From Kiritimatiellia bacterium (GTDB lineage: Bacteria > Verrucomicrobiota > Kiritimatiellia > RFP12 > UBA1067), in NCBI GenBank assembly GCA_018384485.1, contig JAHBAE010000097.1, positions 1-47,286 of the forward strand: a DNA stretch of 47,286 nt. The letters run 5' to 3'. The notes beneath the pieces were generated by a model. It saw only the letters and a program-made list of their open reading frames with translations. It searched no databases and was not told the origin of the DNA. How positions within the stretch are numbered: the first letter of the stretch is position 1; each line of letters opens with the position of its first letter. Made by a program: the position numbers and the translations under genes. Positions 1 to 47,286 of the stretch are shown here, one piece after another.

Positions 1-40
1 AAGCGTACTTTGTTGGCGACGTGCGAAAGGCGACGCCCGA

Positions 41-92
41 GCGACGAGACCGAACATAAGCTCCGCAGCGAAGACGTGTTTAGTAGTTAGTA
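41..92. repeat. 52-bp direct repeat, copy 1
   Basis: Bases 41-92 match bases 208-259 with a single mismatch (G at 70, A at 237), an offset of 167 bp. The unit begins GCGACGAGACCGAACATAAG and ends in TTAGTAG-type heptamers, which continue to about 114. Its function is unknown; the duplication suggests slippage or a small dispersed repeat family. Confidence 0.9.
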
Positions 93-207
93 CTTAGTAG
101 TTAGTAGTTAGTGGTTCTCACTTGCTGCGTCCTGCTCTTATCACTCCAGGTAGCTCTAATTAAGAAAATGTTTGAATGTTAGAATGTTCGAATGTTTGAA
201 TAAAGTA

Positions 208-259
208 GCGACGAGACCGAACATAAGCTCCGCAGCAAAGACGTGTTTAGTAGTTAGTA
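208..259. repeat. 52-bp direct repeat, copy 2
   Basis: Second copy of the block at 41-92, with one mismatch. It is followed directly by a longer heptamer array (247-323), so block and heptamers appear to have been duplicated together and the second array then expanded. Confidence 0.9.
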
Positions 260-323
260 GTTAGTGGTTAGTGGTTAGTGGCTAGTAGTTAGTAGTTAGT
301 GGTTAGTGCTTAGTGGTTAGCGG
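247..323. repeat. Heptanucleotide tandem array, TTAGTRG x11
   Basis: Eleven back-to-back heptamers: TTAGTAG, TTAGTGG and the variants CTAGTAG, TTAGTGC and TTAGCGG. A five-unit version of the same array lies at 80-114. The form recalls the short heptamer repeats known from cyanobacterial intergenic regions, but no homology is claimed. Confidence 0.9.
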
Positions 324-351
324 TAGAGAGGATAAAACTCCCAACTCTAAA

Positions 352-414
352 CCTCCTAAACCTTCTAAACCTCCTAAACCTTCTAAACCTCCTAAACCTT
401 CTAAACCTCCTAAA
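352..414. repeat. Tandem repeat, alternating CCTCCTAAA / CCTTCTAAA
   Basis: Seven 9-bp units alternate strictly between CCTCCTAAA and CCTTCTAAA, giving 3.5 copies of an 18-bp unit, with a degenerate unit just before. The plus strand is almost free of G, so the minus strand is purine-rich and contains AGGAGG in every second unit. The array sits about 90 bp past the exonuclease stop codon. Confidence 0.9.
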
Positions 415-505
415 CCCCCATTCCAACATTCTAACATTGCGCTTGCACTTCGAGACGACAAAAAAACGGCTGATAAGGAACAAGAATTCTTTTTTATTTG
501 AAAGA

Positions 506-958
506 TCAAAAACTGCCAAGAAAAGCGGCAAGGCGCGCACATGCGACGGCATCGTATAGAGCATCATGCCACGTGCGGTTTTCCAATATAGGAACACAAC
601 CAAAGGCAACGCATAAATCTCCGAGAGCATACGAAGGCATACGCGGATATTTAGCTTTCGCAAGGCGCATTGTATCAACCCATGGTCCCCATTTGGTAAG
701 GGGGGCCAATCGCGTCAGAACAGTTCTTTCAGTTGCGATATTATGCGCAACGAGTCTCCGCCCGTAAAGATAAGGATAGAACTCGCTCCATGAATCAATT
801 ATTGAAGGTGCATCCTTTTTCTGAGGTGAAGAGAAAAACCATTCTCGCGTCTCTACAATTTCAAAATCCCTTACGAGAGCCACACCAAGCTGCCAAGGCT
901 CATTTGTCTCTCCGTTCTCATAACCTGTAGTTTCAAAATCTATCGCGGCAAATTCCAT
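506..958 (-). CDS. DEDDh-family 3'-5' exonuclease (DnaQ/RNase T-like)
   Basis: A 150-residue protein that is essentially one exonuclease domain of the DnaQ/RNase T superfamily, which removes nucleotides from 3' ends with two metal ions. Motif I is AIDFETTG (residues 6-13, Asp and Glu). Motif III is HDALYDA near residues 130-136, with the DEDDh spacing of His then Asp five residues on. The middle motif reads AHNIATE where the classic form is HNxxFD, so its Asp is Glu here. There are no partner domains, so this is not a replicative epsilon subunit with a clamp-binding tail. Substrate, DNA or RNA, cannot be told. The start is the ATG at 958; an extended -10 sits 6 nt upstream with no ribosome-binding site, so the mRNA is probably leaderless. 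Confidence 0.85.
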   Translation of the reverse strand: MEFAAIDFETTGYENGETNEPWQLGVALVRDFEIVETREWFFSSPQKKDAPSIIDSWSEFYPYLYGRRLVAHNIATERTVLTRLAPLTKWGPWVDTMRLAKAKYPRMPSYALGDLCVAFGCVPILENRTWHDALYDAVACARLAAFLGSF

Positions 959-964
959 AAGCGT

Positions 965-975
965 ATTATACCAAA
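965..975 (-). promoter_or_regulatory. Extended -10 promoter of the exonuclease gene (leaderless)
   Basis: The minus strand reads TTTTGGTATAATACGCTT directly before the ATG. TATAAT ends 6 nt before the start codon, so transcription should begin at or next to the ATG. It matches the recurrent TGnTATAAT element of this window. Confidence 0.65.
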
Positions 976-1040
976 ATCATTAATCTCTACTGGATTGACG
1001 GAATTTAAAAAAGCGGTTAGTTTGCATAAAAGAAAAAAAT

Positions 1041-1050
1041 TTGAGATAAT
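1041..1050 (+). promoter_or_regulatory. Extended -10 promoter of the CBM48 gene
   Basis: TTTGAGATAATACTC, a variant of the TGnTATAAT element with -10 GATAAT at 1045-1050. A possible weak -35, TTTGCA at 1021-1026, is 18 bp upstream. The predicted leader of about 70 nt carries a small stem-loop (AGGCG, loop TTGTT, CGCCT; 1071-1085). Confidence 0.55.
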
Positions 1051-1125
1051 ACTCATACCTCTACTGAAGAAGGCGTTGTTCGCCTCTGAAAATCTTCACG
1101 GAAAGCAATAAGAGAAGGTAAAGCA

Positions 1126-1470
1126 ATGAAAATCAAGACCACAAAAAAATGCGCAACGAAGACATGCGCAAAGAAAACGGCTCTCACGAAGGATTCTGCC
1201 GCAAAGAAGGTTGCGGGCAAGAATGTGCTTTTCACAGTTCATGCAGAAAAAGGCAAGGCTGTGTATTTGGCGGGTGACTTCAATGAATGGAATCCCAAAG
1301 GCAAAAAAATGACCTTTAAGTCAGGCGTCTATTCCGCAAGCGTGAAGCTCGCCCCAGGGTCCTACCAGTACAAGTTCGTTGTTGACGGCATCTGGTGCGC
1401 TGATCCTGAAAACGCTAACGCCGTTCCTAACGATCAGGGCACATTCAACTCGGTAATCACCGTTGAATGA
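1126..1470 (+). CDS. Small glycogen-binding-module (CBM48/AMPK-type) protein with Lys-rich tail
   Basis: A 114-residue protein. Residues 1-34 are rich in Lys, Ala and Thr with two Cys (CATKTCAKK). Residues about 35-114 form one carbohydrate-binding module 48, also called the isoamylase early-set or AMPK-beta glycogen-binding fold. The diagnostic string VYLAGDFNEWNP is followed by KLAPGSYQYKFVVDG and NDQGTFNSVI. No catalytic domain is attached. In this family the module binds alpha-1,4-glucan, so the protein may localise to glycogen; the basic tail suggests an anionic partner, which is inference. The ATG at 1126 has AAGAGAAGGTAAAGCA upstream as ribosome-binding site. It is transcribed alone and converges with the methyltransferase gene. 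Confidence 0.8.
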   Translation: MKIKTTKKCATKTCAKKTALTKDSAAKKVAGKNVLFTVHAEKGKAVYLAGDFNEWNPKGKKMTFKSGVYSASVKLAPGSYQYKFVVDGIWCADPENANAVPNDQGTFNSVITVE

Positions 1471-1476
1471 CCTTTC

Positions 1477-1524
1477 TTCTGCCTCGTCTGAATTTTTCTT
1501 TTAAGAAAAATGAGCGCGGCAGAA
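1477..1524. terminator. Bidirectional hairpin between convergent genes
   Basis: A perfect 9-bp inverted repeat, ATTTTTCTT (1492-1500) and AAGAAAAAT (1503-1511), is flanked by a second complementary pair, TTCTGCC (1477-1483) and GGCAGAA (1518-1524). It lies just past the CBM48 stop and includes the stop codon of the methyltransferase gene on the other strand. The A/T-rich stem gives T-runs on both strands, so it could end both transcripts. Confidence 0.6.
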
Positions 1525-2346
1525 AACACCGCTCGGGCAAGAAAGATTTTTTCCCTCGAGCAGCATCTCCCCTGTTTCCAAAACAGAATTTGGAAACAGC
1601 TGGGAGAGGATGTTGCCTGATACGATTGGCGAAAGCCCAGGCGTATGAGACGAGAAGAGCACAAAAAGCGGCTTCTCTGAAAGCAGCGATTTTACAAGCG
1701 ACATCGTCTCTTTTAAATCGCGCTCGATTTTATACATTTCTCCACCAGCGCCTCGCCCAAAACTCGGCGGATCGAGAATTATGGCATCATAACGCCTTTC
1801 TCGCCTGATTTCGCGCTTCATGAATTTATGCGCGTCATCAACTATCCATCTGATGGGGCTTTCGGCAAGACCATTGAGCTTTGCGTTTGAGCGCGCCCAC
1901 TCAACCATGCCGCGTGAAGCATCAAGATGGCAGACATCACCGCCACCGAGCGCTGCGGCCATGGTTGAACCTCCGGAATACGCGAAAAGATTCAGCACGG
2001 ACGGAGCCTTGCCTCTCTTCTCGGCCGCCGCCGAAATTGCCGAGCGGATCCACTTCCATTGCGCGCGCTGCTCGGGGAAGATGCCAAGATGCCCGAAATC
2101 AGTTCCTCCAAGCCGGAATTTCACTCCTGCCGTCGATATTTCCCACTCCTTGGGAAGAGCTGATCTTCCATGCCAGCGGTTGCCATCTTCACGATCAAAC
2201 GAAGCATCGGCGCGCCGCCAGAAATCAGGTGAAAGCGACGGCCTCCACATCGCCTGCGAGCAAGGCCTCGCAAGAATGTAACGCCCGAACCGCTCAAGCT
2301 TCCTGCCGTCTCCGCTATCAATCAACTCGTAATCGTCCTTAATCAT
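1501..2346 (-). CDS. Class I SAM-dependent methyltransferase, RlmI/RlmK-like (COG1092 type)
   Basis: 281 residues. The C-terminal two thirds is a Rossmann methyltransferase. Motif I is VLNLFAYSGGSTMAAA, followed by acidic motif II (CHLDAS) and the catalytic motif IV AIILDPPSFGRG. This arrangement is typical of 23S rRNA cytosine-C5 methyltransferases of the RlmI/RlmK group. The N-terminal part (FRLGGTDFGHLGIFPEQRAQW) matches the beta-rich linker of that group, but the PUA domain of RlmI is missing. rRNA is therefore the likely substrate; the exact site is not deducible. The start ATG overlaps the preceding stop (ATGA), with AAAGGAG 7 nt upstream inside the preceding gene, so translation is probably coupled. 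It is the last gene of a four-gene unit. Confidence 0.8.
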   Translation of the reverse strand: MIKDDYELIDSGDGRKLERFGRYILARPCSQAMWRPSLSPDFWRRADASFDREDGNRWHGRSALPKEWEISTAGVKFRLGGTDFGHLGIFPEQRAQWKWIRSAISAAAEKRGKAPSVLNLFAYSGGSTMAAALGGGDVCHLDASRGMVEWARSNAKLNGLAESPIRWIVDDAHKFMKREIRRERRYDAIILDPPSFGRGAGGEMYKIERDLKETMSLVKSLLSEKPLFVLFSSHTPGLSPIVSGNILSQLFPNSVLETGEMLLEGKNLSCPSGVFCRAHFS

Positions 2347-4070
2347 TTCAAATCTCCTTTCTCCGCCTTTGCGCGCACCGCATCAAAATCAACTACTTCC
2401 GAAACATTCGGCAGACACGAGTGTGAACGGATGGCGTTAAAAAGCTCCTCTGCCTTATCGGCATCATACCACCAGTAAGTCAGAGAATCTCCCTCGCGCC
2501 CGAGCCTCGAAAAAACATAATCGGGCATGCTGAATTTATTCCAGTAAAGAATGCGTGTGCAGTCGGTCTGCCAAAGAAGAATGTAAGGAACTTTAGATGC
2601 GATGCGCGCATCTATCGCCCTGTAAGCCTCATTACGCTCTGCTGCTGTTGTCATCGTTTTTTCTTTTTCAATAAGGCGATCGACTTCGGCATCGCAAAAG
2701 CCTGTTATATTGTTCGAACCTTTTCTGCCGGCTTCCTTGCCTGACCAGGACAGCTCAGGATACTTCACCATTCCCGCTCCCCATGAAGCCCACGTCATAT
2801 CAAAATTAAATTCATCCATATCGCGCATCCACGCCGCGAAATCTTTTCTGACGATATCCATCTTAATCCCACACTCTGACAACGCATGGGAAAAGAGAGA
2901 AAGAAACTTATCTTCCGTGCTGCCGCGAGAAAGGAACGTGAAAGAAAAGCCCTTCTCGTACCCGGCTTTTTTCAAAAGCTCTTTCGCTCCTGCGACATCG
3001 TATTTCCAGACTGTGTTTGTACACGGATGTTTTGCGTCGTAAAGATCTTGCCAGTAAGAACTTAAAAGAAAATAAGCGCCATTCATCATCGTCCTGTTCA
3101 TCGTTTCACGATCAACAAGCTTTGCCATCGCCTGGCGCACTTCAAGCTTATCAAACGGAGGACGGCGCATATTCATTGCAAAGCCCTGAAAGCCGATAGG
3201 CGCGTGGTTTTTAATTTTTCTTTTAAGCATTAGATTGCGAGCGAAATCGTCAGTATGCGTCCCTTCTGCATAAATCCTCGCCGTATAAACGGGATATACG
3301 TCAATCTTGCGTTTCTTAAACGCTTCAAAAGCATTTTCATTATCTGCAAAATAACGAAGCACGATTTTATCAAAGTTGCATGTGCCGCGGCAGGATGGGA
3401 GATCTTGCCTCCACCACTTATTATGACGAGTAAGTTCAGTCTCAATCTGTTCGTCGGCGCGTGAAATGAAATACGCCGAACCTGAAACCGCCCTTTCGAG
3501 ATCAAGCTTATTGAAATTACTCGATGAAAACGCATGCTTTGGAAGAATCCAAAATGTAGAGCAATTTAAAATATCGCGCCAATCGCGCCCGCTCTTGCCT
3601 TTTTTACGGAAACGCACAGTTTTGGAATCAATCACTTCGGGGCTCTCAAAGAAAGAGAGCGTCGGCTTCCACGGCCCCGTATCGCTCTGCGGATCCATAA
3701 CAGCATCAAAAGTCCACTTCACATCCTCCGCCGTAACCTTCACCCCGTCAGACCATTTTGCACGCTCATCAATCTCGAAAACAAACTCTCTGCCGTCTTC
3801 GGAAACTGCCCAGCGCGAAGCAAGCGCTGGCACAAGCTCACCCGTCTGAGAATCGATGCCGAGAAGTTTATCGTACATCAAGTCGAACAGCATCGCGGTA
3901 TACGAATTATTATCAATATACGCATTGAAACTTTTCGGCGGCTGCGCACCGTTAAGCCTGAGTACACCGCCGCGGCGAGCACGAAGAGATGCGCAAGGAT
4001 CTGGCTTTTCCGCCCAATCAGCGGACGGATACCAGATTAGCGCGGAAAGTATGATGCTCAAAAAAGGCAT
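2343..4070 (-). CDS. Solute-binding protein, family 5 (oligopeptide/YejA-like)
   Basis: 575 residues. A short hydrophobic N-terminus (FLSIILSALIW) precedes an extracytoplasmic solute-binding family 5 fold. Characteristic stretches are YDKLLGIDSQTGELVPALAS and WSDGVKVTAEDVKWTFDAV, followed by late KVPYILLWQ. This family delivers peptides or other small solutes to an ABC permease in the periplasm. The closest style is the YejA/microcin-C branch, judged only from length and the RGG(V)LRLN start. No permease or ATPase gene lies nearby, so it may serve a distant transporter or have another role. The ATG at 4070 is preferred to the in-frame TTG just before it because GGAG lies about 5 nt upstream; it overlaps the acyltransferase stop as TGATG. 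Confidence 0.82.
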   Translation of the reverse strand: MPFLSIILSALIWYPSADWAEKPDPCASLRARRGGVLRLNGAQPPKSFNAYIDNNSYTAMLFDLMYDKLLGIDSQTGELVPALASRWAVSEDGREFVFEIDERAKWSDGVKVTAEDVKWTFDAVMDPQSDTGPWKPTLSFFESPEVIDSKTVRFRKKGKSGRDWRDILNCSTFWILPKHAFSSSNFNKLDLERAVSGSAYFISRADEQIETELTRHNKWWRQDLPSCRGTCNFDKIVLRYFADNENAFEAFKKRKIDVYPVYTARIYAEGTHTDDFARNLMLKRKIKNHAPIGFQGFAMNMRRPPFDKLEVRQAMAKLVDRETMNRTMMNGAYFLLSSYWQDLYDAKHPCTNTVWKYDVAGAKELLKKAGYEKGFSFTFLSRGSTEDKFLSLFSHALSECGIKMDIVRKDFAAWMRDMDEFNFDMTWASWGAGMVKYPELSWSGKEAGRKGSNNITGFCDAEVDRLIEKEKTMTTAAERNEAYRAIDARIASKVPYILLWQTDCTRILYWNKFSMPDYVFSRLGREGDSLTYWWYDADKAEELFNAIRSHSCLPNVSEVVDFDAVRAKAEKGDLK

Positions 4071-4909
4071 CAACGCTCCGTCGGAAGATTCCAGGACTCA
4101 AGCTTGCTTGCCATCCAATCAAACGTCGCTTCATGAATCTGGCGCGATTTTGCGCAAGGTATTTCAGGCCCGCATGCAACGCGTATATCAAGCGATGTGT
4201 CAACGGGGCCGAAATCCTTAAATACTTTTGAAAGAAGCCCGCGTTTGCGCGTCGGCTGACACCTCGTATCAACTACGAGAGGAACAATGGAACAGCCCGC
4301 CCTTTCTGCAAGCTTAGCTCCGATTGAAGAAAATTTTGAGCGGCTGAAAACTTCGCGCCTCGTTCCTTCCGGAAAGATAAGAAAGCTCTCGCCAGAATGA
4401 AGCCTCTCGGTGCCGACGCGGAGGATGCTCATCAAATCTTCACGCGGCGACGAACGGCTGATGGGAACCATGCCCATGTGCGCCGCGGCCTTCTCAAGAA
4501 ATGGCAAATGCGCAAGCGAAGCTTTTGCCACATAGCTGAAATACCCAAACGACATGAGAATGGGCGGAAGGAGAATCGTCTCCGTCATCGACATATGGTT
4601 GCAAAGATAAACGACGGGGCCTTCCACCGCACGCCTGTTTTCAAAGCCCTCTACTAAAACATTCATTCCGAGCTTTTCTGCCGCCGTAACCACGCCGAAG
4701 CATGACGCAGCCCATTTCTCACGCGTAAGAGCGCCGAAAGGCTCCGTTACGGCGCAATACGGAAAAACTCTTGTAACACCCCATGTATAACGCAATGTGG
4801 CAAGCGCACCCAGACGCGCCCTCTTCGACGAGCGGTGATTTTCCGCCGTGGAGTAAGAGCCTGTCGAACGAATACTTTCCTGAAATTCATTGAGAGTCGT
4901 TTTCTTCAT
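4070..4909 (-). CDS. PlsC-type 1-acyl-glycerol-phosphate acyltransferase family protein
   Basis: 279 residues from the chosen start. It has the acyltransferase core of the PlsC/LPLAT family: the catalytic block NHMSMTE, which is HX4E instead of the usual HX4D, the phosphate-binding block FPEGTRR about 70 residues later, and a downstream SIVPLVV strand. Members transfer acyl chains to lysophospholipids or to related lipids at the inner face of the cytoplasmic membrane. The E variant of the motif also occurs in homologues, so activity is plausible. A longer frame runs to 4951, but the ATG at 4909 has AAAGGTG 8 nt upstream and the upper one has nothing. The gene overlaps the stop of the coiled-coil gene by 23 nt. 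Confidence 0.83.
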   Translation of the reverse strand: MKKTTLNEFQESIRSTGSYSTAENHRSSKRARLGALATLRYTWGVTRVFPYCAVTEPFGALTREKWAASCFGVVTAAEKLGMNVLVEGFENRRAVEGPVVYLCNHMSMTETILLPPILMSFGYFSYVAKASLAHLPFLEKAAAHMGMVPISRSSPREDLMSILRVGTERLHSGESFLIFPEGTRREVFSRSKFSSIGAKLAERAGCSIVPLVVDTRCQPTRKRGLLSKVFKDFGPVDTSLDIRVACGPEIPCAKSRQIHEATFDWMASKLESWNLPTER

Positions 4910-5657
4910 TCGACGCACCTTTCTTATTAGCTTCTCTTTCTTCGCGGACACGTTTGAGAGTCTCGCTGATTTCAGCTAATTGCTGGCGATACTCCTCACG
5001 CTCTTCCTGCCGCTGTTTTTCCCTGACAGCCTCCTGCTCGGCCGCTTCCGCCTCAGCCTTCTTGCGGGCGGCTTCCACCTTCTTGCGCTCCTCCTCGATC
5101 TTCTTGCTCTCCTCGGCAAGGCGCTCCATTTTCAGAGCCCTCGGAGAACGGAAGCTTCTGCCTCCAAGAAGAGGCGACTTATGTGAAGAGTCTGATTGAT
5201 CTTTCCTCTTCATATTGCCGACGCCCTTGGCGGAATTATCTCCGAGAGTAAGCTCAAGAGTCACGCCGTCTTTTTCAAGAACGATCGTTGCTTTTTCAGG
5301 GTCGGCCGATTCAACGGTCCACCCGCCGGAACTTTCACCTTCGCAGATAAAGTAATGGCACGGCTCCTTAGGATTGGAATTATCTGTAAAGCCGACTTCA
5401 ACCTTCCCGTCTTTTCTCACGTTTATCACGGAGAAATGAACGGCGCTTTTTAGCTTTTCCTGCTCAGCCTGAAGTTCCTTATTTGCACGAGAATTAGATT
5501 TTTGCACTTCGCTCGGCATTTTGGAAGGATCAAAATCAGCAGGCAATTCACCGAACATCTGCCTGTCGACAACAGATTGATAACGGTCAAATGGTTGCCT
5601 TTCGGCGGCCGCAGTAGCTGCAACTAACGCAAATAATATTGATACACAATGCTTCAT
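4887..5657 (-). CDS. Secreted protein with C-terminal charged coiled coil
   Basis: 256 residues from the ATG at 5657. Residues 1-18 form a signal peptide (KHCVSILFALVAATAAA). Next comes a short segment RQPFDRYQSVVDRQMFGELP, then a beta-rich domain (about residues 85-145) with INVRKDGKVEVGFTD and GWTVESADPEKATIVLEKDG. Residues about 165-256 are an extended Glu/Lys/Arg-rich coiled coil. Function is not recognised. The FDRY-x-x-(V/I)-x-DR-x-x-FG segment and small beta domain recall periplasmic subunits of type II secretion or pilus systems (GspC/PilP), a weak inference. It heads the unit with the acyltransferase, solute-binding protein and methyltransferase. An extended -10 lies 7 nt before this ATG, which rules out the longer frame to 5798. 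Confidence 0.7.
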   Translation of the reverse strand: MKHCVSILFALVAATAAAERQPFDRYQSVVDRQMFGELPADFDPSKMPSEVQKSNSRANKELQAEQEKLKSAVHFSVINVRKDGKVEVGFTDNSNPKEPCHYFICEGESSGGWTVESADPEKATIVLEKDGVTLELTLGDNSAKGVGNMKRKDQSDSSHKSPLLGGRSFRSPRALKMERLAEESKKIEEERKKVEAARKKAEAEAAEQEAVREKQRQEEREEYRQQLAEISETLKRVREEREANKKGASNEENDSQ

Positions 5658-5664
5658 TGTGCAA

Positions 5665-5675
5665 ATTATATCAAA
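5665..5675 (-). promoter_or_regulatory. Extended -10 promoter of the coiled-coil/plsC operon (leaderless)
   Basis: The minus strand reads TTTGATATAAT, with TATAAT at 5670-5665 followed by TTGCACA and then ATG. The 7-nt gap and absence of a ribosome-binding site predict a transcript starting at or next to the start codon. A CTGACA-like -35 lies 19 nt upstream, longer than ideal. Confidence 0.65.
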
Positions 5676-5691
5676 TCCATGCGTTTTAGTG

Positions 5692-7224
5692 TCAGAAAAA
5701 TAGGTCTCTTTCGCCGCGGCAAGTTTTTTCGTACTGTTCCATAACAGTAGGATAAAACTTAGGCAACCACTCGCGAATGCCCTCAAGCTCAGATGCAATC
5801 ACCTTCTCACCAATGGCTTTAGTTTCATCGGAAGCGAAATCATCAAGCCACTCGCGGAAAGTAAGGACGGCGTTTATCTTGCAGAATTTGCCTTCACGCC
5901 CAGTCTTGAGCGCGTCCATAATGCACCCTCCCGTACGGCCGCAACGATAACCTGCCGTGCAGAAGCTCGTTATGATATCACGCGAGGCAAGATAGCGCAC
6001 CATTTCATCGATAGAGCGGTTGTCGCCAAGCATAAACTGCTGGCGCTCCTTCTCCTGATGCGATTCATTGGCAAAATCGCTATATCCCTTAATGGCGATA
6101 TTCGACGAGCAGTCGAGCTGCGTCATGCCGTGATTGATGACACGATTGCGCGAGGCGGGGCTTTCGCGCGCGGTGACGATCATTCCCGTGTATGGAACGG
6201 AAAGACGGGCGATAACGAGAATTCGGGCGAAAGTATCATCGTCAATCAAATATGGAGACTCCTCCGGGATACGCGTTCCGCTGGCAGGCTCAAGACGCGG
6301 GAACGAAAGCGTATGAGGGCCGATGTTGAACCAGCGTTCAAGATCGCGCGCATGAAGGATGGTGGCAAGAAGTTCGCTTCTCCAATCACAAAGGCCGTAA
6401 AGAACGCCAAGGCCGACATCATCGACGCCTGCTTCCAGACATCTATGGAACGCCGTCACGCGCCAGTCATAATCACCCTTGACGCTCCATGAAGGATGCA
6501 TCTGCTCATAGAGCTTCCTGTTGTAAGTTTCCTGAAAGACCTGAAAAGTGCCGATGCCGACACTTCTTAGAACTTTCAAATCGGCGATAGGCAATGGGGC
6601 TGCATTTACATTAACGCGACGAATACCAACCTTAGCTCCAGTGCGCGGGACCGTTACAAGGCGATTGTAACAAGTCTCTATCGTTTCGGCGATGTATTCG
6701 GTTGAAGTTGAAGGATGCTCGCCGTAAACTGCAATAAGCCGTTTATGCCCAATGCGCCCAGCGAGAACATCAACCTCCTCCTTCAGTTCATCCATTGTAA
6801 GAACACGGCGCATCTGAGACGAATTTCCTTCGCGGAAGCCGCAGTACTTACAGCCGTTTACGCAAAGATTGGACATATAGAGCGGCGCAAACATAACAAT
6901 GCGGTTATCGTACACCTTATGTTTTATGCGGTCAGCCGCCTGACGCATTTCTTCGAAGAGATCTTTATCGGTTACGGCCATCAAAGTGGCGGTCTCTTCG
7001 GGAAGAAGCGTTTCACAGGTAGATTCGCTCTTTGCGATTATTTCGCGAACTTTTACGGGATCAGCCGGTTTTTCCGCTATTTCGCGAATACAGCGATCGA
7101 TAAGCACTTCATCGATAAAATGCTTTCCGCCGGGGAGAAATTTATTAACTTCTTCGCGGATAATAAAATTCTTGCGGTAATCAGCCGCGTCTTTGAATTT
7201 TCTAATTTGAGAACAGTCTGCCAT
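5692..7224 (-). CDS. HydG-like radical SAM protein (aromatic amino acid lyase / hydrogenase maturase family)
   Basis: 510 residues. The radical SAM cluster motif is C121-x3-C125-x2-C128 (CVNGCKYC). The barrel has HydG/ThiH-type strings FQETYNRKLYEQMHP, GVDDVGLGVLYGL and IGPHTLSFPRLEPA. The C-terminal domain aligns with HydG: CTAGYRCGRTGGC, then GKFCKINAVLTF, ending GERDLFF. HydG cleaves tyrosine and builds the Fe(CO)2CN unit of [FeFe]-hydrogenase on a second cluster held by C-x2-C-x22-C. Here the middle Cys is Gly (C422, G425, C448), and extra Cys occur at 428 and 434, so classic HydG chemistry is uncertain. No hydE, hydF or hydrogenase gene is in the window. AAGGA lies 9 nt before the ATG. 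Confidence 0.78.
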   Translation of the reverse strand: MADCSQIRKFKDAADYRKNFIIREEVNKFLPGGKHFIDEVLIDRCIREIAEKPADPVKVREIIAKSESTCETLLPEETATLMAVTDKDLFEEMRQAADRIKHKVYDNRIVMFAPLYMSNLCVNGCKYCGFREGNSSQMRRVLTMDELKEEVDVLAGRIGHKRLIAVYGEHPSTSTEYIAETIETCYNRLVTVPRTGAKVGIRRVNVNAAPLPIADLKVLRSVGIGTFQVFQETYNRKLYEQMHPSWSVKGDYDWRVTAFHRCLEAGVDDVGLGVLYGLCDWRSELLATILHARDLERWFNIGPHTLSFPRLEPASGTRIPEESPYLIDDDTFARILVIARLSVPYTGMIVTARESPASRNRVINHGMTQLDCSSNIAIKGYSDFANESHQEKERQQFMLGDNRSIDEMVRYLASRDIITSFCTAGYRCGRTGGCIMDALKTGREGKFCKINAVLTFREWLDDFASDETKAIGEKVIASELEGIREWLPKFYPTVMEQYEKTCRGERDLFF

Positions 7225-7243
7225 AAGAAAAATCCTTTTGTGT

Positions 7244-7254
7244 AGTATACCAAA
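7244..7254 (-). promoter_or_regulatory. Extended -10 promoter of the hydG-like gene
   Basis: The minus strand reads TTTGGTATACT. A leader of roughly 13 nt follows, containing the AAAGGA ribosome-binding site. Unlike four other copies of this element it drives a normal leadered mRNA. Confidence 0.6.
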
Positions 7255-7257
7255 TTT

Positions 7258-7285
7258 GCGCTAATCCGTGCGCATCGGTTAGCGC
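7258..7285. promoter_or_regulatory. Dyad-symmetric element over the -35 region of the hydG-like gene
   Basis: GCGCTAA at 7258-7264 and TTAGCGC at 7279-7285 are exact inverse complements. Inside them CCG (7266-7268) pairs with CGG (7276-7278), around the self-complementary centre TGCGCA. The element lies 9-36 bp upstream of the predicted -10, exactly where -35 would be, and suits a repressor or activator site. A hairpin of a dispersed repeat is the alternative. Confidence 0.45.
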
Positions 7286-7338
7286 CCCGCCTGCACACGC
7301 GAGTAAATACATCCTTCAACCTATTCACTATTCACTTA

Positions 7339-7347
7339 TGATATAAT
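7339..7347 (+). promoter_or_regulatory. Extended -10 promoter of rlmN (leaderless)
   Basis: TGATATAAT followed by ACGCACCA and the ATG at 7356. The gap is 8 nt with no ribosome-binding site. Just upstream is a direct repeat of CTATTCA (7321 and 7329) that could affect the -35 region. Confidence 0.65.
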
Positions 7348-7355
7348 ACGCACCA

Positions 7356-8396
7356 ATGACAAAACCCGCCTGGAGTATTCTGCCGGACGAGTGGAAACCG
7401 ATCTTAAAAGATCGGGGACTTCGCGCATTCAGAGCAGATCAGATTCTACAGTCGTTGTATCGCGATTGCATACTTGACTGGGATGGAGCTACTACGCTCC
7501 CAAAAGATTTTCGGGAAACTCTCAAAAAAGAGTTTCCAATCACGCATTTCGAGATTTCAGCAGTCTCGGAATCGGAAGACGGAACAAAAAAACTTCTTGT
7601 CACTTTCGATGATTCCGAAGCCGTTGAAACTGTGCTTATCCCTGCAAGAGAGCGCTTTACTCAGTGTATTTCAACACAAGTTGGCTGCGCTATGGGATGC
7701 GCTTTTTGCGCAAGCGGCTCATGCGGGCTTGTCAGGTCGCTCAGTGCCGATGAAATAGTCGCGCAGTATATGGCAGGGCGCACATTCGGTGAGATTACTA
7801 ATATCGTCGTAATGGGTATGGGTGAGCCCTTCATGAATTACGACGAAACGATGAAGGCCCTTAAACTTATCAATGCTGGACGTGGGCCAAATATCGGAGC
7901 GCGGCATATAACGATTTCCACCTGCGGAATCGTCCCTGGCTTTGCAAAGCTCGCCGCAGAAGGAATCCAGTTTGAGCTTTCCGTATCCCTCCACGCGCCA
8001 AATGACGAAATCCGCTCGCTTCTGATGCCGGTAAATAAAAGATGGCCGATGAAAGAGCTTCTTCAATCCTGCGCCAACTACACTAAAGAAACGAAACGGA
8101 TTATCACTTTCGAGTATACTGTAGTTGCCGGCCTTAACGACTCGCGCGCGGCTGCAGAAGAGCTTGCAAGGGCAGTTAAAAAAGTGCCCATGGCGAAAGT
8201 GAACCTCATTCCCCTCTCTCCAGTATCCCATAGGCCAGACTTTAAAACACCTGACGACAAAACAATGCTGATGTTCCTCGATGTTCTTATGAAAAACGGC
8301 GTTCAGACGATGCTCAGGCGCAGCCGCGGCAAAGACGCAAACGCCGCATGCGGACAATTGCGCCTCAAAAGAAACGCAGAAAAGCAGAGCTTGTAG
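7356..8396 (+). CDS. rlmN: Dual-specificity 23S rRNA A2503 / tRNA A37 C2-methyltransferase RlmN
   Basis: 346 residues, normal for RlmN. It methylates C2 of adenine 2503 in 23S rRNA, and in many bacteria A37 of some tRNAs, by a radical SAM mechanism through a methyl-cysteine intermediate. The cluster motif is VGCAMGCAFCASG (C-x3-C-x2-C). Following are VVMGMGEPFMNYD, ITISTCGIVPG and SLHAPNDEIRSLLMPVN, all typical of the family. The C-terminal tail RRSRGKDANAACGQLR includes the Cys that carries the transferred methyl group. Start ATG 7356 gives the expected N-terminal region (LKDRGLRAFRADQIL). The SNF2 gene follows after 5 nt. Confidence 0.95.
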   Translation: MTKPAWSILPDEWKPILKDRGLRAFRADQILQSLYRDCILDWDGATTLPKDFRETLKKEFPITHFEISAVSESEDGTKKLLVTFDDSEAVETVLIPARERFTQCISTQVGCAMGCAFCASGSCGLVRSLSADEIVAQYMAGRTFGEITNIVVMGMGEPFMNYDETMKALKLINAGRGPNIGARHITISTCGIVPGFAKLAAEGIQFELSVSLHAPNDEIRSLLMPVNKRWPMKELLQSCANYTKETKRIITFEYTVVAGLNDSRAAAEELARAVKKVPMAKVNLIPLSPVSHRPDFKTPDDKTMLMFLDVLMKNGVQTMLRRSRGKDANAACGQLRLKRNAEKQSL

Positions 8397-8401
8397 AATC
8401 A

Positions 8402-10927
8402 ATGGTAAAAAGCGGCATCAGCAGAGAAGAGCTTATAAACTGGGGCGGCGAGGAAGTTTTCAACCAAGCCCTTGCGCTATGCAACTCAGGTGACGTCAAA
8501 GACGTCGTATACGACGATGAAAAACTTACCGTATCAGGAAAAATAGTTCAACCGAGCGGCTTTGAAATGCCCGTCTCGCTAAAACTTCTTGAAAACGAAA
8601 GAATACAATCTCTCTGCCCGTGCGTGACTAACCAGCGCTACGGCAGAATATGCCCCCATGTGGTGGCAATCGGAATAGCCTGCCATATTCTCGAGATGGA
8701 TCCTCCCGAAGAGAAAGAAACTCCTCTCAAAGAGAAAGAGAATGAGGCGAAAATAGAAGACGAATTTATTGAAGTTCCTGCAAAGCCGCGTTTCTTTGCG
8801 TATCTCTCCGGCTCGCGCGCTTCTCTTTCCATCTCCGTCAATGCGAAATACGGCGATATCTCCTTCCCGGCGTGTTCCGTGCAACCGCCGCGCACCGTGT
8901 GGATGGAAGATGAGGACGATCCGCTCGTAAGGCGAGTCAGAAGCATTGCTGCAGAACGTGCGGCAATTAAAAAACTTCTAAAATGGGGCTTTGAACCGGG
9001 TTACAGCGAAGGCGATTTGAGGCATTTTATATCCGACCCTCAGAAAGTCCTCACATTTCTCGGTGCAGGCATCCCGGAATTATGCCGCCTTTCATGGAGA
9101 TTCGAATTTAATGAGCCTCTTACGAAGCTGACAAATCAGATGGATTCCATCGTTCCTGTGGTTACCATCAAAGATGCTGCCGGCGGAGCCTTCGATGTTC
9201 ATTATACGTTTGACGCGAATGGAAAATCAATATCCCCCGCAGAAGTGCAGGCCGCCCTCAATAGAGGTGACGGCTATCTCATGCGCGAAGGGAGAGTGAT
9301 TCTCTTAGATTCAGGAGGCATAGAAGCTCTCAGAGATGTTTTCAGCGACTGTGCCCCAAGCCAGAATGGCGCTGAGCGCGGTTGGTTCCGCGTCAAGGCT
9401 ACCTACGCGCCATACGTAAAAAGCTCGCTCGATTTGGTGGATTGCGAAGTTAACGCATCTCGTGCTAAATACTGGCGCACAATGACGCGGCAACATACGG
9501 CAGGAAACAATGCAAAATTCGAGCCTGTGCCGCTCGGGCGCCTTGAAAAGATTCTCCGCCCATATCAAAAACAAGGCGTATATTGGATGCGCTTTCTTGA
9601 AAACGCTGGTCTTTCAGGGCTTCTTGCCGATGAGATGGGGCTTGGAAAAACCATTCAAACTCTCGCATGGCTGTCGATGACGCGAAGCGACCCAAGAGCG
9701 CATGATGAAAACGGGAAAAATTTACCTGCGCTCATTGTCTGCCCCACTTCGCTCGTGCGCAACTGGGAGGCGGAAGCGGAGCGTTTCACGCCACACTTGA
9801 AAACACTCGTCGTCTCCGGGCCCGACCGCGCAAAAAACTTCGGCTCATTCGATCGTTACGATATTATCATAACATCATACGCCCTTCTCCAGCGCGATTT
9901 CGATTCCGCATACCTGGGGCAAGTTTTCTCGGCAGTCGTGCTTGACGAAGCGCAAAACATCAAAAACCGTCAGACGCGCAACGCGAAATCCGTCAAAAGC
10001 ATAAATTGCATACAGCGTCTTGTTTTGACGGGAACTCCCGTTGAAAACTCTGTTACCGATGTATGGTCGATATTCGATTTTCTTATGCCAGATTACCTCG
10101 GCGACTATGAAACATTCAGAGACACTTTCGAGTATCCGATTTTAGACGGCGAAAACGCTGAATCGACTCTTCTTCGTTTAAAAAGAAAAATTGCGCCGTT
10201 CATTCTCAGAAGGCTTAAAAAATCAGTAGCGAAGGATCTTCCCGACAAGATCATCAAGATCTCTTACTGCCCGATGTCGGATGATTCTCAAAGAGAATAC
10301 ACCAAAGCCCTTTTGTCGGCCCGCACGCAGGCAGGCGACATCATCAAGGCAAAAGGTTTTAAAAAGTCGCGCTTTGAACTTCTCTCGCTTTTAATGAAGC
10401 TCCGGCAAATAGCGTCCCGCGCAAAAATCGACACATTCATGGAGCAGCTTCTCCAGGCCGTTGAAAGCGGGCACAAGATACTCGTTTTTTCACAGTTCGT
10501 AAAAATGCTTTCGCTTTTACAAAAGCGCCTTCAAGAAGCAGGCATTGCATATTGCTATCTCGACGGCTCCACAAAAGACCGGATTGAACAATGCAATAAG
10601 TTCAACCGCTCGCCGGAGATTCCTGTATTTCTCATATCTCTTATGGCAGGAGGAACTGGACTTAATTTAACTTCAGCCGATATGGTAATGCACTATGACC
10701 CTTGGTGGAATCCGGCTGTTGAAGATCAGGCTACCGACCGCGCGCATCGCATCGGGCAAAAGAACAAAGTTTATGTGATGAAAATGATTGCCTCGGGCTC
10801 TATCGAAGAGAAGGTTCTCTCCCTTCAAAGACGCAAGCAGGCCGTTATCAGTGCAACCGTCGATACGACTGATGCGACAGTCATGGAAACGCTCACCGCT
10901 GCCGATTTAAACGAGCTTCTTTCGTAA
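8402..10927 (+). CDS. SNF2/Swi2-family helicase with N-terminal SWIM zinc finger
   Basis: 841 residues from the ATG at 8402; an earlier in-frame ATG at 8348 would lie inside rlmN. A SWIM-type zinc finger, CPC-x9-CPH, occurs near residues 63-77. The DEAD-like ATPase half has GLLADEMGLGKTIQT (Walker A), VVLDEAQNIKN (motif II) and LTGTPVENSVTDVWSI (motif III). The second half has ILVFSQFVKML, LMAGGTGLNLTSAD and YDPWWNPAVEDQATDRAHRIGQ in two adjoining pieces. Such bacterial proteins are DNA-dependent ATPases thought to remodel protein-DNA complexes, including stalled RNA polymerase as RapA does. The role here is not specified by context, since the only operon partner is rlmN. Confidence 0.9.
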   Translation: MVKSGISREELINWGGEEVFNQALALCNSGDVKDVVYDDEKLTVSGKIVQPSGFEMPVSLKLLENERIQSLCPCVTNQRYGRICPHVVAIGIACHILEMDPPEEKETPLKEKENEAKIEDEFIEVPAKPRFFAYLSGSRASLSISVNAKYGDISFPACSVQPPRTVWMEDEDDPLVRRVRSIAAERAAIKKLLKWGFEPGYSEGDLRHFISDPQKVLTFLGAGIPELCRLSWRFEFNEPLTKLTNQMDSIVPVVTIKDAAGGAFDVHYTFDANGKSISPAEVQAALNRGDGYLMREGRVILLDSGGIEALRDVFSDCAPSQNGAERGWFRVKATYAPYVKSSLDLVDCEVNASRAKYWRTMTRQHTAGNNAKFEPVPLGRLEKILRPYQKQGVYWMRFLENAGLSGLLADEMGLGKTIQTLAWLSMTRSDPRAHDENGKNLPALIVCPTSLVRNWEAEAERFTPHLKTLVVSGPDRAKNFGSFDRYDIIITSYALLQRDFDSAYLGQVFSAVVLDEAQNIKNRQTRNAKSVKSINCIQRLVLTGTPVENSVTDVWSIFDFLMPDYLGDYETFRDTFEYPILDGENAESTLLRLKRKIAPFILRRLKKSVAKDLPDKIIKISYCPMSDDSQREYTKALLSARTQAGDIIKAKGFKKSRFELLSLLMKLRQIASRAKIDTFMEQLLQAVESGHKILVFSQFVKMLSLLQKRLQEAGIAYCYLDGSTKDRIEQCNKFNRSPEIPVFLISLMAGGTGLNLTSADMVMHYDPWWNPAVEDQATDRAHRIGQKNKVYVMKMIASGSIEEKVLSLQRRKQAVISATVDTTDATVMETLTAADLNELLS

Positions 10928-10929
10928 AA

Positions 10930-11745
10930 TTACTTCATGCCCGCGTTAAAAATGTTCTGCACGCGGACAATAACTTCCCACGGAAAAACGGCAAACACAA
11001 GGCGCTTAAACGCAAGTATAAGAGACGTGAAAAACGGCGGAAAACCTCTCTTGGAAAAATCGTACGCAATTCCTTCGCGTTTAAGAAGAGCTGCTCCATC
11101 CTTTGTCCAGTAACCTTTATGAAGAGCGTCAACACCAGGGAACGTCTCCTCCTCGGTCATAAGAACTGGCCTTGAGTCAAATAAGTCGAACATATAACTT
11201 CCATACCGCTCGAATTCCCAGGCGCTTTTATTTTTGAGCGCGAGATTTTTCAAAAATTGTGCGTTCCAATAACCTGGCTGGCAAGATGCCGCGTAAGCCT
11301 TGTTTTTTGGAAAAACGCGCATTTTAACGCCCTCGGCATTTGGACTTAAATAAGCTTCTCCATCAGCCGGCGGGCGCGGAATCATCCTTAAAAGAAGCGC
11401 ATCCGCGCCTTTCGCCACTTCAAGGAGAGAAATTAGAAGCGAGGAATCGACTTTTTTATAAGGGAAATAATCATTCATTTGAAGAATGACATAAGGAGTT
11501 GAGATTTTCTCTATCGCCTCAACTACGCTCTCACTCCATGACTTACCCTTCCCAACGGAAATGACGCGGTCAAACGCTCCTCCAAACTCACCTTCAAGCG
11601 GGTGTTCTGACTCAGTTAAAAGAACAACCTCAAATGGACAATCAGGCCAAAACTTACGCCATAATTTAATAAATGGGCCGTCAATATCTCGGTATTTGTC
11701 GCAGCTTGTAACAAGCACCGTACAGTCTTTATTGAATTGACTCAT
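10930..11745 (-). CDS. Glycosyltransferase-like protein (putative)
   Basis: 271 residues from the ATG at 11745, which has GGAAAT just upstream; the longer frame to 11799 would overlap ptsI. The N-terminal half looks like a GT-A fold: CTVLVTSCDKYRDIDGPF, FEVVLLTES, STPYVILQMNDYFPY with an acidic cluster at the position of a DxD-type site, then LLRMIPRPP. The middle PGYWNAQFLKNL and WEFERYGSYMF resemble putative capsule or LPS sugar-transfer proteins. I recognise the general class, not a named family or substrate. It is the last gene after ptsI and ends 2 bp from the convergent SNF2 gene, so there is no room for a separate terminator. Confidence 0.55.
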   Translation of the reverse strand: MSQFNKDCTVLVTSCDKYRDIDGPFIKLWRKFWPDCPFEVVLLTESEHPLEGEFGGAFDRVISVGKGKSWSESVVEAIEKISTPYVILQMNDYFPYKKVDSSLLISLLEVAKGADALLLRMIPRPPADGEAYLSPNAEGVKMRVFPKNKAYAASCQPGYWNAQFLKNLALKNKSAWEFERYGSYMFDLFDSRPVLMTEEETFPGVDALHKGYWTKDGAALLKREGIAYDFSKRGFPPFFTSLILAFKRLVFAVFPWEVIVRVQNIFNAGMK

Positions 11746-11767
11746 ATTTCCATAGATATCGCCCTTT

Positions 11768-13555
11768 TTAAAGGACGATATTCTCAAAATCAAAGACATG
11801 CGCTTTCAGCCAAGCGCGACATGCCTGATAAACTTCATCCGCAGTGAGATCGCCATTAAAAGTCTCGTCAAGAAGACCGTATTCATCAAGCTCTGCTCGC
11901 GTCAGACGAGAAAGAATGGCGGAAATAACAGGTATGTAAGTTGCGGACATTGAAAGAACATCAATTCCCATCGCCGCCCAAAGAACGCCGACGACCGGAT
12001 CTGAGGCTGATTCGCCGCACACTGAAACTTTAATACCGCGCCTCTTTGCAGATGCAATAACATTGCGCATCAAGAAAAGAACTGCGGGATTTGTTGGCTG
12101 ATAAAGCGACGCTACCGATTCATTGCCACGGTCGGCCGCCATAACATATTGAACAAGATCGTTTGTGCCGATCGAAAAGAAATCTACGTATTTTGCGATG
12201 GCTCCTGCATTGATCGCGGCGCTTGGAACTTCAATCATTGCGCCCACGGGAATTTCATGATCGTATGGAACGGAATTTGCCTCAAGCTCTTTTTTGACTT
12301 CATCTAAAATCTCTTGAGCTTTCTTTAGCTCTTCGACACATGAAATCATCGGATACATAAGCTGGACTTTGCCGAATGCAGACGCCCTCAAAATAGCCCT
12401 AAGCTGAGTTTTGAACACAGCCTTGTTGTGAAGAAGGTAGCGTATTGACCTATCTCCAAGAAAAGGATTTTCTTCCTTGCGAGTGATTCCGCGCACGATT
12501 TTATCGCCGCCTATGTCAAGAACGCGTATCGTTATAGAGGCATTTTCACCAAGTGTATTCGTAAAGCGCGCGGCATCACGATATGCTCTAAATTGCTCTT
12601 CTTCTGAAGGCTCATGCTCTCTATTAAGCCAAAGATATTCACTTCTGTAAAGGCCGACACCACGTGCGCCGTGTTCGCGAAGTCTGCTTATTGGAACACC
12701 TGGGTGGACGTTTGCGAAAATCAGAATTTCACCGCCGTCTTTAAGCGTGCATACAGGCGAGCCATCCGCGGCGGCTTCTGAAATCTCTCTTTCGCGTTCG
12801 TAAAGATCGGCATATTCGCGTATTGTTCTGGCATCGGGACAAATTGTGACAGTGCCGTTCGCCCCGTCTATCGCCACTCTCTCGCCTGCGCGGACAGAGG
12901 AAGTGATATCTCCAAGCCCTGTAACCGCAGGAATGCCCATTGCTCTTGCGAGCAAAGCCACATGGCTTGTAGGAGAGCCCCCGTTAGTCGCAAACCCGAG
13001 AACGAGATCACGCGGCAGCTGCACCGTCTCGGAAGGAGTAAGATCATCGGCGACAATAATCGAGGGGATTTTGAGCGCTGAAGCCATATTTTCGCCGAAC
13101 CCCGAAAGAACGCTTAAAAGCCTGCGCTCAAGATCGTCAAGATCTCGAACTCTTTCGCGGAAATAAGAATCGTTCATCTGCTCAAACTTGCCGCGCGCTT
13201 CGGCATAGGCAGATCGAACGGCCGACTCAGCATTTACCAGCCCCTTGCGAATGCGATCCTCGATTTGACTAATAAGCTCAATGTCTTCAAGAAGCATGAT
13301 GTGACACTCAAAAACCATCGCATCATCACGGGACGATCTTTCTTTCAGGGTTGAAATTATACCCTCGACATCTCTTTTTGCTTCGTTGATTGCGCGACGA
13401 AAACGCAGAACCTCATCTTCGACGCGGTCGGGCTCGATGGAATATTCGGCGATATTGACCTTGCCGTTGCCGCGGCAGATGAAAACAGGCCCCACGGCGA
13501 AGCCGCGAGAAGTCGCAAGCCCCGTCATGACGCGCATTTTCTTATTTGATGACAC
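11768..13555 (-). CDS. ptsI: Phosphoenolpyruvate-protein phosphotransferase (PTS enzyme I)
   Basis: 595 residues, near the family norm of about 570. Enzyme I takes phosphate from phosphoenolpyruvate onto a His and passes it to HPr. The phosphorylated His lies in GGSPTSHVALLARAMGIPA. The PEP-binding barrel has VLDIGGDKIVRG, GDRSIRYLL, AMIEVPSAAINA, IGTNDLVQYVMAADRGNE and VSVCGESASDP with the catalytic Cys. The annotated first codon is GTG, 2 nt after the ptsH stop. The Met seven residues in (MRVMTGLATSRG, 13537) is an equally good start by family length. The gene is transcribed with ptsH and hprK. No EII gene is visible, so the chain probably acts in regulation. Confidence 0.93.
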   Translation of the reverse strand: MSSNKKMRVMTGLATSRGFAVGPVFICRGNGKVNIAEYSIEPDRVEDEVLRFRRAINEAKRDVEGIISTLKERSSRDDAMVFECHIMLLEDIELISQIEDRIRKGLVNAESAVRSAYAEARGKFEQMNDSYFRERVRDLDDLERRLLSVLSGFGENMASALKIPSIIVADDLTPSETVQLPRDLVLGFATNGGSPTSHVALLARAMGIPAVTGLGDITSSVRAGERVAIDGANGTVTICPDARTIREYADLYEREREISEAAADGSPVCTLKDGGEILIFANVHPGVPISRLREHGARGVGLYRSEYLWLNREHEPSEEEQFRAYRDAARFTNTLGENASITIRVLDIGGDKIVRGITRKEENPFLGDRSIRYLLHNKAVFKTQLRAILRASAFGKVQLMYPMISCVEELKKAQEILDEVKKELEANSVPYDHEIPVGAMIEVPSAAINAGAIAKYVDFFSIGTNDLVQYVMAADRGNESVASLYQPTNPAVLFLMRNVIASAKRRGIKVSVCGESASDPVVGVLWAAMGIDVLSMSATYIPVISAILSRLTRAELDEYGLLDETFNGDLTADEVYQACRAWLKAHVFDFENIVL

Positions 13556-13557
13556 TT

Positions 13558-13842
13558 TTACTGCTCGTCAGGTATATCAAATTTACGATTGACAAGCTGT
13601 TCAAGCTCGTCAAGCGCCTCTTGAGCCTGCGGCCCGGAGGCAATCACCTTCAACACCGTTCCCGCGACAGCCTCAAGCGTCATGAGAGCCATGATTGATT
13701 TGCCCGAGACGGCGTTACCATCTTTCTCAACGGTAATATTCGCATCGAAACGGCTTGCAACCTTTGCGAATAAACCGGCAGGACGTACGTGCATGCCGTA
13801 TTTATTCTGCAGAGTCAACTCGCGTGTAAACTCTTTATCCAT
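13558..13842 (-). CDS. ptsH: Phosphocarrier protein HPr
   Basis: 94 residues. The active-site His is in KYGMHVRPAG, the site phosphorylated by enzyme I. The regulatory Ser site is GKSIMALMTLEA, the target of HPr kinase, and the kinase gene lies directly upstream. Both phosphorylation sites are therefore intact. AAGGAGAG lies 6 nt before the ATG. The C-terminal tail (NRKFDIPDEQ) is slightly longer than in most HPr proteins. Confidence 0.94.
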   Translation of the reverse strand: MDKEFTRELTLQNKYGMHVRPAGLFAKVASRFDANITVEKDGNAVSGKSIMALMTLEAVAGTVLKVIASGPQAQEALDELEQLVNRKFDIPDEQ

Positions 13843-13854
13843 CTGCTCTCCTTT

Positions 13855-14844
13855 TTACTTATTGTTGCGCTTTTTATTTTTCTCCGCTCGCAAACGGAGG
13901 CGTTCTGAAAGATCCTTCACAGGATCCATTCCCGCAAAAAGCAGCTTCTGCTGAAGAACTGCAGTTTCCACGAGATTCACAAGATCTCTTCCCGCAGAAA
14001 CGGGAACAATGATGTTCGGCACATCCACACCGAGAATTTTTTTCACACGACGCGCCTGACCTACACGGTCGATCTCGCCCTCAACTTCCGACAATCTGCG
14101 GAATGAGATAATAAGCTCGAGACGTTTTTCACCGCGCACGGCGGCAGCACCGAAAAGGCTTGCGATATGCATTATACCGATGCCGCGAATCTCCATGTAA
14201 CCTGTTGTCGAATCGGACGCCGAGCCGAAAAGGAAATCGGTGCCAATCTCGCGGCGGATACATGTTAAATCATCGGCAACAAGCGCACATCCGCGGCGGA
14301 TGAGACCGAGAGCCGTTTCAGACTTACCCAGCCCTGGATCGCCCTCCAAAAGAACTCCCGTTCCCGAAACTTCAACCATCGTTCCGTACATCGTTGTCTC
14401 GGGAGCACCGAGCCGTTCGAGAACGAAAGCTGATTCACGATATATGTGGCGCGTTTTCAAGGGCGAAATCATCACGACCGCCCCAAATTCACGCATCAAT
14501 TCAAGCGTCTGTTCTTCAAGCTCGCGATTATTGGCGAAGATGAAGAAATACGCCCCGTGTTCAAGCAGAGAACGTAAGCGGGAAAGCCGCTCCGTCTTAT
14601 CCAGATTCTCTAGATAAGCCGTTTCGGCTTTTCCGATAAGTTGAATGCGCTTCCATGCGTAATGCCCGAAAAACCCAGTAAGAGCAAGGCCGGGACGGCT
14701 CACCATCTGCTCTTCTATGAGACGATTGAGGTTATCCTCGCCTTGAATTATTGTGAGCTGGAGTTTTTCCGCGGCGGCTTCGTAGAAGTCGCCTACGGTG
14801 AAACTCCTGCCGTTTTCACTCGATTTTCCTGGAAGTTCACGCAT
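13855..14844 (-). CDS. hprK: HPr kinase/phosphorylase
   Basis: 329 residues, normal size. HprK phosphorylates the regulatory Ser of HPr with ATP or PPi and reverses the reaction, linking energy state to carbon regulation. The N-terminal domain (residues about 15-140) is followed by the P-loop GDPGLGKSETALGL. Then come CALVADDLTCIRR, EIRGIGIMH and the family signature around RRLSEVEGEIDRVGQ and DVPNIIVPVSAGRDLVNLVE. The C-terminus is Lys/Arg-rich. Finding hprK in a Gram-negative lpt cluster next to hpf and ptsH parallels the proteobacterial arrangement where ptsN sits in that place. Confidence 0.94.
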   Translation of the reverse strand: MRELPGKSSENGRSFTVGDFYEAAAEKLQLTIIQGEDNLNRLIEEQMVSRPGLALTGFFGHYAWKRIQLIGKAETAYLENLDKTERLSRLRSLLEHGAYFFIFANNRELEEQTLELMREFGAVVMISPLKTRHIYRESAFVLERLGAPETTMYGTMVEVSGTGVLLEGDPGLGKSETALGLIRRGCALVADDLTCIRREIGTDFLFGSASDSTTGYMEIRGIGIMHIASLFGAAAVRGEKRLELIISFRRLSEVEGEIDRVGQARRVKKILGVDVPNIIVPVSAGRDLVNLVETAVLQQKLLFAGMDPVKDLSERLRLRAEKNKKRNNK

Positions 14845-14861
14845 GACAGGCTAATCAAACT

Positions 14862-15197
14862 TCAGTTCTTGGCGGAAGCGGCGCGCTGTTTGCGGACGAC
14901 GCCCTTGCGCGATTTGATGCGCATTTTAAGAAGCTGCCTTTCGGCGCGAGCAGCTGCGGAATCGATGACACTCTTGGCGCTCTCGGAAAATTCCTTTGCG
15001 CCGACTGCAGTTGCACCGAGACGATTCGCGACGACTTCAGCCATGTACATGTGCTTCTTTACGTCGATATCGATGACGAGAGAAACTTTCGTCACTTTAG
15101 GGAATCTCTCTGCAAGCTGCTGCATACGCTTCTGGGCATACTCGTTGAGCGCTTCGATGCGCACATCGCTATGTCTCATTGTCACTTCAATATTCAT
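14862..15197 (-). CDS. hpf: Ribosome hibernation promoting factor, short form (HPF/RaiA)
   Basis: 111 residues from the ATG at 15197, which has AAAGGAG 6 nt upstream; the frame open to 15245 overlaps lptB. HPF/RaiA proteins bind the 30S decoding site in starvation and idle the ribosome. The body MNIEVTMRHSDVRIEALNEY, VTKVSLVIDI and KKHMYMAEVV matches the sigma-54 modulation/S30AE fold. The dimerising C-terminal domain of long HPF is absent; instead there is a basic tail (KSRKGVVRKQR). The place between lptB and the PTS genes is the conserved one known from proteobacteria. Confidence 0.88.
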   Translation of the reverse strand: MNIEVTMRHSDVRIEALNEYAQKRMQQLAERFPKVTKVSLVIDIDVKKHMYMAEVVANRLGATAVGAKEFSESAKSVIDSAAARAERQLLKMRIKSRKGVVRKQRAASAKN

Positions 15198-15222
15198 GTT
15201 GGACTCCTTTCTTTTTTGCGTT

Positions 15223-15999
15223 TTACATTCTGAAATTTTCACCAAGATATTTTTCGCGGACCTCCGGATCGCTCACGAGCTCTTCACTCGTCCCTTCACG
15301 AAGAAGCCTGCCGTTATAGACGAGATACGCCCTGTGTACGACTGAAAGCGTCTCACGAACGTTGTGATCGGTTATAATGATGCCTAAACCCTTGGCGGCG
15401 AGGCGACGGACGATATCCTGAATCTCGTTTACGGAAAGAGGGTCAACACCCGCAAACGGTTCATCAAGCATGAGAATCGCGGGGTCACGCACGAGCGCGC
15501 GCGCGATTTCGAGCTTGCGGCGCTCACCGCCGGAGAGCGTGAAGGCCGGCTGCTTGGCAACCTTCATAAGATCAAACGGCTCTAAAAGCTCTTTCGCCCT
15601 CTCATTGCGCTTTTTGCGCGAAAGCGGAAGAGTCTCAAGAATCGACATTACATTATCCCACACGGAAAGCTTGCGGAATACGGAAGGCTCTTGCGCAAGA
15701 TACCCAAGCCCCTTCCTCGCCCGCTTGTAAACGGGAAGACTGGTGATGTCTTCGCCGCGAAAAACAACGCTTCCGCTTTCAGGCTTAACAAGCCCGACAA
15801 CCATATAAAAAGTCGTAGTCTTGCCGGCGCCGTTCGGCCCGAGAATTCCAACGATCTCACCGCATGAGCATTTAATGCCCATGCCGTTGACCACCGTGCG
15901 ATCGCCATAAGACTTCACAAGACCCGTCGCTTCAAGATCTGGCTTTTCGGCGCGTTCTGCCGCCATAGCGCTCATAGCATCCATGATAAAATCGCTCAT
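15223..15999 (-). CDS. lptB: LPS export ABC transporter ATPase LptB
   Basis: 258 residues. LptB powers extraction of lipopolysaccharide from the inner membrane together with LptF, LptG and LptC. Walker A is GPNGAGKTTTFYM, the signature is LSGGERRKLEIARAL, Walker B is ILMLDEPFAGVDP, and the switch His is in ITDHNVRETL. The LptB marker string PVYKRARKGLGYLAQEPSVFRKL is present, split here only by residue spacing. The N-terminus is about 20 residues longer than in E. coli. The start overlaps the upstream gene as ATGA. The gap to hpf is 25 nt. Confidence 0.93.
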   Translation of the reverse strand: MSDFIMDAMSAMAAERAEKPDLEATGLVKSYGDRTVVNGMGIKCSCGEIVGILGPNGAGKTTTFYMVVGLVKPESGSVVFRGEDITSLPVYKRARKGLGYLAQEPSVFRKLSVWDNVMSILETLPLSRKKRNERAKELLEPFDLMKVAKQPAFTLSGGERRKLEIARALVRDPAILMLDEPFAGVDPLSVNEIQDIVRRLAAKGLGIIITDHNVRETLSVVHRAYLVYNGRLLREGTSEELVSDPEVREKYLGENFRM

Positions 16000-16946
16000 T
16001 TACCCCTCCCATTCGGAAAAACGCTTTCGACATGCGAATTCGTTTTCACTTTAATTACCGGGTCATCAACCTCCACCTGCTCGGCATCGGTACGGAAAAA
16101 TATTCTGGTTCCTTCAAGCTCGCCACCATCGGAACTTGTGTCAATAAGCCTTGCTGGCTCAGTTTTAGAACGGGCGTACATAATAACCTTTCCGGCATTA
16201 CGCTCGTAGAGGACTCTATCGCAATAGCCTCTCTTTAAACCGTTTGTAACGGCTACAGAACCGATAGCCACAACACGCTTAAGCTCATTCGTTCCAGAGA
16301 GGAAAACCCAAGCCTTGTCGGCTGCGAGGGAATACTCGCCATCGTCAAACGTGACGCGCCCGTCCATAAGAATAACGCCTTCCCCGCGGTCATAATCGGC
16401 CTTTTGCGCCTTTACGGAGACAGTCGCATTAGTGGAACTGTTTTGCGACGATTTCTTTTTCACATCGCGTGAAAAAAGCTCCGCATCGGAAAAAATCATA
16501 ACGAAATTTTCCGCAAACGAAACGTAAACTTTAGAACCCGACACTTCCGTTGCGCCGTGGCAGGCCTTCGCCCTGCCTTCAACCCAACCTGATTTTGTAG
16601 ACCTATCGACTACGCAGTTTTCGGCAAAGAGTGAAGACTTGTTAATGCCCTTTTCATTAAAATCTTTCGCAAGGACATCCTTTGCCCATACGATACCCTC
16701 CTTCGCGAAGAACTGGGCACGAGCGGCTGTGACGAGAGTTTTCACAGAACCGTTCGGATACGTCTCAACGGGAACGAGAACATCTTCAGCGGGGTTTTTC
16801 ACTTCCTTCGAAAAAGAAGTATAAGTGCCCTGAAGCCGCTCCGCCTCGCGCATGAGCATTTCTTTGTGCGCGAGCCACTCAGCAGAATCAAACGCAAAAA
16901 GCGACAACGTCAAAAAAGCCGCCGAAAATATCGTCAGGAAACGCAA
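15996..16946 (-). CDS. LptA/LptC-like periplasmic LPS-transport protein
   Basis: 316 residues. The N-terminus RFLTIFSAAFLTLSLFA is a signal peptide or membrane anchor. The last 140 residues have the OstA/LptA beta-jellyroll pattern: KADYDRGEGVILMDGRVTF, EYSLAADKAWVFL, LKRVVAIGSVAVTNG, YCDRVLYERNAGKVIM. The part before (about 60-180) also has repeated A-x-x-(A/V)-x-(F/V)-x-x-(E/D) strands, so it may be a second copy or an LptC-like domain. Such proteins carry LPS across the periplasm between LptB2FG and LptD. The first codon is TTG at 16946 with AAGGG upstream, an unusual start; no ATG fits. It lies between kdsA and lptB. Confidence 0.72.
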   Translation of the reverse strand: MRFLTIFSAAFLTLSLFAFDSAEWLAHKEMLMREAERLQGTYTSFSKEVKNPAEDVLVPVETYPNGSVKTLVTAARAQFFAKEGIVWAKDVLAKDFNEKGINKSSLFAENCVVDRSTKSGWVEGRAKACHGATEVSGSKVYVSFAENFVMIFSDAELFSRDVKKKSSQNSSTNATVSVKAQKADYDRGEGVILMDGRVTFDDGEYSLAADKAWVFLSGTNELKRVVAIGSVAVTNGLKRGYCDRVLYERNAGKVIMYARSKTEPARLIDTSSDGGELEGTRIFFRTDAEQVEVDDPVIKVKTNSHVESVFPNGRGK

Positions 16947-16992
16947 TGCACTAACGCCCTTCTCAAAATTGCAGAAACGGAAAATGCCCTCC

Positions 16993-17820
16993 TTATTTTT
17001 TCATTCCCTTGACGATGGAATTGATTTCGATAAGCTGCTTCCAAAGCTTTTCCACCTCGGCAAATTTTATTGCGTTAGCGGCATCGCTCTTTGCGACTTT
17101 TGGATTAACGTGCGTTTCCATGAAAACGCCGTCGACACCAGTGGCCACCGCGGCGCGCGCTATTGCAGGAGCATATTTGCCATCGCCGCCAGAACCGGTA
17201 CCTAAACCGCCGGGACGCTGAACGGAGTGCGTAGCATCTATCACAACGGGGCAGCCGAGCTCGCGCATTATGAGAAGCGAGCGCATATCGGCAACGAGAT
17301 TGCGATAGCCGAAGCTTGCGCCGCGTTCGCAAAGAGTTATGCGGCTGTTGCCTGTGGATTTGATTTTTCCAATGACGGCAGCCATATCTTCAGGCGCCAT
17401 AAACTGGCCCTTCTTGACATTGATTACCGCCCCCGTTTCACCTGCCGCGATGACAAGATCGGTTTGACGCGCAAGAAACGCGGGAATCTGAAGAACATCG
17501 CAAACCTGGGCAACTATGGGGCATTGCCACGGCTCATGGATATCAGTCAAGACAGGAACATTGAACGTGGATCGGATTTCAGAAAGAATCTCAAGCCCCT
17601 TATCGAGCCCTGGCCCGCGGAAGGAATCGACGCTCGTTCTGTTTGCTTTGTCGAAACTGGCTTTAAAAATATATTTTACGCCAAGCTTTCCTGCAAGCGC
17701 AGTAAGCTTCTTGGCAAGATCAATCGCCATCTGGCGAGACTCTATAACACACGGCCCGGCAATGAAAACTAGATCGTTTTCACCGAACTCTACGCCCTTA
17801 TCTACAATGACTTTCCTCAT
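16993..17820 (-). CDS. kdsA: 3-deoxy-D-manno-octulosonate 8-phosphate synthase
   Basis: 275 residues from the ATG at 17820. KdsA joins phosphoenolpyruvate and arabinose 5-phosphate to make KDO 8-phosphate, the first committed step to the inner-core sugar of lipopolysaccharide. Key strings are FIAGPCVIES, FKASFDKANRTS, TDIHEPWQCP, KKGQFMAPEDM, LCERGASFGY and VIDATHSVQRPGG. Its presence supports an LPS-containing outer membrane. An upper ATG at 17883 is rejected because the extended -10 at 17828-17838 lies within that extension. kdsA is the first gene of the lpt-hpf-hprK-ptsHI series. Confidence 0.95.
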   Translation of the reverse strand: MRKVIVDKGVEFGENDLVFIAGPCVIESRQMAIDLAKKLTALAGKLGVKYIFKASFDKANRTSVDSFRGPGLDKGLEILSEIRSTFNVPVLTDIHEPWQCPIVAQVCDVLQIPAFLARQTDLVIAAGETGAVINVKKGQFMAPEDMAAVIGKIKSTGNSRITLCERGASFGYRNLVADMRSLLIMRELGCPVVIDATHSVQRPGGLGTGSGGDGKYAPAIARAAVATGVDGVFMETHVNPKVAKSDAANAIKFAEVEKLWKQLIEINSIVKGMKK

Positions 17821-17827
17821 GCCGTTA

Positions 17828-17838
17828 ATTATACCAAA
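17828..17838 (-). promoter_or_regulatory. Extended -10 promoter of the kdsA-lpt-pts operon (leaderless)
   Basis: The minus strand reads TTTGGTATAAT preceded by a T-run. TATAAT is followed by TAACGGC and then the kdsA ATG, a 7-nt gap without ribosome-binding site. The whole kdsA-to-ptsI series could depend on this promoter. Confidence 0.65.
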
Positions 17839-17892
17839 AAAAATGACGCGAATTATGAATAAAAAGATTTTGTCTCTACACACAAAACTGCC

Positions 17893-19068
17893 CTACCAGT
17901 TGTTTGGAGAGATGGACGACCTACGTGATCTCCTCCCGAAATAAAATAGAAAAGCAAAAAGAAGAACATACCAAGCGATAGAAAAAAGCGGATGCCACCC
18001 GAGAGTTTCAAAACTCGCATACGGAAGCGAAAGAATAGCGCGCGAAACACCCGTCATTAAATTAGTGGAAAGCGCCGCGAGATTGTTCAAGTGAATGCTT
18101 AGAAAATCAGAGAGAAAGCTCAACAACACCCCAAGCCACCCTGCCGCTACAGAAACGCCCGCCGCAGGCAAAAGAGCGATATTGGCAATAACCCCTCCAG
18201 GCGTCACCCTTCCAAACGCGTTTGCCGCTATCGGAACACCTGCCGCCCACGCCGTCACAGAAAAGAACAACGCCTCGGCAATCTGCAGTCGAAACGTCAA
18301 CGCCGCTCTCGTCGCAAGGATAAGCGAAAGCATTACAATAAACGAAAGGTTGCACCCGATATCAGTTATAAGGCCTGGAGAGAGAAGATGAACTGCCAAA
18401 AATGTAATCGCCCACGAACGCAGCATATCGCTTTTACGCCAAAAAAGAGGCGCCATAAAATTAATGCTCGCCATAACTGCGGCGCGAACGGAACTTGGAG
18501 GGAAACCGATAAGCCAAATATACCACCATAGCGGTAAAAGCGACAATACGCCTGCGAACCTTTGGGGAACGAAAAAAAGCATCATTAAAACGACCAATAT
18601 TTTAGCTATTACCATCACATGGAGGCCTGAGACGGCAAAGACATGGACGGTGCCCGCTTCAACAAACACATTTTTGAGCGAGGGCGAGAGGCTTCTGCGC
18701 TCGCCAAGAAGAATGGCTCTGTTGATCTCAGCCGTTTGACGGCTATGTTCAAGGCCTATGCCGATGCGGCGAGATATCTCTACTTTTAGCGGACGCGGGT
18801 TTTGACGGCTGAAGCTTCCTCTCGTATTGCGTATCCAAGGGGAGAGCCTAATAAGCTCGGCTTTAGGAGAAAGCGAATATAAATACAGCCCTGCCCCAAG
18901 AAGCGCAACGACTCCCCCGCGCCAAAATGGAATCTCCAAACCGTAAAAACAAAGAGCCAGAAGAAATGCACCAAGGAGAAAAAGCGGCCAAAGCGCGCAC
19001 ATGGAGGGAATGCGCGACCCAATCCATTCACCAAGGGCCAATGCCCCGCATATATAAAGAAGCTTCAT
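17893..19068 (-). CDS. ComEC/Rec2-type DNA-uptake channel, competence domain only
   Basis: 391 residues from the ATG at 19068. Several hydrophobic segments are clear: LYICGALALGEWIG near the start, WPLFLLGAFLLALCFYGL, and a run of six or more after residue 160. The ComEC competence core is unmistakable: INRAILLGERRSLSPSL, FVEAGTVHVFAVSGLHVMVI and GFPPSSVRAAVMASI. ComEC forms the inner-membrane channel for single-stranded DNA in natural transformation. The metallo-beta-lactamase-like C-terminal domain of full-length proteins (700-800 residues) is absent; the frame ends soon after the last membrane segment, in GRRSRRSSISPNNW. A TACAAT-like -10 lies 9 nt before the ATG. It is not tightly linked to either neighbour. 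Confidence 0.85.
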   Translation of the reverse strand: MKLLYICGALALGEWIGSRIPSMCALWPLFLLGAFLLALCFYGLEIPFWRGGVVALLGAGLYLYSLSPKAELIRLSPWIRNTRGSFSRQNPRPLKVEISRRIGIGLEHSRQTAEINRAILLGERRSLSPSLKNVFVEAGTVHVFAVSGLHVMVIAKILVVLMMLFFVPQRFAGVLSLLPLWWYIWLIGFPPSSVRAAVMASINFMAPLFWRKSDMLRSWAITFLAVHLLSPGLITDIGCNLSFIVMLSLILATRAALTFRLQIAEALFFSVTAWAAGVPIAANAFGRVTPGGVIANIALLPAAGVSVAAGWLGVLLSFLSDFLSIHLNNLAALSTNLMTGVSRAILSLPYASFETLGWHPLFSIAWYVLLFAFLFYFGRRSRRSSISPNNW

Positions 19069-19224
19069 TATTCGTGCATTGTAGATTTTATTTTGAAATC
19101 CTGCCTGATGGCAATTTGAGTTTAGCCTGATGAAAAAATCAGCATAGCACGCTCCGTAATTTGTTATGCGGGCAATCCTGCCCTTTTCCAAATCACAATG
19201 CGCGGCTACGGTGAAATGGGGAAA

Positions 19225-22200
19225 TCACATTTCCCAAGGCATAGGCTCGCGCCTGACGAGAGAAAAATCATCGGAAGGCGCAAATGTGATATCTTGCTGC
19301 TGAACGACCTTATCAAGCTCCGAAAGGAACGAAAGCGTTACTGCCACCGAATACGAAGGCCCGAGAGAAAGCTCGATTATATTGCCCTCGTGGAGAATCT
19401 CAAAAAATACAGGCAAGTTTCCGGGATTGCGAGTTATTGCCGACTTGATTGCCTCGGCCTTTTGAGCGCATTTCGGATCGGCTGCGTCAATGCGAATGCG
19501 CAGACCGTCCGAAAGAATAGGCAACGCCTCCTCAAGAAGATACGCCTCTTTTAGAGAGAACGCAACATCACCCACTTGAGGATTTAGTCTTTTAACATCA
19601 TCCTTATCGTAGACTGGCTTATGCGCAAGTTCGCCCGTTACCAAAACGAGGCTTCCCGCCTTTGTTTCCAATGAAGAGCATTTCTCCCAAACTTTCGCAA
19701 AAGCGGCGCCTTCAAGCCGCCCCGACCCATCGTCAAGGCCGAGAATCGCCCATTTAGCCCCTATTGAGCCGTCGGGCCGAGGCTTTGGCGTTTTTACGAT
19801 GCAATTGTCGAGAACGCCGACGGCACGCACATCGATTTTCTTCAAAAGGCGCTTGTCAATCTTTGAGCGGATAGATTTTTTCGCTTTTAAGACGGCGTTG
19901 TTGAAAGAAACTTTATCGATCGGACTTACCTTTCCTTCCGCTCGCACGACATTCCTCGCAAAGCCTTTGAGTATCCAATCTTTCTCATCGCCCGTTTTCA
20001 GAAGAGACTCAATATCTTCAGCGGGAGACGCCGCGGAATCCTCCTGCACTTCGTCAAGCTGGCTCTCTTCACCTTCCTCCTCTTGTTCGGCAGGAGTATT
20101 TCTGGCGCGCTCGACAAGGGAGAACGAAAAAGGCAGAAGCTCTTCATTATCTTTGCGATCCACTCGCATGACGCAAAGTTCTTTCATAAGCTGCGAACAT
20201 GACGAAAGAGGATTGCCTGAGACGTAGATTCCCAAAAGCTCGCGCTCGTTTTTAAGATCCTCCGCAGGCGAGAAAGCGGGGAATTGGGCAAGATCGGCAT
20301 CAGAGACGATTTCTTTTCCGCCCTCAGCCATCATATCGAAGAAGTTCGCCTGCGCGCTTAAATTCTCCTTGGCCTTCTGCTGAGTCTTTTTAAGCGCGTA
20401 ATCGATATTGTTGAATAGTTTTGCGCGGTTCTGCTCTATCTCGGAGAACGCACCCGTGCGGGTAAGATTTTCCAAAACGCGCTTATTTATCACATTCTGC
20501 CCTGCAAGGCGCATGCAAAAATCCATAAATCCCGCATAGGGACCGTTGGCTTTTCGCTCAGCAACAATCGCCTCAGCGGCGGCCATACCCACGCCTTTGA
20601 TGCCGCCAAGCCCAAAACGAATGCCGCGCGCGTCTGATGTAGGCTCAAAGCGCGCCCCCGATTGATTCACATCGGGAAGCTTAAGCTCAAGTCCAATATC
20701 CTTAGCCTCGGCAACGAAGCCGGGAAGCTTATCAAAGTTGCCGATTTCAGATGATATTTGAGCGCACATGAACTCTGCGGGATAATGCGCTTTGAGAAAA
20801 CCTGTCTGATAAGCAATCCAGGCGTAGCATACGGAATGAGACTTGTTGAACGCATATGAAGCAAACGCCTCCCAGTCCTTCCAGATTTTCTCAATAAGCT
20901 CGCGTGCCTTACCTTCGTCTTCCCATTCTTTGATACGGAACTTAGGATTTGCAAGGCACCCTACCTCGAACTTCTCCTTAAGCTCCGCCATGATATCCAT
21001 AAGCTTTTTGCCCATGGCTTTACGGAGCAAATCAGACTGGCCGCGCGTGAAACCTGCCAAATCGCGCGAAAGAAGCATCACCTGTTCTTGATAAACGGTA
21101 ATTCCGTAAGTATCTTTAAGGCGTGCTTCCATTTCCGGGTGGTCGTATACGACCTCCTTGCGACCTTGTTTACGGTCAATAAAATCAGGAATGTACGCCA
21201 TCGGCCCAGGCCTGTAAAGGGCGTTCATCGCCACAAGGTCAGTAAGGCGCTCAGGCTGAAGAGCCTTAAGATGCTTCTTCATTCCTGGAGATTCAAACTG
21301 GAAAAGCCCCGTTGTCTCACCACGGCCGAAAAGCTCGTAAGTTTCACGGTCGTCATCTGGAATCTTATCGGGGTCAAGCATACCGTCTGCGCCGCGGATC
21401 GCCTCAGGCACGCGCGGATTGTTCTTCCCGAGAAGCGCGACACACTCTTTTTCGACAGTAAGAGTCTTAAGCCCCAAAAAGTCCATCTTCAAAAGGCCCA
21501 CAGGCTCAACGAAATGTCCGTCGTACTGAGTTGTGAGAAGTTTCTCGCCTTCCGCCGCCGACGCATCTTTCTTCTTGCCCGCCTTCTCGGGCGTCGGCAT
21601 TACGGGAAGCGTTTCAATAAGAGGATCTCTTGAAATAATAACGCCGCAAGCGTGGACGCCGGGCTGACGGATCGACCCTTCCAAGCGTGAAGCCCTCTCC
21701 ATAAGTTTATGGACTACGGGATCTTCACTCGTAAACGCAGCTTCAAGATCTGGCGATTCCGCCCGAGCCTTTTTAAAATTGATTTTCGGCGTTTCCGGCA
21801 CATACGACGCAAGTTTGTTCGTATCTGCAAGCGGATAGCCCATAACGCGCCCTACATCCTTAATCGCCGATTTCGCCGCCATCTGGCCGAATGTCACAAT
21901 GTGGGCGACATGATCGGCGCCATAAAGTTTCGTTACGTAATCAAGGACATTCTCTCGCCCAGCGTCATCGAAGTCAACGTCGATATCGGGCATTGAAATA
22001 CGGTCTGGATTGAGAAACCTTTCAAAGAGCAGATCGTACTTAAGCGGGTCGACATTTGTAATCCAAAGCGCGTACGCGACGGCCGAACCTGCCGCTGAGC
22101 CGCGCCCGGGGCCAACCCAAACGCCACATTCCTCGCGCGCGGCGCGGATATAATCGCGCACGATGAGGAAGTAGCCGGGAAATCCCATAAGCTTTATCGT

Positions 22201-23382
22201 GTCGAGCTCAAACTGCAAACGTTCTCTGGTAGATTCGCTCAATTCCTCTCCCCAACGGATCGCCGCGCCGCTCCAGACGAGAGATGCGAGGTAATCGGCT
22301 TCGAATTTGATGCGCAGCACTTTTTCGTAACCGCCGAGACGGTCGAAGTTTCCTGCCTTCTGCACATCAAACTCTTTTTTCAGAGTTTCCTCATCGTACT
22401 CTTTGCGATACGCCTCTTCAGTTCCGAAGGACGGCGGAATCGCAAATTTCGGCATGATGGGCGGCGCATTGAGTTTATATTCCTCAACGCGGTCGGCAAC
22501 TTCAAGCGTGTTGGAAAGAACTTCCGGACATTCCGAAAAAAGCGCCGCCATTTCGTCGGCAGTTTTAAGATACTCCTGCCCTGTATAAATCAGGCGTTTC
22601 TCGTCGGAAAGTTTCTTGCCCGTGGAAAGAGCCAAAAGAACATCATGGGAATCGTCGTCTTCAGCATCAAGAAAATGTACGTCGTTTGTGGCTATAACGC
22701 GTATGTCGAGTTTCTTGCCGAGCTCGAGCATCCCCTTTACAACTTTGAGCTGGCGCTGATAAAGATCCGCAAACTCCAATTGCGCGGAAGACGGAATATC
22801 GCCGCCGGATTTGACGGCCTTGTGAAGCATCACTTCAAGCGAATAATCATCACCGAAAATATTTTTGTACCAAAGCGCAGTCTTCTCGGCAAGAGCCATA
22901 TCGCCGATTTCAATCGCATGCGAAACTTCGCCCGCTATGCATGCCGAAGAGCACATGAGCCCCTCGCTGTATTTTTCAATAAGCGAGTGGTCGATACGCG
23001 GACGCATGTAGAAGCCGTTTATGTGAGACTCGGAGATAATCTTTACGAGATTATGGTAACCTGTCTTATTCTTCGCGTGAAGGCAGAGGTGAAACCTTTT
23101 TTCGCTTTTGTCGCGGCTTAAATGATCGCCAGTTGAAGTAACGTAAGCTTCGCAGCCAAGAATGGGCTTTACGTGAACATCGGCGTATTCACCGTAAACT
23201 TTCGCCTTGTTTGAAAAACATTCATCATGAAAACTTTTAAGCGCAAAGAGGTTTCCGTGGTCGGTAACAGCAAGCGCTTTCATCCCGAGCTTACGCGCTT
23301 TAAGAACGAGAGGAGATATCTGGCATTGCCCGTCAAGAAGCGAATACGTGGTATGCAGATGGAGATGGACGAAATCGGCCAT
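19225..23382 (-). CDS. dnaE: DNA polymerase III alpha subunit
   Basis: 1385 residues, the replicative polymerase. An N-terminal PHP domain starts at once with HLHLHTTYSLLDG and continues with AVTDHGNLFA. The catalytic palm has PDIDVDFDD (two metal-binding Asp) and LLKMDFLGLKTL with the third. Further conserved strings are GRGSAAGS, ALYRPGPM and the SYAFNKSHSVCYA helix. The C-terminal third holds a helix-hairpin-helix region and an OB domain, separated by an acidic low-complexity stretch (EEEGEESQLDEVQEDS, about residue 1110), longer than a normal linker. The gene starts 9 nt after rsmB and is the last of the greA-to-dnaE series. A 7-bp hairpin (19219-19235) overlaps its stop codon, with no U-tract. 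Confidence 0.96.
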   Translation of the reverse strand: MADFVHLHLHTTYSLLDGQCQISPLVLKARKLGMKALAVTDHGNLFALKSFHDECFSNKAKVYGEYADVHVKPILGCEAYVTSTGDHLSRDKSEKRFHLCLHAKNKTGYHNLVKIISESHINGFYMRPRIDHSLIEKYSEGLMCSSACIAGEVSHAIEIGDMALAEKTALWYKNIFGDDYSLEVMLHKAVKSGGDIPSSAQLEFADLYQRQLKVVKGMLELGKKLDIRVIATNDVHFLDAEDDDSHDVLLALSTGKKLSDEKRLIYTGQEYLKTADEMAALFSECPEVLSNTLEVADRVEEYKLNAPPIMPKFAIPPSFGTEEAYRKEYDEETLKKEFDVQKAGNFDRLGGYEKVLRIKFEADYLASLVWSGAAIRWGEELSESTRERLQFELDTIKLMGFPGYFLIVRDYIRAAREECGVWVGPGRGSAAGSAVAYALWITNVDPLKYDLLFERFLNPDRISMPDIDVDFDDAGRENVLDYVTKLYGADHVAHIVTFGQMAAKSAIKDVGRVMGYPLADTNKLASYVPETPKINFKKARAESPDLEAAFTSEDPVVHKLMERASRLEGSIRQPGVHACGVIISRDPLIETLPVMPTPEKAGKKKDASAAEGEKLLTTQYDGHFVEPVGLLKMDFLGLKTLTVEKECVALLGKNNPRVPEAIRGADGMLDPDKIPDDDRETYELFGRGETTGLFQFESPGMKKHLKALQPERLTDLVAMNALYRPGPMAYIPDFIDRKQGRKEVVYDHPEMEARLKDTYGITVYQEQVMLLSRDLAGFTRGQSDLLRKAMGKKLMDIMAELKEKFEVGCLANPKFRIKEWEDEGKARELIEKIWKDWEAFASYAFNKSHSVCYAWIAYQTGFLKAHYPAEFMCAQISSEIGNFDKLPGFVAEAKDIGLELKLPDVNQSGARFEPTSDARGIRFGLGGIKGVGMAAAEAIVAERKANGPYAGFMDFCMRLAGQNVINKRVLENLTRTGAFSEIEQNRAKLFNNIDYALKKTQQKAKENLSAQANFFDMMAEGGKEIVSDADLAQFPAFSPAEDLKNERELLGIYVSGNPLSSCSQLMKELCVMRVDRKDNEELLPFSFSLVERARNTPAEQEEEGEESQLDEVQEDSAASPAEDIESLLKTGDEKDWILKGFARNVVRAEGKVSPIDKVSFNNAVLKAKKSIRSKIDKRLLKKIDVRAVGVLDNCIVKTPKPRPDGSIGAKWAILGLDDGSGRLEGAAFAKVWEKCSSLETKAGSLVLVTGELAHKPVYDKDDVKRLNPQVGDVAFSLKEAYLLEEALPILSDGLRIRIDAADPKCAQKAEAIKSAITRNPGNLPVFFEILHEGNIIELSLGPSYSVAVTLSFLSELDKVVQQQDITFAPSDDFSLVRREPMPWEM

Positions 23383-23391
23383 AAAAAAAAC

Positions 23392-24546
23392 TTAACCGCC
23401 GTTACGTACGAATGCCGCGGCATACGCGCCATCTTGGAGAGTCTCAAAAGGAATGGATTCACGCTCTTCAAGAAGGGAAAACTCTTTATGCTTCTGAAGA
23501 AACGCCGCAGCCTGAGCGTTATTCTCCTCAGGCTCATTTGAGCAAGTTGAATAAACGAGCACCCCACCGGGAGAGACGAGAGAAGCGGCTTTTTCGAGAA
23601 TTGAAGACTGAAGTTCAACGAGTGAAGAAAGCTTTTCTTCGCTCCAGTTCCACCTTGCATCTGGACGGCGGCGAAAAACACCTGTATTTGAACACGGCGC
23701 ATCGACGAGAACTTTGTTGAAAAGAGCGTCTTTCGCCTCGGGAAGAGAGCCTATCACCTTTACATTTTGAAGTTTGAGGCGCGCAAGATTCTCCTCAAGC
23801 CTTCGGCGGCGATTGGGATTCACCTCACAAGCGGTAAGATCGGCCCCGCGCCATGCGATCTGAACGGCTTTGCCGCCAGGGGCGGCGCAAGCGTCGAGAA
23901 TGCGCTCGCCGGGATGAACATCAAGAAGTTCCACGGCATGGCGGGCGGCAGGATCTTGCACGATAAACGAGCCTTCATCATAGCCTGAAACAGATGAGAC
24001 TTTACACCCGCGTTCAAGAGCTACGTAAGTGCCGTCGGAGCGCGCAAGAAAAGTCTCGGCAGGCTCATTATGAATCTTGCAGAGAGCTGATGCGTTTTCT
24101 TCACCAAAACGCTCCTCCCACCTGCGCACAAGCCGCGTCGGAAAACTCTCCCTTACCTCAAGAGGAGAGGCTTTGAGAAGCTCAATAAACTCTTCACGGC
24201 GGCGAATCAAGTTTCTCAAAACTCCGTTTACCACAGCGGCCGATGAACCCTTTGCCGATTTCGCAGCCTCAACAGTTTCACTCACTGCCGCAAAATCAGG
24301 GACATCGTCCATATAAAGAATCTGCGCTCCACCAATATAAAGCAGCGCTTCAAGCTCGCCCTTCGGCCACTTGGAGACAAGCTTACCGAGGACGAACCTC
24401 AACGGGCGCAACCTACGTATGGCTGTGTAGACGAGATCCTGCACAAACGCTCTATCCGGCCCGTCAGGCAGGAGCGAGGGGGCGAACTCTTTTGTAAGAA
24501 TCCACCTCGCAAGCGCAAATACAGCCGCTCGTCTTGAAGAAGCCAT
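23392..24546 (-). CDS. rsmB: 16S rRNA (cytosine967-C5)-methyltransferase RsmB
   Basis: 384 residues. An N-terminal NusB-like RNA-binding domain (residues 1-130; RRAAVFALARWIL, VNGVLRNLIRR) precedes a Rossmann methyltransferase domain. Motif I is LDACAAPGGKAVQIA. The two catalytic cysteines are in VDAPCSNTGVFRRRPDARW and VYSTCSNEPEEN. The enzyme methylates C967 of 16S rRNA. The final part is short compared with E. coli RsmB (429 residues). It lies 6 nt after alaS and 9 nt before dnaE. AAAGGA is only 2 nt from the ATG, unusually close. Confidence 0.9.
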   Translation of the reverse strand: MASSRRAAVFALARWILTKEFAPSLLPDGPDRAFVQDLVYTAIRRLRPLRFVLGKLVSKWPKGELEALLYIGGAQILYMDDVPDFAAVSETVEAAKSAKGSSAAVVNGVLRNLIRRREEFIELLKASPLEVRESFPTRLVRRWEERFGEENASALCKIHNEPAETFLARSDGTYVALERGCKVSSVSGYDEGSFIVQDPAARHAVELLDVHPGERILDACAAPGGKAVQIAWRGADLTACEVNPNRRRRLEENLARLKLQNVKVIGSLPEAKDALFNKVLVDAPCSNTGVFRRRPDARWNWSEEKLSSLVELQSSILEKAASLVSPGGVLVYSTCSNEPEENNAQAAAFLQKHKEFSLLEERESIPFETLQDGAYAAAFVRNGG

Positions 24547-24552
24547 TATCCT

Positions 24553-26382
24553 TTACATGTTTGTAACGACAGCTTTAATGCGGCGCACACCGGCAGAGCT
24601 TGATTGCTCCTTGAGGATTTTAAAGCCTCCAAGCTCCTTGGTGTTGGCGACATGAGGACCGCAGCAGATTTCCTTTGAGACATCTCCTACGGAATAAAGC
24701 GTCACCTGCTCGCCGTACTTCGCGCCGAAAAGAGCCATAGCGCCTTCCGCCTTGGCCTCTTCAACCGTCGTCGTTTTCTTGGTAACTTCAATCCCCTGCT
24801 CGATCCATTCGTTGACGAGTTTTTCAACCTCAGCCTTCTGCTCGGCCGTCATAGGCTCGGGCCACGTGAAGTCAAAACGCAACCTTTCGGCAGTAATATT
24901 CGAGCCCTTCTGATTAGCTGTAGGACCGAGAACCTTATGGAGAGCTGCGTGTAGGAGATGCGTTGCCGTATGCATGCGAGTGACGACTTCGCTATTATCC
25001 TGAAGCCCGGCCTTAAACGAACCTGCGCTCGTTGTGCGCGAAAGTTCCTGATGCTTCCTGTTCGCCTCTTCAAAGCCTTCAATATCAACTTCAAGCGAAT
25101 CCTTCTTCGCCATCTCTACGGTCATTTCAAGCGGGAAGCCAAACGTATCGTAGAGCTTGAAAGCAGTCTTTCCGCTGATTTTCGTCTGAGAGTGGGCCTT
25201 AAGCTGCTCGGCGACTTTCTTGTACATCGCCTCGCCCTTGTCGAGCGTAGCATTGAAACGCTTCTCTTCCGCTTCAAGATCAAGGCGGCACTGATCGAGA
25301 TTCTGAGCAAGCTCAGGATAGACGTGTTTGTACTTTTCACAAACCGTCTCGGCAAGTTTCACGGTAAAGCCCTCGCCTATGCCAAGCATACGAGCGTAGC
25401 GAACGGCGCGGCGGATAAGACGCCTCAAAACGTAATTTGCCCCGACATTGCCAGGCTTTACGGCTCCCTTCGGATCGCAGAGAATAAACGTAGCCGTGCG
25501 CATGTGGTCGGCGATGATTCTGCGGGCGCGGAGAACTTCATCATCGCTCAATTGATTAGACGCCTCGCTTGAGCGAAGAGAATCGATGGCAGCCATGATG
25601 GGCGCGAAAATCTCAGTATCATAAACAGTAGGCGCGCCACTCATCATGCATACCGTGCGCTCGACTCCCATGCCTGTATCGACATTGTGGCGGCCGAGCG
25701 GAACGAAGCGGCCCTGCTCGTCTTTGTTGTACTGCATAAACACATCATTCCAGATTTCGATGTATTTTCCGCAGTGGCAACCAGGGCGGCAATCGTCACA
25801 GCATTTCTCTTTGCCTGTATCGATGAACATTTCCGTGTCAGGCCCGCACGGACCGGTTGTGACGGCAGGACCCCCCCAGTTGTCTTCGCGCGGCAGACGG
25901 TAAATGCGCTCGTCGGGAATACCGAGGCTTTTCCATATCGCGACCGCCTCCTCATCGGCAGGAATGTAGCCATCTTCCCCTTCTACGCCCTCGCCTTTGA
26001 AGACGGTTACTGAAAGCTGCTCCGGCGAAAAGCCCAAGTGCTGCGTTAGAAATTCGTAGCTCCAGGAAATCGCCTCTTTCTTGAAGTAGTCATTAAGCGA
26101 CCAATTGCCGAGCATCTCAAAAAACGTAAGATGCGCAGAATCGCCCACTGCATCGATATCACCCGTACGGATACATTTCTGAACATCGGTAAGACGAGTT
26201 CCGGCAGGATGCTCCATCGCGCCCATCAAATAAGGGACGAGCGGATGCATCCCGGCCGTAGTAAAAAGAACGGTGGGGTCGTTTTCGGGAATGACGGACG
26301 CGCCAGGAATGACTGCATGACCTTTTGATTTGAAAAATCCGAGATAAAGATCTCTTAATTCATCTGCTGTAATGTTTTTCAT
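24553..26382 (-). CDS. alaS: Alanyl-tRNA synthetase, short form lacking the C-Ala domain
   Basis: 609 residues, against about 870 in E. coli. The class II catalytic core is intact: FFKSKGHAVIPGASVIP, LFTTAGMHPLVPYL, TFFEMLGNWS and DTGMGVERT. A Cys-rich insert (KCCDDCRPGCHCGKY, about residues 190-205) may bind zinc. The editing domain keeps its four zinc ligands: HTATH around residue 472 and C-x3-H in CCGPH around 575. The protein then stops at GVRRIKAVVTNM, exactly where the DHHA1 or C-Ala oligomerisation and tRNA-elbow domain would begin. Such short forms exist in other bacteria, so this is likely a natural variant, not a frameshift: the following gene starts 6 nt later. Confidence 0.92.
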   Translation of the reverse strand: MKNITADELRDLYLGFFKSKGHAVIPGASVIPENDPTVLFTTAGMHPLVPYLMGAMEHPAGTRLTDVQKCIRTGDIDAVGDSAHLTFFEMLGNWSLNDYFKKEAISWSYEFLTQHLGFSPEQLSVTVFKGEGVEGEDGYIPADEEAVAIWKSLGIPDERIYRLPREDNWGGPAVTTGPCGPDTEMFIDTGKEKCCDDCRPGCHCGKYIEIWNDVFMQYNKDEQGRFVPLGRHNVDTGMGVERTVCMMSGAPTVYDTEIFAPIMAAIDSLRSSEASNQLSDDEVLRARRIIADHMRTATFILCDPKGAVKPGNVGANYVLRRLIRRAVRYARMLGIGEGFTVKLAETVCEKYKHVYPELAQNLDQCRLDLEAEEKRFNATLDKGEAMYKKVAEQLKAHSQTKISGKTAFKLYDTFGFPLEMTVEMAKKDSLEVDIEGFEEANRKHQELSRTTSAGSFKAGLQDNSEVVTRMHTATHLLHAALHKVLGPTANQKGSNITAERLRFDFTWPEPMTAEQKAEVEKLVNEWIEQGIEVTKKTTTVEEAKAEGAMALFGAKYGEQVTLYSVGDVSKEICCGPHVANTKELGGFKILKEQSSSAGVRRIKAVVTNM

Positions 26383-26440
26383 TTTTAAACTTCTTTTCTT
26401 TATTTTATTTGCCGTGGCGCGTTCGTTCTTATTTTACGCC

Positions 26441-28192
26441 TTAGCGAATCCCCTTAGCATTCATAAACTCCCAAATGCGATCCATCCACGTGTAGCTGCC
26501 AGTTCCCGGCGAAGCCTTCATCTGGAAGCAGTGGTGACGCGTGGCAAGAGTGTGGAGATCGCTCTGAATGCCCATACGGCGCATCTGTTCCCAGGCTTTT
26601 ACAGAATTCATGGCCGCCCATCCGTCGGCATCGCCGTGGATGAAGACCATCGGGCAGGTATCGAGGTCAAAGGCAAATTCAGGCACGAGCCTTGCATCGT
26701 CGCCATTGCCGCCGCCAACATTTTCTACGTCAACTCCGTCGGTGAGTGAGTATGCCGGATAGATTCCCACCGCCCAGTTGGCCTTGCAGGAGATATAATC
26801 AATCTGGTCCTGCGGCCAATATGCGAGAGAACGCGAGCTTGTCGCACCCATAAGCGTGAGGTGACCGCCTGCGGAGGAACCCATAATGCCAATCTTATTG
26901 GGGTCAAGCCCGAGCTTCGGGGCCTCGGCGCGGACGAGCCTAATGCAACGCTGAAGGTCTGCCCATGCCGTGGTATGCTTTGCAAGGCCTTTCGGACGGG
27001 GCGTGCGATATTTCATAGTTACAACCGTCATACCCTTCTCGTTGAGATAACGGCGGAACGGTGCAACCTCAAAACCATCAGGACCATTGAACTGGTAGGC
27101 GCCGCCCGAATAGATGATCTGAATCGACTTTGACGTCAACTTCTCAGGCACGAACCATTCGAGATAAGGGACACACTGGTGATCCTGCTTGTAAGGCATC
27201 TGAACACCAGCCCAAAGTTCTTTTTTAACATACTTGGATTTATCGTGGAAATCCTTGTTGTAACGATCTAAAAGAGGAACTTCCTTTTCAAGCGGCCCCA
27301 AAAAGCTCATCTGCTTCATGAACTCATGCATGCGGCCGAACCAGTTGTCATAGGCGGTGGAATTGTCCTTATCGGGATTATTGCCCCAGAAGCCGTGATT
27401 GCGGCCGCCGAAAAGATGCAGCTCCGCGGGAATTTTCCTTTTGCGAAGTTCACGGTAAACCAACGTGGAGGCCATCGGCGAAAAAAGGTCGATGCCGCCG
27501 TGAAGCATGCACATGGGAGGAGTTTTCTCGTCGAACTTAAAGCAGCTGTCGAGCTTTGCGTCAATAGCATCACCGCCGCGCATATTGGGAGTGCCGACGC
27601 CATCGTTGACAGCATAAGCGATAGCGGCCGTAATCGCCCAGTTGATGTTGCATGGCACTTCTTTATCGAGATTGTCGATAGGTTCATACGCGGGGGTGAG
27701 CGAGCTTGTCGCAAGAAGAAGCGCCAGGTGCGACCCTGCCGACATCGAGACGGTACCGATCTTGTTAGGATCGAACCCACGCTTGGCGGCATCGGCGCGA
27801 ACCATTCTCACGGCACGCTGACCATCCTGCCATGCCGTCTGCCAAATTGGCAACCCTTTCGGGCGCGGCGTACGATAAACGAAATTGACGCACTGGCAAC
27901 CGATGGCCGTGAAGCGCTCGCGCCATGCCTTAATAAGATCAACATCGCAGCATGCTGAATAGCTGCCGCCAGAAATCAAAATCATGCATGTGCCGTTAGG
28001 TTTTGCCGGCGGATCAAACCATTCAAGATAAGGCTCATTGCCTTTTTCCTTTTCATCCGTCATCGCGGCAATCTGATGCGGCTGAAAACAAGGCATAAGC
28101 CCTTTGGGCCATATCTTTACACGTTCTCCTGCAAAAGCGGAAGCAGCTAACGCTGAAACTCCGAGAATTGCAAACAGTAGTTTTGTATTCAT
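26441..28192 (-). CDS. Secreted protein with two tandem alpha/beta-hydrolase (esterase-type) domains
   Basis: 583 residues. A clear signal peptide (KLLFAILGVSALAASAFA) is followed by two homologous alpha/beta-hydrolase domains. Domain 1 (about 45-305) has the oxyanion-hole stretch LISGGSYSAC, VYRTPRPKGLP, nucleophile VSMSAGSHLAL, acid site MLHGGIDLFSP and His in GGRNHGFWG. Domain 2 (about 335-580) repeats them as IYSGGAYQFNG, KYRTPRPKGLA, MGSSAGGHLTL, FIHGDADGWAA and LATRHHCFQ. Both triads look complete. Similar secreted hydrolases deacetylate or deferuloylate plant polysaccharides; the substrate here is inferred only. AAAGGAC precedes the ATG. It lies between ruvA and alaS, an odd place for a catabolic enzyme. 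Confidence 0.85.
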   Translation of the reverse strand: MNTKLLFAILGVSALAASAFAGERVKIWPKGLMPCFQPHQIAAMTDEKEKGNEPYLEWFDPPAKPNGTCMILISGGSYSACCDVDLIKAWRERFTAIGCQCVNFVYRTPRPKGLPIWQTAWQDGQRAVRMVRADAAKRGFDPNKIGTVSMSAGSHLALLLATSSLTPAYEPIDNLDKEVPCNINWAITAAIAYAVNDGVGTPNMRGGDAIDAKLDSCFKFDEKTPPMCMLHGGIDLFSPMASTLVYRELRKRKIPAELHLFGGRNHGFWGNNPDKDNSTAYDNWFGRMHEFMKQMSFLGPLEKEVPLLDRYNKDFHDKSKYVKKELWAGVQMPYKQDHQCVPYLEWFVPEKLTSKSIQIIYSGGAYQFNGPDGFEVAPFRRYLNEKGMTVVTMKYRTPRPKGLAKHTTAWADLQRCIRLVRAEAPKLGLDPNKIGIMGSSAGGHLTLMGATSSRSLAYWPQDQIDYISCKANWAVGIYPAYSLTDGVDVENVGGGNGDDARLVPEFAFDLDTCPMVFIHGDADGWAAMNSVKAWEQMRRMGIQSDLHTLATRHHCFQMKASPGTGSYTWMDRIWEFMNAKGIR

Positions 28193-28217
28193 AATTAGTC
28201 CTTTCGTTTATTTGAAA

Positions 28218-28805
28218 TCACCTTGAAGCGAGGGCCATTTTGACCACCTTCTCTACCGTATCGGCATCAGGATGCGACGCAAACACATCTGCAACCATCT
28301 TTGATGAAGCTTCATCGCTGAACCCTAAAGCGCGCAGCGCCATGACGGAATCGCCCGCTATAGAGGAGGCAAGAGGCGAGCCCTTAACCGATGCGAAAAC
28401 AAACTTATCGACTTTATCCTTAAGCTCAAGACAGATTTTTCCAGCAGTTTTTTTGCCAATTCCTTTTATAGAGGAAACTCTCTTCACATCGCTGCTGGAA
28501 ATCGAGGTGGCAAGCTCGGAAAGAGATGCGGAGGAGAGTATTTGAAGCGCACTCTTGGGCCCCACTCCGCTTACCGAAAAAAGAAGAGTAAACATTTCAC
28601 GCTCCTGAGGAGTGGAAAAACCAAAAAGAGTCTCTCCATCTTCGCGCACGATATGAGAGACGAGAAGTTTTACATTCTCGCCTGTGCGAGGAAGCTTTTC
28701 ATACGTGGAGATGGGAATAAAAAGCTCATAACCGACTCCCCCCGCCTCAACAACTGCGCTGACGGGGCTTTTCTCCGTAAGCTCGCCTCGTATGTGAACA
28801 ATCAT
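28218..28805 (-). CDS. ruvA: Holliday junction branch-migration protein RuvA
   Basis: 195 residues from the ATG at 28805, which overlaps the lspA stop as ATGA; the frame running to 28898 is inside lspA. RuvA binds four-way junctions and loads the RuvB motor. The OB domain begins MIVHIRGELTEKSP and has VGYELFIPISTYEKLP. The two helix-hairpin-helix units are LFSVSGVGPKSALQILS and VSSIKGIGKKTAGKICLEL. The C-terminal RuvB-contact domain is ALRALGFSDEASSKMV. ruvB and ruvC are not in the window. Confidence 0.93.
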   Translation of the reverse strand: MIVHIRGELTEKSPVSAVVEAGGVGYELFIPISTYEKLPRTGENVKLLVSHIVREDGETLFGFSTPQEREMFTLLFSVSGVGPKSALQILSSASLSELATSISSSDVKRVSSIKGIGKKTAGKICLELKDKVDKFVFASVKGSPLASSIAGDSVMALRALGFSDEASSKMVADVFASHPDADTVEKVVKMALASR

Positions 28806-29299
28806 AGAGATGCACTTTCTTTGGAAGGAGCCGTAATAGATAAAAGCAGCATCGCCCCGGCCGCAACTGAAATATATACATCGGCAAGGTTGAAGCACGG
28901 GAAGTGATTAGCGCGGAAGTAGAAATCAAACATATCGATCACATACCCCCTAAACACTCTGTCGGCAAGATTGCCGAGAATCCCGGCATAGAGAAGAACT
29001 TCCGTAACGTGAGGAAGGAACTTAAGCTTTGCAGCAGTATTTCCGAAACAGAAAACATCCTTGCGGTAGCGGATAACGAAGAACAAGGCTACAACTGCAA
29101 AGACGGCAAGCAACCACACCTTTCCCTGCAAAAGCCCCCACGCGCATCCGCGGTTCTCAACATACGCAAGATTAAAGAGGCCCGGAATTATGGGAACGGC
29201 CGCGGCCCCTTTCAGGTTTGCCGCGGCAAGCTCCTTTACAATTCCGTCGGCCAAAAGCAGATGGGCGACAGATAATAAAACGATTGCAAAGCGAATCAC
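28802..29299 (-). CDS. lspA: Lipoprotein signal peptidase (signal peptidase II)
   Basis: 165 residues, starting at the GTG at 29299. This start overlaps the dksA-like stop as GTGA and has GGAGAAGG 7 nt upstream; the frame open to 29401 is inside the preceding gene. LspA cleaves the signal peptide of prolipoproteins in the inner membrane. Four hydrophobic segments are visible, starting with IRFAIVLLSVAHLLLADG. The two catalytic Asp lie in GNLADRVFRGYVIDMFDF and CFNLADVYIS, and the early motif LAYVENRGCAWGLL corresponds to the usual NxGxAFG region with Cys. Adjacent genes are dksA-like and ruvA. Confidence 0.92.
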   Translation of the reverse strand: MIRFAIVLLSVAHLLLADGIVKELAAANLKGAAAVPIIPGLFNLAYVENRGCAWGLLQGKVWLLAVFAVVALFFVIRYRKDVFCFGNTAAKLKFLPHVTEVLLYAGILGNLADRVFRGYVIDMFDFYFRANHFPCFNLADVYISVAAGAMLLLSITAPSKESASL

Positions 29300-29901
29300 T
29301 TTGACGCCTTCTCCAACTCGCTCTGACATTCCATGCATGTCAGAACGAACGGCTGGTTCAAAAGACGCGGTTTGCGGATAAGCTGCCCGCAAACAGTGCA
29401 TACTCCATACGTTCCTTCATCAATGCGATGAAGCGCCTCGTCTATCTGCTGAATGGTTCTCTTAATCGAGCCCATCTGCCCGAGAGCCTGGAGACGAAGA
29501 GTCTGATTTGTGCCATCGCCGCCATCAGCCTCGTGATCCTCCGCTTCGTTAAAGCCTGTAGCCTTCATGGCATCGACGCCTGAAAGAGCATCCTCACGCG
29601 CCTCAACAAGGCGCTTGCGGAAAGCCTTAAGATCGGCCGCGGGGAACTTCTCAGTATTCTTCCCCTGCGCACGGGTAGTGGGACGACGCGTAAGGCGCAC
29701 GGACTCGGCGGCCTCTTTCGCCTCGCGCTTTTCCGCTGCCTTTATTTCAGCCTTCATCTGCTGGACAATCGACATGCCGAAAGCGACTGCTTTTTCTGTA
29801 TCCACAGGCACGTACTCGCCCTCAGGCGGACGCGCATTAGGAGAGAGACGCTTGATGATGCGCGGCGGCACACGATGCGGATTATTCGTATTCTTAGCCA
29901 T
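29296..29901 (-). CDS. DksA/TraR-family zinc-finger transcription factor
   Basis: 201 residues. The C-terminus has the DksA/TraR zinc finger, C-x2-C-x17-C-x2-C (CTVCGQLIRKP ... CMECQ), preceded by the helix IQQIDEALHRIDEGTYGVC. A coiled coil covers about residues 95-160 (FRKRLVEAREDALSGVDAM). Relatives enter the RNA polymerase secondary channel and alter initiation at rRNA and other promoters. The first 95 residues are an extra basic and Pro/Ala-rich extension absent from E. coli DksA (151 residues). AAAGGAGA lies 6 nt before the ATG. The gene is 16 nt after the long greA gene, so two secondary-channel factors may be made from one mRNA. Confidence 0.88.
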   Translation of the reverse strand: MAKNTNNPHRVPPRIIKRLSPNARPPEGEYVPVDTEKAVAFGMSIVQQMKAEIKAAEKREAKEAAESVRLTRRPTTRAQGKNTEKFPAADLKAFRKRLVEAREDALSGVDAMKATGFNEAEDHEADGGDGTNQTLRLQALGQMGSIKRTIQQIDEALHRIDEGTYGVCTVCGQLIRKPRLLNQPFVLTCMECQSELEKASK

Positions 29902-29917
29902 TTAAGTCTCCTTTAAA

Positions 29918-32032
29918 TTAAATCTGTACACCGGCGGGAAGTTGCATCCATTCGCGTATTTCAGCGGGAAGAGGACGAATCTCCTTGATAGTAGCAAACA
30001 TCAGATTACCGTCAACATCGGGCATCTCAAAGCCGTCTCCAACTTTCTTGCCGAGGAGATTCTGGGCAACGCGCGTTTTCGAGGAGAGAATCCCCATGTC
30101 AGGCTCGTTATCCCACTCGCCGAGGATATGCCAGACTTTCTCGCCGTCCTTAACAGTTGCGACGACTGTAACGCCAGGCATAACCTCATCCGTTGTAGCA
30201 TCGGCGAAATCAGAAGGTTTGACGGCGTCGAGATCGGCCTGCATGAGCGTTTGCTTCTGCATGAGCTGACGCTGCTCGTCCTTAGCATACTGATATTCCG
30301 CATTTTCGGAGAGGTCGCCAAAGCCCTTAGCGAACTCGATCTTGCGGACGTTCTCAGGCATATCCTCATTGATGAGCTTGATGTATTCAGCCTTCCTTAA
30401 ACCGTAGCTGCGGTAAGATGTCAAGCGTGCATATTCACGCTTCTTCTCCACTTTGACAAGATGAACCTCAAGCTGAGGAACGATCTTCGTCATGCGGATG
30501 ACGATTGTATGGTGAGTCGACGGATCCCACGCGATGGACGCCTGGAAACGCTCAAAGAAGAGCGCCTGATCGGCAGGAGAAAGAAGTGAGAACATCTTCT
30601 CAAGCCAAGCCTTGTCGGCAAAGAGCCTGCGAACGATATTCTGCATCTTGAGAATCTCACCGTTGCGACGGCCTTCTCCAAGCACGATGGCATGAGAGAG
30701 AATGGTCGTAAGCGGCGGAAGCTCATCCCAAAGTTTATACGTCTTGAGAGTGCGGATTTTCTTATCGTCAATCGGAACATCGACATATTCGAATGTGCCG
30801 AACTGCTCTATGCGGCCAGCGATAAGCGTGGTGAGCGTCGCAGGAGACTGCGTCTCTTTCATCAAATCGCCGACAATTTTGCGGCATGGATAGGAAACAA
30901 TATTGCCGTCCGCATCCTTCTCGGTCCAGTCATTGAACATATTGACAATTTCAGTGACTGCGGCAAAACAAAACTCGGGAATCGCCTCGCAGATTTTCTT
31001 CTTTGAAGCGTCATCATACGCGAGAAACGCGATAAGAGCGCCAACGTCGCGCGCGGGGAGAAGCGCGGCGGCTTTGATATAACGCTTGCGCTCCCAGAGG
31101 TAATCGCGCATTTCCTGCGCGGCCGGACGGTCAAAACCGTACTGGGCCGTTACGCAAGCGAGCTTCGCGTAAAGAGCGTCGTCAACATTGCGCGCTGCAG
31201 TAACGGCAAAAACGAGCCTGTCGGCGATTTTTGCGCGGACAGTTTCATCAGCATTCTTGAACTCGCTTTTCGAAGCGAAGCTTTGAAGTGAGGCGAGAAT
31301 GATTTTAGGATCTGTCTCATGAGAGAACGCCGTAAGCCAGCTATCGCCGTAATCCTCAACCTTGGCCACGATACGGATAGGATCTGCTTTGCGGGCAGGT
31401 ATGACAACGCACTTATCCTGCTTAAGCCCCGTGCGTGCCGCCTCCCAGAACTTTTTCCAGTTGGCGCTTTTTACAAAACCGTTTACTACGCAGTAATCTT
31501 CAAGGCGGATAAGCGTCATTGAAGAACCGTTAGACTCGATAACTTTCTTTACGAAAGCTGCGGGGGAATCTCTTAAAAGCATCTCGAAGCCGGCCGGATC
31601 AACCTCGCGCATAACGAGGATGTGGCCATCGGGAGCGCTTTCAAGCATGTCGGCCGCGGCGGCGTAAGTGAACTGGTGCCCCATTTTCAACTTGAAATCC
31701 ACCGTTATGCGGCGGTAGAAGTCGTCAATACGCTTGACCTTTCCTACGCCCCACGTCTTATTAAGAACTAAAGTTCCCACTCTGAAAGAAACAAGCTTCT
31801 CAAGCCGCACCAAAGCCTTGTCGAGAGGATATTCGCCGAAGCCGGCGCCATCTATAAACGAAAGAAGAAGGCGATCTTCCGTCGTCTTCTTCAACGCATC
31901 TTTTACACCTGCCGACTGGAGGGATTTATTGATTTGATCAAGATTACCCCTTACCAGACGCAACGCACTCTCGAAGTCGTGCGTTTCGACACATTTATTA
32001 AGCTCTTCTACCAACGCTGCTATATCAGCCAT
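29918..32032 (-). CDS. Long GreA-type transcript cleavage factor with large N-terminal domain
   Basis: 704 residues. Residues about 555-704 are a complete GreA/GreB factor. The coiled-coil tip GFGDLSENAEYQYAKDE keeps the acidic residues that stimulate RNA polymerase to cleave backtracked RNA. The C-terminal FKBP-like globule has EVMPGVTVVATVKDG and LLGKKVGDGFEMPDVDG. The first 550 residues are a helical domain without recognisable catalytic motifs (LVEELNKCVETHDFESALRL at the start). Chlamydial GreA has the same large extension, about 715 residues in all, which is my main reason for a PVC placement. AGGAGGAG lies before the ATG; the promoter is at 32065-32075. Confidence 0.88.
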   Translation of the reverse strand: MADIAALVEELNKCVETHDFESALRLVRGNLDQINKSLQSAGVKDALKKTTEDRLLLSFIDGAGFGEYPLDKALVRLEKLVSFRVGTLVLNKTWGVGKVKRIDDFYRRITVDFKLKMGHQFTYAAAADMLESAPDGHILVMREVDPAGFEMLLRDSPAAFVKKVIESNGSSMTLIRLEDYCVVNGFVKSANWKKFWEAARTGLKQDKCVVIPARKADPIRIVAKVEDYGDSWLTAFSHETDPKIILASLQSFASKSEFKNADETVRAKIADRLVFAVTAARNVDDALYAKLACVTAQYGFDRPAAQEMRDYLWERKRYIKAAALLPARDVGALIAFLAYDDASKKKICEAIPEFCFAAVTEIVNMFNDWTEKDADGNIVSYPCRKIVGDLMKETQSPATLTTLIAGRIEQFGTFEYVDVPIDDKKIRTLKTYKLWDELPPLTTILSHAIVLGEGRRNGEILKMQNIVRRLFADKAWLEKMFSLLSPADQALFFERFQASIAWDPSTHHTIVIRMTKIVPQLEVHLVKVEKKREYARLTSYRSYGLRKAEYIKLINEDMPENVRKIEFAKGFGDLSENAEYQYAKDEQRQLMQKQTLMQADLDAVKPSDFADATTDEVMPGVTVVATVKDGEKVWHILGEWDNEPDMGILSSKTRVAQNLLGKKVGDGFEMPDVDGNLMFATIKEIRPLPAEIREWMQLPAGVQI

Positions 32033-32064
32033 CTGCTCCTCCTATTAAAAAAATGATGTTGCGT

Positions 32065-32075
32065 ATTATATCAAA
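32065..32075 (-). promoter_or_regulatory. Extended -10 promoter of the greA-dksA-lspA series
   Basis: The minus strand reads TTTGATATAATACGC. A leader of about 25 nt with AGGAGGAG follows. The TTTG portion is also the 3' end of the strong hairpin at 32072-32113, so promoter and hairpin overlap. Confidence 0.65.
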
Positions 32076-32113
32076 TTTCAGCCTTGCGTGCATACATGCA
32101 AGGTTGAAATTTG
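32072..32113 (-). terminator. Strong 19-bp hairpin after ymdB-like gene, merging into the greA promoter
   Basis: CAAATTTCA then G then CCTTGC (32072-32087) pairs with GCAAGG then T then TGAAATTTG (32098-32113). The outer stem continues through GTG/CAT around the loop CATA. This gives 19 consecutive pairs, two of them G-U on one strand. It begins 18 nt past the stop codon of the phosphoesterase gene. On the minus strand it is followed by ATATAATACG with no U-run, so termination is probable from stem strength but not textbook. Confidence 0.6.
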
Positions 32114-32130
32114 GGCCTTAGGGAGAAAAA

Positions 32131-32907
32131 TCAATCTTCTTTGATGCGGAACGATTCAATCGCTTTTGCTTTGCGAGTTGCCGCATCAATCGTAAGAGCG
32201 ACGCCCTCAAGCACACAAGGCCCTTGCGCCACTTCAAAACGCGAAGGAATGCCTGTAATGAACTTTTTAGTTACAGGATTAAATTCCCTTCCAATGGAAG
32301 AATGATACGGCCCCGTCATTCCAAGATCGGTAATAAATGCCGTGCCGCCCGGAAAAATACGAGCATCTGACGTCTGCACATGCGTGTGAGTGCCGGCAAG
32401 CGCCGCGACACGACCATCTAAATAATTCGCAAGAGTCACCTTTTCGCTCGTCGCCTCTGCATGGAAATCCACAATGACAGGAATATCAGCCGGAATTTCT
32501 TTGAGCGCCTTGTCGGCCGCCTTAAACGGACAATCGACACTCTGCATAAACACCCGCCCTTGAAGATTTAGCACCGCAAACCTAAAAGACGGCATTGTCA
32601 CGATACACCAGCCGCGCCCGGGACATTCGCTTGGAAAATTCGCGGGGCGCACAAGGTTCTCGATGCGCCCTATCTGGCCTGCAAATTCCTTCTGCCCCCA
32701 CGTATGATCGCCAAGCGTAATAGCATCAGCCCCTGAGAGGAAAATCTCATTGGCCAGAGATTCTGTGATGCCAGAGCCTGCAGCGCAATTTTCCGCATTG
32801 ACAACGGCTGCCGCCGCTCCATAGGAATCTTTGAGTTTTTTAAGTTCCCTCTTAAGTATCCGCCGCCCGGGAGAGCCGACCACATCGCCTATCATCAAAA
32901 CTGTCAT
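32131..32907 (-). CDS. YmdB-family metallophosphoesterase
   Basis: 258 residues from the ATG at 32907, with GGAG 8 nt upstream and an ATGA overlap with the preceding gene. The fold is a calcineurin-like phosphoesterase. Metal ligands are seen in MIGDVVGSPGRR, NAENCAAGSGIT, TLGDHTWGQKE, VDFHAEATSEK and LAGTHTHVQTSDARI. The family signature near the end is TDLGMTGPYHSSIGRE. B. subtilis YmdB hydrolyses cyclic nucleotides and affects biofilm and RNA turnover; the role here is inferred only by family. It is the last gene before the 32072-32113 hairpin. Confidence 0.9.
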   Translation of the reverse strand: MTVLMIGDVVGSPGRRILKRELKKLKDSYGAAAAVVNAENCAAGSGITESLANEIFLSGADAITLGDHTWGQKEFAGQIGRIENLVRPANFPSECPGRGWCIVTMPSFRFAVLNLQGRVFMQSVDCPFKAADKALKEIPADIPVIVDFHAEATSEKVTLANYLDGRVAALAGTHTHVQTSDARIFPGGTAFITDLGMTGPYHSSIGREFNPVTKKFITGIPSRFEVAQGPCVLEGVALTIDAATRKAKAIESFRIKED

Positions 32908-33611
32908 TTTGATTTCTCCAACCAACGCGCCGCCGATTTATCCCCCCTGCTCGCCTTCGCTTTCATGCTCCAATAAAGCGCAAGAGAAGAATCAGGTGCC
33001 ACGCCATCGCCCCTTGAATAACAGGCGGAAAGCGACATCATTGCCTCTGGATGACCTTTCTTCGCCGCATTCTTAAAACATTCGAAAGCCAACTCCTTGT
33101 TGACACGGCACCCGATGCCGCTCATGCAGCAGACGCCAACATTTACAAGAGCGTTGGTATCAAGCTTCATTGCCGCACTCTTAAAAAGTTTGAAAGCTTC
33201 ATTTTTCAGCGCCTCGGCTTTTTCCTTATCCTTCTCGCGCGATGAACGCTGAAGCTTCGCTGAACCCATCGCATTGAGCGCCTGCACGTTCCCAGCCGAC
33301 GCGGCCTTCTCAAGATAATGGAAATTGTTGTCCTCCATCGAAAGAAGATACCAGGCGAGAGGATTTCCGCGATTCTCCGCCATCACGCGTATAACGGGGC
33401 GAGACTGCTCCAAATAACTCTTCGCAAGCTTTTTATCGCATACGGTCAATGCAGCGACATACTGCTGAACCCTCTTCCCCGCCGCCGCTTCACTGAGAAT
33501 AACTCGCGAAGCCTCTTCATATTTTTCAGCACTGACCGCGCCGGGAGTATTCAAAATTACCGACAACGCTTCAGACGAAGTCATAGCGGCAAAAAGGAAA
33601 AAAGAGATCAT
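32904..33611 (-). CDS. Secreted Sel1-repeat (TPR-like) protein
   Basis: 235 residues from the ATG at 33611 with AGGAGG 5 nt upstream. A short hydrophobic leader (ISFFLFAAMTSS) could be a signal peptide. Sel1-like repeats follow: AGNVQALNAMGSAKLQ, DTNALVNVGVCCMSGIGCR, AFECFKNAAKKGHPEAMMSLS and ACYSRGDGVAPDSSLALYW. Such alpha-solenoids mediate protein-protein contacts. The partner is unknown. The gene overlaps both neighbours by 4 nt, so it is translated in line with the small methyltransferase-like gene and the phosphoesterase. Confidence 0.75.
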   Translation of the reverse strand: MISFFLFAAMTSSEALSVILNTPGAVSAEKYEEASRVILSEAAAGKRVQQYVAALTVCDKKLAKSYLEQSRPVIRVMAENRGNPLAWYLLSMEDNNFHYLEKAASAGNVQALNAMGSAKLQRSSREKDKEKAEALKNEAFKLFKSAAMKLDTNALVNVGVCCMSGIGCRVNKELAFECFKNAAKKGHPEAMMSLSACYSRGDGVAPDSSLALYWSMKAKASRGDKSAARWLEKSK

Positions 33612-34042
33612 ACATACCTCCTTTGAAATACTTTTGCCGTGCGCCAGCGTTTCTTCTGGGCGAAAACAACAACTATTCCTTCGCCGCGCAAACGCTGCCA
33701 CCAAGAAGAGCGCTCTATTTCAACAATGTTAAAACCGCTTTTGACGATCGAAAAAATATCGGAAACGCTCTTGTAACCTTTTGAAAGCATTTCCTTCTCG
33801 CAGAACTCAAATATCAGCCACCCTTCATCACGGAGAACTCGATGCACCTCCCTGATGCTTTCCTCGGAAAACACCGAAGGCGAAATCATCACAACTTGAA
33901 ACTGAGCGTCTTCATACGGAAACTCCGCACAATTTTCAAGCGACCTCATGGCGCGCCCTCTGTAGCGGAGAAATTTTTCCGGGAAATCGCCGGAAGCAAA
34001 ACCAACTTCAAGACTGGTTCTGACTTCCTTTAAGTCAAGCAT
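33608..34042 (-). CDS. Small degenerate class I methyltransferase-like protein
   Basis: 144 residues. The pattern LEVGFASGDFPEKFLRYRG, then ENCAEFPYEDAQFQVVMISPSVFS, then IREVHRVLRDEGWLIFEF matches the Methyltransf_11 fold: motif I, the post-II acidic/aromatic loop and post-III strands. Motif I is weak (VGFASGD instead of VGxGTG), and the protein is about 60-100 residues shorter than usual, lacking N-terminal helices. It may be a small active methyltransferase or a pseudo-enzyme. GAGGT lies 7 nt before the ATG, and the start lies 13 nt inside hisS, so it is probably translated after hisS. No substrate can be named. Confidence 0.6.
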   Translation of the reverse strand: MLDLKEVRTSLEVGFASGDFPEKFLRYRGRAMRSLENCAEFPYEDAQFQVVMISPSVFSEESIREVHRVLRDEGWLIFEFCEKEMLSKGYKSVSDIFSIVKSGFNIVEIERSSWWQRLRGEGIVVVFAQKKRWRTAKVFQRRYV

Positions 34043-35304
34043 ATTTCGACCTCTTCGCGGGTCTGAAGATCTTTAAGTTTTCCAAACCCTCTTTCGAGAT
34101 CGTCCGGACCGATGAAAACAGCTTTGGCCGCATTCGAAGAATCGGCACGCGAGAAGAATTTCTTAGGCTTCTGCGCACGAAGCGAGAGATCAACGGCTTC
34201 ACCGGAAGCGCGGAGCGATGAGGCAAGCTTTACTGCGGCATCGCGCTGTTCATCGCACATAAAGCCGACTGCAATCCCCTTGCGCGAAAGGACTGCATCC
34301 TCGCCAAGGCGCGACTTTAAAAGCTCCGTCACAACAACATCGCCGAAGCCAAGGCCGACCGCGCCCGTAGGCTCGCCTCCAATAGTAGTTAGAAGATTAT
34401 CATACCTTCCACCGCCGAAGACTGCGCGAAACTCGCCCTTAGTGTCGAAACATTCAAAGACGATGCCAGTATAATAGCTCAACCCTCTTATGACACCGAT
34501 GTCAAAAACGAGGCAATCGGCAAAACCTGCCGTTGCCGCGAGAGAGAAAAGCGCGTCAAGATCGGAGAGCGCCTTGGAAGAGGAAGCCTCTTCGCCCAAA
34601 TACGCGCGCACGGCTTCAAGATCCGAGAGCGAGAGAATCTGAAAGACTTTTTCTATTAACGATTCTTCAAGCCCGCCGTCGGCAAGCATGGCGGAAATCT
34701 CAGAATCAGGCATCTTGCCGCGCTTGTCGAGAGCGAGAAAGACCTGCGCATGGCGATCGGCGGGAACACCGCTACGCTCAAGCACCTCGCCAAGAAGACG
34801 GCGCGAAGAAACATGCACTTTAAAATCGGCAGACGAAAGCCCCATTCGGCGCAATGCGTCGCAAGCGGCCGAGATAACCTCAACTTCCGCAAGAACTGAA
34901 TCCTCGCCGATAATATCGATGTTCCACTGGTAATGCTCTCTCTTGCGCCCCTTTGTCATACGTTCATAACGAAAACACTGCGCAATCGTAGTCCATTTCA
35001 GGGGGAATGAAAGTTCTTTCTGCTTTTGCGCAACCATACGCGCAAGCGTAGGAGTCATCTCAGGACGCAGAGCGATATGCCTTTCGGACTTATCGTAGAA
35101 ATGGTAGATCTGCTCACCGACTTCTTCGCCAGCTTTTCTGGCGAGAAGATCGTAGTTCTCAACGACACAGCTATCATACGGTTGGAAACCGGCCGCTTCA
35201 GCTGCTGCGCGGAATGCATCAAAAACCTTATTGCGCCAGATCATATCCGACGGATAAAAATCGCGCATGCCGCGCGGCGCGTCAAAACTTAACTGTTCTC
35301 CCAT
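34030..35304 (-). CDS. hisS: Histidyl-tRNA synthetase
   Basis: 424 residues, a normal bacterial class II HisRS. Motif 1 region: PRGMRDFYPSDMIWRNKV. Motif 2: LRPEMTPTLARM with AQCFRYERMTKGRKREHYQW. His-binding peptide: RGLSYYTGIVFECFD. Motif 3: AVGLGFGDVVV. The C-terminal anticodon-binding domain starts at KGIAVGFMCDEQ. GGAGGAG lies 5 nt before the ATG. It follows the iorB-like gene by 32 nt. Confidence 0.95.
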   Translation of the reverse strand: MGEQLSFDAPRGMRDFYPSDMIWRNKVFDAFRAAAEAAGFQPYDSCVVENYDLLARKAGEEVGEQIYHFYDKSERHIALRPEMTPTLARMVAQKQKELSFPLKWTTIAQCFRYERMTKGRKREHYQWNIDIIGEDSVLAEVEVISAACDALRRMGLSSADFKVHVSSRRLLGEVLERSGVPADRHAQVFLALDKRGKMPDSEISAMLADGGLEESLIEKVFQILSLSDLEAVRAYLGEEASSSKALSDLDALFSLAATAGFADCLVFDIGVIRGLSYYTGIVFECFDTKGEFRAVFGGGRYDNLLTTIGGEPTGAVGLGFGDVVVTELLKSRLGEDAVLSRKGIAVGFMCDEQRDAAVKLASSLRASGEAVDLSLRAQKPKKFFSRADSSNAAKAVFIGPDDLERGFGKLKDLQTREEVEICLT

Positions 35305-35336
35305 TTTCTCCTCCTGCGCCGAATCAAATCTAAAAA

Positions 35337-35933
35337 TTAAGATGCCTTCGCTCTCTCTCGCCCAATGGCAAACGCCTTGCGGTTGACATCGAGAAGCTTG
35401 GCCTTGGGACCTGAAAGAAGCTCCTTCATTGCCTCAAGCCAGACTTTTTCTTCAAACGGACAGAGCGTCGAAAGAGCTCCTGCAATAACCATATTCATCG
35501 TGCGTTCATTGCCGACCTCCTCGGTGGCGATCTTCTGCGCATCAAGAAGGATGAGACTTTTAAACGTCCTTCCGACGCGGCCGTCAAGATCTTTCACGGG
35601 CGACTGCTGCCCTGAGGAAACGGTAACAGGCACGAGATACATATCGTTTACGAGCGCCGTTCCGCCTGAAGAAAGAACGCTTGCACTGCGCAGAGCCTCT
35701 ACTTTATCGAACGAAACGAGAATGTCGGCTGTGCCGTGAGGAATGATCGGCGAATACACCGCGTCACCGAAACGAACTTGGCTCGTAACGGAACCGCCAC
35801 GCTGCGCCATGCCATGAATTTCCGACTTCTTGACATCATACCCAGCGATAGCCGCGGCTCTTGCGAGAAGATCGGAAGTTAAAATGATACCCTGCCCGCC
35901 GACGCCGACGAGCGAAACGCTCACCGTCTTCAT
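35337..35933 (-). CDS. iorB: Indolepyruvate:ferredoxin oxidoreductase beta-subunit-like protein
   Basis: 198 residues, the size of IorB. The gamma-domain fold of 2-oxoacid:ferredoxin oxidoreductases is indicated by LVGVGGQGIILTSDLLARAA, KSEIHGMAQRGGSVTSQVRF, PIIPHGTADILVSFDKVEALR and ERTMNMVIAGAL. With the alpha subunit IorA it converts aryl-pyruvates to aryl-acyl-CoA in anaerobes. No iorA is visible in the window, which is unusual because the two are normally adjacent. It overlaps the NifU-like gene by 4 nt (ATGA), and AAAGGG precedes its ATG. Confidence 0.85.
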   Translation of the reverse strand: MKTVSVSLVGVGGQGIILTSDLLARAAAIAGYDVKKSEIHGMAQRGGSVTSQVRFGDAVYSPIIPHGTADILVSFDKVEALRSASVLSSGGTALVNDMYLVPVTVSSGQQSPVKDLDGRVGRTFKSLILLDAQKIATEEVGNERTMNMVIAGALSTLCPFEEKVWLEAMKELLSGPKAKLLDVNRKAFAIGRERAKAS

Positions 35934-36154
35934 TCGTTCGGGACCCTTTCAACGGTAATTTCAGGATCAATTTCTCTAAGAGCAGTTTCGATGCCCTGCT
36001 TAAGGGTCATCATTGCGAAAGGACACGTTCCGCAATGCCCTACAAGCCTTAAATAAACGACCTTACCTTCCATTTTGACAAATTCAAGATCGCCACCATC
36101 CGCTTGAAGCCCGGCGCGCAATTCTTCCAACTTAGCTTTTACAGTCTCTTCCAT
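35930..36154 (-). CDS. NifU C-terminal domain Fe-S scaffold protein
   Basis: 74 residues forming a single NifU-like domain. The hallmark is C-x2-C in GHCGTCPFAMMTLKQGIE, preceded by LRAGLQADGGDLEFVKMEG. Such proteins (Nfu) hold a [4Fe-4S] cluster between subunits and pass it to target enzymes. It starts the unit upstream of the iorB-like gene, which needs an Fe-S partner subunit, so cluster delivery to that oxidoreductase is possible (inference). AGAGG lies 8 nt before the ATG. Confidence 0.9.
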   Translation of the reverse strand: MEETVKAKLEELRAGLQADGGDLEFVKMEGKVVYLRLVGHCGTCPFAMMTLKQGIETALREIDPEITVERVPNE

Positions 36155-36194
36155 AAACAGCCTCTTCTCTGATATTTTTCTGTTTCATCAAACG

Positions 36195-36210
36195 CGGCGG
36201 ACGCCCGCCG
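36195..36210. other. Leader hairpin of the NifU-like gene
   Basis: CGGCGG (36195-36200) and CCGCCG (36205-36210) form a 6-bp G/C stem with a 4-nt loop ACGC. It lies in the predicted leader of about 60 nt, between the -10 at 36220-36225 and the start codon at 36154. Confidence 0.4.
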
Positions 36211-36219
36211 TGTTGGTAT

Positions 36220-36230
36220 ATTATACCACA
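36220..36230 (-). promoter_or_regulatory. Extended -10 promoter of the nfu-iorB-hisS-ymdB series
   Basis: The minus strand reads TGTGGTATAAT followed by ATACC. The sequence GGTATAATATACC is itself almost palindromic. It matches the other copies of the element and leaves a leader of about 60 nt before the NifU-like ATG. Confidence 0.55.
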
Positions 36231-36298
36231 AATTAGGTAACCCTTTTGCCCCTTATTTCTTTTCTTTTGAAGGATTGCCGATTTTTTCACAGGGAGCA

Positions 36299-36322
36299 AA
36301 CGGCGGCTGTGGAGCCGCCGTT
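36299..36322 (-). terminator. Perfect 10-bp hairpin after the giant gene
   Basis: AACGGCGGCT (36299-36308), loop GTGG, AGCCGCCGTT (36313-36322). It lies 25 nt past the stop codon of the giant surface-protein gene and before the NifU promoter. On the minus strand it is followed by TGCTCCC and then, 11 nt on, by AAAAAA, not a U-run. It probably ends the giant transcript, but by stem strength alone. Confidence 0.55.
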
Positions 36323-36346
36323 GTAGTTTCTTTATGATTATCAATC

Positions 36347-39300
36347 TTAGCGAATTATGATAATCGACCCGGGATGAGGTGTCATTGAAGCCCAAGGAGT
36401 GTTGCCGTAGGCGCCAAGATTTACGCGGCGGCCAGGGAAGCCCACTCCGGCACGGTCAGGCTCTTGAGAATAATCCGCTGTGGGATCGCCCCTATCGAGC
36501 GCCGGTGACGAAGCGCCAGTCGTATTGCGCCACGCTCCAGTGAACTCATCATACCATCCGCCTCGGCTTCTCAGATGAACATTAAACGCCTCAAGCTTCT
36601 CTAACGTTTCAGCATTATTAATAAAACGCAGCTGATTACGATTAAGAGAAAGTCGTGCTCCGGAGACTGAACAGTCTGGCAGACAACCGAGAAGATCGTC
36701 CATAGTTGTCACCAACAGAGGATCGGCGACATAAACATTGTTCGTAGTAATTATTCCTCCAGAAACGGCACGGATGTTATTCGTCCCAAGATCATCAACC
36801 ATTGAGTAGGAAATATGGCACTGCGCTCCGTCAGGATCATCCTGCTCGTAATTCACAAAAACATCAGCCGGGCATATGTTTTCAGTGCTGAGTTTGTTAG
36901 AATGGAAAATTGAGTTTGCGACATTCACTATCCCGCGTTGCACATAGATTACACCAGGGCAGCCGTACGAGCCTGCAAGGTTATACGCAAATGTGCAGTG
37001 GTCTATCGTAATTTCAGGACACTCCTCAAAGTCTCCTGTTACATAGATTATGCCACCATACCCAGATACATTTCCTGCACTCGGCCCAAACGTGTCGTCA
37101 TTAGCACTGATGTTGCCAACGAAACAGCAATTACGGAACACACTTCCACCAGTACCTGTCTGGAGCAAGATATGCCCTCCACTTCCACCTACAAAGATGC
37201 TATTCGCCACGAAGCGTGTATTTGCGACATTCAAACGGCAACCAGTCGCCTCAAAGATGGCGGCCTTGGCGCTCGAAAGGTAATTCACCCTCGCAAATCC
37301 AGTTCCATTGTCCTTAAAAAGACATCCATCTATTGTCACGCTCGCGAAGTTCTTGAAATAAGCAGCTTTTGACCCTGACTGGTTACTCACATAGGACGCA
37401 CCGTAATCGTATTTGTTATTACGGAACACACAGTTGGTGAATGAAAGATTTGCAGTCTTTCCAGAATCACCCTCAAAATAGCCGCCCGTACCAGAAGATG
37501 TAGAGCATCCGTCCACAAATTCGCATTCGCTGAACGCAAGGTCTCCTTTCGAGTTGTTCTTAATGAAATTCCTCGTCTGACCCTCGCTGAAGACGATTCG
37601 CTCAATGTACACTTTCTGCGAGTTCTCAAGCTTCAAATTGTCAGCAAGGAATTTCGCCGTCAAAAGCGACTTCACTCCATCTTTCCGCTCTTCGATAGAA
37701 TCTTCCGTCGCATCAAAACCGCCGCGAATGAGGACTGGGAAGTCGAAATTATACGCCGTCGAGGCTCCTGCAACAACATTCGTGCCAGCAAACCAAAGTT
37801 CGTTCCTCTCGGCGGTCAAGAGACTTATACCCTTATGGAACGACGTTACGGCATCGCCCCAACTCGTGCCGTCGCCAGAGCCGAACGCGCCCTCGCGCAC
37901 GTGCACCACCTTGGTAGGGTCACCGCCATGGCCGTACCACGAAGGCAATTTTCCCTCTGCGGACGTATTTTGAGAAATTGCGTTCTTTGAGATGCCATTT
38001 GCCGTCAACACCACCTCGGCAATCAACTCCGTGTTCGGCGGATAGACGAGCGGAACAAGATAAGATACAGCCTGACCACGGATTAGGTTACCGATGGGCT
38101 CGGAGATATGATCCCATGTCTTCCCTCCGTCGGAAGAGATATACACGGTCGCATTTGCAATAAACGTGCCCTCTCCGCCAACCGTAAACTCAATCTGCGG
38201 GCGAGTAAACTCCGTCGGGAACGTTATCTTAACATCTCCATCGATTTCAGCAAGTCCAATCGCCGACTTTGAAGCCCACCTCGTTCCACCGTATGCGCCC
38301 ATATTGATGATCATATTTTCGGGAGCCACATATTCGTCGCGAAGGCTGTCGAGAGGATCGCCCTTGTCTATCGCGGGCGAAAGCACCCCTTCTTCTGCTT
38401 GCAATTCCTCTCCGGCATTGTTAAAGTAGCCAGATTCGGAAAGCACGTGAGCATCGAAGTTCTGCATCATCCAGTCAGGCTTCTTAGCAGGGTCAAAGTA
38501 CATAATCTTCGGTTTTGACCCGTCAAAGTTATAAACAAGATTGGTAACTGATAAAACCGGCGTCACAAAAAGCGCGTCTCCATAGAGCACTCCTTCGCCT
38601 AACTCAAGCGTTCCGCCAGCCTGGCATGCTGTGGCGACATCTGTGGAACGAAGCGCGCCGTCCTGAGAAAGAAGCGTGTACGAGACATAGCATGAAGCGC
38701 CGCTGCGGACATTGATGTCAACCGACTTGTCAGACGCATTTGCACCTATCATATTTCCGCCGAACACGCAGTTTTTGACATTTACCGAACCTGCGGTGAC
38801 GGTAAGGCCTGCCGCGCAGTACTTGCCATCGCAGAGGTTGTAGGCGAATGTGCAATTTTCAATATCCACCGTATAAGCGGCATTTCCGAGTGAAACTACT
38901 AAAGCACCGCCTTTATCCGATACAGGCGTTCCGTTGGAAGACCAGTTTCTAGTGTCCTGGTTCGCCGCGAAAAGACAGTTCTTCAGAGTCGAGCCGTTAG
39001 CAGAGCTTGTAAGTACTACAGTTCCTCCGCTGCCAGTTTCATGAATTACACGGTTACCGCAGAATCGAGAGTAACTGATATGCGTTGGAACGGTAGAGTA
39101 AATTGCACCACCAGAGAATGTCCCCGACCTTGGATTGCCAGAATGGGACGTTGAAGGAGTAACAGAAGGATGCCCATTTCCATTGAAACGGCAATCAACG
39201 ACCGTAAGCGATGCGCCAGAATCAATGTAAATGCCAGAACCATTACCCTGACCAGTAGATCCATCGTAGACTTCATCAATGAGCATGTTGCCCATAAAGA

Positions 39301-42300
39301 GCGTATTCGTTACGAATACGTGCGCTCCTGAAGCTGATGTAATACTTATTCCTTTACCATTTCCCTGGTTCTTAGTGCCATGGACGCCATTGGTAAGGAA
39401 GGTGCAACTAATGACGGACAAATCGCCACCACCAGTCTTATGGATACCGCGGTCATAGGAATTGTAGAGAACAAGCCTATCTACCTCGGCTGAAATTCCT
39501 AAAGTGTTATTAATAACAATCGGGTTATACTGATTATTGCCGTCAATCACAGAAGCACTGTTTGAAGGCCGCTCGTCAGGCGTATTCTCTACAGCTGTAA
39601 AGCCGCCACGGATGGCGATACTACGCGAGGGGGTGAAGTTGTATGATCCTGTCGTAAGATACCAGTTGCCTGCAATCCAAATTTCTTTTGTTCGTGCATC
39701 AAGCGCCGCTACCGCCGCATCAAGATCAGTATATGCGTCACGCCAATTTGTGCCGTTATTCGCACCGGTAGCATCGGCCCAGACGTGGATGATACCATCG
39801 CCACCACCCTTGCCCCACCACGGAGGCATCTCACCTGTCACAGTTATGGTGGTATCGTTTGTCAGCACATGGTCGCCAGATGTGACAAGCACTCTCACAT
39901 AGAGCGTGCTGCCGCTCTTATACGGCTCGGTTTTCTGGAGATAAGAGAAATGCTCTCCGCCACGAACAGGCAAGGCGGGCGACCGAAATGTCGTATTGTC
40001 AAAACCATTCGTTCCGCAAAGCACATTTACGATGGCAGTATAGTCAAGCTGCGCCGCCTTAAGATCAAAATCAATCTTGGGGAACGAAGTATTATCAGGG
40101 AAAGTAATGGTGACTAAATTATCTGCAATCTCCGGTTCGACACTATATGTACGCGAGGCCTCCGCGGTATTACCATAGGCGCCAAGGTTAATGAAGTTCC
40201 CGTTTGGATGAGGCTCAAGCGAGCAGTCGTCTGCTGGGTCGCCGGCGTCAATGGCGGGCGAAACAGCATCACCTCCCGTGTGCAATACACCATCATTATC
40301 TAAATAGCCGGCGACAGTTACAAGGTGAACATCGCCCGTGGCAGCGATTTTTTCCATACCGGCATCATAAGCCATACCGGGAACGGTAGAATTGCGCACC
40401 GTAAGATTAAGCGTATCTCCAGAGACGAACAATGGATTATTTACCATACAGCTTTCGTCAATCGTAACGGGACCCGTACCCTTCACAGCTTCCTCTATGT
40501 CGATATCGAACATCGAGTATGAAAGGTTTATAACACCATTGCCTGTTGTATGCATGTACTTGCCGTAGTTGCCAGCATCAGTAGCGGCAGCGCGGCGAAC
40601 TCCTCCGTAGAAAATTGAGTTTTTGACATTAACCGTTCCGACATACGCGAGCAAATCAGTCGGAACAATATTGCCCGAGGCAAGGTTCCATGCGAAAGTG
40701 CAGTTCTCAACTGATACCTCACGGACTTTCTGATCGAGATTGATGACGACCGCGCCTCCGATGGTGCCGGCATCGGCCGCATTACCTGTGCGTGTAACAG
40801 ACTCATTGCCTACAAACGCACAATTTGCTATGCGGCTGCCGCCGCAGAGGCCCTTGAGGTAGATTATGCCGCCATGATTTTCTGTCTTATAGTTGCAGGC
40901 ACGGTTGCCGGCAAAACGGCAGCCTGTAATGGTAACTGGCGTGTCGACTGCATAAACACAAGTTCCTACCGGCCTTACGTCCCCAGTTCCAATAGAGGTA
41001 AGTGAATAGGGAGCACCATTTGTGAGGAATATCGAATCTTCTACCGTTAACGATTTCTGCGCCTTGTTTACATATATGCACGGACCATCGAGCAGGGCGT
41101 TGGAGGTGGCGCGGCGACCGTTACCCTCAAAGCGGCAGCTACGGAAAGCAAGATTCGCTGCTGGATGAGCTGAACGGGCGAAGTAAACAGCAGCCCCGCT
41201 AATGGCAGTTGCGTCAGTAGCACCGTTATTGTAAAAACCACAGTCAATAAACTCAAGATCGCCACTTGAATCGCCGCGATAGAAAGCGCGAGAGAAGCCA
41301 TTCCTGAAATCCACACGCTCAACGGTGAGTTTACCCTGGTTATGCAGGTAGAAGCATGTAAAGCGCATATTGCCGTCAATAGTCGAGGTGGCACCGTCTA
41401 CACGCTCATCGGCAGAATCCTCAACGCCTGTAAAGCCTCCTCTGATTATAGCGGGATAGCCGTTACGGAAATAATCGGGAGCGACAGTATGAGAAATCGT
41501 CCCAGCGAACCATATTTCGTTGCGGGTAGATGTGAGAGCGGAATACGCACGGCTGAAGTCTGGGAATGCGTCCGCCCAGCTCGTGCCACGCGGGTTCAGC
41601 GCTGTTGAACCTGCGCGGACATGAACGACCTTGTTAGGATCGCCACCATGGCCATACCACGGAGGAACATCTCCAGCCGCATTAACATTCAAGGACTTGA
41701 CAACATCAGCCTGTCCAGGCGCAGAAACAACTACATTCACTGTAAGAGAAGCTCCAGGAGTAAACGCTTCAGGACAATGCACGAGAACTTCACTTCCTTG
41801 CTGAAGGCCCACCAACTCGTGCACCCAGCTCTTACCGTCGCCCGTAATCTCAAGTTTCGCCGTGGCATTGTATGGAGTTCCATCACCGCCTAATCTAAAG
41901 GAAACAGAAGGCCCTGCCGATTCTGGCGAGAAGGAAACTTGAACATCGCCGTCGATTGTCGGCACGCCGAGAATTGACGGCGCTGCCTCCGATGTTGTAC
42001 CATAAAAACCAAGGTTGGCGATACCCCCGTTAGGTTCACTCTCCTCTCCGACTGGCCATGAAGGAATCGAGCCGTCGATAGCAGGCGAATACTTCGCAGC
42101 GTCAGTTACGACATGCGCATCGATGAGTGCTGCTGTAGCAGTACTCTTATAATAAATTTTAGTACACGTTGAAGATGTACGGGGAATACTGAAGTTATTT
42201 GGCTCATTTACAAGATTTTTAACCTCATCAGGCTTAGTTACGAAATTTGGATCTCCTACGATAATGTGTTCTCCAAGCGTAATCGTCGCTCCAGAATATG

Positions 42301-45300
42301 ACTTGAGATAAAAGGTGGAAAGCCCTCCGAAAAGCGTGTAGTCAATGTCCGCACTGCCACTGTGAATATAAAAATCAGCGGCTGCGCGATTCTCTGAGGA
42401 TATGGCGTTCCCAAAAAAGATCGAGTTTCTTACCTTTACCTTGGCGCAGATGACGTTGAGGCCCGCGGCTGAGCAAAACTGGAAATCGTTATTTTCCAAG
42501 TATTCCTTTGAGCCTTGCAGATTGTAAGCGAAAGTGCAATGGTCAATATCAATCGTCTTATCAGCTGATGGGAAATTGACATAAAGAGCACCGGAATTGC
42601 CGCCATTACCGAAGGATCCGTAATGACGGTTAGCGTTCGCAACCCACAAACAATTCGTGAACGCGCTTCCGCCGCAATCATTGACAAGGCATAGCGTACC
42701 GCCGGTACCTGGATGCGAAAGCTGGTTGGCTACTATGCGAGTATTGCGCATCGTAAGCGGCGCATTGTCGACATAAAGCGCTGAGCCGCGCGCGGTGCGC
42801 CAATTCTGCACCCAACCATTTGTAACGAAAAGGCAGTTATCAATGTAAACGCGCTTAAAGGTAGTAATATAGCCTCCAAAACCCGGATCAGTATCTATTA
42901 GGCGGCCAGTAGTACCTAACGTCATATTACCGCTCGACTCACAATCTTCAAAAATAGCGATTGCATCCTTAGTGCCTGCAAGGCAGAAACCTCGACCTTT
43001 TGAACGTTGGGGGGATGGCCCCCATGAATTGTTAAAGAAGCGACACTTGCGGAAAATAATCGACGAGCCGCCAGTTTTTACGAATCCGTGGAGGTAGCAC
43101 CTGCCAAAGGAGCAACGCTCGATGATGTTTGTGCAGTCGACAAAGGAGGCACCCACCGTCAACGCCTGTTCAATGGAACTTACCTTTGACGGAATGCCCT
43201 GCCCGTCGAACACAGTCTCAGGATTTGATTCGTCCAACTCAAGCGATACGCCTTCCTCGCCGAGGAAGCCGCCAAGCACAAGCCCTGGACGAGATAACGT
43301 AAGAGCGGCGGGAATTGGATATGTGCCGCTCTTGAAAAGAACAGCCGCAAGGCAACCTTCATTATGCGTATTTTCCGCTCCACTGAGCGCCGCCTGCGGT
43401 GCCATGGCATTCGCCCAAGATGTGCCGTCCTGTGTGCCTGCACCGGTTTCGGCAGCAAAGATGCCCTTGTAAATTACGAACGCGCGGGTGGCGCTGAGCC
43501 CCTCCGCCTGAGTCCCTGCAATACCTGTAACGAGCACACCGCCGAAACCATAAGTCTCGCAGTTATTATATGTCACAGTATAGTCAATGTCTTTCTTGAG
43601 CGTAACGCCATCAAGCTTGACGACAACTTCTGGCGTGACAGGCAAGCCGACGTAGATAATTTTTTCAGGCAGAGAAACCTCAAGATTCTTAGCTGTAGTA
43701 TCGCCCTCTACAATTGACAAAATAACCGCACCTGCACCACCTGCACCGCCGCGGGTCGAGTCATTATTGCCGCCACCGCCGCCGCCGGCACCGAAACCAT
43801 TGACACCCGCGCCGCCGTGCGCAGTCGTATCCGTACCATTGCCGCCGGCACCGGCGTTAATGCCGCCAATACCTCCGAGCGTGCCACCGCCGCCGCCGCC
43901 GGCGCCGTAAACGCCGACCTCCGCGCCGATGAAATACGGAGAACCTTGGCCGCCGTTTCTGCCAGACGCTGACGATTCCGTTGAAAACCCTTGCCAGAAA
44001 GAGCCGCCGCCGCCTGGCCCATAGACGTTGTAGGTATTGTTATTGATGCTGATGCCACCGCTATGCCCTTGAGTGGAGTCGTAATTCAAACCGTCTATAT
44101 GCGCCGTTGTATTCTTGTTGGCGCTGCCGCCAGAAGAGGCGATTGAGCCGCCGGAAGACGGAGCAGTCGAGAGCCAGGCGCCACCGCCGCCACCGCCGAA
44201 CGCCTCGATATTTATATCTCCCGCATGCAGGAACGAAGAGGCTCCCTTCCCGCCGGCACCGCCATTGGACGTAGAGGGAGAACCGCCTGCGCCAACCTCA
44301 AGCTTAATGCTCGAACCAGCAGGAACGAAAACCTTCTTTGCGACATGAATGACGCCGCCACCACCACCGCCGCCGCCTGCGCGGTTACCGCCGGCGCCAC
44401 CGCCGCCTACAACAAGCGCCTGTTCAATCGTCAAATCATGCTTCGCAGAGAGAGAGATTGTGCCTGGATTGAAAGTGTAGGCACGGGCGTTTCCGACAGC
44501 GACCGACACTGGCAACGCTGCAGTTGAATCAAAGTTATCGTCACTGTAAGAGAGGCTCTCACCTGTCACTGTTGCATTAATAGGTCCATTCACCTTCAAA
44601 GAGACGCGAGCGCCGCCGCCATTGTAAGAGGCATTATCGGGGATTCCCGTCCATCCACCAACAACTTTTCCTGCTGATGGCGTGTAGGCAATACTCGCAG
44701 TGGAGCCGAGTTCGATATATGCCTCTACCGACGCCGCCGCCTCGCCACCGTTGATTGAGACGAGTCCAGAACCGTCCGACACCGACACCGAGTACTTTGC
44801 CTTGATAACTCCGTCATCATTTATATAACCCTCCGGAAGCACCATCTCCGCGCCGGTAAAACGCGCACGATCAAGCGCTCGGTTGTAGGCAAGCTCGGCA
44901 TCGGTAAGAACGCGCTTATATATTCTAACGGCATAAAGGTCAAAGACGGCGTTGCGGTTCCCGATCCAAGTACCGATATTTACTTGGTCTGTAGTCGCCC
45001 TTCCGTTGTAGGCCGTGTTATCAAGGCAAAAGCCCTCATCGTTGAATGCAACCTTCGCACCCGCTCCATAGCGGACGATTGCAACAGATGTATCTTGACC
45101 GAAATAGCCACGCGTATCTTTGCCAATTCCTGCATACTGAAGATTCATCGACGTTGTTGCCGCATACTGAAGAGCGCCGAATGCACCGCGTTGTGCTTTA
45201 AGATAAGTAGTATCCCTATCACCCTGCATAGAGAGTATCAAATCGCGCACGTTAGCGCCATTTCCAATATGAATATAGGCGGCAGTCCAGTTAAAACACC

Positions 45301-47286
45301 TCGGACGGATGAACATTTCTACCGTCATTGACTTATCGTTAAGCGCGGCAGTGACACCGGAAACAAAATTCGACATATAAGTCTTACCGTCAAATGCGAT
45401 AGCGTTCACACGGCGGTCAAGCTCGCCACTGGCGCCCCATCCGTCAGTTGTACCTGTTTCATCAAGCCCATCCCAAGAGGCAATGAGACCATCGGAGATA
45501 TAGGCCGAGAACGGCATCGCTGTTGTAGCAGCTGTTTCCACAGTAGCCTCAACTGGAGATGCGGCCGTGAACGTAACCTTCTTTGCGCCGTCGCTCTTAA
45601 CGGCATTGCCAGGAAGCCCCGCCCAGTCTCTAAGCCCCCTGCCCTCGCTCGGCGTGTAGACGAATGTTACATTCTCGCCAACCGGCACCCAGACGCTCCC
45701 CTCATTACTACCGTTCACCGTCACCGTGCCTTCGGTAACTACGACATCTATCCTAACCTCAAGAAGATTACGAGCGGCATCAAACCGATAACCGTCAGGC
45801 AGCGTCTCTGGCAGAGCCTCCGCGAGCGACAAGCCGTCAAAGCGTATCTTATCGACTGCCGCGTTAAACGCCGCCTCCGTTGCGTCAAGCGGACGCGAGT
45901 AGATTCTCAACACATTGAACAAGCCTACGAAACGGTCTGTCGCATTATTGTAGCGGGCGCCAAGAGCTAAATAATCATTATTTCCGTCTACAGATATATT
46001 GCCAGTAGCTAAATTAGAAATCTTTTCACCGTTTACAAAGAAGTTTTCAGGGGCAGAGCCAGATTGATTGTACGAGACAGTATATGTTTTGCGCATTAGT
46101 CCCATCGGCGAAGACACCTTTGCAAGCGTAGCGGGAGAACCGTTGGCGCCGCCAAAGTAATTTCTGGCAGGCGAAGCGTTCATATACAATAACCTCGACG
46201 TATAGCGATTGTTCACCACTTGAGTAAAAGCATTGGTGCGGTATGGCGTGATGCTCGCTTCAATCGTATTCCAGTCAGGCAGAAGGTTTGCCATGTGAAG
46301 CGGATGGTTATTATTTATACAGCCCCACACCTCAAGCGCGTCTTCACGAAACGCGGCGCGCCCACGGATGAGATCCCAAGGATGCTGCTGCTGACCGGTG
46401 AGGTCGTACCACTTGAATGAAAGGCTGTCGTGGACACCTGGAGCGACATTCTCCTTTGCATCCCAAAGACCAATCAACCCCTTAGAGATATAAGTGAGAG
46501 CTGGGAGCTCCTGTTCTGCATAGACTGAAATCTTAGCAGGCGCGGCGGCAGTAAAGGTGACAGTGCGAGCGTCTGATGACTTTTCCGCCTTGAGAGGAAG
46601 CCCCGACCAGCGCACTTTCGTACCCTTTTCAGGCGTAAAGGTGACAGTAACTTTCGTGCCCACCTTAAAATAAGTGCCGCTTTCGAGAGAAGCTGCACCG
46701 CCCTTCGCTACGATATCATACATTACTTCGAGGCAACGCTTCTCGCTGTTCCAGCGATAGCCGTCAGGTAGAGTCATGTTGGCAAGCGTCGTTTCTTCGT
46801 CCGCGCCAAAGAAGCGTATTCTGTCGAGCGCGGCATTGAATGCGACCTCGACCGGCTCAAGAGGACGAGAATAGAAGCGGATTGAATAGAGCGAACCTGC
46901 TACTGTACTTTCCGTGTTGTCATATCTCGACCCTAATGCTGGATACGCCCCCATATTCCAACCAGTACAAGGAGAGCACCCTATCGGCACCTCAGAACCG
47001 TTCACATAGTAGTCAATGAGCCCATTAAGCCGTGATGCTGCGCTATCGCGATAGACGGCCGTAAGTGTATTGGCGTTACCGGCTCTGATTAACTCCGACT
47101 CGCCATAATCGCAAGCTCTCTGTACATTGTTTACCATATATCGCTGAGCGCCGAAGCCGCCAAAATCCGTTCGCACAATAAATATACGATCTTGGTCATC
47201 ACAATTTGAGAAAAGATACATGCCGGAATCGATTTTGGCGCAGAACTCGGCTGTAAGATAGCTGGGGACAGGATGCTTGGTGAAGG
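36347..47286 (-). CDS. Giant modular surface protein: LamG, InlB-like, glycine-rich and four Pmp-like beta-helix modules (N-terminus beyond window)
   Basis: More than 3,640 residues; the frame is open to the window edge (the codons above the ATG at 47221 continue without stop as YLTAEFCAKIDSG), so start and signal peptide are missing. Order from the N-terminal side: three LamG/concanavalin-like domains, each ended by a short InlB-type beta repeat; a glycine-rich domain; a small Ig-like domain; four beta-helix modules of about 615 residues with Ig-like linkers. Each beta-helix opens with GTSW or GTNW and DA or NA, contains CTFA(Y/W)NL and closes with SPA(I/L)D-x-G, usually DP, followed by NLG or NMG and a YG string. 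FxxN and GGA(I/V) motifs recall chlamydial Pmp adhesins. No autotransporter barrel, LPXTG, PEP-CTERM or other sorting tail is seen at the C-terminus (GSIIIIR). Likely an extracellular adhesin or glycan-binding protein (inference). Confidence 0.85.
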   Translation of the reverse strand, partial: FTKHPVPSYLTAEFCAKIDSGMYLFSNCDDQDRIFIVRTDFGGFGAQRYMVNNVQRACDYGESELIRAGNANTLTAVYRDSAASRLNGLIDYYVNGSEVPIGCSPCTGWNMGAYPALGSRYDNTESTVAGSLYSIRFYSRPLEPVEVAFNAALDRIRFFGADEETTLANMTLPDGYRWNSEKRCLEVMYDIVAKGGAASLESGTYFKVGTKVTVTFTPEKGTKVRWSGLPLKAEKSSDARTVTFTAAAPAKISVYAEQELPALTYISKGLIGLWDAKENVAPGVHDSLSFKWYDLTGQQQHPWDLIRGRAAFREDALEVWGCINNNHPLHMANLLPDWNTIEASITPYRTNAFTQVVNNRYTSRLLYMNASPARNYFGGANGSPATLAKVSSPMGLMRKTYTVSYNQSGSAPENFFVNGEKISNLATGNISVDGNNDYLALGARYNNATDRFVGLFNVLRIYSRPLDATEAAFNAAVDKIRFDGLSLAEALPETLPDGYRFDAARNLLEVRIDVVVTEGTVTVNGSNEGSVWVPVGENVTFVYTPSEGRGLRDWAGLPGNAVKSDGAKKVTFTAASPVEATVETAATTAMPFSAYISDGLIASWDGLDETGTTDGWGASGELDRRVNAIAFDGKTYMSNFVSGVTAALNDKSMTVEMFIRPRCFNWTAAYIHIGNGANVRDLILSMQGDRDTTYLKAQRGAFGALQYAATTSMNLQYAGIGKDTRGYFGQDTSVAIVRYGAGAKVAFNDEGFCLDNTAYNGRATTDQVNIGTWIGNRNAVFDLYAVRIYKRVLTDAELAYNRALDRARFTGAEMVLPEGYINDDGVIKAKYSVSVSDGSGLVSINGGEAAASVEAYIELGSTASIAYTPSAGKVVGGWTGIPDNASYNGGGARVSLKVNGPINATVTGESLSYSDDNFDSTAALPVSVAVGNARAYTFNPGTISLSAKHDLTIEQALVVGGGGAGGNRAGGGGGGGGVIHVAKKVFVPAGSSIKLEVGAGGSPSTSNGGAGGKGASSFLHAGDINIEAFGGGGGGAWLSTAPSSGGSIASSGGSANKNTTAHIDGLNYDSTQGHSGGISINNNTYNVYGPGGGGSFWQGFSTESSASGRNGGQGSPYFIGAEVGVYGAGGGGGGTLGGIGGINAGAGGNGTDTTAHGGAGVNGFGAGGGGGGNNDSTRGGAGGAGAVILSIVEGDTTAKNLEVSLPEKIIYVGLPVTPEVVVKLDGVTLKKDIDYTVTYNNCETYGFGGVLVTGIAGTQAEGLSATRAFVIYKGIFAAETGAGTQDGTSWANAMAPQAALSGAENTHNEGCLAAVLFKSGTYPIPAALTLSRPGLVLGGFLGEEGVSLELDESNPETVFDGQGIPSKVSSIEQALTVGASFVDCTNIIERCSFGRCYLHGFVKTGGSSIIFRKCRFFNNSWGPSPQRSKGRGFCLAGTKDAIAIFEDCESSGNMTLGTTGRLIDTDPGFGGYITTFKRVYIDNCLFVTNGWVQNWRTARGSALYVDNAPLTMRNTRIVANQLSHPGTGGTLCLVNDCGGSAFTNCLWVANANRHYGSFGNGGNSGALYVNFPSADKTIDIDHCTFAYNLQGSKEYLENNDFQFCSAAGLNVICAKVKVRNSIFFGNAISSENRAAADFYIHSGSADIDYTLFGGLSTFYLKSYSGATITLGEHIIVGDPNFVTKPDEVKNLVNEPNNFSIPRTSSTCTKIYYKSTATAALIDAHVVTDAAKYSPAIDGSIPSWPVGEESEPNGGIANLGFYGTTSEAAPSILGVPTIDGDVQVSFSPESAGPSVSFRLGGDGTPYNATAKLEITGDGKSWVHELVGLQQGSEVLVHCPEAFTPGASLTVNVVVSAPGQADVVKSLNVNAAGDVPPWYGHGGDPNKVVHVRAGSTALNPRGTSWADAFPDFSRAYSALTSTRNEIWFAGTISHTVAPDYFRNGYPAIIRGGFTGVEDSADERVDGATSTIDGNMRFTCFYLHNQGKLTVERVDFRNGFSRAFYRGDSSGDLEFIDCGFYNNGATDATAISGAAVYFARSAHPAANLAFRSCRFEGNGRRATSNALLDGPCIYVNKAQKSLTVEDSIFLTNGAPYSLTSIGTGDVRPVGTCVYAVDTPVTITGCRFAGNRACNYKTENHGGIIYLKGLCGGSRIANCAFVGNESVTRTGNAADAGTIGGAVVINLDQKVREVSVENCTFAWNLASGNIVPTDLLAYVGTVNVKNSIFYGGVRRAAATDAGNYGKYMHTTGNGVINLSYSMFDIDIEEAVKGTGPVTIDESCMVNNPLFVSGDTLNLTVRNSTVPGMAYDAGMEKIAATGDVHLVTVAGYLDNDGVLHTGGDAVSPAIDAGDPADDCSLEPHPNGNFINLGAYGNTAEASRTYSVEPEIADNLVTITFPDNTSFPKIDFDLKAAQLDYTAIVNVLCGTNGFDNTTFRSPALPVRGGEHFSYLQKTEPYKSGSTLYVRVLVTSGDHVLTNDTTITVTGEMPPWWGKGGGDGIIHVWADATGANNGTNWRDAYTDLDAAVAALDARTKEIWIAGNWYLTTGSYNFTPSRSIAIRGGFTAVENTPDERPSNSASVIDGNNQYNPIVINNTLGISAEVDRLVLYNSYDRGIHKTGGGDLSVISCTFLTNGVHGTKNQGNGKGISITSASGAHVFVTNTLFMGNMLIDEVYDGSTGQGNGSGIYIDSGASLTVVDCRFNGNGHPSVTPSTSHSGNPRSGTFSGGAIYSTVPTHISYSRFCGNRVIHETGSGGTVVLTSSANGSTLKNCLFAANQDTRNWSSNGTPVSDKGGALVVSLGNAAYTVDIENCTFAYNLCDGKYCAAGLTVTAGSVNVKNCVFGGNMIGANASDKSVDINVRSGASCYVSYTLLSQDGALRSTDVATACQAGGTLELGEGVLYGDALFVTPVLSVTNLVYNFDGSKPKIMYFDPAKKPDWMMQNFDAHVLSESGYFNNAGEELQAEEGVLSPAIDKGDPLDSLRDEYVAPENMIINMGAYGGTRWASKSAIGLAEIDGDVKITFPTEFTRPQIEFTVGGEGTFIANATVYISSDGGKTWDHISEPIGNLIRGQAVSYLVPLVYPPNTELIAEVVLTANGISKNAISQNTSAEGKLPSWYGHGGDPTKVVHVREGAFGSGDGTSWGDAVTSFHKGISLLTAERNELWFAGTNVVAGASTAYNFDFPVLIRGGFDATEDSIEERKDGVKSLLTAKFLADNLKLENSQKVYIERIVFSEGQTRNFIKNNSKGDLAFSECEFVDGCSTSSGTGGYFEGDSGKTANLSFTNCVFRNNKYDYGASYVSNQSGSKAAYFKNFASVTIDGCLFKDNGTGFARVNYLSSAKAAIFEATGCRLNVANTRFVANSIFVGGSGGHILLQTGTGGSVFRNCCFVGNISANDDTFGPSAGNVSGYGGIIYVTGDFEECPEITIDHCTFAYNLAGSYGCPGVIYVQRGIVNVANSIFHSNKLSTENICPADVFVNYEQDDPDGAQCHISYSMVDDLGTNNIRAVSGGIITTNNVYVADPLLVTTMDDLLGCLPDCSVSGARLSLNRNQLRFINNAETLEKLEAFNVHLRSRGGWYDEFTGAWRNTTGASSPALDRGDPTADYSQEPDRAGVGFPGRRVNLGAYGNTPWASMTPHPGSIIIIR
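36390..37920 (-). other. Beta-helix module 4 of the giant protein
   Basis: Preceded by PSWYGHGGDPTK. Opens VVHVREGAFGSGDGTSW, then LIRGGFDATEDSIEER; contains HCTFAYNL near 36990 and VANSIFHSN; closes SPALDRGDP and NLGAYGNTPWAS. The protein ends 10-12 residues later, so no anchor domain follows. Confidence 0.75.
38270..39800 (-). other. Beta-helix module 3 of the giant protein
   Basis: Preceded by PPWWGKGGGDG. Opens IIHVWADATGANNGTNW, then AIRGGFTAVENTPDER; contains NCTFAYNL near 38848 and VKNCVFGGN; closes SPAIDKGDP and NMGAYGGTRWAS. FxxN units include FMGN, RFNGN and RFCGN; GGAI occurs as FSGGAIYS and GGAL as KGGALVVS. Confidence 0.75.
40150..41640 (-). other. Beta-helix module 2 of the giant protein
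   Basis: Preceded by PPWYGHGGDPNK. Opens VVHVRAGSTALNPRGTSW, then IIRGGFTGVEDSADER; contains NCTFAWNL near 40697 and VKNSIFYGG; closes SPAIDAGDP and NLGAYGNTAEAS. FxxN units include RFEGN, RFAGN and FVGN; GGAV occurs as IGGAVVIN. Confidence 0.75.
42000..43475 (-). other. Beta-helix module 1 of the giant protein
   Basis: Opens with FAAETGAGTQDGTSWANAM, has HCTFAYNL near 42530, VRNSIFFGNA after it, and closes with YSPAIDG and NLGFYGTTSEA. It lacks the upstream PPWYGHGGD linker found before modules 2 and 4 and directly follows the small Ig-like domain. It is the most divergent module at its exit (SIPSWP instead of GDP). Confidence 0.7.
43715..44425 (-). other. Glycine-rich domain of the giant protein
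   Basis: About 235 residues with runs of Gly: LVVGGGGAGGN, GGGGGGGGVIHV, VPAGSSIKLEVGAGGSPS, FGGGGGGAW, ending GGAGAVILSIVEG. The alternation of Gly-runs and beta strands with VGAGG matches glycine-rich domains of tail fibres and surface proteins, some of which fold as packed polyglycine-II helices. The DNA is a dense GCC/GGC trinucleotide stretch and is prone to slippage. Confidence 0.75.
44555..47286 (-). other. Three LamG-like plus InlB-like module pairs in the giant protein
   Basis: LamG-like domains lie at about 47286-46850, 46500-45840 and 45515-44870. Each ends in an echo of (F/V/I)YSRPL or IYKRVL, then (F/Y)N-A/R-A-(L/V)D-(R/K)-(I/A)RF. Each is followed by LP-(D/E)-GY and an InlB-type beta unit (about 46725-46510, 45765-45530, 44805-44555) containing (F/A)-(T/V)-YTP or FTPEKG, then W-(S/A/T)-G-(L/I)-P, then V(T/S)(F/L). 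The second and third open with YIS-(K/D)-GLI-x-(L/S)-WD. LamG folds often bind glycans or proteins. Confidence 0.75.

Follow-up and report, generated by a model that had tools for sequence, protein, structure and literature searches.

The analysed stretch (the window, 47,286 bases) is a complete contig from an assembly of 1.82 Mb in 117 contigs, and it carries a giant open reading frame (ORF) of 3,645 codons on the minus strand (36347..47284). The stop codon lies at 36347-36349, and the frame is open on its 5' side, where the contig end cuts it. Because the window spans the whole contig, the 5' part of the ORF is missing from the assembly, in agreement with the sequence-only reading of this DNA, which had described more than 3,640 residues and a start outside the window. 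A LamG-like domain was found at residues 342-470 (45875..46261, minus strand; PF13385, E 1.1e-8, the best of three stretches), as that reading had proposed; its InlB-like domains found no supporting Pfam model, and it had not mentioned a Gly-rich domain at residues 941-1190 (43715..44464, minus strand; PF21722, E 1.4e-13). On the same strand lie four homologous beta-helix modules, which could be aligned: module 1 (42212..43453, the portion aligning with module 4), module 2 (40148..41632), module 3 (38264..39793) and module 4 (36350..37912, including the C-terminal tail). The exit of the last module (36407..36514, minus strand), of the form SPAIDAGDP...NLGAYGNT, is similar to NCBIfam choice-of-anchor Q (NF041518), which at 12.7 bits, below the cut-off of 25, would be the closest described label for it. 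The ORF closes with the tail GSIIIIR and the stop codon (36347..36370, minus strand). A 10-bp GC-rich hairpin with a T tract on its plus-strand side (36299..36322, not assigned to a strand) lies about 25 nt past the stop; it is a pattern match only, and shuffling the scanned stretch yields 0.8 sites of this kind. We read the giant protein as a modular cell-envelope protein that probably binds carbohydrate or matrix.

The closest relative was found in the uncultured bacterium RUG11534 (L065), with 81% identity across the last 150 residues. The relative's ORF of 5,231 codons (L281) is complete and shares 66% identity with the window's protein across residues 1-1796 of the latter; it begins with MKESDMKQAMKLVVSIACAVLGAATALAVA, a Sec-type signal peptide by inspection. 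The N-terminus that was to be read from the upstream flank is thus seen in this relative, the window's own lying off the contig.

Structure prediction with AlphaFold for module 4 together with 18 relatives gave a confident model (pLDDT 80.0, pTM 0.87). VIA-align identified it as a right-handed parallel beta-helix with the RbmB polysaccharide lyase as the best match (Z 25.9, 303 aligned, rmsd 2.6); numerous lyases, as well as phage tailspikes, matched at Z 20-25, while Foldseek E-values were modest (two at or below 0.001). Since this fold does not reveal function, we claim no lyase activity for module 4. The description of a giant modular surface-type protein with four beta-helix modules was thereby borne out. 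Its assignment to the chlamydial Pmp adhesins was not. The beta-helix and the FxxN motif are common to both, and the beta-helix tract contains 28 FxxN where 8.1 would be expected, an enrichment reached by 0 of 2000 shuffles. The other Pmp signature reported earlier, GGA(I/V/L), occurred only 3 times, which is near chance, as 33 of 2000 shuffles also reached it. Most FxxN occurrences have the form xCxFxxN, and we infer that the motif is a generic beta-helix turn or repeat instead of a Pmp mark. The giant protein had no match to Chlam_PMP (PF02415) at E values up to 10, nor had any part of the window's genome, whereas a control genome did match. It also had no Pfam autotransporter barrel, and module 4 stays a beta-helix up to the C-terminus in the model, so that the earlier statement that no barrel closes the protein was correct. 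With the nearest folds being lyases and tailspikes (Z 20-26), we rejected Pmp membership; that the protein is a Pmp-type adhesin or another autotransporter is barely conceivable, even with the FxxN enrichment of its modules in favour.

The window's protein ends with PGSIIIIR, of which GSIIIIR fits the consensus G-[FSL]-x-phi-x-phi-R directly before the stop. A frameshift or early stop at this C-terminus was excluded, as no continuing frame exists downstream and relatives stop at the same place; the ending near the module exit was therefore correctly read before. With the last 34 residues as the query, matches fell on the C-termini of numerous giant ORFs, both within the same genome and elsewhere in the genus. 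Among 24 aligned relatives, G(-7) and R(-1) were invariant and the residues in between were variable, these relatives having been pre-selected with a loose tail filter. The unfiltered count carries more weight: of 50 ORFs whose end lies no more than 30 aa from the module exit, 41 carried G-x5-R before the stop. The nine others comprised eight of different lineages (Acidobacteria, Planctomycetes-type and Sumerlaeota MAGs) and one of the genus (L057). None of 56 internal module ends carried G-x5-R. Two tailed ORFs lie outside the rumen genus, one in a Kiritimatiellae MAG (L097, PTGAVMVVR) and one in a PVC-group MAG (L110, RGSLFIIR). The preferred pattern was [PS]-G-[FSL]-x-[IYLV]-[IYF]-[LVI]-R, in which positions -6, -4, -3 and -2 are partly set by the search pattern, and a K-ended variant, GFIVILK, was seen in L186. 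The codons for the tail G and R vary, as does the stop codon, which points to selection on the protein and argues against a nucleotide element. In the AlphaFold model the tail is unpacked (pLDDT about 42) on a confident beta-helix. That these proteins share a C-terminal motif is thus well supported. Homologues with the same C-terminus were decisive here, and the earlier statement that the protein has no sorting tail is probably wrong, as its last seven residues are this conserved motif.

The distribution of the tail was then followed with DNA patterns and by homology. In 35 genomes of the genus, a DNA pattern for the tail matched 70 times and the reversed-pattern control 10 times; the corresponding numbers for 23 genomes from other families of the order were 17 and 15. 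At phylum level, pattern matches were near the control level. In 52 of the 59 places examined, the match ended a frame of at least 100 aa, and the sites were mostly long ORFs, many with signal peptides, with diverse last domains. The first tail pattern, GGNNNNNNNNTNNTNNTNCGNTRA, produced chiefly chance matches in the window's own genome. The second DNA pattern produced none there, compared with at least six tails found by homology, and hence undercounts. Random stretches (510 ORFs) contained 8 regex matches, of which 2 look real. The tail also occurs in G136, which belongs to the same family and a different genus. A candidate occurrence in family f36 was rejected as a repeated element in G225 and as short frames in G201, G222 and G299. 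In G225 a near-identical short frame end, SARLGSAHF[VL]R, is present about 25 times, often at contig ends, and looks like the end of a mobile element.

All retrieved loci together contained 96 distinct gene-like tailed ORFs, a count enriched by the choice of loci through homology or pattern; the open-ended rows of 507 aa among them are cut by the locus edge. Single-linkage clustering of the preceding 250 residues divided the 96 into 40 clusters, the beta-helix cluster accounting for 43 ORFs and some of the singletons probably being chance (doubtful cases include ORFs of 166 aa and 116 aa and the 233-aa ORF of L110). Pfam matches in the tailed proteins included LamG, Gly_rich_2, BspA LRR and PATR, and many had no match. 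These counts bear on whether the tail could be a structural strand that closes the beta-helix, or whichever domain comes last, with no sorting role. It is indeed strand-like, and some longer proteins carry a G-hydrophobic strand beyond the module exit (L067, L082, L088). Nevertheless, the tail also follows LamG, Gly-rich, LRR and other unrelated ends, is unpacked in the model and is missing at the internal module ends, and we regard such a purely structural role as very unlikely.

Tailed proteins are predominantly predicted to be exported. A signal-peptide-like start was detected in 41 of 52 complete tailed ORFs of at least 300 aa and in 125 of 429 other ORFs (Fisher P 5e-12, indicative only because the ORFs are related; the signal-peptide rule is a home-made heuristic). 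Among the 11 tailed ORFs failing the heuristic, two (L284, L048) have a signal peptide by eye, two (L254, L262) received one from a less strict script, and in four, which are sigma-factor fusions, it is internal. These fusions, all from G012 (L058 7372-10629, plus strand; L227 4236-8024, plus strand; L229 575-3403, minus strand; L230 593-3472, minus strand), join sigma-factor and surface parts in the order ECF-sigma-factor-like N-terminus, membrane helix, in-frame second signal-peptide-like stretch and tailed surface domain. Pfam sigma-70 regions 2 and 4 were identified in L230, and the other three were assigned by sequence likeness. The internal ATG of the second signal-peptide-like stretch is preceded by a purine-rich, Shine-Dalgarno-like stretch, and each fusion might yield both a tethered regulator and a secreted protein.

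Within the retrieved loci, a set enriched by locus choice, 24 of 35 signal-peptide ORFs of at least 1000 aa carried the tail, and at least two of the 11 lacking it (L057, L059) may be assembly faults. At L059 (2283-14081) and L016, a G032 ORF of 3,932 codons stops tail-less, and the tail closes a separate frame of 90 codons immediately downstream, probably reflecting a frameshift in the G032 assembly or gene. Two signal-peptide proteins of about 3,600 codons (L175 4158-14948; L290 1673-12649) have no tail and share the ending ..LKYDDT.P..LT.., possibly another C-terminal class. The median length of the signal-peptide ORFs in the retrieved loci was 1,078 aa with the tail versus 403 aa without it. 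Some periplasmic proteases read extreme C-termini, and with tailed proteins being this long the tail might merely shield them from such enzymes. This would leave the fixed G at -7 unexplained and would not account for most other exported proteins being without the tail, which makes a protease shield very improbable to our judgement.

We infer the function of the tail from its likeness to other C-terminal tags, and a shared C-terminal sorting signal is the reading that we consider reasonably probable. The tail would then be a previously unrecognised cell-surface address label on otherwise unrelated exported proteins of rumen Kiritimatiellae, as it probably is, and the 'missing anchor' of the giant protein is probably the tag itself. 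The giant protein would enter the periplasm via Sec, and its unpacked C-terminal strand would be recognised in trans by a common outer-membrane receptor, which would send the protein to the cell surface or hold it there. Recognition in trans is the natural reading of a tail that has seven residues, is unpacked and strand-like and lies at the extreme end. It could proceed by beta-strand addition, as Omp85/BamA-type proteins read the last strand of their clients, a step that by itself we put forward only tentatively, as a lead, and think rather unlikely. Whether rumen-type Kiritimatiellae possess an undescribed sorting system, in which a receptor reads a seven-residue tag with no transmembrane helix or folded domain and so brings giant modular proteins to the surface, is in our estimate evenly balanced. 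The tag would fill there the role played elsewhere by a T9SS domain, PEP-CTERM or an autotransporter barrel. The tail also makes it simple to compile likely surface proteins for a gut and rumen lineage of which almost nothing is in culture. The literature covered on Kiritimatiellota sorting signals contained no description of the tail, and as this coverage was partial it does not prove novelty.

PEP-CTERM, PGF-CTERM, GlyGly-CTERM and MYXO-CTERM resemble the tail in being short C-termini with a basic end, common to many unrelated exported proteins of one lineage. Tags of the PEP-CTERM class combine a signature motif, a transmembrane helix and a basic cluster (PMC11980579). They differ from the tail by this helix and by their processing enzymes, the tail having seven residues and no helix; the 4-5 hydrophobic residues between G/S and R do not make up a tripartite C-terminus with a transmembrane helix. 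The main rival to the sorting-signal reading is nonetheless exosortase processing, in which the tail would be an extremely short relative of PEP-/PGF-CTERM, cut by exosortase and perhaps transferred to lipid or sugar. The parts come in a similar order (P-G-[FS], hydrophobic stretch, R); exosortase was detected in 55 of 58 genomes, with one strong match in G000. Yet the hydrophobic stretch is too short to form a membrane helix, 49 of the 58 genomes also have PEP-CTERM proteins in the strict sense, and families of the order in which the tail pattern does not rise above the control have exosortase just as well; we consider this processing route improbable. PEP-CTERM matches numbered 24-33 per genome in the order's other families (for example G041, G045, G049, G052 and G055) versus 0-12 in the window's genus, in which the tail is common, and perhaps one sorting system partly replaced another between them.

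The T9SS C-terminal domain likewise ends giant modular surface proteins, and in other phyla further domains that resemble T9SS tails can come after the same module exit (L087, L096, by eye). It is folded, has about 70-80 residues and uses its own translocon, unlike the seven-residue tail. TIGR04183 was absent in all searched genomes of the genus and occurred in 2 of 58 genomes, both of other families, which makes T9SS an unlikely export route; a search for SprA matched 0 of 58 genomes, the control genomes giving no match either. Rhombotarget A (PDB 9cdv), which by its name we take to be a rhombosortase target, is a right-handed beta-helix like module 4 (VIA-align Z 21.1, 296 aligned, rmsd 3.2), a fold also common to many lyases and tailspikes, and its sorting signal belongs to another class. 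The beta-signal consensus of Omp85 clients has the spacing G-x-x-phi-x-phi, and the tail is alike in this spacing and in its position as a strand at the extreme C-terminus. The known beta-signal forms the final strand of a barrel within the client itself, whereas the tailed proteins have no barrel and end in R. The beta-signal pairs with strand 1 of BamA or Sam50 (PMC8292188). C-terminal tags have earlier led to entire sorting systems (sortase, exosortase, rhombosortase, myxosortase). If the sorting-signal reading is true, a tag this short with no membrane helix would represent a different design, and the question becomes a testable one, namely what reads G-x-x-phi-x-phi-R.
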